Source: Persephonella marina EX-H1 (GTDB taxonomy: Bacteria; Aquificota; Aquificia; Aquificales; Hydrogenothermaceae). Taken from it: a stretch of DNA of 47,962 nt. The first letter of the stretch is position 1, and the number at the start of each line of letters is the position of its first letter. The notes beneath the pieces were generated by a model. That model was not told where the DNA came from. It worked only from the letters and a program-made list of their open reading frames with translations, and ran no database searches. The DNA is taken from positions 1,810,411-1,858,372 of the forward strand of contig NC_012440.1 in assembly GCF_000021565.1 (NCBI RefSeq), written 5' to 3'. Both the position numbers and the translations under genes were made by a program. Below, piece by piece: positions 1 to 47,962 of this stretch.

Positions 1-2
1 GA

Positions 3-608
3 AACGCAGCTAACTATATGAGGAAGAATATAGATAATCCTTTTGTTAACGAGTTTTCAACTGTTATTATAGAGGAAGTAAACAGGCTGAATGAGATGAC
101 TGTATCATTCCTTAACTTCTCAAAGCTGATAGAGCCAAAATTTAAGAATGGTGATCTGAACAGTGTTGTTAAGAAATCTGTTGATCTTCTAAGAGAGGAT
201 ATTGAGATAGAAGGTATAAAGGTTATCACAGATCTTGATCCTGATCTGCCTGAGTTTAAGTTTGACGAAAATCTTATAAAGCAGGTGATCTTTAATCTTA
301 TACTTAATGCGATAGATGCTGTTAAAGAGAAGAACAGCAGTGATAAATATATAAAGATAGGAACGTATTATGACGAAAAGTATGATGGAACAGCTTCCGT
401 TGTTCTTGAGGTTGAGGATAACGGGATAGGTATAAAAAAGGAGCACAGGGATAAGATATTCAAGCCCTTCTTCACAACTAAGTCAGATGGGACAGGTCTT
501 GGACTCCCTATGGTTTATAAGATAATTTTCAGTCATGGTGGTATGATAGATGTTATATCAGAGTATGGGAAAGGAAGTGTATTTAAGATACAGTTCAGGA
601 TAAATTAG
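3..608 (+). CDS. Sensor histidine kinase, C-terminal part (5' end outside window)
   Basis: The open frame runs in from the window edge without a stop, so the start, any sensor domain and the phospho-accepting histidine are missing. What remains is the end of the dimerisation helix (RLNEMTVSFLNFSK) and a complete HATPase_c domain. Visible motifs are the N box (NLILNAIDAV), the G1 box (DNGIGI), the F box (FKPFFTTK) and the G2 box (GTGLGL). The arrangement resembles NtrB/AtoS-type kinases, which phosphorylate sigma-54-dependent or other response regulators, but the partner is not in view. Its TAG stop touches the ATG of the next gene, so the two are probably co-transcribed. The kinase class is secure; the signal is unknown. 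Confidence 0.88.
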   Translation, partial: NAANYMRKNIDNPFVNEFSTVIIEEVNRLNEMTVSFLNFSKLIEPKFKNGDLNSVVKKSVDLLREDIEIEGIKVITDLDPDLPEFKFDENLIKQVIFNLILNAIDAVKEKNSSDKYIKIGTYYDEKYDGTASVVLEVEDNGIGIKKEHRDKIFKPFFTTKSDGTGLGLPMVYKIIFSHGGMIDVISEYGKGSVFKIQFRIN

Positions 609-2399
609 ATGGTAGTTCTTGTATTTCTTATCGTTTTCTCAGTCTCTTTCTCCTTTGAGGAGTGTTTAGAGAAATTCAATGAAGAGAGATATCTTTCAGC
701 AGATAGATGTTTTTCAGGGATAAAAGGTGATAATATTCTCTATCCTTATGCTGTTTACTACAGGGTTATTATAGGAACTGTAACGGACAATCTGGACAGA
801 GATGTAGAGTCAAAACTTAAAGATCTTGATCGTTACGCTGTCACCCATTACGGTTATCTCAGTCTGGCGAGATACTATCTTAAAGAAGATATAGAAAAAG
901 CCTTAAGATACATAAAGATGGTTGACAAAAAAGCTCTCCTGAAAGAGGATATCCCTTACTATCTTTATCTGAAATCCGAGATTTACAGAAAGAATGGAGA
1001 TAAAAAAAGATCGTTTCTGATAAAGAAAAAACTTGCCACACAGTTTACATACGATAGATATTACGGCTTCAGAACTTTTCTGGAGATAAAGGACAGACTT
1101 TCGGAGAATGATGTATATAAAGCTGTTGATACGTTGTCATCTTACAGAATGTTCAAGAGAGCCTTAAAGATACTTCCTTTAGTTTCTTACTCACAGAGAT
1201 ACCTTTATTACAGGACAGTTCTTAACATAAAAATGAGAAGGTATAAGGATGCGGAGAGATATTTTTATCTTATGGATAAAAAGTCCAGATGGTATCAAAG
1301 GGCTGTTTACTCAATGATCATCTTTAATCACAGGGATTATGAAAAGCAGAAAGAGTTTTTCAGGATGCTTTTAAAAACAAAAAATAAAAAGCTGATAACA
1401 AAGGCTGCCCATAAGCTTATGAAGAAGAGCTTTTACAGGAGTGAGTACAAAGATTTTGATTATTTTGCATCATTTATAAAAAAAGATTTCAGATACTACT
1501 CCGATAGAATCTGGTTTACATTTTTAAAGGAATACAGGAAGGGAAATTACAGAAAAGCCTCAAGAATACTGGAAAAGAGTATCAGGTATTTCTCAGACAG
1601 AGCAAAGATATACTACTGGCTTTATCTGACATACAGACATTTTGACAGAAAAAAAGCAGAAGAATATCTTGTAAAGGCTTCATCTTTAAACAGTAAAAGT
1701 TTTTACTCATTATGGGCTAAAGAGAAGACAGGTATAAAGAAGGTTTCTGTAAAGATAACCACAATTCCTGAAGTTGATTTAGACAGGAGATTAAAACTTA
1801 TAAAAACACTTAAGATGAAAGGTTTTTACAGGGAAAGCTATATGGAAGCCCTTTATTACAAGAGGAAAGATGGAGATCTGATTAAACTTTACAGGGTTTT
1901 CCCTGAGTTTACAGCGAGGGATTTCTCTTTAAATAAGGATTACTACACATTATCCTATCCGAAGCCTTTTTCCCATATTGATAGAAAAAATATCGTTTAC
2001 AGTATAATGAGACAGGAGAGCTTTTTTGACGCTTTTGCTGTGTCAAGATCAAACGCTGTAGGTCTTATGCAGATAATACCGCCAACGGCTAGATGGATAG
2101 CAAAAAAGTTAGGAAAGAAGGATTTTGATATCACTGATCTTTTTGATCCCCAGACAAATATAAAGTTTGGCAGATGGTATATAGATTACCTGATAGATAG
2201 ATTTAAAGGAAATCTTTTCCATGCTATAGCATCTTACAACGGCGGTGAGGTTATTGTAAGGAAAGTTATTAAAAATAACAGGATTGAGGATGTGGCAGAG
2301 TTTATTGAGTATATACCTTACAATGAGACAAGAAATTATGTGAAAAAGGTTTACAGAAATCTTATCATTTATAATTATAAATATCCTTCAGAGAGGTAA
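609..2399 (+). CDS. Soluble lytic murein transglycosylase (SLT family)
   Basis: This is a 596-residue periplasmic protein. A hydrophobic N-terminus (MVVLVFLIVFSVSFS) acts as signal peptide. A long Lys/Arg/Tyr-rich helical region follows, looking like the TPR-type superhelix of Slt70. The C-terminal SLT domain begins near residue 460. The catalytic glutamate is expected at E470 in MRQESF, followed by NAVGLMQIIPPTA and later IASYNGGE, all hallmarks of the family. Such enzymes cleave the MurNAc-GlcNAc bond of peptidoglycan to give 1,6-anhydro ends. The gene starts directly at the kinase stop codon and ends two bases before riboflavin synthase, so it sits inside an operon. Length is close to E. 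coli Slt. Confidence 0.9.
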   Translation: MVVLVFLIVFSVSFSFEECLEKFNEERYLSADRCFSGIKGDNILYPYAVYYRVIIGTVTDNLDRDVESKLKDLDRYAVTHYGYLSLARYYLKEDIEKALRYIKMVDKKALLKEDIPYYLYLKSEIYRKNGDKKRSFLIKKKLATQFTYDRYYGFRTFLEIKDRLSENDVYKAVDTLSSYRMFKRALKILPLVSYSQRYLYYRTVLNIKMRRYKDAERYFYLMDKKSRWYQRAVYSMIIFNHRDYEKQKEFFRMLLKTKNKKLITKAAHKLMKKSFYRSEYKDFDYFASFIKKDFRYYSDRIWFTFLKEYRKGNYRKASRILEKSIRYFSDRAKIYYWLYLTYRHFDRKKAEEYLVKASSLNSKSFYSLWAKEKTGIKKVSVKITTIPEVDLDRRLKLIKTLKMKGFYRESYMEALYYKRKDGDLIKLYRVFPEFTARDFSLNKDYYTLSYPKPFSHIDRKNIVYSIMRQESFFDAFAVSRSNAVGLMQIIPPTARWIAKKLGKKDFDITDLFDPQTNIKFGRWYIDYLIDRFKGNLFHAIASYNGGEVIVRKVIKNNRIEDVAEFIEYIPYNETRNYVKKVYRNLIIYNYKYPSER

Positions 2400-2401
2400 A
2401 G

Positions 2402-3040
2402 ATGTTTACAGGTCTTATTGAAGAGGTTGGTAGGATAACAGGAATAAGGTATAAATCTGGCGGTCTTTCTATAGATGTTAAGGCTGAGAAGATATTGGAG
2501 GGGACAAAAATAGGGGACAGTATAGCTATAAATGGTGTATGTCTGACAGTTACAGATATATACAGTGACGGATTCTCGTTTGATCTTTCACAGGAGACAT
2601 TAAACAGAACCAGTTTTAAAGATGTGAAAGTTGGAGATTTTCTGAATCTGGAAAGGGCTTTGAGGGTCTCAGACAGACTTGGGGGACATATAGTCCAGGG
2701 TCATGTTGATACAACAGGTGTTATAACAGGTATTTCACCATCTGGAGATCATACAATCTTTACAGTCCAGTTTCCTTCAGATTATAGGGATCTTGTTGTG
2801 GAGAAAGGATCAATAGCTGTTGATGGTATAAGTCTTACTGTAAATGAGATCAATGATAGCAGGGTTAAGATAAATATAATCCCTCATACGATACAGAACA
2901 CAAATCTAAGATACAGGAAAGTTGGGGATGTTGTAAATTTAGAGTTTGATATTCTGGGAAAGTATGTTCTCAATATGCTGAGAAGAACCGGTACTGTAAA
3001 AACCACAGAAAGTCTTGAAAATCTACTGGACAGATTTTAA
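2402..3040 (+). CDS. ribE: Riboflavin synthase alpha chain
   Basis: The 212-residue product begins with the diagnostic MFTGLIEEVG. It contains two tandem lumazine-binding repeats, roughly residues 1-97 and 98-200. The second opens at GHIVQGHVDTTG, and SIAINGVCLTV in repeat one mirrors SIAVDGISLTV in repeat two. The enzyme dismutates two 6,7-dimethyl-8-ribityllumazine molecules into riboflavin and a pyrimidine by-product in the cytoplasm. It follows the transglycosylase by two bases, with AGAGAGG as ribosome-binding site inside that gene. ribD lies elsewhere in the window (10599-11696), so riboflavin genes are dispersed here. Also called ribC in some species. Confidence 0.95.
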   Translation: MFTGLIEEVGRITGIRYKSGGLSIDVKAEKILEGTKIGDSIAINGVCLTVTDIYSDGFSFDLSQETLNRTSFKDVKVGDFLNLERALRVSDRLGGHIVQGHVDTTGVITGISPSGDHTIFTVQFPSDYRDLVVEKGSIAVDGISLTVNEINDSRVKINIIPHTIQNTNLRYRKVGDVVNLEFDILGKYVLNMLRRTGTVKTTESLENLLDRF

Positions 3041-3071
3041 GATAATGAAGATATAAAAAAGCAGGTAAAAG

Positions 3072-4226
3072 TTGAGAAGAAATAATAATAACAAGCATTA
3101 CGGCAACGTAAAGCCTAAAAATTACAGAGCTATCTACGAGGAGAAGTTTTACAACATTCTCTTTCAGCTCAGATACCCTCTGATGACAGTCATATTCTTT
3201 ACAACACTTGGTGTTCTTATGCTTATGATAATAAACAACAAGAGCGACGGTCAGAGTGTTCTTAACTACTTCTTCCACACAGTTATAACATTCTCAACAG
3301 TTGGATACACGGAAGGTTACGGAACTGAAAATGTGAATCTTAACAGATTTTTCTCAACACTTTTCATTATGATAAGTATTCCGCTTGTTTATATATATGG
3401 ACTTGTAACAACTGTAAATGTTTTTTTGAACAGCAATATTACAGAAATATTCAGGTACTGGAGGATGTATAAAGCTATGGATCAGCTTAAAGGTCATTAT
3501 ATCATCTGTAGATTTAACGGTATTACAAGGGAGCTTATGAAGAATCTTAAAAAAAGGGGAATCAAGTATGTTCTTGTTGAGCCTGATCCTGCCCTTGAGG
3601 AGGATATAAAAAATTTTGGTGTTGAGTACTACGTCATAGATGAGCCCCATAAGAGAAGTGTTCTACTTGGTGTTGGGATAGAAAGGGCTAAAGGTGTTAT
3701 ATCAGCTTTTGAGGAGAACACACAGGATCTTTCGGTTATTGTTACGGCAAGGCTTATTAGACCTGATAAAGACAAGTTCTCCATATTTGCTACGGCTACT
3801 ACGGAAGGCGCAGCTGAAAAGATGAAGCTTTTAGGGGCGACTGAGGTTATAGTTCCTGATGTTGCTGTTGGAAGAAGAATGTCCTCTTTCGTTTTACATC
3901 CTCCTTCACCTACGCTGAGTGGTTTTCTTGAGAAGATAGCTTATGGGGAGAGAACCGATATTGATATTATAGAAGTTAAGGTTGATCAGAACTCTGATCT
4001 TATAGGTAAAAAACTTAAGGAAGTTAAAATGAGACAGGAAACAGGGGCAACTATTGTGGCTATTGTCAGGGCAGATGGTAAAATGAAGATAGCACCTTCA
4101 GGTGATGCCGAGATAAAGTTGGGAGATTCATTGATAATACTTGGTCATCCAAAAGCTCTTAGAAGGGCTGAGGAGTTTTTTGAGGCACATCATATACAAA
4201 ACAAAGAAGGAGAAAAGGTATCATGA
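3072..4226 (+). CDS. Potassium channel protein with RCK (TrkA-N/TrkA-C) domains
   Basis: This is a 384-residue two-helix K+ channel. The first membrane helix spans about residues 36-53. A pore loop with TVGYTEGYG follows at residues 76-84, then a second helix at about 94-117. A cytoplasmic RCK/TrkA-N domain starts at GHYIICRFNGITREL, and a TrkA-C domain (IIEVKV...GDSLIILG) closes the protein. Family members are ligand-gated, tetrameric or octameric-ring channels. The filter reads TVGYTE where most have TVGYGD. The start is a TTG; no ATG lies upstream in frame within the short gap after ribE. The end overlaps the next gene by four bases (ATGA). Confidence 0.88.
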   Translation: MRRNNNNKHYGNVKPKNYRAIYEEKFYNILFQLRYPLMTVIFFTTLGVLMLMIINNKSDGQSVLNYFFHTVITFSTVGYTEGYGTENVNLNRFFSTLFIMISIPLVYIYGLVTTVNVFLNSNITEIFRYWRMYKAMDQLKGHYIICRFNGITRELMKNLKKRGIKYVLVEPDPALEEDIKNFGVEYYVIDEPHKRSVLLGVGIERAKGVISAFEENTQDLSVIVTARLIRPDKDKFSIFATATTEGAAEKMKLLGATEVIVPDVAVGRRMSSFVLHPPSPTLSGFLEKIAYGERTDIDIIEVKVDQNSDLIGKKLKEVKMRQETGATIVAIVRADGKMKIAPSGDAEIKLGDSLIILGHPKALRRAEEFFEAHHIQNKEGEKVS

Positions 4227-4573
4227 TAAACTGGGGAAAAGTATGGTCTGACTTTTTTATATTCCTTGCACTTACAAGTAATGTCGGTTTTATATTCAGT
4301 CATGATCCATACCAGCTTATTATAGCTATAGGTGTTAATCTTCTTGCTACAGTTTTAAAGTTTGGTGCGAAGAAGATACTTGCAGCAGAACTTCTTGCAA
4401 CAGCTCTTGTTGCTGATCTTCATCTTATCCCTGCAACGATACTGTACTTTATGGAGTTTCATGTTCCTCTTGCTATAGGCCTTGCAATAGGAGCAGCTGT
4501 AGCAAATGTTATATCCATAATAATGCTTATTATTGAGATAATCTTTGAATATCTCAAGGAAGAAGAGATCTAA
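4223..4573 (+). CDS. Small conserved membrane protein (DUF6394-like)
   Basis: The 116-residue protein is almost entirely hydrophobic, with three to four predicted membrane helices (about residues 8-25, 30-48, 52-76 and 80-110) and an acidic tail (EYLKEEEI). It overlaps the channel gene by four bases through ATGA, so translation is likely coupled. That pairing suggests a channel-associated or co-regulated membrane protein. I recall similar proteins being catalogued as a domain of unknown function beside K+ channel genes, but the family name comes from memory. No catalytic motif is visible. The 3' end overlaps the convergent DNA ligase gene by four bases. Confidence 0.75.
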   Translation: MINWGKVWSDFFIFLALTSNVGFIFSHDPYQLIIAIGVNLLATVLKFGAKKILAAELLATALVADLHLIPATILYFMEFHVPLAIGLAIGAAVANVISIIMLIIEIIFEYLKEEEI

Positions 4574-6318
4574 CTTTTTATCTGTATCTGGTTTTTATAC
4601 ATATTTATTATCTCTTCTTCCGTTGTTGCATCTTCAGGCCTTTTATCAAACCTGTATCTCCCTGTAAACCTTGGAAATCTAAGTCCAAGTCCTCTGTTTA
4701 TCTTTATCCTGTCCCATCCACATGTGTGAACCGGACTTAATGTGAGCTCTGCTCCTGTGATCTCAAGGACCAGGAAAGGCTCATACCATATATCAGCGGA
4801 TAGTATTGAGTTAACACGGGGATGTTTATGGTCCAGGGTATGCTCCTTTAGCAGATCGTCAAGTTTTTTAAAATCATCCTCTTTGAATCCTGTTCCAACT
4901 TTACAGACGGTTTTAAACTGATCTGTTTCAGGATCGTAACACGCCATAAGAAGTGAGCCAAAATATCCGGTTCTTGCACCTTTCCCATAAAAAGCGCCAA
5001 CAACAACAAGATCAAGAGTGTCTGCAAGGTGTGATTTGTAATCCCTTTTATATTTAATCCAGAGGAATCCCCTCTTTCCAGCCTGATAGATAGAGTCCTT
5101 CTGGAGAGATTTACATACTAAACCTTCACATCCATCCTCTATAGCCTGATGGAAGAATGATTCAAGATCTTCAACATTATCAACTATCTTTCTCTCAGAA
5201 AGGTTTATCCTCTCTGTTATCTTTATGTTCTCCTCAAGTATCTTTCTTCTCTCAGGATAAGGCTTTAATGTCAGATCCTCTCCATTAAGATACATGATAT
5301 CAAATATAAAACCTGCTATCGGGTACATCATTATATGAAATCTTGTTACATACTTGACCCTTCTGTTCATAAGATCCTGAAATGGTCTTATAGCCCCTGA
5401 TGATGGATCTATAACAACAGCCTCAAGCTCAATTATACATTCTTCCGGGATACTCTCCTTTAAAAACTCAATAAGGTCTGGAAACTGGTCTGTTATGTTC
5501 TCAAGTCTTCTTGAAAACAGGTAAAATGTGTCTCCCTTTCTGTGAACCTGTATTCTCTCTCCATCATACTTGTATTCTGCTCCAGCTTTTCCACCAAGTT
5601 TTTTAAGTATGTATGATGGTATGGCCATCCTTTCAGCAAGCATAGGTCTTATAGGTCTTCCTATCTCTATCTTTATATTTTTGACAGCATCTAAACCTTT
5701 TTCAGCAAGAATCCTTGCAACATAACCAAGATCAGAGGATATGTTGTAAGCTCTCTCTATTATCTCTCTGTTCTCCTTTTTTCCTGTGAAGGCTATTGAG
5801 AGGGCATCCATTATTGTGTTATCGCCTATACCAAGTCTTAATCTTTCAGTTATGGTTCTGAGAAGGTACTTAACCTCCAGTGGGGAAGCCTTCTTTAGAA
5901 GCTCAGTGAAAAGCTGTAGCTTCTTTTTTGTTGATCCGTATCCTGTAGTCTGGGCTATCTCCCTGAGCGTTCTGTAAACTTCCTCAACAGTTAAGATCCC
6001 TTCAGGCTTTACACCTTTTTCCTCGTAAAGCTTCTTTCCAGCGTCGCCAAGATCACCTGTCTGTAAAACCTGATGCTGGATATCATGTTCAGATATGTTC
6101 AGTACAGTTGATAGAGCTTTAATCGCGGACTTTTCACTGAAGTTGTAGTCAAGACCTGTGTATTCCGGTGCTATTCTTCCGATTGATAGATATACAACTT
6201 TATCTATCAGTTCTGGTGGTGTTTCTTTAAAAAGATCAACAAGAGCCTGTGTCATCTTTATCCTGCTTGTTGTCTCTTCAAGAATCTGGTAAAGCTGAGC
6301 TAACTTTGTGTATTCCAT
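4570..6318 (-). CDS. lig: ATP-dependent DNA ligase, archaeal/eukaryotic type
   Basis: This ligase seals nicks using ATP. From the chosen start it has 582 residues, typical of archaeal LigI. An N-terminal helical DNA-binding domain fills about residues 1-215. The nucleotidyltransferase core has motif I KYDGERIQVH with the adenylated lysine at about residue 250, motif III (FSRRLENITDQFPD), motif IV (EGLVCKS) and motif V (WIKYKRDY). An OB-fold follows. An ATG four codons upstream (6330) is possible, but GGAGGG lies between the two and serves the inner ATG at 6318, which I therefore chose. Bacteria replicate with the NAD+-dependent LigA, so this is an extra ligase, probably acquired from archaea long ago. 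Confidence 0.93.
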   Translation of the reverse strand: MEYTKLAQLYQILEETTSRIKMTQALVDLFKETPPELIDKVVYLSIGRIAPEYTGLDYNFSEKSAIKALSTVLNISEHDIQHQVLQTGDLGDAGKKLYEEKGVKPEGILTVEEVYRTLREIAQTTGYGSTKKKLQLFTELLKKASPLEVKYLLRTITERLRLGIGDNTIMDALSIAFTGKKENREIIERAYNISSDLGYVARILAEKGLDAVKNIKIEIGRPIRPMLAERMAIPSYILKKLGGKAGAEYKYDGERIQVHRKGDTFYLFSRRLENITDQFPDLIEFLKESIPEECIIELEAVVIDPSSGAIRPFQDLMNRRVKYVTRFHIMMYPIAGFIFDIMYLNGEDLTLKPYPERRKILEENIKITERINLSERKIVDNVEDLESFFHQAIEDGCEGLVCKSLQKDSIYQAGKRGFLWIKYKRDYKSHLADTLDLVVVGAFYGKGARTGYFGSLLMACYDPETDQFKTVCKVGTGFKEDDFKKLDDLLKEHTLDHKHPRVNSILSADIWYEPFLVLEITGAELTLSPVHTCGWDRIKINRGLGLRFPRFTGRYRFDKRPEDATTEEEIINMYKNQIQIKS

Positions 6319-6405
6319 AACTCCCTCCATTTATGTTTCCTGTCATAAAGAGTTTTTTAAGATGGATATAATAATAAAGGTAGTAACTATCTAAGGGGGT
6401 ATCAA

Positions 6406-7011
6406 ATGGAATACTACGATGTGATTATAATAGGAGGAGGTCCTGCAGGACTGACAACAGCTCTGACACTTGCATCGGCAGAAGGTAAATTCCCGTTTGT
6501 TGAAGGGAAGAGATACCTCGTTATTTACGATCAGTACTCGGACCTTGACAAGGCTCTCTTAAACAACGTTCCGGGGATAGAAAAGGGAACCTATGGAAGA
6601 GATCTTTTAAAGAAGATCAGAGATCAGGTCAGTGAGTATGGATCTGTTGATCTTGTTCAGGACAGGGTTGTAAAAGCTGAAGGTGAAAAGGGAGATTTTA
6701 GAGTATATACAGAAAGTGGGAAGGGCTTCAGATCAGATATACTTGTTATAGCAACAGGTTTTCACAGGTTTGATATAGAAGGATTAGACATAAATGTTGT
6801 TCCCCATACCAGATCTCCAAGACCAAATAAGATAATGATTGAGAATAATGACAACCTTGTGAGAGATGGTCTGTATGTTGCCGGACTTGTTGCAGGGGAA
6901 CCTACTATGTTTGTCTCAGCAGCAGGATCAGGTGCGAAGGTTGCATGTGATATACTCTCACTCTGGGCTGGAAAAACAGTTGTAGTACACGATGTTCCTG
7001 AAGGGGAATAA
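6406..7011 (+). CDS. Single-domain thioredoxin-reductase-like FAD protein
   Basis: The 201-residue flavoprotein starts with a classic dinucleotide fold (YDVIIIGGGPAGLTTALTLA). It continues with a middle FAD-domain segment (ILVIATGFHRFD) and ends with the C-terminal FAD signature (DGLYVAGLVAGEPTMFVSAAGSGAKVACDI). Thioredoxin reductases have about 310 residues with an inserted NADPH domain bearing a CxxC. Both the NADPH domain and the cysteine pair are absent here; the chain passes straight from the first FAD half to the second. Electron donor and acceptor are therefore unknown. It is monocistronic, with a TATAAT -10 candidate at 6367-6372 and AAGGGGG as ribosome-binding site. The reading frame is intact, so this is not an obvious deletion pseudogene. 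Confidence 0.8.
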   Translation: MEYYDVIIIGGGPAGLTTALTLASAEGKFPFVEGKRYLVIYDQYSDLDKALLNNVPGIEKGTYGRDLLKKIRDQVSEYGSVDLVQDRVVKAEGEKGDFRVYTESGKGFRSDILVIATGFHRFDIEGLDINVVPHTRSPRPNKIMIENNDNLVRDGLYVAGLVAGEPTMFVSAAGSGAKVACDILSLWAGKTVVVHDVPEGE

Positions 7012-7029
7012 GGGAAGAACCCTTATTCC
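7005..7029. terminator. Bidirectional hairpin between convergent genes
   Basis: GGAATAAGGG at 7005-7014 pairs perfectly with CCCTTATTCC at 7020-7029, a ten-base stem with loop AAGAA. It contains the stop codons of both the flavoprotein gene and pepA. The T-tract after it is short, so termination efficiency is uncertain. Confidence 0.65.
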
Positions 7030-8516
7030 TGATTTAATAAAAATGTTGTTATAGTTCTTACCGGAAATCCTGTTGCACCTTTTGGATGATAGTACCATCC
7101 TTTTGTGTTATGTGCAGGACCTGCAATATCTATATGAACCCATGGTATCTTTTTATCAACAAACTTTTCAAGGAAAAGGCCAGCTGTTATTGCTCCACCG
7201 TATCTTGTTGTTCCAATGTTGTAGACATCAGCATGTGGAGCTTTTATATGTTCTCTTAGCATATCATTGAAAGGTAGAGGCCACATCCACTCACCTGTTC
7301 TCTTTGATATATCAAGTATCTGGTCTATCAGTCTCTCATCATTTCCCATAACACCTGCTGTATACTCACCAAGGGCTACAACACATGCTCCAGTTAGAGT
7401 TGCCATATCAATAATAGCGTCAGGTTTTAGTTCAGAGGCGTAACAGAGAGCATCTGCAAGGGTTAGCCTTCCCTCAGCGTCAGTATTTCCTATCTCAATA
7501 GTGACGCCATTTTTTGCCTTGATAATATCGTCAGGTCTGTAAGATCTTCCATCTGGCATATTTTCAGCGGCTGCTATTATACCGTGAACCTCAACATCTG
7601 GCTTTAACTGTCCTATAGCCTTGAATATCCCTAAGACAGCACAGGCACCTGATTTGTCAGCCTTCATCCATCTCATATAATCTCCAGGTTTTATGTTAAG
7701 ACCTCCACTGTCAAATGTGAGACCTTTTCCTATTAGTGCTATCTTTTTCTTTGGTTTTTCAGGTCTGTATATGATATGGATAAATCTTGGTGGATTTGCA
7801 CTTCCTTTCGCAACAGCGAGGTATGCGTTCATTCCCATCTTCTCAATCTCTTCCTCATCGTAAATCTTTACCTCAAAACCGTACTCTCTGGCTAGATCCT
7901 GTGCTATCTGTGCAAGCTTTTCAGGTGTTATAACATTCCCAGGTTCGTTAACAATATCCCTTGTAAAGTTCTGAGATTCTGCGAGGATCTTACCAACCTT
8001 AACAGACTGTTCAGCTTTATTTTTGAATCTTCTCTTTACCCTTATCTGGAGCTCTTTTATCCTGTACTCATCTTTTTTTGATAGATACTTATCAAATCTG
8101 TAATTTCCTAAAATAACACCTTCAACAACCGCCTGAGCTATACTGTCCTCACCTTCTTTTATCACTGATAGTGGTTCTGCATCTATGAGGAATCTGTCTA
8201 TTTTAAGCTTTTTAGTGGTTTTTACGCTGATATTTCCAAGTCTTCTAACTTTATCAAGATCAGCCTTTCTTCTAGATCCAGCACCTATTAGTATCACATA
8301 GTCCATCTTTCCTTTTCCAAATGTAGGAACAACAAGTATCTTTCCATCACTTCCATCAAACTTCTGTTCTCTTTTCAGCTGGGATATAGCACCATCTAAA
8401 ATCCTGTCTAAATCCTCAATCTCAGGGGATAGCTTCCTGTCCTCTTTAAATGAAAAGGATATTACAGCTCTTACTCTGGCATTTTTTAGATGTCCACTTG
8501 TTATTTTTATGTTCAT
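7023..8516 (-). CDS. pepA: Leucyl aminopeptidase (M17, cytosol aminopeptidase)
   Basis: This is a two-metal M17 peptidase that removes N-terminal residues from peptides in the cytoplasm. The C-terminal catalytic half shows the ligand motifs KGLTFDSGGLNIKPGDYM, KADKSGACAVLG and the family signature NTDAEGRLTLADAL. The N-terminal half is the usual non-catalytic macro-like domain. The frame is open back to an ATG at 8564, but I place the start at 8516 (MNIKITSGH). AGAGGG lies six bases upstream of it, and a consensus-like promoter occupies 8536-8564, so the upstream ATG would fall inside the promoter. The resulting length of 497 residues matches the family. Confidence 0.93.
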   Translation of the reverse strand: MNIKITSGHLKNARVRAVISFSFKEDRKLSPEIEDLDRILDGAISQLKREQKFDGSDGKILVVPTFGKGKMDYVILIGAGSRRKADLDKVRRLGNISVKTTKKLKIDRFLIDAEPLSVIKEGEDSIAQAVVEGVILGNYRFDKYLSKKDEYRIKELQIRVKRRFKNKAEQSVKVGKILAESQNFTRDIVNEPGNVITPEKLAQIAQDLAREYGFEVKIYDEEEIEKMGMNAYLAVAKGSANPPRFIHIIYRPEKPKKKIALIGKGLTFDSGGLNIKPGDYMRWMKADKSGACAVLGIFKAIGQLKPDVEVHGIIAAAENMPDGRSYRPDDIIKAKNGVTIEIGNTDAEGRLTLADALCYASELKPDAIIDMATLTGACVVALGEYTAGVMGNDERLIDQILDISKRTGEWMWPLPFNDMLREHIKAPHADVYNIGTTRYGGAITAGLFLEKFVDKKIPWVHIDIAGPAHNTKGWYYHPKGATGFPVRTITTFLLNQE

Positions 8517-8535
8517 TTTCATCCCTCTTTTTGTA

Positions 8536-8564
8536 ATAATGTTCTTAACAAAATATTTTATCAA
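8536..8564 (-). promoter_or_regulatory. Predicted sigma-70-type promoter of pepA
   Basis: On the minus strand TTGATA (8564-8559) is separated by 17 bases from CATTAT (8541-8536). Transcription would start near 8529, just ahead of the AGAGGG ribosome-binding site. A mirror candidate for the divergent polyketide synthase-like gene, TTAACA (8545-8550) with CATTAT 18 bases on, overlaps it. Confidence 0.5.
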
Positions 8565-8593
8565 AAATCATTATACGGCAGGGAGGGTTTAAA

Positions 8594-9646
8594 ATGAGAA
8601 CATTTATCTTATCTACAGAAACATTTATTCCTGAGCTACTGGATCCTGTTGAGATCGTTAACGCTCTTTATCCTGTTGAAAAGGTGGGAAGGAGGGTAAA
8701 TCTTCTTGCAAGAAAGATGGCGGAAAATATAGGTATTGAAAGAAGGCCTTTTGTTCTTGATCTTGAAAGTCTGCCAGAGAAAAGACTGAAAAAAAAGGAA
8801 AATCATCCTGCCCGGTGGGGAGAGAGGATAATAAACCGTTTTGTAGACCTTGTAGGAAGGGACAGTATTGGTTTTCTCTCTATATCTTACAACATCTCAT
8901 ATCATATTGATTATCTTCCAAATCTTATAACACAGATTGTAATGAAAACAGGATTAAAACTTGACCAGCCACCGGAGGAACTTCCCTACTATGGATGTGC
9001 ATCAGGGGTGCTTTCTATAAAAAATGCTGTTTCTTACTGTAAAAGATCTGGTAAGGCTGCGATTGTATTTGTCTTTGATCAGTGTTCAAAGCTTGCATAT
9101 ACACCGTCCGATAGTAATGATCCTTATATTAAAAAAACGATGAAATCAAACCTCCTTTTCTCAGATGGAGCTGCGGGACTTATTATTATCCCTGAAAATA
9201 TGAAGCCTTCAGGATCTTTACCTGAGATATTAGACATACAGACAGGTTATATCCCGGGTGACGGCATAAAGATGGAAAATGGAGCGTTCACATTAAATAA
9301 CAGCGTAAAGAATATCGTTCCTCCTGTAGTTTCTGAAAAGGTTATAAAACCTGTTCTGGAAAAACACGGCATAGACAAGGAAGATATAAAGGAGTGGTCC
9401 ATACATCAGGGAGGTCTGGCTATTATTGATAGATTTAAGGATGAAGAGGTTCTTGGACTTACCGAGGATCAGATAAAAAGATCAAAGGAGTTCTTCCACA
9501 GATATGGAAATTTGAGCTCACCAAGCTGTTTTCTTACATTTGACAGTTTTTTTAATGAAAACAGGGAAAGATCAGGTGATACAGGTATGATTGTAGGTTT
9601 TGGAGCAGGTTATTATATGGGGTCTGTTCTGTACAGGTGGGAATAG
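8594..9646 (+). CDS. Type III polyketide synthase (chalcone/stilbene synthase-like)
   Basis: This 350-residue thiolase-fold enzyme carries the Cys-His-Asn triad in chalcone-synthase context. C135 lies in YYGCASG, H271 in IHQGGLAIIDRF and N306 in RYGNLSSPSCF, the last two matching the HPGG and YGNMSSA blocks of the family. Type III synthases condense malonyl-CoA units onto an acyl-CoA starter, giving pyrones, resorcinols or naphthalenes. The starter here cannot be read from sequence. KAS III (FabH) is an alternative but normally shows a GAA(C)SGF-type nucleophile and different spacing. A GGGAGG ribosome-binding site precedes the ATG. The gene diverges from pepA and stands alone, with no methylase or oxidase beside it. 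Confidence 0.78.
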   Translation: MRTFILSTETFIPELLDPVEIVNALYPVEKVGRRVNLLARKMAENIGIERRPFVLDLESLPEKRLKKKENHPARWGERIINRFVDLVGRDSIGFLSISYNISYHIDYLPNLITQIVMKTGLKLDQPPEELPYYGCASGVLSIKNAVSYCKRSGKAAIVFVFDQCSKLAYTPSDSNDPYIKKTMKSNLLFSDGAAGLIIIPENMKPSGSLPEILDIQTGYIPGDGIKMENGAFTLNNSVKNIVPPVVSEKVIKPVLEKHGIDKEDIKEWSIHQGGLAIIDRFKDEEVLGLTEDQIKRSKEFFHRYGNLSSPSCFLTFDSFFNENRERSGDTGMIVGFGAGYYMGSVLYRWE

Positions 9647-9697
9647 GGCTTCATTATGATCAAACTCATTTTTATATTAATATTCAGGGATTAATAT

Positions 9698-9713
9698 ATT
9701 GATCTAAATCAAT
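9698..9713. promoter_or_regulatory. FNR/CRP-family operator-like palindrome upstream of superoxide reductase
   Basis: ATTGAT-CTAA-ATCAAT is a perfect inverted repeat containing TTGAT-N4-ATCAA, the textbook FNR half-site arrangement. It ends 18 bases before the ATG at 9732, immediately upstream of the AGGAGG ribosome-binding site. A possible -10 (TAATAT, 9692-9697) abuts it, so bound regulator would probably sit on the transcription start and repress. The binding protein is not in this window. Confidence 0.55.
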
Positions 9714-9731
9714 AAACAGGAGGTTGGTAAA

Positions 9732-10130
9732 ATGCCTAAGGTAAATACCTATGTAGATATCTCAGAGGTAGAAAAAGAGGCTAAAAAGGACTTTATAGAC
9801 AGACATTCACCATTCGTACATGTGGAAGGTGAGGCTGTTAAAGGACAGAAGCTTAAAGTAAAGGTAAAGGTTGGTAATGAGTACTCCCATCCAGATGATT
9901 TTGATCATTATATAGCCTATGTTCAGCTCTGGGATGGAGATACACTTCTCGGTCAGGCTACATTTACACCTGGAACACTCGGAAATGAAAGAGGTCAGGT
10001 TGAGGTTGACTTTTATATTGTTCCAAAATCTAATAAACTTAAATTAAACGCTATGAGCTACTGCACCAAGCATGGCCTCTGGCAGAGTGAGTATGTAGAG
10101 GTTGAAGTTAAAGAGCCAGTTTCTGCATAA
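9732..10130 (+). CDS. Superoxide reductase (neelaredoxin / one-iron desulfoferrodoxin type)
   Basis: The 132-residue protein reduces superoxide to hydrogen peroxide at a mononuclear Fe(His)4Cys centre. All five ligands are visible with family spacing: H25 (RHSPF), H53 and H59 (SHPDDFDHYI), C111 and H114 (YCTKHGLW). The N-terminal rubredoxin-like desulforedoxin domain is missing, making this the one-iron class found in hyperthermophiles. The fold resembles SoxZ, but SoxZ lacks these ligands. A strong AGGAGG site precedes the ATG, and an FNR-like palindrome overlaps the promoter region, consistent with oxygen- or redox-controlled expression. A clear terminator follows, so it is monocistronic. 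Confidence 0.88.
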   Translation: MPKVNTYVDISEVEKEAKKDFIDRHSPFVHVEGEAVKGQKLKVKVKVGNEYSHPDDFDHYIAYVQLWDGDTLLGQATFTPGTLGNERGQVEVDFYIVPKSNKLKLNAMSYCTKHGLWQSEYVEVEVKEPVSA

Positions 10131-10135
10131 TATTT

Positions 10136-10156
10136 AGGCCCCTCAGGGGCCTTTAA
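10136..10156 (+). terminator. Rho-independent terminator after superoxide reductase
   Basis: AGGCCCC (10136-10142) pairs with GGGGCCT (10146-10152) around a TCA loop, a seven-base GC-rich stem followed by a short TTTAAA tract. It starts six bases after the stop codon. Confidence 0.75.
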
Positions 10157-10176
10157 ATTAATGATGGAGTGAAATT

Positions 10177-10602
10177 ATGGATGAGAAAAAATTAAGCTCA
10201 AACCCTTTTATGACAAATATGAAATTCCTTGAAAATGTGCAGGAAGGTACAGAGTTTGAAAGGATTCTGAAGATACTTACAGTTCCTTCAAAAAGCGGTA
10301 TTTATATATCAAGATACGATATAAGGGAGCTGGGAAAGTCTTTAGGTGTTCAGCTTCCTGTCAGAGAGAGAAAGGAGATGTTAAAGGATCTTTTCATATA
10401 CGCAAAACAGATGGATAATCTTAAAGGTTTTATAGATCTTTTAATCTCTTTTGTTGATCACAGAATTTCCCAGTACAGGGAACTTCAGGAGAGATACCCA
10501 AAATCATCATCTCTTATGGAAAAATGGGTTAAAAAAGCTGAGTCATTGAAAACATTCCTGGAAAATATGAAAAAAGAGGTTGATATATACAGGAATATCT
10601 AG
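10177..10602 (+). CDS. Hypothetical helical protein
   Basis: I do not recognise this 141-residue protein. It is charged, soluble and predicted mostly helical, with no signal peptide, membrane segment, cysteine cluster or nucleotide-binding motif. The segment at residues 90-135 is rich in Lys, Glu and Leu and could form a short coiled coil. It begins 20 bases after a terminator, with GGAGTG as ribosome-binding site, and converges on ribD with a four-base overlap. Codon use matches its neighbours, which supports a real native gene. It may have its own promoter in the short gap, but none stands out. Confidence 0.7.
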   Translation: MDEKKLSSNPFMTNMKFLENVQEGTEFERILKILTVPSKSGIYISRYDIRELGKSLGVQLPVRERKEMLKDLFIYAKQMDNLKGFIDLLISFVDHRISQYRELQERYPKSSSLMEKWVKKAESLKTFLENMKKEVDIYRNI

Positions 10603-11696
10603 GGGCGAAGCTGAAGCAGGATATCATCCCCGAATCTTTTTATATCTTCAAGATGGAGATTTATACTTTTATCAACAGTATCAATTCCAAGTTTTCCAAA
10701 AGAGGATATACCATCCTCTCCTATAATCTTAGGTGCTATAAAAACGGAAATTCTGTCAAACAGCTTTTCCTTTAAAAACTGCGTTATCAGATCTCTCCCT
10801 CCTTCAATAAATAGATGAACAACATCCAGAGAGTAAAGATTTTTTAATATATCGTTCAGATCAAACCTTCTATTTTTTAATGGGAGTCTAACTATCTGGA
10901 CACCTTTATCTTCAAGCCTTTTTATCTTATTCCTATCAGCGATGTCTGATGTGAACAGAACAGTTTTCGCTTCATTATTAAACACATTATAATCTTCTGG
11001 AATTTTTAGATCTTTATCCAGAACCACTCTTAAAGGCTGTCTCTCCGTTTCAGTGTATCTTACGGTTAAATTTGGGTTATCTTTAAGAACTGTGTTTGTT
11101 CCGACCATTATCGCTGTTGATTCCCTACGAAGTTTATGTACGTATCTCCTTGATTCTTCAGATGTTATCCATTTTGATGATCCTGTTCCTGTTGCTATCT
11201 TACCATCCAAGGATTGAGCTATTTTCAGGTGTATAAAAGGTCTTTTTTCCTTAATATAAACGAAAAAGTCTTCATTTAACTTTCTTGCCTCATCCTGAAG
11301 AACACCTACAACTGTTTCTATCCCGTGTTTTTTTAGGATTTCAACACCTTTACCTGAGACCTGAGGATTAGGATCAACTGTGGCTATAACAACCCTTTTT
11401 ATTCTCCTGTCTATTATTGCCTCTGTACATGGTGGTGTTCTTCCGTAATGGCAGCAGGGCTCAAGTGTTACGTACATAGTTGAGCCTTCCAGGTTAAAAC
11501 CTTTTTTTATGGCATCATTTATAGCCTCCCTTTCCGCGTGGGGCATGCCTGCTTTTTTATGAAACCCTTTTCCAATTATCTTTCCATCTTTAACGATAAC
11601 AGCTCCCACAGTAGGGTTTGGGTGTGTGAGACCTTTTCTGAGCTCAGCTAACCTCAAAGCCTCTTTCATAAATATTTCATCATTTACCCTTTCCAT
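10599..11696 (-). CDS. ribD: Bifunctional pyrimidine deaminase/reductase RibD
   Basis: This enzyme catalyses the second and third steps of riboflavin synthesis from GTP, first deaminating then reducing the pyrimidine intermediate. The N-terminal cytidine-deaminase-like domain (about residues 1-145) has zinc ligands H53 in PHAE and C81/C90 in PCCHYGRTPPC, with E55 as the proton shuttle. The C-terminal reductase domain (about 150-365) contains KIATGTGSSKWIT, AIMVGTNTVLKDNPNL and the terminal LFIEGG loop. Length 365 is typical. The start has AGGGAG nine bases upstream. It is transcribed away from polX across a 62-base divergent gap. Confidence 0.95.
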   Translation of the reverse strand: MERVNDEIFMKEALRLAELRKGLTHPNPTVGAVIVKDGKIIGKGFHKKAGMPHAEREAINDAIKKGFNLEGSTMYVTLEPCCHYGRTPPCTEAIIDRRIKRVVIATVDPNPQVSGKGVEILKKHGIETVVGVLQDEARKLNEDFFVYIKEKRPFIHLKIAQSLDGKIATGTGSSKWITSEESRRYVHKLRRESTAIMVGTNTVLKDNPNLTVRYTETERQPLRVVLDKDLKIPEDYNVFNNEAKTVLFTSDIADRNKIKRLEDKGVQIVRLPLKNRRFDLNDILKNLYSLDVVHLFIEGGRDLITQFLKEKLFDRISVFIAPKIIGEDGISSFGKLGIDTVDKSINLHLEDIKRFGDDILLQLRP

Positions 11697-11758
11697 ATTG
11701 TTCAGCTCCCTGTCAGGATTTATATTTAAAAACAGTTAAATTTTAACAGGGGATAAAA

Positions 11759-13519
11759 ATGTATAACATAAACAGGGATTTAGCAAACATATTCAAGAAG
11801 ATGGCAGCTATATACGAGTTTTTAGATGACAGGTTCAGGGCTATGGCTTACCAGAGAGCGGCCCACATTATAGAGGATCTTCCAGAGGATATTAGAAATT
11901 ATATTGTTTCTGGAAAGCTCTATATGATAAGAGGGATAGGACCAAGTATTGCCTCAAAGATTGAGGAGTATGTTAAAACCGGAAAGATCCAGAAGTTTGA
12001 AGAACTGAAAAAACAGGTTCCAGAGGATTTTATTGAGCTTATAGACCTTCCAGGTTTTGGTCCAAAAACCCTTAAGAAAATACATGATGAGCTTGGTATA
12101 AGCACTAAGGAAGAGCTCGTTAAAGCTCTAAAGGACGGAAGGGTTGAAAAGCTTGAGGGATTCGGTCCTAAAAAGGTTGAGAATATGCTCAAAGGTCTAC
12201 AGATGTATGAGATATCAAAGAGAAGAATTATACTCTGGGAGGCACTGCAGATATCGGAGTATCTTAAGGAAAAGCTAAAATCAGGGCTGAAAGAGATAAA
12301 AAAGATAGAGGTTGCAGGAAGTGTAAGGAGGAGAAAGGAGACTATAGGAGATATAGATATCCTTGTAACTGCTGAAGATAAATATAGATCAAAGATAATG
12401 GATTTTTTCACATCCATTGAAGAGGTCTCGGAGGTTCTTGTTAAAGGTCCAAAAAAATCATCTGTAATAATGAAGTTTGAAGGAAAGGAGAGGCAGGTTG
12501 ATCTAAGAATCTTTAATGATGATGAGTGGGGAGCTGCCCTTCAGTATTTTACAGGCTCAAAACAGCATAACGTTCATCTGAGGGAGATAGCAAAAGAGAA
12601 GGGACTTAAGATAAATGAGTACGGTGTTTTTGATGCAAAAACAGACAAAAAGATAGCAGGTGAGACTGAGGAGAGTGTTTATCAGTCTGTAGGTCTGAAA
12701 TGGATACCTCCAGAGCTGAGGGAGGATAGAGGTGAGATTGAGGCTTCTATGAGGGATGCCCTTCCCGACCTTGTTGAGCTTAAAGATATAAAAGGTGATC
12801 TTCATGTCCATTCAACATGGTCTGATGGCGTCGTATCAATTAAAGAGATTATAGATTTTGTCAAAAAGAAGTACAGATATGATTATATAGCCATAACTGA
12901 TCACTCAAAATCACAGAGGGTTGCACACGGTCTTGATGAGGGAAGGCTTTTAGAGGAGATAAATGAGATAAAGCTTTTAAACAAGATGATAGGATTTGAT
13001 TTTGTAAAAACAGGAATAGAGGTTGATATTCTTTTAGATGGCTCACTTGATCTACCAGATGATGTTCTGTCAAAACTTGACTGGGTTGTTGCCTCCGTTC
13101 ACAGCCATTTTAATAGAGATAACACAGACAGGATAATAAAGGCTATGGAAAACCCTTATGTTAATGTTATCGGTCATATGACAGGAAGGCTGATAGGACT
13201 GAGGGAAGGATATCCTGTTGATATGAATGCTGTTATAAAGGCTGCTAAAGAGACAGGAACAGCTCTTGAGATTAACGCACAGCCAAGAAGGATGGATATT
13301 GATGAGATCTGGATTAGAAAAGCTGTTGAAGAAGGGGTAAAGCTTGTTATCTCAACTGATGCTCATAACCTTGGAAATTTTGCATTTATGGAGATAGGTG
13401 TTTATATAGCAAGGAGAGGCTGGGCTGAAAAGAAGGACATACTCAACACGGGAAGCTGGAAGGATATACAGAGATTTATAACGGAAAAGAGAAAAAGGTT
13501 TGGTGTGAAGTATGTTTAA
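11759..13519 (+). CDS. polX: DNA polymerase/3'-5' exonuclease PolX
   Basis: The 586-residue family X polymerase functions in gap-filling repair. An N-terminal Pol beta-like lyase region with helix-hairpin-helix elements (RGIGPSIASKIEEY, LPGFGPKTLKKI, LEGFGPKKVENM) is followed by the palm. The palm carries the catalytic aspartates in GSVRRRKETIGDIDIL and a later acidic residue in RQVDLRIF. From about residue 335 a PHP domain begins with GDLHVHSTWSDG and ends with TDAHNLGNF, giving metal-dependent 3'-5' exonuclease activity. This two-domain layout matches Bacillus and Thermus PolX. It is likely co-transcribed with the small gene 15 bases downstream. Confidence 0.95.
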   Translation: MYNINRDLANIFKKMAAIYEFLDDRFRAMAYQRAAHIIEDLPEDIRNYIVSGKLYMIRGIGPSIASKIEEYVKTGKIQKFEELKKQVPEDFIELIDLPGFGPKTLKKIHDELGISTKEELVKALKDGRVEKLEGFGPKKVENMLKGLQMYEISKRRIILWEALQISEYLKEKLKSGLKEIKKIEVAGSVRRRKETIGDIDILVTAEDKYRSKIMDFFTSIEEVSEVLVKGPKKSSVIMKFEGKERQVDLRIFNDDEWGAALQYFTGSKQHNVHLREIAKEKGLKINEYGVFDAKTDKKIAGETEESVYQSVGLKWIPPELREDRGEIEASMRDALPDLVELKDIKGDLHVHSTWSDGVVSIKEIIDFVKKKYRYDYIAITDHSKSQRVAHGLDEGRLLEEINEIKLLNKMIGFDFVKTGIEVDILLDGSLDLPDDVLSKLDWVVASVHSHFNRDNTDRIIKAMENPYVNVIGHMTGRLIGLREGYPVDMNAVIKAAKETGTALEINAQPRRMDIDEIWIRKAVEEGVKLVISTDAHNLGNFAFMEIGVYIARRGWAEKKDILNTGSWKDIQRFITEKRKRFGVKYV

Positions 13520-13534
13520 TAAGGGGGGAGTGTT

Positions 13535-13933
13535 ATGTATTCTGTCCGCAGTATTGTTAAAGGAGGCTCATTTAATGATACTGTCTTTGAGACATTCAGG
13601 GAGATGTTAGGAGATGAGAAGTACAATGAACTTAAGGATTTTTTAGATTTTTACAGAATTGAGTGCAGGGTTGATGAAAAGAACAGGCTTGTTATATCTA
13701 TCTATTTTTCCTATGAGAAGAAATGGTATGATGTTGCCATGGTTGATCTTAATGATGGAAGTATAAAGAAATTTTTAACGGACAGGGAGTTCATATCAAA
13801 GATAAATAATGAGAACCTCTATATACTCTCTAATCTTGAAAGTGAGATAAAGAGAACATCAACTGTTATACTGTCCATAATAGCCTTTCTTATAGGGGCA
13901 TCAATCGGAATCATAATCTTGCAGATCCTTTAA
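13535..13933 (+). CDS. Hypothetical tail-anchored protein
   Basis: The 132-residue product is unfamiliar. Residues 1-105 form a soluble, charged domain, and residues 108-131 (VILSIIAFLIGASIGIIILQIL) form one membrane helix at the very C-terminus, so it is probably tail-anchored with the bulk in the cytoplasm. The ATG has a strong AAGGGGGGAG ribosome-binding site and follows polX by 15 bases, with gltX 39 bases further on. Position suggests a polX-gltX operon but gives no functional clue. No enzymatic motif can be seen. Confidence 0.75.
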   Translation: MYSVRSIVKGGSFNDTVFETFREMLGDEKYNELKDFLDFYRIECRVDEKNRLVISIYFSYEKKWYDVAMVDLNDGSIKKFLTDREFISKINNENLYILSNLESEIKRTSTVILSIIAFLIGASIGIIILQIL

Positions 13934-13972
13934 TGTTAAAATATTTTTCAATAAAAATTCTGGAGGATTAGA

Positions 13973-15409
13973 TTGGTAAGAGTCAGGTTTGCCCCAAGTC
14001 CAACTGGATATCTTCACCTTGGAAATGCAAGAACAGCTCTTTTTAACTATATCTATGCAAGACACACAGGTGGAAAACTTATACTCAGAATAGAGGACAC
14101 GGACAGGGAGAGATCTAAGAAAGAGTATGAGGATTTGCTTATTGATGATCTTAAATGGCTTGGTATAGAGTGGGATGAAGGTCCTGATATCGGTGGTGAT
14201 TATGGACCTTACAGACAGTCTGAAAGGACTGATATATACAATCAGTATGTTGAGAAGCTTAAAGAGTCAGGTCATATTTACAAATGTTTCTGCAGTCCAG
14301 AGGAGCTTGAGGAAGAAAGGAAGAAGGCTCTCTCAGAGGGAAGGCCACCAAGATACAGCGGGAAGTGCAGAAATCTGACTGAAGATCAGATAAAAAAGTT
14401 AGAGTCTGAAGGAAAACCTTATGTATGGAGATTTAGAGTTCCGGACGGTGAGTTTATCATATTTGAGGATGTTATAAAGGGAACTGTTGAGATAAATGTT
14501 GATGAGTTTGGTGATTTTGTTATTGTGAGATCAGATGGATCACCGGTTTATAACTTTGTTGTTGTTGTGGATGATGCTCTGATGAAGATAACAGATGTTA
14601 TAAGAGGAGAAGATCACCTTTCAAACACACCTAAGCAGATACTTATTTACAGAGCTTTAGGCTTTGAAGAGCCGAGATTTGCACACCTCCCGATAATATT
14701 AGGTGAGGACAGAAGTAAGCTCTCAAAGAGACATGGGGCTGTTTCTGTAAGGGCCTTCAGGGATGATGGTTATGTGTCAGAGGCGATGTTTAACGGTCTT
14801 TCTTTACTTGGGTGGCACCCAAAAGGAGATAATGAGGTTCTCTCAAAGGAAGAGATAATAAGGGAGTTTGATATAAAGGATATACATAATGCACCTGCTG
14901 TATTTGACAGAGCGAAACTAAGATGGCTTAACGGTGTTTATATCAGAGAGAAGATAGATCTTGACGATCTGACAGAAAGAGCTGTACCTTTCTTTGAAGG
15001 TTTTGGGTATAAAGCTGATTTTGATTATTACAGAAAGGTTATGGAAGCTATAAGGGACAGCCTTGAGACATTAATGGATATAGAGCAGAGGGCAAAACCA
15101 TTTTTTGTTGATGACTTCCATTATGAAGAGGATGCACAGCAGTTCTTAAAGGATGAAACCGGATATAGGGTTGTACAGCTTTTCTACGAGAAAGTAAAGG
15201 ATATGGATGAGATAAAAAAGGAGGATTTCAAAAGGATAACAAAAGAGATACAGAAAGAGCTTGGAGTTAAAGGTAAAAATCTTTTTATGCCTATCAGGGT
15301 TGCCCTTACAGGTGTTACATCAGGTGTTGATATGGCTGTTCTTGTTGAGGTTATAGGAGTTGAGAGGGTAAAACACAGATTACAGAGAGCCTTAGAGTAT
15401 TTCGGGTAG
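13973..15409 (+). CDS. gltX: Glutamyl-tRNA synthetase
   Basis: This class I synthetase charges tRNA-Glu. The start is a TTG with GGAGG eight bases upstream, reading VRVRFAPSPTGYLHLGNART, which includes the HIGH-type motif HLGN. The KMSKS equivalent is KLSKRHG near residue 248. A zinc-like cluster appears in the insertion: CFCSPEEL...CRN. Length 478 is normal for bacterial GluRS. Aquificales usually lack GlnRS, so this enzyme probably also mischarges tRNA-Gln for the GatCAB amidation route; that is inferred from the group, not visible here. A phosphatase gene follows four bases after the stop. Confidence 0.96.
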   Translation: MVRVRFAPSPTGYLHLGNARTALFNYIYARHTGGKLILRIEDTDRERSKKEYEDLLIDDLKWLGIEWDEGPDIGGDYGPYRQSERTDIYNQYVEKLKESGHIYKCFCSPEELEEERKKALSEGRPPRYSGKCRNLTEDQIKKLESEGKPYVWRFRVPDGEFIIFEDVIKGTVEINVDEFGDFVIVRSDGSPVYNFVVVVDDALMKITDVIRGEDHLSNTPKQILIYRALGFEEPRFAHLPIILGEDRSKLSKRHGAVSVRAFRDDGYVSEAMFNGLSLLGWHPKGDNEVLSKEEIIREFDIKDIHNAPAVFDRAKLRWLNGVYIREKIDLDDLTERAVPFFEGFGYKADFDYYRKVMEAIRDSLETLMDIEQRAKPFFVDDFHYEEDAQQFLKDETGYRVVQLFYEKVKDMDEIKKEDFKRITKEIQKELGVKGKNLFMPIRVALTGVTSGVDMAVLVEVIGVERVKHRLQRALEYFG

Positions 15410-15413
15410 TACT

Positions 15414-15863
15414 ATGATCAGATGGGTTATAGAAAATCTTGGCGGGAGCAGAGCTCCAGAGCCAGAAGAGCTTGATATATGGGTAAATGAAGGTGTTAAT
15501 ACTGTAATAAATCTTTTAGGTGGAGATTACGGTAGTTTTATAGCTGAAAAACAGAGAGAGAAAGGTTTTGAGGTTATAAGGATACCATTTTCTATGGCTG
15601 ATCCCATCCCTGAGGAAGAGTTTACAGCTGTTTATGAGTATGTTGATCAGTTAAGAGAAGATAGAAAAAAGGTTGTTGTTCACTGTAAGTATGGACAGGC
15701 GAGAAGTGGAACATTCTTAGCAGGTTATCTTATACATTCTGGTTATTCCTATGAGGAAGCTCTAAACACAGTTTTTTCTAAAGGTTTCACTCCCCATACA
15801 GAGTACCAGATAAGATTCCTTAAGGAGCTTTATGAGAAGTTAAGATCTGATGTTAGAGATTAA
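15414..15863 (+). CDS. Dual-specificity/tyrosine-type protein phosphatase
   Basis: The 149-residue enzyme has the cysteine phosphatase P-loop HCKYGQARSGT. C91 is the nucleophile, R97 the phosphate-binding arginine, and an upstream Asp (D63 in MADPIPEEE) is a good candidate general acid. Such small archaeal-style DSPs dephosphorylate phosphotyrosine and phosphoserine proteins, or sometimes RNA 5' ends or phosphoinositides; the substrate is unknown. The ATG lies four bases after the gltX stop with no clear ribosome-binding site, pointing to translational coupling. It overlaps the next gene by 14 bases. Confidence 0.85.
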   Translation: MIRWVIENLGGSRAPEPEELDIWVNEGVNTVINLLGGDYGSFIAEKQREKGFEVIRIPFSMADPIPEEEFTAVYEYVDQLREDRKKVVVHCKYGQARSGTFLAGYLIHSGYSYEEALNTVFSKGFTPHTEYQIRFLKELYEKLRSDVRD

Positions 15864-16236
15864 GGATCTTAGAAGGCTTAAGATCGTCTTTAAAAAAGAC
15901 GGGAAAATATTAGATAGAGCATTTTTTGACAGGCTTATTGAGAATACTGAAGATAAAGATCTGAAAAACTTTCTTATAGGCTGCAGGCATACAGTAGAAA
16001 GACATTACACGGAAGCGTTAAAATGGTTTCTTATATCAGACTGTGATGACAGCAGGGTTATGATAGTCCTTCTCTCATATAAATTGGGGGATGATTTTCT
16101 TTTTGATGAGTATTATGAAGAAGATCTTGTTTTTGGTGAAACACTGAAAAAACTTGACATTGAAGTCTATCTCCAGACCGGAGAAAAGGAGTACAGGGTA
16201 GATAAGGATCTGATTAGGGAATTAAACAGGATCTAA
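15850..16236 (+). CDS. Hypothetical protein, last gene of gltX operon
   Basis: This 128-residue acidic protein is not recognised. It looks soluble and mixed alpha/beta, with a helix-rich middle (FLIGCRHTVERHYTEALKWFLISDC) slightly reminiscent of a TPR unit. It overlaps the phosphatase gene by 14 bases and the convergent Cas6-family gene by 15 bases, so it is tightly packed and most likely translated. No catalytic or binding motif can be assigned. Codon use matches the flanking genes. Confidence 0.7.
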   Translation: MLEIKDLRRLKIVFKKDGKILDRAFFDRLIENTEDKDLKNFLIGCRHTVERHYTEALKWFLISDCDDSRVMIVLLSYKLGDDFLFDEYYEEDLVFGETLKKLDIEVYLQTGEKEYRVDKDLIRELNRI

Positions 16237-17088
16237 CCTTCCAAGACCGAAGCTAACAGACTTTCCTATATTCACAACCCTTAGTAGCTCAATATATGGG
16301 TACACCTCTTCAAGATCTCCTTCTATTGTAAAACTTCCCTCAAAAGCTGGTATCTTCATCTTCCTCTTTTTTCTGTTAGACCATCTTTCCATAGGACTGG
16401 GTTTAAGGTTTATATCTTTAAGCTGAAACCTTTCAGGATTTAAAAAGATCCTTTCAGACTTTATGCCGTAGTTTACTGCAACATTACTTATTCTTAGAAC
16501 CATAGCTTTTAGAAATATGTCCTTATCAAACTGATTGAATTTTAGGTGATCACCTTTTATCTTTATTGAGGATGGATAAAGCCTTATCCTTATTCTGTCT
16601 CTTCCGGTTCTCAGATCAAAAAAGCTTGATGCATCAAATCTCGGAACAAAGCTTTTTAATGGATAGTAGCTCTCATCAAAAGGATGGTAGTAGTAAACCC
16701 TATCTGTTTTTATGTATCTCTCCTTTCCAAGATTGAAGATCCCATTTAGACTTTCTGTAATAAACTCCCAGTAGTTTGATGCAGCGCCTAAAAGTGTTAT
16801 ATCAACTGATATAGTATCCCCTTCTTTAAGATCCCTTCTTTCGTAAGGAGGTTTTAAGACATACTTTGAGGGCTGGTTCAGTATTGATTCTGTCTCAAAT
16901 ATAACTGTGTACGGACAAGATTTTTTAAACTCACAGTTTATACATTCCTCACGTGGTTTTATACATACTATCTTCCTCAGTCTTCTACCCAGTATCCCCC
17001 TGAATGATGAGCCTAAGAAGTAAGGCTGTCTGAAAGGTTTTAATACCTTATATTCTATCCTTATCTGTGAGAACTCAAAGTTTATCAT
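16222..17088 (-). CDS. Cas6-family RAMP protein (orphan, no CRISPR array nearby)
   Basis: The 288-residue protein matches what I know of the Cas6 RAMP family that carries a cysteine cluster. An early glycine/arginine segment (GSSFRGILGRRLRK) leads into cysteines C42, C49, C52 and C58, ending CPYTVIFE. The chain finishes in a glycine-rich loop (SVSFGLGRLDPV), typical of RAMP ferredoxin folds that bind RNA. Cas6 proteins cut CRISPR precursor RNA. No repeat array, other cas gene or RAMP gene is in the window; the gene sits 11 bases downstream of modC on the same strand. It may process a distant array or have a different RNA target. Catalytic histidine not assigned. Confidence 0.75.
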   Translation of the reverse strand: MINFEFSQIRIEYKVLKPFRQPYFLGSSFRGILGRRLRKIVCIKPREECINCEFKKSCPYTVIFETESILNQPSKYVLKPPYERRDLKEGDTISVDITLLGAASNYWEFITESLNGIFNLGKERYIKTDRVYYYHPFDESYYPLKSFVPRFDASSFFDLRTGRDRIRIRLYPSSIKIKGDHLKFNQFDKDIFLKAMVLRISNVAVNYGIKSERIFLNPERFQLKDINLKPSPMERWSNRKKRKMKIPAFEGSFTIEGDLEEVYPYIELLRVVNIGKSVSFGLGRLDPV

Positions 17089-17099
17089 AATGATAGGTA

Positions 17100-17963
17100 T
17101 TATAATTTTTTTACAACGGGATTAAAAGCCTTTGAACTCACGATAACTTTATCCCCTACAGATATCTCATCCCTGTCTGAGAGAACAACCTCAACAAGAT
17201 TATCACCTATCTCAATTGTTGCTATATAGATAGTGTCTGCCTTTTTTATCTGGAGGACATTTCCTATAAATGAGAACTTCCCTGATATATTTTTTTCAAT
17301 AAAGACCTTCCTTGGAGATCCCTCCTTTATAATCCTTCCCTTTTCTATCCATACTACCCTGTCTGAGAGCTTGAAAACCTCTGTTTTATCGTGTGAAACA
17401 AGTATCGTAGTAAGATTAAAAACTCTGTGTATCCTCTTTATCTCTTCCTGTAGTTTTTCCCTTATGGAAAAATCAAGGGCTGAAAGAGGCTCATCGAGCA
17501 GTAGTATTGAAGGTTCCCTTGCCAAAGCCCTCGCAACTGCCACTCTCTGCTGCTGACCCCCTGAAAGTGTGTCAGGATACCTGTCCTTAAGATCTTCAAG
17601 ATGCACAGTTTTTAAAAGTTCTATAGCTTTTTCCCTGTCAGGTCTGTCCATAGCAAATAGAATATTTTCAAGGACTGTCATATTTGGAAAAAGGGCGTAA
17701 TTCTGGAAAACAAAACCTATATTTCTTTTCTGGGGAGGAAGATCTATCCCCTTTTCACTGTCAAAATAGACCTTCCCATCAATCTCTATTTTCCCTCTAT
17801 CAGGCTTTTCAAGTCCTGATATCATTCTGAGAACTGTTGTCTTCCCGCTTCCTGATCTTCCAAAGAGTGTTACAAACTCTCCTTTTTTGATATGAAGATC
17901 AAGTCTTAGCGAGAATCTCCCACCGTCTCCTAAAAGCTCTTTCTCAATATTTATCCTTATCAT
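17100..17963 (-). CDS. modC: Molybdate/tungstate ABC transporter ATP-binding protein
   Basis: The 287-residue ATPase powers oxyanion import through ModB. It shows Walker A (GRSGSGKTT), the Q-loop (FVFQNYALFPNMTV), the ABC signature (LSGGQQQRVAVARALA), Walker B with catalytic Glu (LLLDEPLSALD) and the switch His (LVSHD). The C-terminal 70 residues form a TOBE domain (KADTIYIATIEIGDNLVEVVLS), the regulatory oxyanion-binding module of ModC. The start overlaps the modB stop by four bases (ATGA). It is the last transporter gene, followed closely by the Cas6-family gene. Confidence 0.92.
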   Translation of the reverse strand: MIRINIEKELLGDGGRFSLRLDLHIKKGEFVTLFGRSGSGKTTVLRMISGLEKPDRGKIEIDGKVYFDSEKGIDLPPQKRNIGFVFQNYALFPNMTVLENILFAMDRPDREKAIELLKTVHLEDLKDRYPDTLSGGQQQRVAVARALAREPSILLLDEPLSALDFSIREKLQEEIKRIHRVFNLTTILVSHDKTEVFKLSDRVVWIEKGRIIKEGSPRKVFIEKNISGKFSFIGNVLQIKKADTIYIATIEIGDNLVEVVLSDRDEISVGDKVIVSSKAFNPVVKKL

Positions 17964-18637
17964 AACCTTCCATTCACCTCAAATCTTTTGTTAAGAATAT
18001 AAACAGTCAGAAGCGTCAGAAACGAAAATCCAAGTAAAACAGCGGCATAGATATGTGCTGTAGTGTAATCAAGTTTCTCAACAGCCTCATATATAGCTAT
18101 GGACACAACCTTTGTCTCCCCTTCAATGCTTCCCCCTATCATCAGGACAACACCAAACTCACCTACTGTGTGGGCGAAAGAGAGAACTGTTCCCGTTATG
18201 ATTGCAGGTTTCATGTTTGGGAGTATAACTGAGAACAGGGTTCTTATCCTTGATTTTCCAAGTGTGTAGGCTGCTTCTATAAAGGATCTGTTTACACTTT
18301 TAAAACCTGATATGAGAGGATGAACCATAAATGGAAAGCTGAATATAACAGAGGCAAAAACAAGACCTTCAAAATGGAATGCAAGCTGATGTCCTGCTAT
18401 CTTTTCCCATATATTACCTAAAAAACCTTTCTTACTGAAAAGGAGAAGGAGGTAAAATCCTAAAACTGTTGGTGGGAGAACAAGTGGAAGGGCTATTAAA
18501 GCCTCAACCACAGGTTTGAACCTGAAGTTTGAGTAAGCTATAAGATATGATAAAGGAATCCCTATTATAAGAAGAAGAAGGGTTGTTATAGATGCAAGCT
18601 TGAATGTGAGTATAAAAGATGTTGTATCAAATTCCAT
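17960..18637 (-). CDS. modB: Molybdate/tungstate ABC transporter permease
   Basis: The integral membrane subunit has about 225 residues with five to six helices. The cytoplasmic EAA loop (FIEAAYTLGKSRIRTLFSVILPNMKPAI) docks on ModC. The segment TVGEFGVVLMIGGSIEGET is characteristic of ModB-type permeases. The ATG at 18637 overlaps the stop of the upstream TOBE gene (TGATG), with GAGG seven bases before it; a GTG one codon upstream is less likely. It works with modA and modC in the same operon. Molybdate versus tungstate preference cannot be told from sequence; thermophiles often use tungsten. Confidence 0.92.
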   Translation of the reverse strand: MEFDTTSFILTFKLASITTLLLLIIGIPLSYLIAYSNFRFKPVVEALIALPLVLPPTVLGFYLLLLFSKKGFLGNIWEKIAGHQLAFHFEGLVFASVIFSFPFMVHPLISGFKSVNRSFIEAAYTLGKSRIRTLFSVILPNMKPAIITGTVLSFAHTVGEFGVVLMIGGSIEGETKVVSIAIYEAVEKLDYTTAHIYAAVLLGFSFLTLLTVYILNKRFEVNGRL

Positions 18638-19041
18638 CACAGTACCTCAACTGTTATCTCATTTGGTCTTACAAGGAAGTTGATAACATCATTCTGTTTT
18701 AGACCCAGAAGATCCACAGATTTTTTAGGTATTACGGAAGAAAATATATTATCACCTGATCTCAGTAGGATCTTTGAAAGTATCTTCCCGTTTTCCACAG
18801 ACTCAATCTGAGCATCAAACATATTCAGGAAAGATTCTTTAAGAAAAGAGCAGTTTTTAAATATCTCAACCTCTGTTTCCTTAAACAGGAGATTCACATT
18901 TTTACCCTCCCTCATATAGTCTGCTGTCTCAGGTGTTTCTAAGAGAACAACACTGAAATTTCCTATATCAGTTTTTACAGTTATTATTGATAAAAAGCTG
19001 TCACTTTCTATCTTTGATATAACACCTTTAATGCTGTTCAT
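18637..19041 (-). CDS. Di-TOBE molybdate-binding (Mop-like) protein
   Basis: This 134-residue protein consists of two tandem TOBE/Mop folds, roughly residues 1-65 and 66-134. The second ends in SVIPKKSVDLLGLKQNDVINFLVRP, close to the VITKESL..L.LKEGDE pattern in the modE TOBE domains. Such free-standing proteins bind molybdate or tungstate and act as cytoplasmic stores or sensors. The frame could start at 19071, but ATG 19041 has AAGGAG six bases before it and is chosen. That start lies inside the end of modA (14-base overlap), so the two are coupled. Placement between modA and modB is unusual. Confidence 0.8.
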   Translation of the reverse strand: MNSIKGVISKIESDSFLSIITVKTDIGNFSVVLLETPETADYMREGKNVNLLFKETEVEIFKNCSFLKESFLNMFDAQIESVENGKILSKILLRSGDNIFSSVIPKKSVDLLGLKQNDVINFLVRPNEITVEVL

Positions 19042-19795
19042 ACATATCTCCTTCAGGGAATGTATAACCAAAATTTCTGAAAACAGCCTTTACATTTTCT
19101 TTTTTCAGGAAATTTAAAAATCTTGATACTGTCTTAGAATTTTCATTATTCAGTATGATATAACCCTGTCTTATAGGTGAGTAGCATTCCTGATCAATTA
19201 TTATGTACTCACCTTTATCTTTCATCCTTTTACTTTTTGCCAGTGAAAGAGCTATAAATCCTATATCTGCTGCTCCTGTCTCTACAAACTGTGCTGTCTT
19301 TGAGATATTCTCACCGATCACAAGTTTGTCTTTAACTTTATCGTACAGACCTGTTTTTTTCAGGCATTCAAAAGCCGCCTTCCCGTAGGGTGCAAGCTCA
19401 GGATTTGCGATAGCTATCTTTTCAACATCTGGATTCAGGACTGTGTTCAGGCCTTCAAGCCTGATACCTGAGCTTTTTCCCGTCCAGAGAACGATCTTTC
19501 CTAAAAGGAAAACCTCCGGTTCTGATCTGACATATCCATTTCTGTAAAGCTCTTTCAGATATTTCATATTAGCTGAGAAAAATATATCAAAAGGAGCACC
19601 TCTTATTATCTGGTGGTAACCTTTTCCGGAAGAGCCGTAAATAATTCTGATTTTATCGTCAGGATGCTCCCTTTCATACAGGGATTTTACCCTATCAAAC
19701 ACATAGGAGAAGTTTGATGCTGCGTATACCGTCAGCTCTCCACTGTAGCTCATACCTGTGACGGTTATCACAAGTAGTAATATAAATCTCAGCAT
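19028..19795 (-). CDS. modA: Molybdate/tungstate ABC transporter substrate-binding protein
   Basis: The 255-residue periplasmic receptor begins with a signal peptide (MLRFILLLVITVTGMSYSG). It continues with the ModA hallmarks: LTVYAASNFSYVFD, IIYGSSGKGYHQIIRGAPFDIFFSAN and later IANPELAPYGKAAFECL. These contribute the serines and backbone amides that cradle the oxyanion. It is first in the transporter operon and 50 bases downstream of modE. A ModE-type operator at 19805-19828 covers the region just ahead of the ribosome-binding site, so uptake is predicted to shut down when oxyanion is plentiful. Confidence 0.92.
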   Translation of the reverse strand: MLRFILLLVITVTGMSYSGELTVYAASNFSYVFDRVKSLYEREHPDDKIRIIYGSSGKGYHQIIRGAPFDIFFSANMKYLKELYRNGYVRSEPEVFLLGKIVLWTGKSSGIRLEGLNTVLNPDVEKIAIANPELAPYGKAAFECLKKTGLYDKVKDKLVIGENISKTAQFVETGAADIGFIALSLAKSKRMKDKGEYIIIDQECYSPIRQGYIILNNENSKTVSRFLNFLKKENVKAVFRNFGYTFPEGDMYEQH

Positions 19796-19804
19796 CTCAA
19801 CCTC

Positions 19805-19828
19805 CGTAATATTCTGTAAAATATAACC
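19805..19828. promoter_or_regulatory. Predicted ModE operator upstream of modA (imperfect)
   Basis: CGTAATATTC-TGTA-AAATATAACC has the same 10-4-10 architecture as the perfect operator upstream of modE, with mismatches in both arms. On the modA strand it carries a TATATT-like -10 and ends about ten bases before the ATG, abutting the GGAGG ribosome-binding site. Confidence 0.65.
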
Positions 19829-19845
19829 ACAAAAACTTAAAAAAA

Positions 19846-20631
19846 TTAAAACTTCCCTATAATGATGTCTGAAGCTTTAATAACTGCCAGAACCTCCTTT
19901 CCTTCTTTAAGGTCAAGTCTGTCAATAGATTCTGATGTTACTATTCCTGTTATGACAGTGCTACCTGCGGATATCTTAACCTCAGAATTAACATCTCCCT
20001 TTACCACCCTTGTTATCTTTCCTTTTATCCTGTTCTCGGCTGATATACCCAGTTCTTCAGGTAAGGCTACAAGAACATCAGAGGCTTTTATTATCATAAA
20101 TATCTCATCTCCCTCTTTAAGTTCTAACTGATCGAGAGATTCCTTTGTTATGACAGATCTCAGTTTCTGCCCATCTGATAGCTCAGCAGTGACCTGGGCG
20201 TTTACCTGATCCCTTTTTATATCTGATATCCTCGCTGTTATATGATTTCTCGCTGAAATCTTCATACTTAATCTCCTGTAAAGGTTTAAAAGTTCCTCTG
20301 TGCTGTCCAACTTTAATGAGAGCTCCTGTGATACTTTTGTTAGAATACTCTCTAAAGTTCTGTACTGTTTTATCAGGCTTTTTCCATACTCAGTGAGATA
20401 CGTTTTTCCACCACCTTTCCCACCTGATTTACTTACAACCACCGGATAGGGTGAGAGATTGTTCAATGCATCGATATTGTCCCATGCTGTTTTATAACTC
20501 ATCTTGAGCTCTTTAGCTGCCCTTGATATAGAGCCGTACTTATCAATAAGTTCAAGTAGTTTTATCCTTCCCTTTCCTAGGTATCCCCTATCCTCAATGT
20601 TCAGAAATATCTCTGTGTTTAATCTCTTCAT
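19846..20631 (-). CDS. modE: ModE-type molybdate-responsive transcriptional regulator
   Basis: The 261-residue regulator has an N-terminal winged helix (about residues 15-110) with the LysR-like helix-turn-helix GSISRAAKELKMSYKTAWDNID and the ModE wing SKSGGKGGGKTYLTEYG. Two TOBE domains follow (about 128-195 and 198-261), each with the conserved ITKESLDQLELKEGDE-type turn that binds molybdate or tungstate. Family members bind CGTTATAT-type palindromes when loaded and repress uptake genes. A perfect site lies 9-32 bases upstream of its own ATG, so autoregulation is predicted. It is transcribed toward modA. Confidence 0.93.
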   Translation of the reverse strand: MKRLNTEIFLNIEDRGYLGKGRIKLLELIDKYGSISRAAKELKMSYKTAWDNIDALNNLSPYPVVVSKSGGKGGGKTYLTEYGKSLIKQYRTLESILTKVSQELSLKLDSTEELLNLYRRLSMKISARNHITARISDIKRDQVNAQVTAELSDGQKLRSVITKESLDQLELKEGDEIFMIIKASDVLVALPEELGISAENRIKGKITRVVKGDVNSEVKISAGSTVITGIVTSESIDRLDLKEGKEVLAVIKASDIIIGKF

Positions 20632-20639
20632 ATCAACCT

Positions 20640-20663
20640 CGTTATATTACTAATAATATAACG
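20640..20663. promoter_or_regulatory. Predicted ModE operator upstream of modE (perfect palindrome)
   Basis: CGTTATATTA-CTAA-TAATATAACG is a perfect ten-base inverted repeat with a four-base spacer, very close to the E. coli ModE core CGTTATAT...ATATAACG. It lies immediately ahead of the GAGG ribosome-binding site of modE and contains a TATATT -10 candidate, so binding should block modE transcription. Confidence 0.8.
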
Positions 20664-20865
20664 AAAAAACATTTATGTGAACAGTTTTGAAAAAATCAGG
20701 AAAAGTTTATATATTATTAGATATATTTAAAAAAATTTAGTAAGTTCCTGTAAAAAAATATCAAGCAGTTCATTTTTGATTGTTGATAATACTTAATCTT
20801 TAAATTTTTATCTAAAAACTTCAGTTTTTAAGCTTTTTAAAACAAAAATAAAAGGAGGTAGGTGT
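20664..20865. other. AT-rich intergenic region between modE and inositol phosphate synthase gene
   Basis: About 200 bases of very AT-rich DNA separate the divergent genes. It contains poly-A/T runs, TTGATAATAC-like stretches that could hold the promoter of the downstream operon, and a final AAAGGAGGTAGG ribosome-binding site. No ORF, tRNA or strong hairpin is evident. Confidence 0.5.
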
Positions 20866-22053
20866 ATGAAACTGTGGCTGTTTGGTCTTTACGGTATTGT
20901 GGCCACAACAGCCGTGGCAGGGGATAGGGCTGTAAAGAAGGGAATTACGGACACAACAGGTCTTGTTTCATCACTTCCTGTTTTTAAGGATCTTGAAAGA
21001 TACTCTCCACTGAATTTTGATCAGTTCGGAGGACATGAGATAAGGGCACTGGATAGAAATCTGTACAGTGAACTTTTTTCTCACTGGGAGGAAAATCAAC
21101 ATTTTGATTACAGAATACTTAAAGAACTGGAAGAAGATCTTAAAGATATAAAGGCTAAAAAAGGAACAGCTTTAAACTGTGGGTCAGGTGTTTTAGAGGA
21201 GTTAAAGCCTGTCAGCACTCTTGAGGATGAGGGACTATCACTTGAGCAGATCGTTGAAAGGATTGAAAAGGATATACTTGAGTTTAAAGATGATGAGACT
21301 GTTGCTGTAAATGTAGCATCAACAGAACCTGTTATCCCTTATGATCAGGAAGTTCACGGATCACTTGAAGGTTTTGAAAGGGCTATAAAGGAGAACAGAA
21401 AAGACAGGATATCAGCTTCTATGATCTATGCTTATGTATCTTTAAAAAATGGAATTCCTTACGGAAACTTTACACCAAGTGCAGGTTCTGGAATTCCCGC
21501 TTTGAAGGAGCTTGCTGAAAAGAATGGTGTTCCACATGCAGGAAATGATGGGAAGACAGGAGAAACACTAGTAAAGACTACACTTGCTCCTATGTTTGCA
21601 TACAGAAATCTTAAAGTTTTAGGATGGATGGGTTACAACATACTTGGTGATCTTGACGGTAAGGTTTTATCACACAAACAGAATAAAGAGAGTAAAGTTG
21701 TCTCAAAGGATAAGGTTGTAAGCAAGATATTAGGTTATGAGCCTTACACGATTACAGAGATAAACTACTTCCCATCTTTACAGGATAACAAAACAGCCTT
21801 TGATTTTATCCATTATCAGGGATTCTTGGGAACAAAAATGAAGTTCTATTTCACATGGGATGCTGTTGATGCTATTGTTGCTGCTCCACTTGTTCTTGAT
21901 ATTGCAAGATTCCTTAACTTTGCGAAGAAAAAGGGTGTAAAAGGGGTTGTTAAAGAGCTTGCATTCTTCTTCAAGTCACCAATGGATACAGATGAGTACA
22001 ACACACATAAACAGTTTGAAACATTAGTAAACTGGTACAGATCACTGAAATGA
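20866..22053 (+). CDS. ino1: Inositol-1-phosphate synthase (archaeal/thermophile type)
   Basis: The 395-residue NAD-dependent enzyme converts glucose 6-phosphate to L-myo-inositol 1-phosphate, the precursor of di-myo-inositol phosphate. The N-terminus is a Rossmann strand-loop-helix (LWLFGLYGIVATTAVAGDRA). The core signature is NFTPSAGSGIPALKELAEK followed by HAGNDGKTGETLVKTTLAP, as in archaeal MIPS. It is shorter than the eukaryotic enzyme of about 530 residues and near the archaeal size. An AAAGGAGGT ribosome-binding site precedes the ATG. The stop overlaps the next start (ATGA), so it is coupled to the enzyme that uses its product. Confidence 0.9.
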   Translation: MKLWLFGLYGIVATTAVAGDRAVKKGITDTTGLVSSLPVFKDLERYSPLNFDQFGGHEIRALDRNLYSELFSHWEENQHFDYRILKELEEDLKDIKAKKGTALNCGSGVLEELKPVSTLEDEGLSLEQIVERIEKDILEFKDDETVAVNVASTEPVIPYDQEVHGSLEGFERAIKENRKDRISASMIYAYVSLKNGIPYGNFTPSAGSGIPALKELAEKNGVPHAGNDGKTGETLVKTTLAPMFAYRNLKVLGWMGYNILGDLDGKVLSHKQNKESKVVSKDKVVSKILGYEPYTITEINYFPSLQDNKTAFDFIHYQGFLGTKMKFYFTWDAVDAIVAAPLVLDIARFLNFAKKKGVKGVVKELAFFFKSPMDTDEYNTHKQFETLVNWYRSLK

Positions 22054-23285
22054 AGGCGGTAATACTTGCAGCAGGATACGGAAAGAGAATGGGGGGTGAT
22101 ACCCCCAAGCCTCTTGTAGAACTTTACGGTCTTCCTCTTATTGAGCATAAGATAAGAAAGCTGGATGGATACGAGATAATCGTTGTGTACCATGATGAGA
22201 GAATAAAAGATCATATCCAGAAAAGATTTCCACGGATAAAACTTGTTTACAACCCTTATCCGGAAAGGGAGAATGGGTACAGCCTTTACTGTGTGAAAGA
22301 TCTTATAAAAGAAGGGGAGAGTTTTATTCTTCTTATGGCTGATCATTATTATGATGAAGGGTTTTATAGAGATATCAATCCTATAAATCAGACAACAGTT
22401 TATGTTTCAGCAAAATGTTATCAGGAAGATGAGGCTACAAAGGTTAAAGTTCAGGGAGATAAGGTTATAAAGATAGGAAAAGGAATAGATGATTATGATT
22501 ATTTTGATACAGGATTCTTTGTCTGCAGTTATGAGTCTCTTGTATATGCTGAGAGGGCTGTCAGTCAGAGAGAAAAGGTAAAGCTTTCGGATATAATGCA
22601 GCTGCTTGCAGATGATGGAAGGCTGAGTTACAAGGTTATGGATGAGTTCTGGATTGATATAGATACAAAAGAGGATCTCAAAAAGGCTGAAGAGTTTATC
22701 AGGAGATCACTTATAAAGCCAACAGATGGGATCATATCAAAATTTTTAAACAGAAAGATATCTACAAGAATAACCCCTTTTTTACTCAGGTATGATTTTA
22801 TAACGCCAAACAGGATAACAGTTTTTGTCTCCCTTCTTGGTTTTCTGACTTCAGTTCTTTTTTATTTTAAATACTATCTTTTAGCCGGTATTATGACCCA
22901 GATTGTTTCTATAATAGACGGTTGTGATGGTGAGGTTGCCAGGATAAAAAATCTCTCATCAAGGTTTGGTGCTGTTCTTGATTCAGTTCTTGACAGGTAT
23001 GTTGATATATTTATAATCTCAGCGATTTTCTTATCCATTGAGAAGGATATCTTTCTGAGTCTCTCTTTTATACCTGCGTTAACAGGATCAGTTCTTGTCA
23101 GCTATGTCTCCCATCTTTCAGGATGGAGACCTTACCTTGCAACAAGGGATATAAGACTTTTTTTAGTTATGGTATTCAGTATCTTATTTTCTCTTTACGA
23201 GAACATGATTTACGCTTTCTTTGCTGTCATTGCTGTCATTACTCATGTATCTGTAATTTTTACACTGCTCAGATTAAGATCATGA
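22050..23285 (+). CDS. Bifunctional inositol-1-P cytidylyltransferase / di-myo-inositol phosphate phosphate synthase
   Basis: The 411-residue protein is a natural fusion. Residues 1-230 form a nucleotidyltransferase beginning MKAVILAAGYGKRMGG, with KPLVEL and a later DTKEDLKKAEEF. Residues about 240-411 are a membrane CDP-alcohol phosphotransferase with the exact motif DG-EV-AR...G...D...D (DGEVARIKNLSSRFGAVLD). The first half makes CDP-inositol and the second joins it to inositol 1-phosphate, giving the phosphorylated precursor of di-myo-inositol phosphate, a heat and salt solute of hyperthermophiles and Aquificales. The gene is coupled to ino1. The final phosphatase is not adjacent. Confidence 0.92.
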   Translation: MKAVILAAGYGKRMGGDTPKPLVELYGLPLIEHKIRKLDGYEIIVVYHDERIKDHIQKRFPRIKLVYNPYPERENGYSLYCVKDLIKEGESFILLMADHYYDEGFYRDINPINQTTVYVSAKCYQEDEATKVKVQGDKVIKIGKGIDDYDYFDTGFFVCSYESLVYAERAVSQREKVKLSDIMQLLADDGRLSYKVMDEFWIDIDTKEDLKKAEEFIRRSLIKPTDGIISKFLNRKISTRITPFLLRYDFITPNRITVFVSLLGFLTSVLFYFKYYLLAGIMTQIVSIIDGCDGEVARIKNLSSRFGAVLDSVLDRYVDIFIISAIFLSIEKDIFLSLSFIPALTGSVLVSYVSHLSGWRPYLATRDIRLFLVMVFSILFSLYENMIYAFFAVIAVITHVSVIFTLLRLRS

Positions 23286-23306
23286 TCCTTTATTTTGGGT
23301 AATTTT

Positions 23307-23361
23307 CACCTCCCTATTCATAATTGACTATTAAATTTAATATTAAGAAAAGAGGGAGGTG
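23307..23361 (+). promoter_or_regulatory. Leader hairpin that would sequester the lipoprotein ribosome-binding site
   Basis: CACCTCCCT (23307-23315) is the exact complement of AGGGAGGTG (23353-23361), which contains the Shine-Dalgarno sequence of the following gene. The loop is 37 AT-rich bases. The left arm resembles the 16S anti-SD. If transcribed, the nine-pair stem would mask translation initiation. No promoter could be placed with confidence. Confidence 0.45.
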
Positions 23362-23368
23362 AATGAAA

Positions 23369-25759
23369 ATGTATATTAAATCTTTAAGAAAACTGACTTT
23401 GGTTCTTTTTGTCTCATTGATCCCTGTTCTGTTTGTCTCATGTGGTGGAGGCGGTGGCGGTGGAGGTGAAACTCCACAGGTTCAGACACAGTCCGTTGAG
23501 ATTTCAGGAAAGGTTACAATTAATGGATCTGCTCCAACAAACACTACATTCAGTATCACAGCAAATGTGATTGATAAGGATGGAAAAGTGATCTCTACAG
23601 AAACAACGACAACAGCTTTAAATCAGCAGAATCAACAGATTAATGGATCTTACTCTTTAAAAGCAGGTCTTGTATCCGGAGGGAAGGTAGTAATAACCGC
23701 TGAGGCTCCAGGGTACACCAAGGCAACAAAAACTATTGATTACCAGGCTGGCTCAAGTCTTACTGTTAATCTTGATGTTAAAGAGGTGGTAACACAGACG
23801 GTTACAGTTAATCAGGGAATAGTTATAAATTCAGCAGGAAAGGAGTATGTAAGAATAGCATTCTTCAAAGATCAGAAAACAGGTAAACTTATGGCCAAGA
23901 CCGGTTTACAGGCTTTAAGTGCAGACACTTCAGAAAAGGTTTTAGATCTTGCTATCCCGTTAAACAAGCTCCAATCCGGAACAGAACAGCTTAACGTTAG
24001 CTACAAATCTTACACACCTTCCATCCCATCAGATTATCAGGATTTTCCAGGAACTGAGACAACTGACGGAGATCAGCTTGTATCCTTCGGATTTGATTAT
24101 CTTGAGATAACCGATCAGGAAGGTAAAAATCCTTTCGTAAGCTCACAGGGAATAACCGCCCAGCTTGTAAATGGAGAGTACTACAGAATACTGAGAGAGG
24201 TTGACTGTGATCAGATAAAAAATCTTATAGATACAGGTGCTCTTGTTGATGAAGATCCTGCAAAAGAAGGAATACAGTTTACATTTTATGCTTTTGATTT
24301 TGATCAGGGAGGCTGGGTAACAGCCGGTCAGGGAACATTTGTTGAAAACAGCGGAATAGACTTTATGAATACTGAATGGGACACAATTGTCAGTAGTGGT
24401 TGTGATCCTAACTCAACCTCAACAGATCCAACTGATAACTCTGCAGGCTGTGCTGAGTATGGAATTATTACAGATATAAACAATATATGTGATGGAACTG
24501 ACATAGATTATGTTGTTGTTAGCGTTACAAATCCAGCTCTTGAGTGGAAAAATCTTGATTATATTATCCCTGCAGGATCTGAGATCTCTTGTAACATAAA
24601 GGTTGTTGATGAGAACAACAACCCTATTGCAGGTGCTTATGTTTCGGCAAATGCCAATTGTATGGCTTATGTTGATGGTATGACAGACTCAAATGGTAAT
24701 GTGACACTTTCAACTATAGGATACTCAACATCCTGTACAGCTGATGTGGAAGCATGGTATATGATGAATGAGGGAGCTAAAACAGCAGACTTTAACGACA
24801 ACTGCAGTGTAACAATACAGATCTCTAATCCTTACAAATGTACAGTAGAAGGTAGAGTTGTTGATGAGAATAATAGTCCTGTAGAAGGAATGATCGTCTG
24901 GACATGGACACTAGATTATAACTATACAGGTATCTCTGCAACACAGTATTATGAGGATTTTCCTGTTGGTGTAACGGACAGCAATGGAAACTTCTCTGTT
25001 AAAACAAAATGTAATGAACAGGGGTATGTTTACGCAAAATTTGAAAGCAGAATGTTCAACGTTAATGGAACAAAAGATAATGATGAGATAAGTGATGACG
25101 GATCAAAAGTTAACGTAGGAAAAATACAGATTAAGAATACACCACCTTACGCAACACTTTATGTTGATACTGATCCTGCAGTTGGTAAAGCTATTCCTAT
25201 TGAACTCTGTGCATACGATATGGAAGGGGATTATCCTGTAATCTACAGTATAATAGTTAAAAAAGATGGAAATACTGTTCAGACATTCACAGGACAGATA
25301 GATTCAACAACATTCTGTGTTACACACTCATACACAATTGATACTGCAGGTACATACTCAGTTACAGCAGAACTTACAGACAGCAAAGGTAAAAAAGGAT
25401 ACTCTATAAATGATCTTGTAGGTAACATAGCTGCTGATGGTCATTATCTTGTTGGAGATATCTCTGCCGGTGGAATGAGATACAGTTGGGAAGGTTTCAC
25501 AGGTGTTTCTATATGGCTGTGGGGTGGATTTGAAGACAGCGATATTACACATAGTATAAGTTCGAATGTTTCTTACACATGTTACGATGGAAATAATAAT
25601 GTAAAAATATCAGGTAGTGCAACCGGAACCGATTATATTGAAGCCTATGACTACGATGACACAGGTAATGCTGTCTACTGTGAGTTCACAATTAGTGCGA
25701 ATGATGGTGGAACAGCTTCATTTACACATACCAAGAAGATCAATATAATAGATCAGTAA
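23369..25759 (+). CDS. Large surface lipoprotein with carboxypeptidase-regulatory-like/Ig-like domains
   Basis: The product of about 796 residues has a lipoprotein signal ending in LFVSC, followed at once by an eight-glycine tether. The mature part is Thr/Ser/Asn-rich and built of beta domains: residues 40-140 (ISGKVTINGSAP...), two cysteine-bearing repeats in the middle that both read VVDENN(N/S)P and TDSNGN, and C-terminal Ig/PKD-like segments. These look like carboxypeptidase regulatory-like folds with disulfides. Function is unknown; adhesion, matrix binding or exopolymer contact are options. ATG 23369 is preferred over 23363 because GGAGG then lies nine bases upstream. A strong terminator follows. 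Confidence 0.8.
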   Translation: MYIKSLRKLTLVLFVSLIPVLFVSCGGGGGGGGETPQVQTQSVEISGKVTINGSAPTNTTFSITANVIDKDGKVISTETTTTALNQQNQQINGSYSLKAGLVSGGKVVITAEAPGYTKATKTIDYQAGSSLTVNLDVKEVVTQTVTVNQGIVINSAGKEYVRIAFFKDQKTGKLMAKTGLQALSADTSEKVLDLAIPLNKLQSGTEQLNVSYKSYTPSIPSDYQDFPGTETTDGDQLVSFGFDYLEITDQEGKNPFVSSQGITAQLVNGEYYRILREVDCDQIKNLIDTGALVDEDPAKEGIQFTFYAFDFDQGGWVTAGQGTFVENSGIDFMNTEWDTIVSSGCDPNSTSTDPTDNSAGCAEYGIITDINNICDGTDIDYVVVSVTNPALEWKNLDYIIPAGSEISCNIKVVDENNNPIAGAYVSANANCMAYVDGMTDSNGNVTLSTIGYSTSCTADVEAWYMMNEGAKTADFNDNCSVTIQISNPYKCTVEGRVVDENNSPVEGMIVWTWTLDYNYTGISATQYYEDFPVGVTDSNGNFSVKTKCNEQGYVYAKFESRMFNVNGTKDNDEISDDGSKVNVGKIQIKNTPPYATLYVDTDPAVGKAIPIELCAYDMEGDYPVIYSIIVKKDGNTVQTFTGQIDSTTFCVTHSYTIDTAGTYSVTAELTDSKGKKGYSINDLVGNIAADGHYLVGDISAGGMRYSWEGFTGVSIWLWGGFEDSDITHSISSNVSYTCYDGNNNVKISGSATGTDYIEAYDYDDTGNAVYCEFTISANDGGTASFTHTKKINIIDQ

Positions 25760-25764
25760 GTTGA

Positions 25765-25789
25765 AAGGGGCTTTAAAGCCCCTTTTTTT
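25765..25789. terminator. Terminator between lipoprotein gene and smc
   Basis: AAGGGGCTTT/AAAGCCCCTT (25765-25784) is a perfect ten-base inverted repeat followed by a run of seven T on the plus strand. It begins five bases after the lipoprotein stop and touches the smc stop, so it could serve both strands, though only the plus strand has a T-tract. Confidence 0.88.
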
Positions 25790-28700
25790 ATAAAACCTCG
25801 GCAAGTTCAAGGCTGTAAACGTCAGATATTCCTTCCCTTGCTGAGACTCCAAGAAGTCTATCTGCATAGCTTGCCATCGTATCTCTCAGTGTTACAACTA
25901 TAAACTGTGCTTCCTGAGAAAGCTCCTTCATAAGCTCTGCTATCTTCCTTGCATTTGCATCATCAAGGTGAGCATCAACCTCATCAAAGTAGTAGAAAGG
26001 AGCAGGTCTGTACTGCTGAACAGCAAAGAGGAAAGCAAGAGCTGTCAGTGTTTTCTCACCACCTGACATGATCTCAAGTCTTTTAACATCCTTACCTCTT
26101 GGTCTTGCCTTAAGGAGTATCCCCCCTGACAGTGGGTCGTCCTCATTCTCTATCTCAAGATAGGCTTTACCGCCAGGTGACAGTCTTCTGAATATCTTTC
26201 CAAGGTTTTTATTTACAGCCTCATAAACTTCCATAAAGGCTTTTATCTTTTTCTCTTCAAGGCTTTCAATCATCTCTTCTATGGACTTTTTCTCCTCAAT
26301 AAGAACCTTAAGTTTCTGGCTGAGATCATCAAATCTCTCTTTTATCTGGTCGTAATCCTCAAGGGCTTTCTGGTTTACAGCTCCAATAGACTGTCTTTTC
26401 TCCTGTAGTTCCTTTAGCTCTTTTTCTAAAACTTTAAGATCACCTTCTACAGGTTCACCTTCATACTCCTCTTTAAGTATCTCTATCTCATCTTTTAGAT
26501 CCTCAACCTTCTGCTCTAACTTACCTTTATCCTCAAGAAGATATGTTATCTCCTTGTTTATATTCTCTTCCTCGTATCTTAAAGATTTCAGTTCTTCTTT
26601 TCTTTCTTCTATCTCTTCTATAAGCTCGTCCCTCTCTTTTTCTCTATCTTTAAGATCCTTCCACAGATCGGAAAGCTCCCTGGAGTACTCCTCTATCCTG
26701 TTTTTAAGTTCCTCTATCTGTCTGTTTTTTATCTTGAGGCTGTCCTCAAGTTTCATCCTGTCATTTTCAATCTGGAATATTCTGACCTTCAGGTTGTTTT
26801 CAAGTCTGTCTGTAAGCTTTTCTATCTCGTTTTCTATCTCGTTTTTCTTTTCCCTTAATGAGTAAACATTTTTTGTTGCCTCTTCCCACTCCTTTCTAAG
26901 CTGGTGAAGTCCTTCACTCTCCATTCTCTGGAGGATATCCTCTTTCTTCTTGTGTATATAAGATATATTTCTCTCAAGTTCTGAGAGCTCTTTCTCAGTT
27001 CTCTCCAGTCTGTTTTCCTGTTCAAACTGTCTCTTTTTAAGGTTTATTATCTCCTCCTCAAGTATGTTTATTCTTGACAGGTTCTGGTCTATCTTTGTCT
27101 CAATCTCCCTTTTTCTCTCAATAACACTCTCAGTCTCATTCTGGAGTTTGTAAAGCTCTTTTTCCGTCTCCTGCCATTTCACAGCTATCTTTTTAAGCTC
27201 CTCTTCCATCATACCTTCTTCAGCTTTTAACCTCTCATCTTCCTGTTCAAGCTTTATCTTTTCCTGTTCTAGAGATCCTCTTCCTAGTATTCCTCCTCTG
27301 TTTTTATCAAAACCACCTGATATTGTTCCTGATTTCTCAAATATATCTCCATCCACAGTGACCATTCTGAATGTTCCAATACCGAGATTTCTTGCACTAT
27401 CAAAATCCTGAACGATCACAGTATCTCCAAAAACAAATCTTACAGCTTTTTCTATTTTTTTATCATAATCTATAAAATCAACAGCAAGACCTATAACACC
27501 TCTCATATAGGGAGGCTTTGCAGGGTGTGATACCCTGATCCTGTTTAATGGTATGAATGTTGCCCTTCCTGCTTTATTTTCCTTAAGAACCCTTATACAC
27601 TCCTGTGCAACCCTGTCATCCTCAACCACTATATTTTTCAGTCTTCCACCACCGGCCACCTCAATAGCCTTTGAGAGTTCTGGATCTTTTATCCCTATCA
27701 GGTCAGCTACCTGACCGTAAACACCGTTTATATCCTTTATAAGTGTTATGACCCTGTCTTCCCTCATCTGTGAGAGCTGGGCTAAAACCTCTGCAAGTCT
27801 CTGGAAGTTCTTTTCTCTCTTCTCTCTGTTCTCCTTGAGTTTTTTCTCTAAGGTCTCCTTTCTCAGTTTCAGTCTTGAAAGCTCGCTTTTAAGACTTTTA
27901 AGCTTTCTTTCCTGACTTTCTGTGAATGATTTTATGTTTGAGCTTGATTTTCTTAATGTTTCTACCTCTTCAGAAAGAGATCTTATCTCATTATGGTACT
28001 CTTCTATCTTTTCAAGTATCCTGTTTATCTCCATCTCTATATGTATCTTTTCCTTCTGGAGGGATGACTGTCTGTCTTTCAGGGATTTCTCTTCCTTCTC
28101 AACCTCTCCAAGATCAAGCTTTGCTCTGCTTCCTCCTATCTCTATCTCTTTAAGCTTTCTGTTTTTCTCCTCAAGAACCGCTTCAGCCTTCTCAAGTTCT
28201 TTTTTTATCTCTGGAAGTTTTCTCTTAAGCTCTTTTATCTGTTCCTCTAAGGATAAGACTTCCTTGATCTTCTCCTCCTTTTCCCTTGCAAGCTCCTTTA
28301 GATTCTCTTTTATACTCTGGATCTCTTTTTCTATCTCTGATTTTTTATCAGAAGATGTTCTTATCTGTGCTGTTATAGATCCCTCCTTCTCCTTTAAAGG
28401 CAGTAGCGACTCCTGAAGTCTGTTTAATCTATCCTCAAGTTCCTTTATAACTGAGATCTGCTCTTTCTGTTTCTGTACTGATATCTCTTTTTCTTCATAA
28501 AGCCTGTTTATTCTCTCCTCGATCTCCTTCAGATCGTCTACAGCTTTTTTCTGTTCTGTCAGTAAAAAGTAAAGCTTAACGCCTTTAATATTTTTCTGTA
28601 TTTTTTCTATCTTCTCCTCAAGCTGTGCAGCTAAAAGTGCGTTCTCCCTTTCTTCCTCAAGTCTTTTGAGCTGTATTTTTACCTCTTTTAAAACAAGTTT

Positions 28701-29276
28701 TGCTGACTGTATCTTTTCTTCTGTTTCTGTTAGATCTTTTAATGCTTTTTCCTTTTTTTCTTCGTACTCTGTTATTCCTGCTATCTCACTTAAGAGATCC
28801 CTTCTTTCTGAAGGGGTCATCTTTACGAATCTGAATATATCACCCTGCGTCACTATGTTGTAACCCTGTTTAGGTATCCCTGCGTATGATAAAAGCTCTT
28901 CAACCTCGTACTGTTTCGCAGGTCTTCCGTTTATCCTGTATGTTGATTTACCGTTATGCTCCACCTTCCTGTATATGGAAACCTCTTCATCATTTAATGG
29001 AAAGGCTCCTTCATTTTTAAAAACAACCTCAACCTCAGCATACTCAGCGGATCTTCCCCTTGATGAGAATATAAGATCTGAAAGCTTTAATGCTCTCATC
29101 GATTTTGCTGTTGCAAGTCCAAGGGCAAAAACTATAGAATCACCGATATTACTTTTCCCTGATCCGTTTGGCCCAACTATTCCTACAAAACCATTTCCAA
29201 CAGGGATAGTTAATTTTCTAAGACCGTAGGATTTGAAACCGTAAACATGAATTCTGTCAATATAAGCTTTTGACAT
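25788..29276 (-). CDS. smc: Chromosome segregation ATPase SMC
   Basis: The 1162-residue protein has the full SMC layout. It opens with an N-terminal ATPase half with Walker A (GPNGSGKSNIGD, near residue 35). Two long Lys/Glu coiled coils flank a hinge around residues 490-650 (VYGQVADLIGI...GRGGILG region). The C-terminal half carries the signature MSGGEKTLTALAFLF and Walker B YYFDEVDAHLDDAN. SMC condenses and aligns the chromosome with ScpA/ScpB, whose genes are not here. Length is typical. Many short open frames on the opposite strand are by-products of its skewed coiled-coil codons. Confidence 0.96.
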   Translation of the reverse strand: MSKAYIDRIHVYGFKSYGLRKLTIPVGNGFVGIVGPNGSGKSNIGDSIVFALGLATAKSMRALKLSDLIFSSRGRSAEYAEVEVVFKNEGAFPLNDEEVSIYRKVEHNGKSTYRINGRPAKQYEVEELLSYAGIPKQGYNIVTQGDIFRFVKMTPSERRDLLSEIAGITEYEEKKEKALKDLTETEEKIQSAKLVLKEVKIQLKRLEEERENALLAAQLEEKIEKIQKNIKGVKLYFLLTEQKKAVDDLKEIEERINRLYEEKEISVQKQKEQISVIKELEDRLNRLQESLLPLKEKEGSITAQIRTSSDKKSEIEKEIQSIKENLKELAREKEEKIKEVLSLEEQIKELKRKLPEIKKELEKAEAVLEEKNRKLKEIEIGGSRAKLDLGEVEKEEKSLKDRQSSLQKEKIHIEMEINRILEKIEEYHNEIRSLSEEVETLRKSSSNIKSFTESQERKLKSLKSELSRLKLRKETLEKKLKENREKREKNFQRLAEVLAQLSQMREDRVITLIKDINGVYGQVADLIGIKDPELSKAIEVAGGGRLKNIVVEDDRVAQECIRVLKENKAGRATFIPLNRIRVSHPAKPPYMRGVIGLAVDFIDYDKKIEKAVRFVFGDTVIVQDFDSARNLGIGTFRMVTVDGDIFEKSGTISGGFDKNRGGILGRGSLEQEKIKLEQEDERLKAEEGMMEEELKKIAVKWQETEKELYKLQNETESVIERKREIETKIDQNLSRINILEEEIINLKKRQFEQENRLERTEKELSELERNISYIHKKKEDILQRMESEGLHQLRKEWEEATKNVYSLREKKNEIENEIEKLTDRLENNLKVRIFQIENDRMKLEDSLKIKNRQIEELKNRIEEYSRELSDLWKDLKDREKERDELIEEIEERKEELKSLRYEEENINKEITYLLEDKGKLEQKVEDLKDEIEILKEEYEGEPVEGDLKVLEKELKELQEKRQSIGAVNQKALEDYDQIKERFDDLSQKLKVLIEEKKSIEEMIESLEEKKIKAFMEVYEAVNKNLGKIFRRLSPGGKAYLEIENEDDPLSGGILLKARPRGKDVKRLEIMSGGEKTLTALAFLFAVQQYRPAPFYYFDEVDAHLDDANARKIAELMKELSQEAQFIVVTLRDTMASYADRLLGVSAREGISDVYSLELAEVL

Positions 29277-29333
29277 GATACTACCCGTTTTTAAGATTTG
29301 TTATAAATATTTCGGCAGATTAATAAGCTGTTC

Positions 29334-30890
29334 TTAATCAAACTCTCCCCTGTTCAGTCTTTCCCTTAAAACCCTTTTTAGTATCTTCCCTGTTGCGTTT
29401 CTCGGGAAATCTTCAAGAACATAAATATGTTTTGGTATTTTGTAGTTTGCAAGATTCTCTTTAAGGTATGCCCTTATCTTTTTTTCATCAAACTTCTCAA
29501 CATTTTCAACTAGTTTAACAAAAGCTACAGGGATCTCACCGTGATGTTCATCCTTTTTTCCAACAACAGCAGACTCCTCTATGTCAGGATGCGCATTTAG
29601 AATCTCCTCAATCTCCCTTGGGTATATATTTATCCCTTTTGAGATAATTAGATCCTTCAGTCTGTCAACAATATACAGATATCCTTCCTCATCCAGGTAT
29701 CCAAGATCGCCTGTTAAAAGCCAGCCGTTAACGATAACCTCCTCTGTTGCGTAGGGGTTTTTGTAGTAACCTTTCATAACACAATCCCCTTTTACTATAA
29801 CCTCCCCTATCTCACCTGGAGGGAGCTCCATCAGATCGCTGTCAACAATCTTAACCTGATAGTCTGGAAGAGGTGGTCCTACAGATAGATCCTTCTGTTT
29901 CTCAGGTCTGTTAACAGCAACAACAGGAGAGCATTCGGAAAGACCGTATCCTTCAAGGAGAGGGGTTCTTCTGAATTTCTGTCTCATCCTTTCAAGTGTT
30001 GTTTTCGATAGAGGAGCACCGCCGGATATGAAATATCTTATCCTGTGAAACCACATAAAATACCATGGGAATTTAGCCTTTGATAGAGCACTGAAAACCT
30101 CTGGAACACCTATGAATATGGTTACCCTTTTAAGTAATGTCTGTTTTATGATGTTTGAGAATGGCATTATTGATTTTATTATCACGATAGGACTTGCTGT
30201 GTATAAAGGCAGGAGGACTGAAACGGTTAGCGTAAATGTGTGGAACATAGGAAGATATGCTATAAATCTGTCTTTTTCTGTAATATTACCCAGTTTTTTG
30301 ATATTGAGTATATTGGAAAATATGTTCCTGTAGGAGAGCATAACACCTTTTGGCTTTCCTGTTGTTCCAGATGTGTAGATTATCACAAATGTATCATCCA
30401 GATCTGCCTGAGGTTTTAGATGTTCATAATCCTCTATTGATAGACCCTCTTCAAATGATAGATTTTTCTCATCAAGGTTTGGATAGTCATCAACCCATAT
30501 TATCTTCTCAATATCAGATGTTTGGAAAACGTCGGATACTTCTTTTGAGAATTTCGTCTGAGTTATGAGAACTTTTGAGTCACTGTTCTGAAGTATGTAC
30601 TCTATCTCCTGTTTCTTTAAAAATGTGTTTATAGGTATTGTAACCGCTCCAAGTTTGCTTATAGCGAGAAGTGATATTATAAACTCCTTTGAGTTGGTCA
30701 GAAGTAGTGCAACATGGTCTCCTTTCCTTATACCTATAAGTTCAAGGTATCTTGCGAGAGAATCAACGTAATGTTTAAGTTCTTTATGGGTTATTTTCCT
30801 GTCTTCTTCAAAGAGTATCGTTTTTTTACCAAACTTTTTTGCGTTTTCCTGTAAAACTTCGTAAAAGTTTTTATAGCTGTAGTCTGCCAT
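29334..30890 (-). CDS. Long-chain acyl-CoA ligase (AMP-forming)
   Basis: This 518-residue ANL-superfamily enzyme has the P-loop YTSGTTGKPKGVMLSYRN (about residues 168-186), the adenylate motif GYGLSECSPVVAVNRP, the hinge motif (TGDLGYLDEEGYLYIVDRLKDLI) and the catalytic lysine region PRNATGKILKRVL. It activates a carboxylic acid to acyl-AMP then acyl-CoA, resembling FadD. It lies 14 bases after the FadL-type porin gene on the same strand, suggesting that the pair imports and activates a hydrophobic acid or recycles membrane fatty acids. Chain-length preference cannot be inferred. Confidence 0.88.
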   Translation of the reverse strand: MADYSYKNFYEVLQENAKKFGKKTILFEEDRKITHKELKHYVDSLARYLELIGIRKGDHVALLLTNSKEFIISLLAISKLGAVTIPINTFLKKQEIEYILQNSDSKVLITQTKFSKEVSDVFQTSDIEKIIWVDDYPNLDEKNLSFEEGLSIEDYEHLKPQADLDDTFVIIYTSGTTGKPKGVMLSYRNIFSNILNIKKLGNITEKDRFIAYLPMFHTFTLTVSVLLPLYTASPIVIIKSIMPFSNIIKQTLLKRVTIFIGVPEVFSALSKAKFPWYFMWFHRIRYFISGGAPLSKTTLERMRQKFRRTPLLEGYGLSECSPVVAVNRPEKQKDLSVGPPLPDYQVKIVDSDLMELPPGEIGEVIVKGDCVMKGYYKNPYATEEVIVNGWLLTGDLGYLDEEGYLYIVDRLKDLIISKGINIYPREIEEILNAHPDIEESAVVGKKDEHHGEIPVAFVKLVENVEKFDEKKIRAYLKENLANYKIPKHIYVLEDFPRNATGKILKRVLRERLNRGEFD

Positions 30891-30904
30891 CTCTTCCCTC
30901 TTTT

Positions 30905-32152
30905 TTAGAATTTATACCCTACAGAGATATTCACCAGATGAGCTGATAGATCGGAAAACTTACCATCTATACCGTTCTCATTAGGTGGTGTGTTAACATT
31001 TCTGTCAATCTTTGTTACATACAGGTAAGACAGACCAAACTCAAGCCTTTCAGACAGATTGTATATGCCACCTAACGAGAATATCCAGGCATTGGAGTCC
31101 GGAAGTTCGAATCCAAGTGTTCTCTGTGGAATAGGAGTCTCATCATACGCTACACCAAACATACCTGTAAAATTATTGGAAAATTTATGTCTTACACCAA
31201 ATCTGACAGTCTCAGAGTCGTGCCAGTATTTATCCTTTGGTTTTCCAAGCTGACTATCAATCATACTGTTGTTAAACTGTATATCAAGTACTTTGTAGGA
31301 ACTCCAGAATGTTTTTTCATATGTTAGCTCAAATACTGTTGATCTCCATCTGTAAGCTGTCCCAACCCTCCACTCAGCAGGTAAAGGAACTATTACATGA
31401 CCGCCAACAGCTATAGGGTATGTTGTAGAGCTTAAAGGATCATACAGATAGCCTGATGCATCACCTTCTATTTTCATACTGATCTTCGATCTGTAAGCTG
31501 TTGAGATTGTAAGGTTTTTTGTGGGTCTTAAAGTTGCAGAAAGATTGTAACCGAATCTGTATCCGGAATCACCATCCATATTTACCTTGTAAGCAGGCTC
31601 ATACCTGTACTTTATCTTTCCTGATGCATAGATACCCCTTACACCTCCGGCAATAGCAAATTTTTCGGAGATCTTGAATGCTACAGAGGAGTTAAGCTCA
31701 AAAACTTTCAGTGTAAACTCCTCAGCTGTTGATTTCTGTTTTACAGCAGACCATCTTTTTGAAAGACCAGCAGGTGTTACAAATGATATCCCCCATCTTA
31801 CATTTTCGGTTCCTTTAAAAACCATATGGAAATAAGGTATGAAGAAATGTTCTTCCTTTGTTTTTGCATCTGCTATCTGAAAGGATCTTGTTACAGGATC
31901 AGACGCTCTCCCTTCAAACTTTATAGAAGGAAGATTTATATATCTTGATCCAAACTCAATATACGTTCTGTTTTCAAGGAAAACCATATTTGAAGGGTTG
32001 TAATAGTTTGCATCTGCATAATCTGCACCTGCAAAGTATGCTGCCGCCGTTCCCATAGATCTCTGAGACTGTTCAGGTATCTTGTATGCTGCACCGAAGG
32101 AACTACCTGTTACAGACAGAACCAAAATACCGGCACTGATCCTTTTTAACAT
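30905..32152 (-). CDS. FadL/OmpP1/TodX-family outer membrane transporter
   Basis: The 415-residue beta-barrel precursor has a signal peptide cleaved near SSFG-AAYKIPEQS. The FadL N-terminal hatch follows: EQSQRSMGTAAAYFAGADYADANYYNPSNMVFL, with the NP(A/S)NM-like motif diagnostic of the family. The rest alternates aromatic and polar residues as barrel strands and ends VNISVGYKF with a terminal Phe for BAM recognition. FadL proteins let long-chain fatty acids or other hydrophobic compounds cross the outer membrane by lateral diffusion. Two ribosome-binding-like AGGAGG runs precede the ATG. It heads a two-gene unit with the acyl-CoA ligase. Confidence 0.88.
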   Translation of the reverse strand: MLKRISAGILVLSVTGSSFGAAYKIPEQSQRSMGTAAAYFAGADYADANYYNPSNMVFLENRTYIEFGSRYINLPSIKFEGRASDPVTRSFQIADAKTKEEHFFIPYFHMVFKGTENVRWGISFVTPAGLSKRWSAVKQKSTAEEFTLKVFELNSSVAFKISEKFAIAGGVRGIYASGKIKYRYEPAYKVNMDGDSGYRFGYNLSATLRPTKNLTISTAYRSKISMKIEGDASGYLYDPLSSTTYPIAVGGHVIVPLPAEWRVGTAYRWRSTVFELTYEKTFWSSYKVLDIQFNNSMIDSQLGKPKDKYWHDSETVRFGVRHKFSNNFTGMFGVAYDETPIPQRTLGFELPDSNAWIFSLGGIYNLSERLEFGLSYLYVTKIDRNVNTPPNENGIDGKFSDLSAHLVNISVGYKF

Positions 32153-32240
32153 CCTCCTGACCTCCTTGTTTATAGGGAAAATTTATTACAAATCATTATA
32201 AAATAATTCTTAACTTTTTATAATTTGGAAGGAGGTTTTA

Positions 32241-33284
32241 ATGTTTTTAGATAGATTCAAAAGTTTTAAGAGTTATAAAACAGAAACTACACCTTGCAGA
32301 ATAAAACTTTCATCAAATGAAAATCCGTTTGATCTTCCACAATGGCTTAAGAACAAAATCGGGGAAGAGGTGAAAAATATCCCTTTCCAGAGATATCCGG
32401 ACCCAACATCAAAGGAGCTGAAAGAGGTTATAGCTGATTTTTACGGGGTTAAACCTGAGAACCTTGTATTAGGTAACGGGTCAGATGAGCTTATACAGCT
32501 TTTAACCATAATAATTGGAAACCCAGACCAGCCTGTTATGTATCCTGTTCCTACATTTCCTATGTATCAGGTTTCTGCTGATATAGTTGGAAAGAAAAAG
32601 ATTGAGTTTCCACTTGATGAGAACTTCCAGTTAAGTAGGGAAAAGATAGATGAAGCACTTGAAAAAAAACCTGTTCTTGCTTTTTTCGCATCACCTAACA
32701 ATCCTACAGGTAATAGCTTTGATAGAGAACTTATAAAGTATGTTGCTGATAGAGGTGTTTTTACAGTTGTGGATGAGGCCTATATAGATTTCTCTGATAA
32801 GGAAGATTTTATTTCTGAATCTTTAAAAAGGGAAAATCTTGTTGTTCTGAGAACGATGTCAAAGATAGGCCTTGCTGGGATAAGACTTGGTACTCTCATA
32901 GCAAGGGAAGATATAGCGATGGAGATAGACAAAACAAGACCTCCATTCAATATAACCTACCCAACGCAGGTTATAGGAAAGATAGTTCTTTCAGAGGGAA
33001 GGGATGAGATAAAAAGGCAGGTTGAGATCATAAAAAAAGAGAGGGATAAGCTCTTATCAGAGCTTGGTAAGATTGATGGGATAAAGGTTTATCCTTCAGA
33101 TGCAAACTTTGTTCTTATAAAGGTTCATGATGGTGATGCCCTTCACAGAGCGTTAATAGAGAAAGGAATCCTTGTCAGGAATATGTCACACCTTCCTTAT
33201 ATGGAGAACTGTCTCAGAATATCTGTTGGAAAACCTGAGGAAAACGAGATATTTATAAATGTTCTGAAAGAGCTTGTGGGATGA
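32241..33284 (+). CDS. hisC: Histidinol-phosphate aminotransferase
   Basis: This 347-residue PLP enzyme of the fold type I aminotransferases converts imidazole acetol phosphate to histidinol phosphate in histidine synthesis. Visible motifs are KLSSNENPFDLP at the N-terminus, GNGSDELI, the substrate/PLP segment SPNNPTGN, DEAYIDF with the PLP-ring Asp, and the Schiff-base lysine in RTMSKIGLAGIRLG. The conserved arginine region CLRISVG closes the protein. GGAAGGAGG precedes the ATG. The end overlaps the next gene by four bases. No other his gene is nearby. Confidence 0.93.
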   Translation: MFLDRFKSFKSYKTETTPCRIKLSSNENPFDLPQWLKNKIGEEVKNIPFQRYPDPTSKELKEVIADFYGVKPENLVLGNGSDELIQLLTIIIGNPDQPVMYPVPTFPMYQVSADIVGKKKIEFPLDENFQLSREKIDEALEKKPVLAFFASPNNPTGNSFDRELIKYVADRGVFTVVDEAYIDFSDKEDFISESLKRENLVVLRTMSKIGLAGIRLGTLIAREDIAMEIDKTRPPFNITYPTQVIGKIVLSEGRDEIKRQVEIIKKERDKLLSELGKIDGIKVYPSDANFVLIKVHDGDALHRALIEKGILVRNMSHLPYMENCLRISVGKPEENEIFINVLKELVG

Positions 33285-33934
33285 TAAGGAAGGTCTTACT
33301 TGTAATATCTCTTTTAACAGCTCCTCTCTGGATAGTTGGATTTTCAACAAGAATGGCATTCTCAGATTGGTTTATCGATTTTGAGTACTCAAAAGAGGAT
33401 TTTCCAGAGGATAGGTGGGGGATGCCAGATGAGATCAGAAAAGAGCTTGCCAAGTTAGGTCTTCAGGCTGTCCTATCAGATGAAGGACTGGAAAGATTTA
33501 AAGAGGCCAGACTCCCAAATGGTAACAGAGCTTTTAGAGAAAAAGAGATAAAACATATGGAAGATGTTAAAAACTTTCTGAAGATCTTCTTCCCACTTTC
33601 ATATGTGGCTTTTATTTTGTGGTTTGGAAGCTTTGTTTTTCTACGGGAGGATAGATGGAAAGCTCTTTTTTATTCAGGAGTTTTTACAGTTGGACTGATA
33701 TTTGCTGCAGGTATAATCTCTTATATTGACTATAATCTTGTGTTTACCGTTTTCCATGATCATATTTTTGGAGAGTATACATGGAGATTCAGACTTAAAG
33801 ATACACTTTTAAGGATATATCCGATGAAGTTCTGGTTTGATGGAACATTTTTTGTTATATCCCTTTCCCTTTTAATATCACTCTCCATAATACTTTCAGG
33901 ATTTTTTCTGAAGAGGGTTTACAATCAGGAATGA
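33281..33934 (+). CDS. DUF1461-type (TIGR01906-like) integral membrane protein
   Basis: The 217-residue protein has one N-terminal and three later hydrophobic helices (about residues 5-24, 108-128, 135-155 and 188-212). A soluble loop after the first helix contains AFREKEIKHMEDVKNF. A second conserved block before the last helix reads FHDHIFGEYTWRFRLKDTLLRIYPMKFW. These match my memory of the DUF1461/TIGR01906 family, whose function is unknown. The conserved His and Asp residues face the non-cytoplasmic side in the predicted topology. It is coupled to hisC and to the next gene by ATGA-type overlaps. Confidence 0.78.
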   Translation: MIRKVLLVISLLTAPLWIVGFSTRMAFSDWFIDFEYSKEDFPEDRWGMPDEIRKELAKLGLQAVLSDEGLERFKEARLPNGNRAFREKEIKHMEDVKNFLKIFFPLSYVAFILWFGSFVFLREDRWKALFYSGVFTVGLIFAAGIISYIDYNLVFTVFHDHIFGEYTWRFRLKDTLLRIYPMKFWFDGTFFVISLSLLISLSIILSGFFLKRVYNQE

Positions 33935-35736
33935 TGAGATTTTTAGTAATGCTCCTGTTCATGATCAGCTTTTCATACGGATCTGGTATAAACTGGTTAG
34001 ATTTCAATGAAGGGATGAGAAGGGCAGAAAAGGAAAAGAAGCTTATTCTCCTTGATATATACGCCCAGTGGTGTCACTGGTGCAATGTTATGGAAAATAC
34101 AACGTACAGTGATAAAGAGGTAGTTCATATAGTAAACAGATACTACATACCTGTTAGAGTAGATGCTGAGAAGTATCCCGAGATAAACAGAAAGTACAAT
34201 CAGGGAGGGCTTCCTTCAACAGTTGTACTTGACTGGAAAGGAAATGTTCTGTGGGGAGGTATATACGTTCCTCCAGATCAGATGAAGGGTATACTTAACA
34301 GGTTTAAGTCAATGAATGAGGATCAGATAAGAAGGATTGTATTAAAAAACAGAGAAAAGAAGATAAAAAAACTTAAAAGACTGGAGAGAAGGCTAAAAGA
34401 AAAGAGCATAAATAAAGGGAGTATAGACAAGATCTTTAGATATATAAAATTCAAGTTTGATTATGAGTATGGAGGTTTTTCAGGGGCACCAAAATTTCCT
34501 GTTAGAGAACTTCCTTACTTCCTTGCTCTGAGATATCTGACAGGAGATAAGACAGCAAAAGGAATGCTTAAAAAAACAATAGAAGGTTATATGAAACTTT
34601 TTGATCCTGTAGAAGGTGGTATTTATCGGTATGCTGTCACAGAATACTGGACTGAGCCTCATTACGAAAAGCTTCTTAAAGATCAGGCAGAAGTATCCAT
34701 ACTTCTGTTCAATATTTACTCTCTGTTTGGTGATGGTAGATATTTAGAGTATGCAGAAAGAATACTGTCTTTCTGTAAAAATAAGCTTTACGATAAAGAA
34801 ACCGGGCTTTTCTTTAACTCACAGGGAGCGGATATCGTTGATGATGAGGGAAGGCTTCTTGTTCCAGGTGAGGACTTTTTTATTTACGGTAAGGAGAAAA
34901 GAGAAGAGATAGTAAGAAAAATAGGATACGGACCTAATATTGAAAGGGATATATACTTTCCCGTTAATGCTTTGATCTCCAATGCCCTTTTACACTCCTA
35001 CGGGTATACAGGAAATGTAGAAGATCTTTCTTTAGGTCTGGATGTACTTGAAAGAATACTGAAAGAAGGTTTTACCGAAAATGGAGTGAGATATTCACCT
35101 GACAGGAGTAGTTTTTTACTCAGTACCCAGGTTTATACAGTAGAGGCTCTTCTTACCGCATACCAGCTTACATCTGAAAAGAGATATCTGGAACTTTCTG
35201 AGAAAATAACCGGAATAGTTACTGATAGATACTACTCTAAAAAGTTAGGAATATATACAGATCTTAAAGAAACAGGCTTTAATATTAACAGGATATCCTT
35301 TATTGATGATATTATAACTTTGAATTACAGGTTTGCCAGGGTTCTTTTAAAACTGAATCTTTTTACAGGGAGCCGAATCTATCTGGAGAAAAGCAGAGAT
35401 ATATTAAAAAGATTTCCTGACAGATACGGTTCTGTTTCAGGCCTTGCTTACTATCTTTATCTTTATCCACCTTTAGCTGTCCATATAATAGGGATGAAAG
35501 AGGAGAGGAATGAGTACATCAGAAAGGCCTTTAAAGTGTTTCCTTACTACGTTTACCCCCATTTTATAGAAAACTCTGATCTGAATTTTATTAAGAAGCT
35601 TGGTTATGAACCACAGAAAATCACATCAGCATTTGTATGTAACTGCTGTGTATGCTTTAAAAAGATTCAGGATAAAAGGGATATTAAAGATCAGATCTTA
35701 TCAATCTTTTCCCAGTATATACCTCTGGAAGAGTAG
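33931..35736 (+). CDS. DUF255-type thioredoxin-fold protein, exported
   Basis: The 601-residue protein starts with a signal peptide (MMRFLVMLLFMISFSYGSG). A thioredoxin-like domain follows with C48-H-W-C51 in YAQWCHWCNVMENTTYSD, typical of the DUF255/YyaL (spermatogenesis-associated 20) family. The middle and C-terminal parts look like the alpha/alpha barrel seen in six-hairpin glycosidases (PKFPVRELPY, YEKLLKDQAEV). A late cysteine cluster (CNCCVCF, near residue 580) resembles the CxxxxC tail of this family but is denser. Function is unresolved; periplasmic thiol redox activity is plausible. The gene overlaps its upstream neighbour and ends one base before the convergent pgsA. Confidence 0.8.
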   Translation: MMRFLVMLLFMISFSYGSGINWLDFNEGMRRAEKEKKLILLDIYAQWCHWCNVMENTTYSDKEVVHIVNRYYIPVRVDAEKYPEINRKYNQGGLPSTVVLDWKGNVLWGGIYVPPDQMKGILNRFKSMNEDQIRRIVLKNREKKIKKLKRLERRLKEKSINKGSIDKIFRYIKFKFDYEYGGFSGAPKFPVRELPYFLALRYLTGDKTAKGMLKKTIEGYMKLFDPVEGGIYRYAVTEYWTEPHYEKLLKDQAEVSILLFNIYSLFGDGRYLEYAERILSFCKNKLYDKETGLFFNSQGADIVDDEGRLLVPGEDFFIYGKEKREEIVRKIGYGPNIERDIYFPVNALISNALLHSYGYTGNVEDLSLGLDVLERILKEGFTENGVRYSPDRSSFLLSTQVYTVEALLTAYQLTSEKRYLELSEKITGIVTDRYYSKKLGIYTDLKETGFNINRISFIDDIITLNYRFARVLLKLNLFTGSRIYLEKSRDILKRFPDRYGSVSGLAYYLYLYPPLAVHIIGMKEERNEYIRKAFKVFPYYVYPHFIENSDLNFIKKLGYEPQKITSAFVCNCCVCFKKIQDKRDIKDQILSIFSQYIPLEE

Positions 35737-35737
35737 A

Positions 35738-36271
35738 TCATTTAAGTTTTTGAAGGCCTTCATAAAAATAGGTAAGGGCTGATAAAACTGTGAAAAATGT
35801 TGCCGTGTATATGATCCCTTTTACGTAAACCATCTCAACAGTCGTTATGTTTGCAAGGAGTACAGTAATTACGGATAGTATCTGGAAAAATGTCGTTGCC
35901 TTTCCAAAAATTGAAGGTTTTATTTCTAGAGCCCCTCTCAGAAAATAAATGATAACACTGCCAGCAAGTATATAAACATCCCTGCTAATAACAAGAACAA
36001 CGTACCAGAAGGGGAATTTTATCGACATATCCGAGTTGTATATAAAGATAAAACTGCTGACTATCAGTGTTTTGTCAGCTATAGGATCAAGTATCTTCCC
36101 AAGCGTTGTAACCTGGTTGAACTTCCTGGCCACAAAACCGTCAAGAGCATCTGTCAGCCCTGCTATAAAGAATGTTATAAGAGCATATAGAGGTTTGTTA
36201 TAACCAACAAAAATTATAAAAACAGGGACCAGAAGTATTCTGAATATAGTGATCTGATTAGCGAGTCCCAT
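35738..36271 (-). CDS. pgsA: CDP-diacylglycerol-glycerol-3-phosphate 3-phosphatidyltransferase
   Basis: The 177-residue membrane enzyme makes phosphatidylglycerol phosphate. The CDP-alcohol phosphotransferase motif is complete: DG-FV-AR, then G and two Asp in DALDGFVARKFNQVTTLG and KILDPIADK. Four to six hydrophobic helices surround it. MGLANQITIFRILLVPVFII at the start is typical of PgsA. Its beginning overlaps the end of rfaE2 by 14 bases, so the two membrane/envelope genes are translated together. It belongs to a six-gene minus-strand run. Confidence 0.92.
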   Translation of the reverse strand: MGLANQITIFRILLVPVFIIFVGYNKPLYALITFFIAGLTDALDGFVARKFNQVTTLGKILDPIADKTLIVSSFIFIYNSDMSIKFPFWYVVLVISRDVYILAGSVIIYFLRGALEIKPSIFGKATTFFQILSVITVLLANITTVEMVYVKGIIYTATFFTVLSALTYFYEGLQKLK

Positions 36272-36713
36272 TTTTTACCTTCTGTATTATTCTTGTTGTT
36301 GATATATCGTGAACAAAATCAATAGTTACAACCTTTCCACCATATGACTGAACAAAATCAGCTCCTACAATATTTTCAATCTTCCAGTCTCCACCTTTAA
36401 CAAGAAAGTCAGGTTTGATCTCTTTGATAAGTTTCTCAGGTGTATCCTCATCAAAGATTATCACAAGATCAACAGGTTTTAACGCCTCAAGAACGATTTT
36501 CCTGTGTTCCTGGATGTTCACAGGTCTGTCTTTTCCTTTTATCCTTCTTATTGATTCATCACTGTTCAGACCTACAACAAGTATATCTCCAAGCTCTTTT
36601 GCTTTTTTCAGATAGTCCACATGCCCTGCGTGAATAATATCAAAACATCCATTTGTAAAAACTATTTTTTTACCTTCTCTCTTCCAGCTTTCTATCTTTT
36701 TCAGATAATCCAT
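36258..36713 (-). CDS. rfaE2: D-glycero-beta-D-manno-heptose 1-phosphate adenylyltransferase
   Basis: The 151-residue cytidylyltransferase-fold enzyme is the stand-alone C-terminal domain of HldE. It shows FTNGCFDIIHAGHVDYL with the HxGH nucleotide motif, GLNSDESIRRIKG, and the late ISTTR(I)I signature. It makes ADP-heptose for the lipopolysaccharide inner core, so this organism builds a Gram-negative outer membrane with heptose. The kinase half is not in this window. Its start follows the small membrane protein by one base, and its end overlaps pgsA. Confidence 0.93.
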   Translation of the reverse strand: MDYLKKIESWKREGKKIVFTNGCFDIIHAGHVDYLKKAKELGDILVVGLNSDESIRRIKGKDRPVNIQEHRKIVLEALKPVDLVIIFDEDTPEKLIKEIKPDFLVKGGDWKIENIVGADFVQSYGGKVVTIDFVHDISTTRIIQKVKNGTR

Positions 36714-36714
36714 C

Positions 36715-37080
36715 TCAAGCCTTCTCCTTTCTTACGGGAATAATAATAATGTATGCCAGAATAAAAACGGGAAAGATGATTATAAAGAAGATATAGTTTT
36801 TGTTCAGAACAGAAAGTAAGAAACCTATTACAAGGGGTATATGACTGATTATCAGTATTTTTCTGTAAATATCATAGTTAAATATATCCATCTTCTTCTT
36901 TAAAATAAAGAAAAATGCCGGCATAACAGATACCAAACCTAGAATGGCCTGGTGAAGGATATTTATACTGACAGGCTGAACATTATCTCTTAGGATTATG
37001 AGTAAAAGAGAGATGTAAAAAAATGAGCTGTAAAGAGATATAAAGTACAGCCTTCTTAAAGAAAAAAGATTATTATCCAT
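36715..37080 (-). CDS. Hypothetical four-helix membrane protein
   Basis: The 121-residue protein has four predicted membrane helices (about residues 10-28, 40-60, 72-90 and 95-115) joined by short basic loops, and ends in a charged RKEKA tail. I do not recognise the family. It overlaps the ModE-like regulator by eight bases upstream and is one base from rfaE2 downstream, so it is part of the same transcript. No conserved polar motif stands out. Confidence 0.68.
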   Translation of the reverse strand: MDNNLFSLRRLYFISLYSSFFYISLLLIILRDNVQPVSINILHQAILGLVSVMPAFFFILKKKMDIFNYDIYRKILIISHIPLVIGFLLSVLNKNYIFFIIIFPVFILAYIIIIPVRKEKA

Positions 37081-37402
37081 TACTTTCAGCCCTTTTTTTC
37101 ACACCTTCAAATCTTTTTACAAGCTTTTCAAACTCCTTTATAAGCTTCTGGGCTTCTTCTGTGAGGACGGCTCCTCCGCCTTTTTCTCCTCCTCTTTTTG
37201 TCTCAACAAGTTTTGTTCCAAGTCTTTTTTCCATAGCCTTTAGAAAACTCCATGCTTTCTTGTAGGATATGCCAAGCTCCTTTGCTGCCTTTGATATAGA
37301 ACCCTGCTTCTGTATCTCTTTAAGCAGTTTTTCCCTACCTAGACCCATAATTATCTCACCATCTTTTTCAAGCCATACCTTGTATTTGATCTGATATCTC
37401 AT
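37073..37402 (-). CDS. ModE N-terminal-like winged-helix regulator (no TOBE domain)
   Basis: The 109-residue protein is a single LysR/ModE-type winged helix. It carries the helix-turn-helix GSISKAAKELGISYKKAWSFLK and the glycine-rich wing ETKRGGEKGGGAVLTEEAQKLI, strongly resembling the first domain of the modE product at 19846-20631. The molybdate-binding TOBE domains are missing, so effector control must differ. ATG 37402 is used; a TTG one codon upstream is less likely given GGGAGG eight bases before the ATG. It sits between prepilin peptidase and a membrane protein and may regulate this operon or act elsewhere. Confidence 0.85.
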   Translation of the reverse strand: MRYQIKYKVWLEKDGEIIMGLGREKLLKEIQKQGSISKAAKELGISYKKAWSFLKAMEKRLGTKLVETKRGGEKGGGAVLTEEAQKLIKEFEKLVKRFEGVKKRAESNG

Positions 37403-37416
37403 CAAAACCTCCCTTG

Positions 37417-38196
37417 TTAAAAACCGAGATACCAGTTTTTAATACTCTCTCCAAAAAATAAATATACTGTTGCTGAAAGAGCTAAAAAAGGTCCAAATGG
37501 TATCTCAAATTTCCCTTTATCCTCTGATCTCGATATGTACGCCCCGATGATACCGACAACAGCACCAATAAATGAACCTACAAATATGGTAAAAAGGGCT
37601 CCAAACCAGCCAAGATATGATCCTACAAAGGCCATTAGTTTTACATCACCCATACCAAGACCTTCTATTCCTCTGACTTTCAGATAGAAGTATGCTATAC
37701 CAAAAAGTATACCGGCTCCTGTTAACGCACCTGTGAAAGCATCTATCATGGAAAAATCATTTCTGAAATAGGTATAAATAATGCCTGATAAAAAGCCTGC
37801 AAGGTTTAACTGATCGGGAATTATTCTAAAATCAATATCAATGAATGTTATAACGATCATAAGGGACAGAAATAGAAAAACAAATATAAAGTCCAGAGAA
37901 AGACCCGTTTTGATAAATGAAAAAACAGAGGCCATACCTGTAAGAATCTCAACTAAAGGATACCTGAGGGAGATTCTTGAGTTACAGTATCTGCATCTGC
38001 CCTTTAGAATAATATAGGAGATGACAGGTATGTTATCGTACCACTTTATCTTGTTTCCACAGGATGGACAGAATGAGAAGGCTGGCTTTAAGGCTGTTTT
38101 TCCTCTGGGAAGTCTGTATATAAGAACATTTAAAAAACTACCTATAATCAGACCAAAAATAAAAGCTGTAAAGGAAAGTAATGTATTCTCTCCCAT
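37417..38196 (-). CDS. pilD: Prepilin peptidase / N-methyltransferase (type IV pilus or T2SS)
   Basis: The 259-residue polytopic membrane enzyme removes leader peptides from type IV prepilins and methylates the new N-terminus. The N-terminal domain contains the two zinc-type CxxC pairs (CPSCGNKIKWYDNIP and CRYCNSRISLRYP) and LIYRLPRGKT. The A24 aspartates appear in FIDIDFRIIPD and GLGMGDVKLM. About eight membrane helices are predicted. Its ATG overlaps the stop of the upstream small gene (TAATG). The pilins are not in view. Confidence 0.93.
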   Translation of the reverse strand: MGENTLLSFTAFIFGLIIGSFLNVLIYRLPRGKTALKPAFSFCPSCGNKIKWYDNIPVISYIILKGRCRYCNSRISLRYPLVEILTGMASVFSFIKTGLSLDFIFVFLFLSLMIVITFIDIDFRIIPDQLNLAGFLSGIIYTYFRNDFSMIDAFTGALTGAGILFGIAYFYLKVRGIEGLGMGDVKLMAFVGSYLGWFGALFTIFVGSFIGAVVGIIGAYISRSEDKGKFEIPFGPFLALSATVYLFFGESIKNWYLGF

Positions 38197-38528
38197 TAAT
38201 TTTTTTCTATATCTCCTTTATTTTCATTCTCCGATTCTTCAGCTTCCCTTTCTATCTCTTCTTTTAATCTTTTCCCCGTTTTAACGAGAAAGTATATCTG
38301 GAATGTGGTAAAACCTACAAGGACTGATATAATCCCACCTATTCCGGCAATGCTACCAATTAAAACGGCAACAATAGGGATAGGCAGCCTTATAAGCATA
38401 CTTTTAAGTATCTTGTTTTTTTCCGCACCGTATATATTTATACTTTTCCACATATGCGAAAAATAAAAAAATCCGGCTACAATACCTAAAATAAAAAGTG
38501 GAAAGTAAAGTAAGATCTTTAAATCCAT
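38196..38528 (-). CDS. Small membrane protein, AtpI/AtpR-like
   Basis: The 110-residue protein has three hydrophobic segments (about residues 5-24, 44-66 and 68-85) and a long acidic/basic helical tail (LKEEIEREAEESENENKGD). The pattern FYFSHMWKSINIYG followed by a helix of LIRLPIPIVAVLIG resembles the AtpR/AtpI accessory proteins of ATP synthases, but no atp gene is nearby, so this is a tentative label. Translation is coupled to pilD through TAATG. It is the first gene of the minus-strand run down to pgsA. Confidence 0.55.
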   Translation of the reverse strand: MDLKILLYFPLFILGIVAGFFYFSHMWKSINIYGAEKNKILKSMLIRLPIPIVAVLIGSIAGIGGIISVLVGFTTFQIYFLVKTGKRLKEEIEREAEESENENKGDIEKN

Positions 38529-38606
38529 ACAGACCTCAGGTAATCAGGATTTGATATATTTTATCACAAAGGATGTTGTGTGAAAGGGGAAATAAAGGGA
38601 TATAAG

Positions 38607-38724
38607 CCCTGGCACCGACCAACTTTCCCGACCGGTCTCCCGGCCAGTATCATAGGCGCAGGGGAGCTTAACTGCCGGGTTCGGAATGGGACCGGGTGTA
38701 ACCTCCCCGCTATGGGCACCAGGG
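38607..38724 (-). rRNA. rrf: 5S ribosomal RNA
   Basis: About 118 bases. The terminal helix pairs CCCTGGTGCC at the 5' end with GGTGCCAGGG at the 3' end. Inside lie the conserved CCCATTCCGAACCCGG-type loop and GTTAAGCTCCCC. It is last in the rRNA operon. No convincing GC-hairpin plus T-tract follows, so the transcription end is not identified. Confidence 0.93.
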
Positions 38725-38726
38725 AA

Positions 38727-38768
38727 ATGGCAATAGAATAAGGGGCAAGTAGAGGTATTAAGAAGTAA

Positions 38769-38770
<2 letters not shown>
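38727..38770 (-). other. 23S processing stem, 3' strand
   Basis: The 23S trailer is complementary to the leader at 41748-41794. Long blocks such as CCCCTTATTCTATTGCCAT pair with ATGGCAATAGAATAAGGGG, extending the 23S helix 1. This is the double-stranded precursor stem expected for RNase III cleavage, with 5S released on the distal side. Confidence 0.8.
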
Positions 38771-41746
<2,976 letters not shown>

Positions 41747-41747
41747 T

Positions 41748-41794
41748 TCTTACTTCTTAATTGACCTCTTTCTTACCCCTTATTCTATTGCCAT
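41748..41794 (-). other. 23S processing stem, 5' strand
   Basis: This leader segment between tRNA-Ala and 23S is complementary to the trailer at 38727-38770 and continues helix 1 outward. Two further CCATGTA(G/A)C copies lie at its outer edge (41791-41800 and 41808-41816). Confidence 0.8.
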
Positions 41795-41825
41795 GTAACC
41801 TTCTTCGCCATGTAGCTTCTCTTAG

Positions 41826-41898
41826 TGGAGACGAGGGGATTCGAACCCCTGACCTTCTGCGTGCAAAGCAGATGCTCTCCCAGCTGAGCTACGTCCCC
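41826..41898 (-). tRNA. tRNA-Ala (TGC anticodon)
   Basis: Acceptor GGGGACG pairs with CGTCTCC (one G-T). The D-arm is AGCTCAGCTGGGAGAGC, the anticodon loop TTTGCAC has TGC, and the T-arm is GGGGTTCGAATCCCC. CCA is not encoded. It lies in the 16S-23S spacer, the usual place. Confidence 0.96.
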
Positions 41899-41912
41899 AT
41901 CATAAAGGCAAG

Positions 41913-41986
41913 TGGGCCTTGGTGGAATCGAACCACCGACCTTACCCTTATCAGGGGTACGCTCTAACCGTCTGAGCTAAAGGCCC
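41913..41986 (-). tRNA. tRNA-Ile (GAT anticodon)
   Basis: Acceptor GGGCCTT pairs with AAGGCCC. The anticodon stem-loop CCCCTGATAAGGGG-type carries GAT, and the T-arm is GGTGGTTCGATTCCACC. CCA is not encoded. It precedes tRNA-Ala in the 16S-23S spacer. Confidence 0.96.
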
Positions 41987-41997
41987 CTAGGTCGCCG

Positions 41998-42031
41998 CTA
42001 CATGGCAGCTCAACAGGAGAGCCAGATGTGC
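41998..42031 (-). other. 16S processing stem, 3' strand
   Basis: On the transcript this reads GCACATCTGGCTC...CTGCCATGTAG, complementary to the leader CTACATGGCAG...GAGCCAGATGTGC at 43615-43648. Together they form the long stem bounding 16S precursor RNA. Confidence 0.85.
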
Positions 42032-42064
42032 TATATATCATCTTCCCTAACTTTTTTCCCTTAT

Positions 42065-43605
<1,541 letters not shown>

Positions 43606-43614
43606 ATTCCTTAC

Positions 43615-43648
43615 GCACATCTGGCTCCCCTATTCATCTGCCATGTAG
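43615..43648 (-). other. 16S processing stem, 5' strand
   Basis: Leader segment complementary to 41998-42031, ten bases ahead of mature 16S. The stem has two well-paired blocks separated by an internal loop. Confidence 0.85.
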
Positions 43649-43704
43649 CCTAAGCGCCTTTACCTCAGCCGCTTAAAGCTTCTGTCATTTATTGACAGAC
43701 ACTC

Positions 43705-43733
43705 AGTTTAACAGTTCTTTTATCGTCTGTCAA
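43705..43733 (-). promoter_or_regulatory. rRNA operon promoter (proximal)
   Basis: TTGACA (43733-43728), a 17-base spacer and TAAACT (43710-43705) on the minus strand. The start would fall near 43698, giving a leader of about 93 bases that contains a CTGTCA/TGACAG hairpin and the 16S processing stem. Confidence 0.75.
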
Positions 43734-43774
43734 CCCTTTTTTCTTTCCATGTAGCCTTTGTCAGGGTTAATCAA

Positions 43775-43801
43775 TTTATAACAACTAAATTCTGTTGTCA
43801 A
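43775..43801 (-). promoter_or_regulatory. Possible distal rRNA promoter
   Basis: TTGACA (43801-43796) with TATAAA (43780-43775), spacer only 15 bases, directly after tRNA-fMet. The short spacer makes it weaker than its neighbours. Confidence 0.4.
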
Positions 43802-43805
43802 GTTT

Positions 43806-43882
43806 TGGTTGCGGGGGAGGGATTCGAACCCTCGACCTCCGGGTTATGAGCCCGGCGAGCTACCAGGCTGCTCCACCCCGCG
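43806..43882 (-). tRNA. Initiator tRNA-fMet (CAT anticodon)
   Basis: Acceptor CGCGGGG/CCCCGC leaves the C1-A72 mismatch characteristic of initiators, and the anticodon stem ends with three G-C pairs (GGG-CTCATAA-CCC). The CAT anticodon identifies Met. CCA is encoded. Located just upstream of the rRNA promoters. Confidence 0.96.
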
Positions 43883-43896
43883 TCAAGCAGAACAAC

Positions 43897-43924
43897 ATTA
43901 TATATCAGTTTAAACTTTTGTCAA
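43897..43924 (-). promoter_or_regulatory. Promoter of tRNA-fMet
   Basis: Perfect consensus hexamers TTGACA (43924-43919) and TATAAT (43902-43897) with a 16-base spacer, between tRNA-Arg and tRNA-fMet. Transcripts could run on into the rRNA operon. Confidence 0.8.
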
Positions 43925-43929
43925 CCTAA

Positions 43930-44006
<77 letters not shown>

Positions 44007-44028
44007 TCCAACCTATTCAGCTTTAAAG

Positions 44029-44101
44029 TCGGAGTGGCAGGACTTGAACCTGCGACCCCGTGCTCCCAAGGCACGTGCTCTGCCACCTGAGCTACACTCC
44101 G
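44029..44101 (-). tRNA. tRNA-Pro (TGG anticodon)
   Basis: Acceptor CGGAGTG/CACTCCG, anticodon loop CTTGGGA with TGG, T-arm GCAGGTTCAAGTCCTGC. CCA is not encoded. It starts about 40 bases after the ppa stop and is served by its own promoter. Confidence 0.95.
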
Positions 44102-44116
44102 AAAAGACAGATGAAT

Positions 44117-44145
44117 AATATAATAAATCTGTCAGCTGTTGTCAA
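44117..44145 (-). promoter_or_regulatory. Promoter of tRNA-Pro, overlapping the ppa stop codon
   Basis: TTGACA (44145-44140), 17-base spacer, TATATT (44122-44117). The TGA inside the -35 hexamer is the ppa stop codon (44144-44142). Confidence 0.78.
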
Positions 44146-44672
44146 GACTTTTGGCTAAATCTCTCTATTGATTTTTGTATATCTTCCATGGCTGTTTTTG
44201 AGTCTTTAAATGATTTGACCTTAACCCATTTTCCAGGTTCAAGCTCTTTATAATGTTCAAAGAAATGTTTTATCTTATTAAGTGTTGCCTCTGGAAGATC
44301 AGTAACTTCCTTCACATTATCAAATGTTTTATCAAGCTTTGATACAGGAACAGCTATAATCTTCGTATCTATACCTTCCTCATCTTCCATCTCAAGCATA
44401 CCGATAGGTCTGCTTCTTATAACACTTCCAGGAGCCACTGGCTCTGAAGAAATAACAAGAACATCTGTAGGATCTCCATCTTCTGCTAATGTGTTTGGTA
44501 TAAATCCGTAATTGAACGGATAGTACATAGCTGTGTATAAAAATCTGTCAACAAAAACTGCTCCGCTATCCTTATCAACTTCGTACTTTATTCCACTACC
44601 CTGCGGTATTTCTACAACAACATAAATATCCTCAGGTGGGTTTTTCCCTGCTGGTATCTTTGATATATCCAT
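44142..44672 (-). CDS. ppa: Inorganic pyrophosphatase
   Basis: The 176-residue family I pyrophosphatase hydrolyses PPi released by synthetases and polymerases, in the cytoplasm. Motifs are [17 protein letters not shown], the acidic active-site block [10 protein letters not shown], and the second acidic block [28 protein letters not shown] is also typical. Length equals that of E. coli and Thermus Ppa. A TATAAT -10 candidate lies at 44703-44698, without a good -35. It sits between tRNA-Asn and the tRNA-Pro/rRNA block. Confidence 0.96.
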
Positions 44673-44778
44673 TTCCTAACCTCACTTTTTTTATTAAATT
44701 ATAACAGATTTAAAGCCTTAAATTTCCGTGATTTTTGATTTTTAAGGTTCAGACAGTGATGGTGATTTAGATTTGAAA

Positions 44779-44854
44779 TGGCTCCGGAGGAGGGATTCGA
44801 ACCCCCGACCCGGCGGTTAACAGCCGCCTGCTCTGCCAGCTGAGCTACTCCGGA
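44779..44854 (-). tRNA. tRNA-Asn (GTT anticodon)
   Basis: Acceptor TCCGGAG/CTCCGGA with discriminator G, anticodon loop CTGTTAA with GTT, T-arm GGGGGTTCGAATCCCTC (one weak pair), CCA encoded. It follows valS by about 40 bases. Confidence 0.96.
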
Positions 44855-44868
44855 ACGCTGGAATAAAT

Positions 44869-44897
44869 AATATATCAACCAAGTATCATAATGTCAA
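44869..44897 (-). promoter_or_regulatory. Promoter of tRNA-Asn, overlapping the valS stop codon
   Basis: TTGACA (44897-44892), 17-base spacer, TATATT (44874-44869). The TGA in the -35 hexamer is the valS stop codon (44896-44894), the same arrangement as at ppa/tRNA-Pro. Confidence 0.78.
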
Positions 44898-47800
44898 GAT
44901 GCTTCTGTCACTTCTTTTAGATTCTCTATTATCTGTTTTACCTTTTCAGCTTTCTGTTTCAGTTCTTCATATAGCTTTCTTTCTTTTTCAACAACATGAG
45001 CTGGAGCTTTTTTAACAAAGTTCTCATTTGAAAGCTTCTTCTCTGATATAGATATAGACCTTTCAAGATCTTTCAATATTTTTTCCTGTCTTTCTATCTC
45101 TTTATCAATGTCTATAGTTCCAGATATATCTATATAGCTTTCTGCCCTCTTAGACACTGCAACAATCGTGTTTGGTGGTCTTTCCAGTGTCTGTGATACA
45201 GTAAGTTCATCTATTTTTGCAAGTAGTTTAATAGAAGGTTCTAATGCATGTATAAGGCTTTCAAACTCAAAATCCCCTGGTTTTATATAAACGTTAAGCT
45301 TTCTTGAAGGCTCTATTCCAAAATCAGCTCTAACATTTCTTATGGAAACTATCAGCTCTTTCAGATCCTCAATTAATCTTTTCTCATTCTCAAAATATAG
45401 ATCCTCTGAGTACTCAGGATATTTTGCAACAGGTAAGAACTTACTGTCCTTATATGGAAGTTTCTGCCATATCTCTTCCGTTAAAAACGGCATTACTGGA
45501 TGAAGCATTCTGAGTGTTTTATCCAGAACATAAACAAGAACTGAGAGAGCCGTTTTCTTCTCCTGATCTGTTCCTTTGTATATTCTTTCCTTTGTAAACT
45601 CTAAATACCAGTCACAGTACTCATGCCAGAAGAAGTCATAAAGTATGTTTGCATAATCATTATACCTGTAATCCTCAAGGGCTTTTGTTGCTTTATCTAT
45701 AGTTTCCTGAAGAAGCGTAAGAATCCATCTATCTTCATATGATAATGAAAGTGTCTTCACCTCATTTATTATATTGCTGTTTACCATGTACTTCTCAAGA
45801 TTTGTTAAAACAAATTTTGATGCGTTCCATATCTTATTTGCAAAATGTTTGTATCCCTCTATTCTTTTTTCAGAAAGTCTTATATCCCTTCCCTGTGCGG
45901 CTAATGCTGCCAGTGTAAATCTGAGGGAGTCTGCTCCGTACTTTTCTATCATATCAAGGGGATCTATAACATTCCCTTTTGTTTTTGACATCTTCTCCCC
46001 TTTTTCATCCCTTACAAGAGCGTGTATATAAACATCACTGAAAGGTTTTTCCTTCATAAAATGCATACCCATCATTATCATACGGGCCACCCAGAAGAAT
46101 ATAATGTCAAATCCTGTTATAAGAAGAGATGTTGGATAAAAAGATTTCAGATCCTTAAGATCCTCAGGCCATCCAAGTGTTCCAAAAGGCCATAAAGCTG
46201 ATGAAAACCATGTATCTAAAACATCATCTTCCTGCTTAAGGTTATGACTTCCACATTTTTCACATCTAAGCTCAATATAATACTCATTTTCCCTGATAAT
46301 ATCCTCAATGATATTAAATGTGTTATTTGTCTCTGTAAAGAATATCCTTCCCTGTTTGCAGTTACCATAAGCATGATCTATCAGCCATTGATTCAGTTTT
46401 TCCTCATCTAAAAGTATCTCTTCCCTTTTTAAACCGTCTAAAACAATATTAAAAACATACTTTATCTCTTCTTTATGCCTTTTATAAGCATCTACAACAT
46501 CCTTTGCTGTAAATGTTTTGTCTATATAACCATTCTCATGCATATAAAAGATAGCATGTGGAACAAAACCTATAATATTGTCTTTTCTTTCCCTTAAAAG
46601 TATTGATTCATCAAGTATAGGAACTTTTTTATAATGTTCATCTAAGAATTTCTTTAATTTCTGTTTATCTGAAAGCTCTGGTATCTCTTTACCGAAAACC
46701 ACCTTCTCATAGAACTGAAGGTTTGTTTTATCAGGATGATTAAAATTCTTTCCATAAAGATAGTCTGTCAGATCCTTAATGGAAAATACCTGAGGTATTC
46801 TCGTGTCACCGAATACATTGAATATAACTTTTTCTGGAAGCGTATTATACATCTGATCACTGAAAACATTTATATGCTCACAGCTCTTACACTGCCATAC
46901 AGGTATTCTGTGTCCCCACCAGATCTGTCTTGAAATACACCAGTCCCTTATATCGTACATCCAGTTAAGGTAAGTCTTTTTCCAGTTCTCAGGTATATAT
47001 CTGATATCTCCCTTTTCAACTACATCTATAGCTTCCTTTGCGAGTTTTTTCGTGTTAACAAACCACTGAACTGAAAGGTAAGGCTCTACAACAGCTCCTG
47101 ATCTCTGCGAATGACCTACATTGTGAACAATCTCCTCAACTTTCTCTAAAAGACCTGACTCTTTCAGATCCTCTACAATCCTTTTTCTTGCCTCATATCT
47201 ATCAAGACCTTTATACTTTCCTGCGTTTTCGTTCATAACAGCTGACTCATCCATAACTATAACCATCGGAAGACCATGTCTCTGTCCAACCTCAAAGTCG
47301 TTAGGATCGTGGGCAGGTGTTATCTTAACAGCACCTGTTCCAAACTCAGGATCTACATAATCATCAGCTATAACTGGTATAAGGTTTGAAACTTCTTTCT
47401 CTCCATCCCATGTGGTTCTTTTTTCCGGGGCGAGAGGCAGTCTAACTCTCTTACCTATGAGATCTTTATATCTTTCATCTTCAGGATTTACAGCAACAGC
47501 TGTATCACCAAGCATAGTCTCAGGTCTTGTTGTTGCAACAGTTATAAACTCTCCTGTCTCATTTCCTTCCTGATCAACAACAGGATATCTTATATACCAG
47601 AGATTTCCTCTTTCCTCTTTGTACTCAACCTCAAGATCTGATATGGCTGTTCTGTCTTTAGGATCCCAGTTAACTATGTATGGAGCTTTAAAAATAAGTC
47701 CTTCCCTATAAAGTCTGAAAAAAGCTTCTCTTACAGCTCTCGCAAAGCCTTCATCAAGTGTAAACCTCTGTCTTGTCCAGTCACAGGAAGCTCCAAGGCT

Positions 47801-47962
47801 CTCTATCTGCTTCTTTATAGTATCCCTGGCCTTTGGAACCCATTCCCACACCTTTTCAATAAACTTTTCTCTTCCTAAATCAAACTTGTTTATTCCCTCT
47901 GCCTCAAGCTGTCTTGTTACAACCCACTGTGTTGCTATACCTGCGTGATCAAAACCTGGAAG
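44894..47962 (-). CDS. valS: Valyl-tRNA synthetase (5' end outside window), with large insertion
   Basis: The frame is open to the window edge, reading LPGFDHAGIATQWVVTRQLE just downstream of where HIGH should lie, so the first codons are missing. Seen are the CP1 editing domain (TTRPETMLGDTAVAVNP, AHDPNDFEVGQRHGLP), WWGHRIPVW, DVLDTWFSSALWPFGTLGWPED, the KMSKS motif (KMSKTKGNVIDP), the anticodon domain and a C-terminal coiled-coil arm. Between the two cysteine pairs (CKSC near 46890 and CEKC near 46260) about 200 residues occur where relatives have 20-40. The insert is Lys/Glu/Ile-rich and matches no domain I know. All catalytic motifs are intact, so the enzyme is presumably active. Confidence 0.95.
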   Translation of the reverse strand, partial: LPGFDHAGIATQWVVTRQLEAEGINKFDLGREKFIEKVWEWVPKARDTIKKQIESLGASCDWTRQRFTLDEGFARAVREAFFRLYREGLIFKAPYIVNWDPKDRTAISDLEVEYKEERGNLWYIRYPVVDQEGNETGEFITVATTRPETMLGDTAVAVNPEDERYKDLIGKRVRLPLAPEKRTTWDGEKEVSNLIPVIADDYVDPEFGTGAVKITPAHDPNDFEVGQRHGLPMVIVMDESAVMNENAGKYKGLDRYEARKRIVEDLKESGLLEKVEEIVHNVGHSQRSGAVVEPYLSVQWFVNTKKLAKEAIDVVEKGDIRYIPENWKKTYLNWMYDIRDWCISRQIWWGHRIPVWQCKSCEHINVFSDQMYNTLPEKVIFNVFGDTRIPQVFSIKDLTDYLYGKNFNHPDKTNLQFYEKVVFGKEIPELSDKQKLKKFLDEHYKKVPILDESILLRERKDNIIGFVPHAIFYMHENGYIDKTFTAKDVVDAYKRHKEEIKYVFNIVLDGLKREEILLDEEKLNQWLIDHAYGNCKQGRIFFTETNNTFNIIEDIIRENEYYIELRCEKCGSHNLKQEDDVLDTWFSSALWPFGTLGWPEDLKDLKSFYPTSLLITGFDIIFFWVARMIMMGMHFMKEKPFSDVYIHALVRDEKGEKMSKTKGNVIDPLDMIEKYGADSLRFTLAALAAQGRDIRLSEKRIEGYKHFANKIWNASKFVLTNLEKYMVNSNIINEVKTLSLSYEDRWILTLLQETIDKATKALEDYRYNDYANILYDFFWHEYCDWYLEFTKERIYKGTDQEKKTALSVLVYVLDKTLRMLHPVMPFLTEEIWQKLPYKDSKFLPVAKYPEYSEDLYFENEKRLIEDLKELIVSIRNVRADFGIEPSRKLNVYIKPGDFEFESLIHALEPSIKLLAKIDELTVSQTLERPPNTIVAVSKRAESYIDISGTIDIDKEIERQEKILKDLERSISISEKKLSNENFVKKAPAHVVEKERKLYEELKQKAEKVKQIIENLKEVTEAS

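Follow-up and report, generated by a model that had tools for sequence, protein, structure and literature searches.

What is the segment of 205 residues that separates the two cysteine pairs of the zinc ribbon in the valyl-tRNA synthetase (ValRS) encoded in this window (the whole stretch of 47,962 nucleotides that was analysed), where sister orders have 12 residues, and what could it do for the enzyme? We refer below to the family of the window's genome as f1, to two other families of the order Aquificales as f2 and f3, and to the sister orders as f4 and f5.

The insertion site in valyl-tRNA synthetase

The gene was identified by its match to NCBIfam NF004349 (valine--tRNA ligase; 1200.8 bits against a cut-off of 704). 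It extends 228 nt past the end of the window, and the full gene (L009:2305-5601, P0002) encodes 1098 aa. The window also holds one of the genome's two 16S rRNA genes (42065-43605, minus strand). The features of the insertion site are:

44894..47962, minus strand: valS, valyl-tRNA synthetase, with its 5' end cut by the window (NCBIfam match)
46880..46891, minus strand: first zinc-ribbon pair, CKSC (C434, C437), invariant
46265..46879, minus strand: 205 aa separating the two CxxC pairs, where sister orders have 12
46253..46264, minus strand: second zinc-ribbon pair, CEKC (C643, C646), invariant

The sequence has the two CxxC pairs between RIPVW and DVLDTWFSS that mark a class Ia zinc ribbon, and all four cysteines are unchanged in 48 of 48 aligned ValRS. 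RIPVW and DVLDTWF are 223 residues apart, and the distance from WGHR to DTWFSS is 240 residues versus 47 in f4 and f5, which have a compact ribbon at the same site (e.g., CRDCGHVTVSEETPKVCEKC). The net insert is thus 193 aa long and sits at the predicted tip of the ribbon, a position that the alignment places after the exit of the editing domain and ahead of the Rossmann fold's second half. An earlier note on this DNA had described a large, slightly more AT-rich insertion at 46271-46873 with both cysteine pairs kept; its coordinates were correct to within two codons, and the composition agrees, as the GC content is 30.6% in the insert but 41.0% and 34.9% in the portions of valS on either side. 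This value is lower than that of all 615-nt stretches sampled at 100-nt steps in the window, the lowest of which has 30.9%. Because a homologous full-length insert occurs in about 30 other genomes, chance, frameshift and misassembly can be excluded as its source.

The remainder of the enzyme appears ordinary, since 856 of the 862 residues of Thermus thermophilus ValRS (1gax) align with the full-length model (Z 38.4, rmsd 5.9, 45% identity). The two proteins share the whole fold and the CxxC..CxxC zinc ribbon, but only 17 residues lie between the CxxC pairs of 1gax, whereas the ValRS of the window has 205, with two extra units. A large in-frame insertion within a conserved protein might suggest a selfish element, such as an intein or its relic, or a variant of the CP1 editing domain; however, both identities are so improbable as to be negligible. 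No Pfam intein or Hint family matched, structural searches gave no intein-like match, and the distribution is vertical across a whole clade rather than patchy, in agreement with the earlier note, which had seen no intein ends in the sequence. The CP1 structures 1wka and 1wk9 match residues 196-353, whereas the insert occupies residues 438-642, downstream of and outside CP1. Nor is the segment a common feature of bacterial ValRS, a possibility that the earlier note had weighed alongside a known CP1 variant: the site is compact in f4, in f5 and in the T. thermophilus enzyme.

Predicted fold and nested anatomy

An AlphaFold2 model of the insert, calculated from an alignment of 44 homologues, had a pLDDT of 95.4 and a pTM of 0.91, consistent with a folded module; the full-length ValRS model reached 88.5 and 0.82. 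The predicted structure of the insert is mainly helical with short hairpins, so that the alpha/beta character proposed earlier holds in part. Searches with the insert in Pfam, PDB sequences and Foldseek gave no significant named family (no Foldseek E-value below 0.84), and a Pfam match to FPL (E 0.088) was set aside as chance. Weak matches to EF-hand proteins (calmodulin, myosin light chain) were also rejected, given 10-12% identity, an rmsd over 13, no calcium-ligand pattern, and better alignments with winged helices. Three elements were delimited within the insert:

46613..46876, minus strand: unit 1, predicted winged-helix-like, comprising helices plus the opening strand of the hairpin, aa 439-526, present in families f1, f2 and f3
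46298..46588, minus strand: unit 2, predicted winged helix, aa 535-631, from the duplication test, fold matches and alignment
46277..46291, minus strand: final strand within the insert, aa 634-638, taken to close the hairpin of unit 1, from the secondary structure of the model and a pairing deduced from the short forms

A consensus repeat runs through the insert as IFNxYxDxxIxQxFSxxEVxxYL and VFYLYxNGYIGxxFTAxDVxxAY. The local profile score between units 1 and 2 was 32.4, compared with a mean of 11.0 (sd 2.3, maximum 19.9) in 200 column shuffles and 9.8 in a reversed-profile control, and the units are 25% identical. These sequence comparisons show that the two units arose by internal duplication.

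Unit 2 is predicted to be a winged helix. DSSP of the model gives the order H1-S1-H2-H3-S2-wing-S3 (in insert numbering, helix 111-121, bridge 128-129, helices 131-153 and 165-177, and strands 187-190 and 193-196), with an additional short helix at 159-163. Its best structural alignments are nearly all with unrelated winged helices, including those of Egalitarian, a yeast Pol III subunit, the cullin WHB domain, YceH, RuvB, MukE, SelB and MarR, over 60-78 residues at an rmsd of about 3 and with Z scores of 4-6, that is, under 8 and below the level that proves a fold. Unit 1 is predicted to be winged-helix-like from the duplication and the model.

The arrangement of the units would be one of successive nesting. 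In short forms of the insert, a strand-turn-strand comes immediately after the unit 1 helices and ahead of CEKC, whereas in long forms unit 2 is placed between those two strands. Because unit 2 splits the strand-turn-strand seen in the short forms, the anatomy is predicted to be a zinc ribbon containing unit 1, which in turn contains unit 2 in its wing, each within the hairpin of the preceding element; insert strands 90-94 and 203-207 would then be paired.

Distribution and history of the insert

Full-length homologues of the insert (34-62% identity) were found in most f1 genera and in f3. A shorter homologue, which spans the first 60-100 residues of the insert, was found in f2 and in three genera of f1 (g6, g8 and g10), among them Sulfurihydrogenibium. 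The short form of f2, Sulfurihydrogenibium and allies lies at the same site and has a homologous unit 1 without unit 2, which is thus missing from f2 and part of f1; the spacing from RIPVW to DVLDTWF is 116-131 residues in short forms versus 217-225 in long forms. Unit 1 was present in every Aquificales ValRS that could be read at this site, and none of the ten Aquificales genomes without an insert match shows a ValRS read across the site lacking the insert, their valS being fragmentary at contig ends or unassembled. No insert match was obtained in f4, f5 or the remaining phylum. A scan of 84,980 species with two short patterns, which distant forms would escape, returned Aquificota only, plus one MAG titled Gammaproteobacteria whose ValRS resembles that of f3. 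No second copy was detected outside ValRS in 16 genomes. As far as these searches reached, the insert therefore appears confined to the order Aquificales, in keeping with the lineage specificity suggested earlier. In several f2 genera (L050, L051, L053, L055), which also have the short zinc-ribbon insert, a different ValRS insert, about 140-165 aa long, follows the editing domain and precedes the DWCISRQ motif.

A tree calculated from the ValRS core, with the insert left out, placed f3 beside f2 and the long-form members of f1 beside the short-form ones; a grouping of all long forms together was rejected (p-AU 4.7e-61). An ancestral long form with two losses and two separate gains both require three changes. 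Unit 2 of f3 and that of the window's ValRS occupy the same site and share 31-41% identity, more than the 25% between units 1 and 2, and a single origin of unit 2 followed by two losses is for this reason favoured by the sequences, though not proven.

Split branched-chain synthetases in family f3

In all seven f3 MAGs, the ValRS open reading frame (L057-L061, L040, L038) ends with a stop codon 19-31 residues past DVLDTWF, at a point that corresponds in the window to:

46136..46165, minus strand: stretch aligned with the f3 valS cut point, between GWPE and FYPT, about aa 676-685, where the f3 alpha part ends and the beta part starts

A terminator-like hairpin follows the alpha frame in two cases (L057, L040). 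The missing half with KMSKS was found as a separate gene on another contig, beginning at the homologous residue, in five of the seven MAGs (L064-L068), and was not found in the incomplete assemblies G046 and G048. Four of the five beta copies are complete open frames of 417-463 aa with their own start codon. Enolase neighbours two of the beta loci (L065, L066), and L065 and L068 have another neighbour in common. The alpha part comprises HIGH, the editing domain, the zinc ribbon and the module, and the beta part KMSKS, the anticodon domain and the arm. A frameshift or assembly error was rejected as the cause, given that seven MAGs from several projects have ends within the same 12 residues, that the two parts occupy separate contigs and that four betas have their own start codon. 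A split of ValRS at the gene level is strongly supported in f3.

Two further synthetases are divided in this family, giving gene counts of two for ValRS, two for IleRS and three for LeuRS. IleRS, a single open frame of 954 aa in the window's genome, is cut in f3 between the equivalents of residues 426 and about 428, ahead of RPDWCISRQ, into open frames of 464-500 aa (alpha, L158-L162) and 523-546 aa (beta, L151-L156). Branched-chain synthetases encoded by two genes are familiar from the alpha/beta LeuRS of the Aquifex type. LeuRS is also split in two in the window's genome (open frames of 615 and 294 aa), whereas f3 has it in three pieces, of which two correspond to the window genome's LeuRS alpha (residues 11-376 and 380-611) and the third to beta; their open frames measure about 365-382, 219-285 and 299-363 aa (L174-L185; L077-L082, L085). 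The LeuRS alpha and beta genes of the window's genome are separated by an open frame of 394 aa with an ATPase-like product (L186:2877-4059). A general habit of cutting genes in f3 was rejected, as RpoB (1523-1599 aa) and SMC (1167-1182 aa) are uninterrupted wherever the contigs are long enough, and MetRS is whole at 643-666 aa. The literature searched, with most subscription papers outside it, contained no description of ValRS or IleRS as a split enzyme and nothing relevant on a split LeuRS, which is weak evidence of novelty.

Possible roles of the module

Winged helices elsewhere bind nucleic acid or protein. The earlier note had suggested a module for RNA binding or oligomerisation, and the insert may serve either. 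The reading that we prefer, at a probability of roughly 0.4, is that the insert is a non-catalytic contact module. Units 1 and 2 together would contact mainly protein, have no catalytic part and brace the connective and zinc-ribbon region against the rest of ValRS; this bracing may help to keep both halves of the catalytic fold joined, and in f3, where the break in the chain follows shortly after the module, the halves would be held by contacts alone. The sequences offer support for such a brace in the presence of unit 1 at every readable Aquificales site, the restriction of the insert to ValRS, and the position of the f3 cut 19-31 residues behind DVLDTWF. Against it, the compact ValRS of the sister orders works without the insert, and f2 as well as some f1 genera lack unit 2.

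Of 44 homologues of the insert, 40 have a net acidic charge, which fits contact with protein better than contact with RNA and mildly disfavours a classical RNA-binding surface. Charge is a weak argument, since the entire ValRS is also acidic, but it is the reason for which we rank a protein brace slightly above the next candidate, a tRNA arm in which the winged helices would extend out of the zinc ribbon as far as the acceptor stem or 3' end of tRNA-Val, where they would aid recognition or transfer between the synthetic and editing sites. Such an arm is a tentative possibility, consistent with the placement of the insert, which follows the CP1 exit and precedes the second half of the catalytic fold, and with the RNA-binding proteins Egalitarian and SelB among the structural matches of unit 2. 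Winged helices are present in other tRNA-binding enzymes and serve RNA in both PheRS and SelB. The alpha subunit of archaeal and eukaryotic PheRS has winged-helix DBD-1 and DBD-3, and these enzymes bind tRNA in a mode unlike that of bacterial PheRS (PMC3275996). The likeness lies in winged-helix-type accessory domains within an aminoacyl-tRNA synthetase, but PheRS is a class II enzyme with these domains at its N-terminus, whereas those of the class I ValRS described here are predicted to be nested in the zinc ribbon. In addition to the prevailing acidity, no conserved basic patch was seen in the third helices or wings, and the sister orders manage without the insert.

That the insert is a neutral or almost neutral expansion of a loop that tolerates additions, retained since it is folded and harmless, is unlikely, but the faster divergence of the insert leaves some room for it: within long-form f1, identity to the window's protein is 52-65% in unit 1 and 44-66% in unit 2, compared with 80-90% in the N-terminal core. 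The two branches without unit 2 would be compatible with such an expansion, as would the additional ValRS insert of some f2 genera, which suggests that inserts are tolerated. However, unit 1 is kept in three families with invariant residues (F26, N27, F38, L47, F52 and F62 in insert numbering) despite overall identities of 29-63%. Returning to the brace, a more speculative and improbable extension is that the module acted as a clamp between subunits and thereby allowed ValRS to be cut, the nested winged helices having braced the catalytic halves before f3 came to have a two-subunit ValRS.

The ValRS of the Aquificales is a universal enzyme that appears to have been enlarged stepwise, each small domain being inserted into the one before, and because forms with no insert, one unit and two units are all extant in related families, the steps can be reconstructed and tested. 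In the bacterial family f3, ValRS, IleRS and LeuRS all appear to be built from separate pieces; such enzymes would offer natural material for testing how divided class I synthetases come together and whether extra domains help them to do so.
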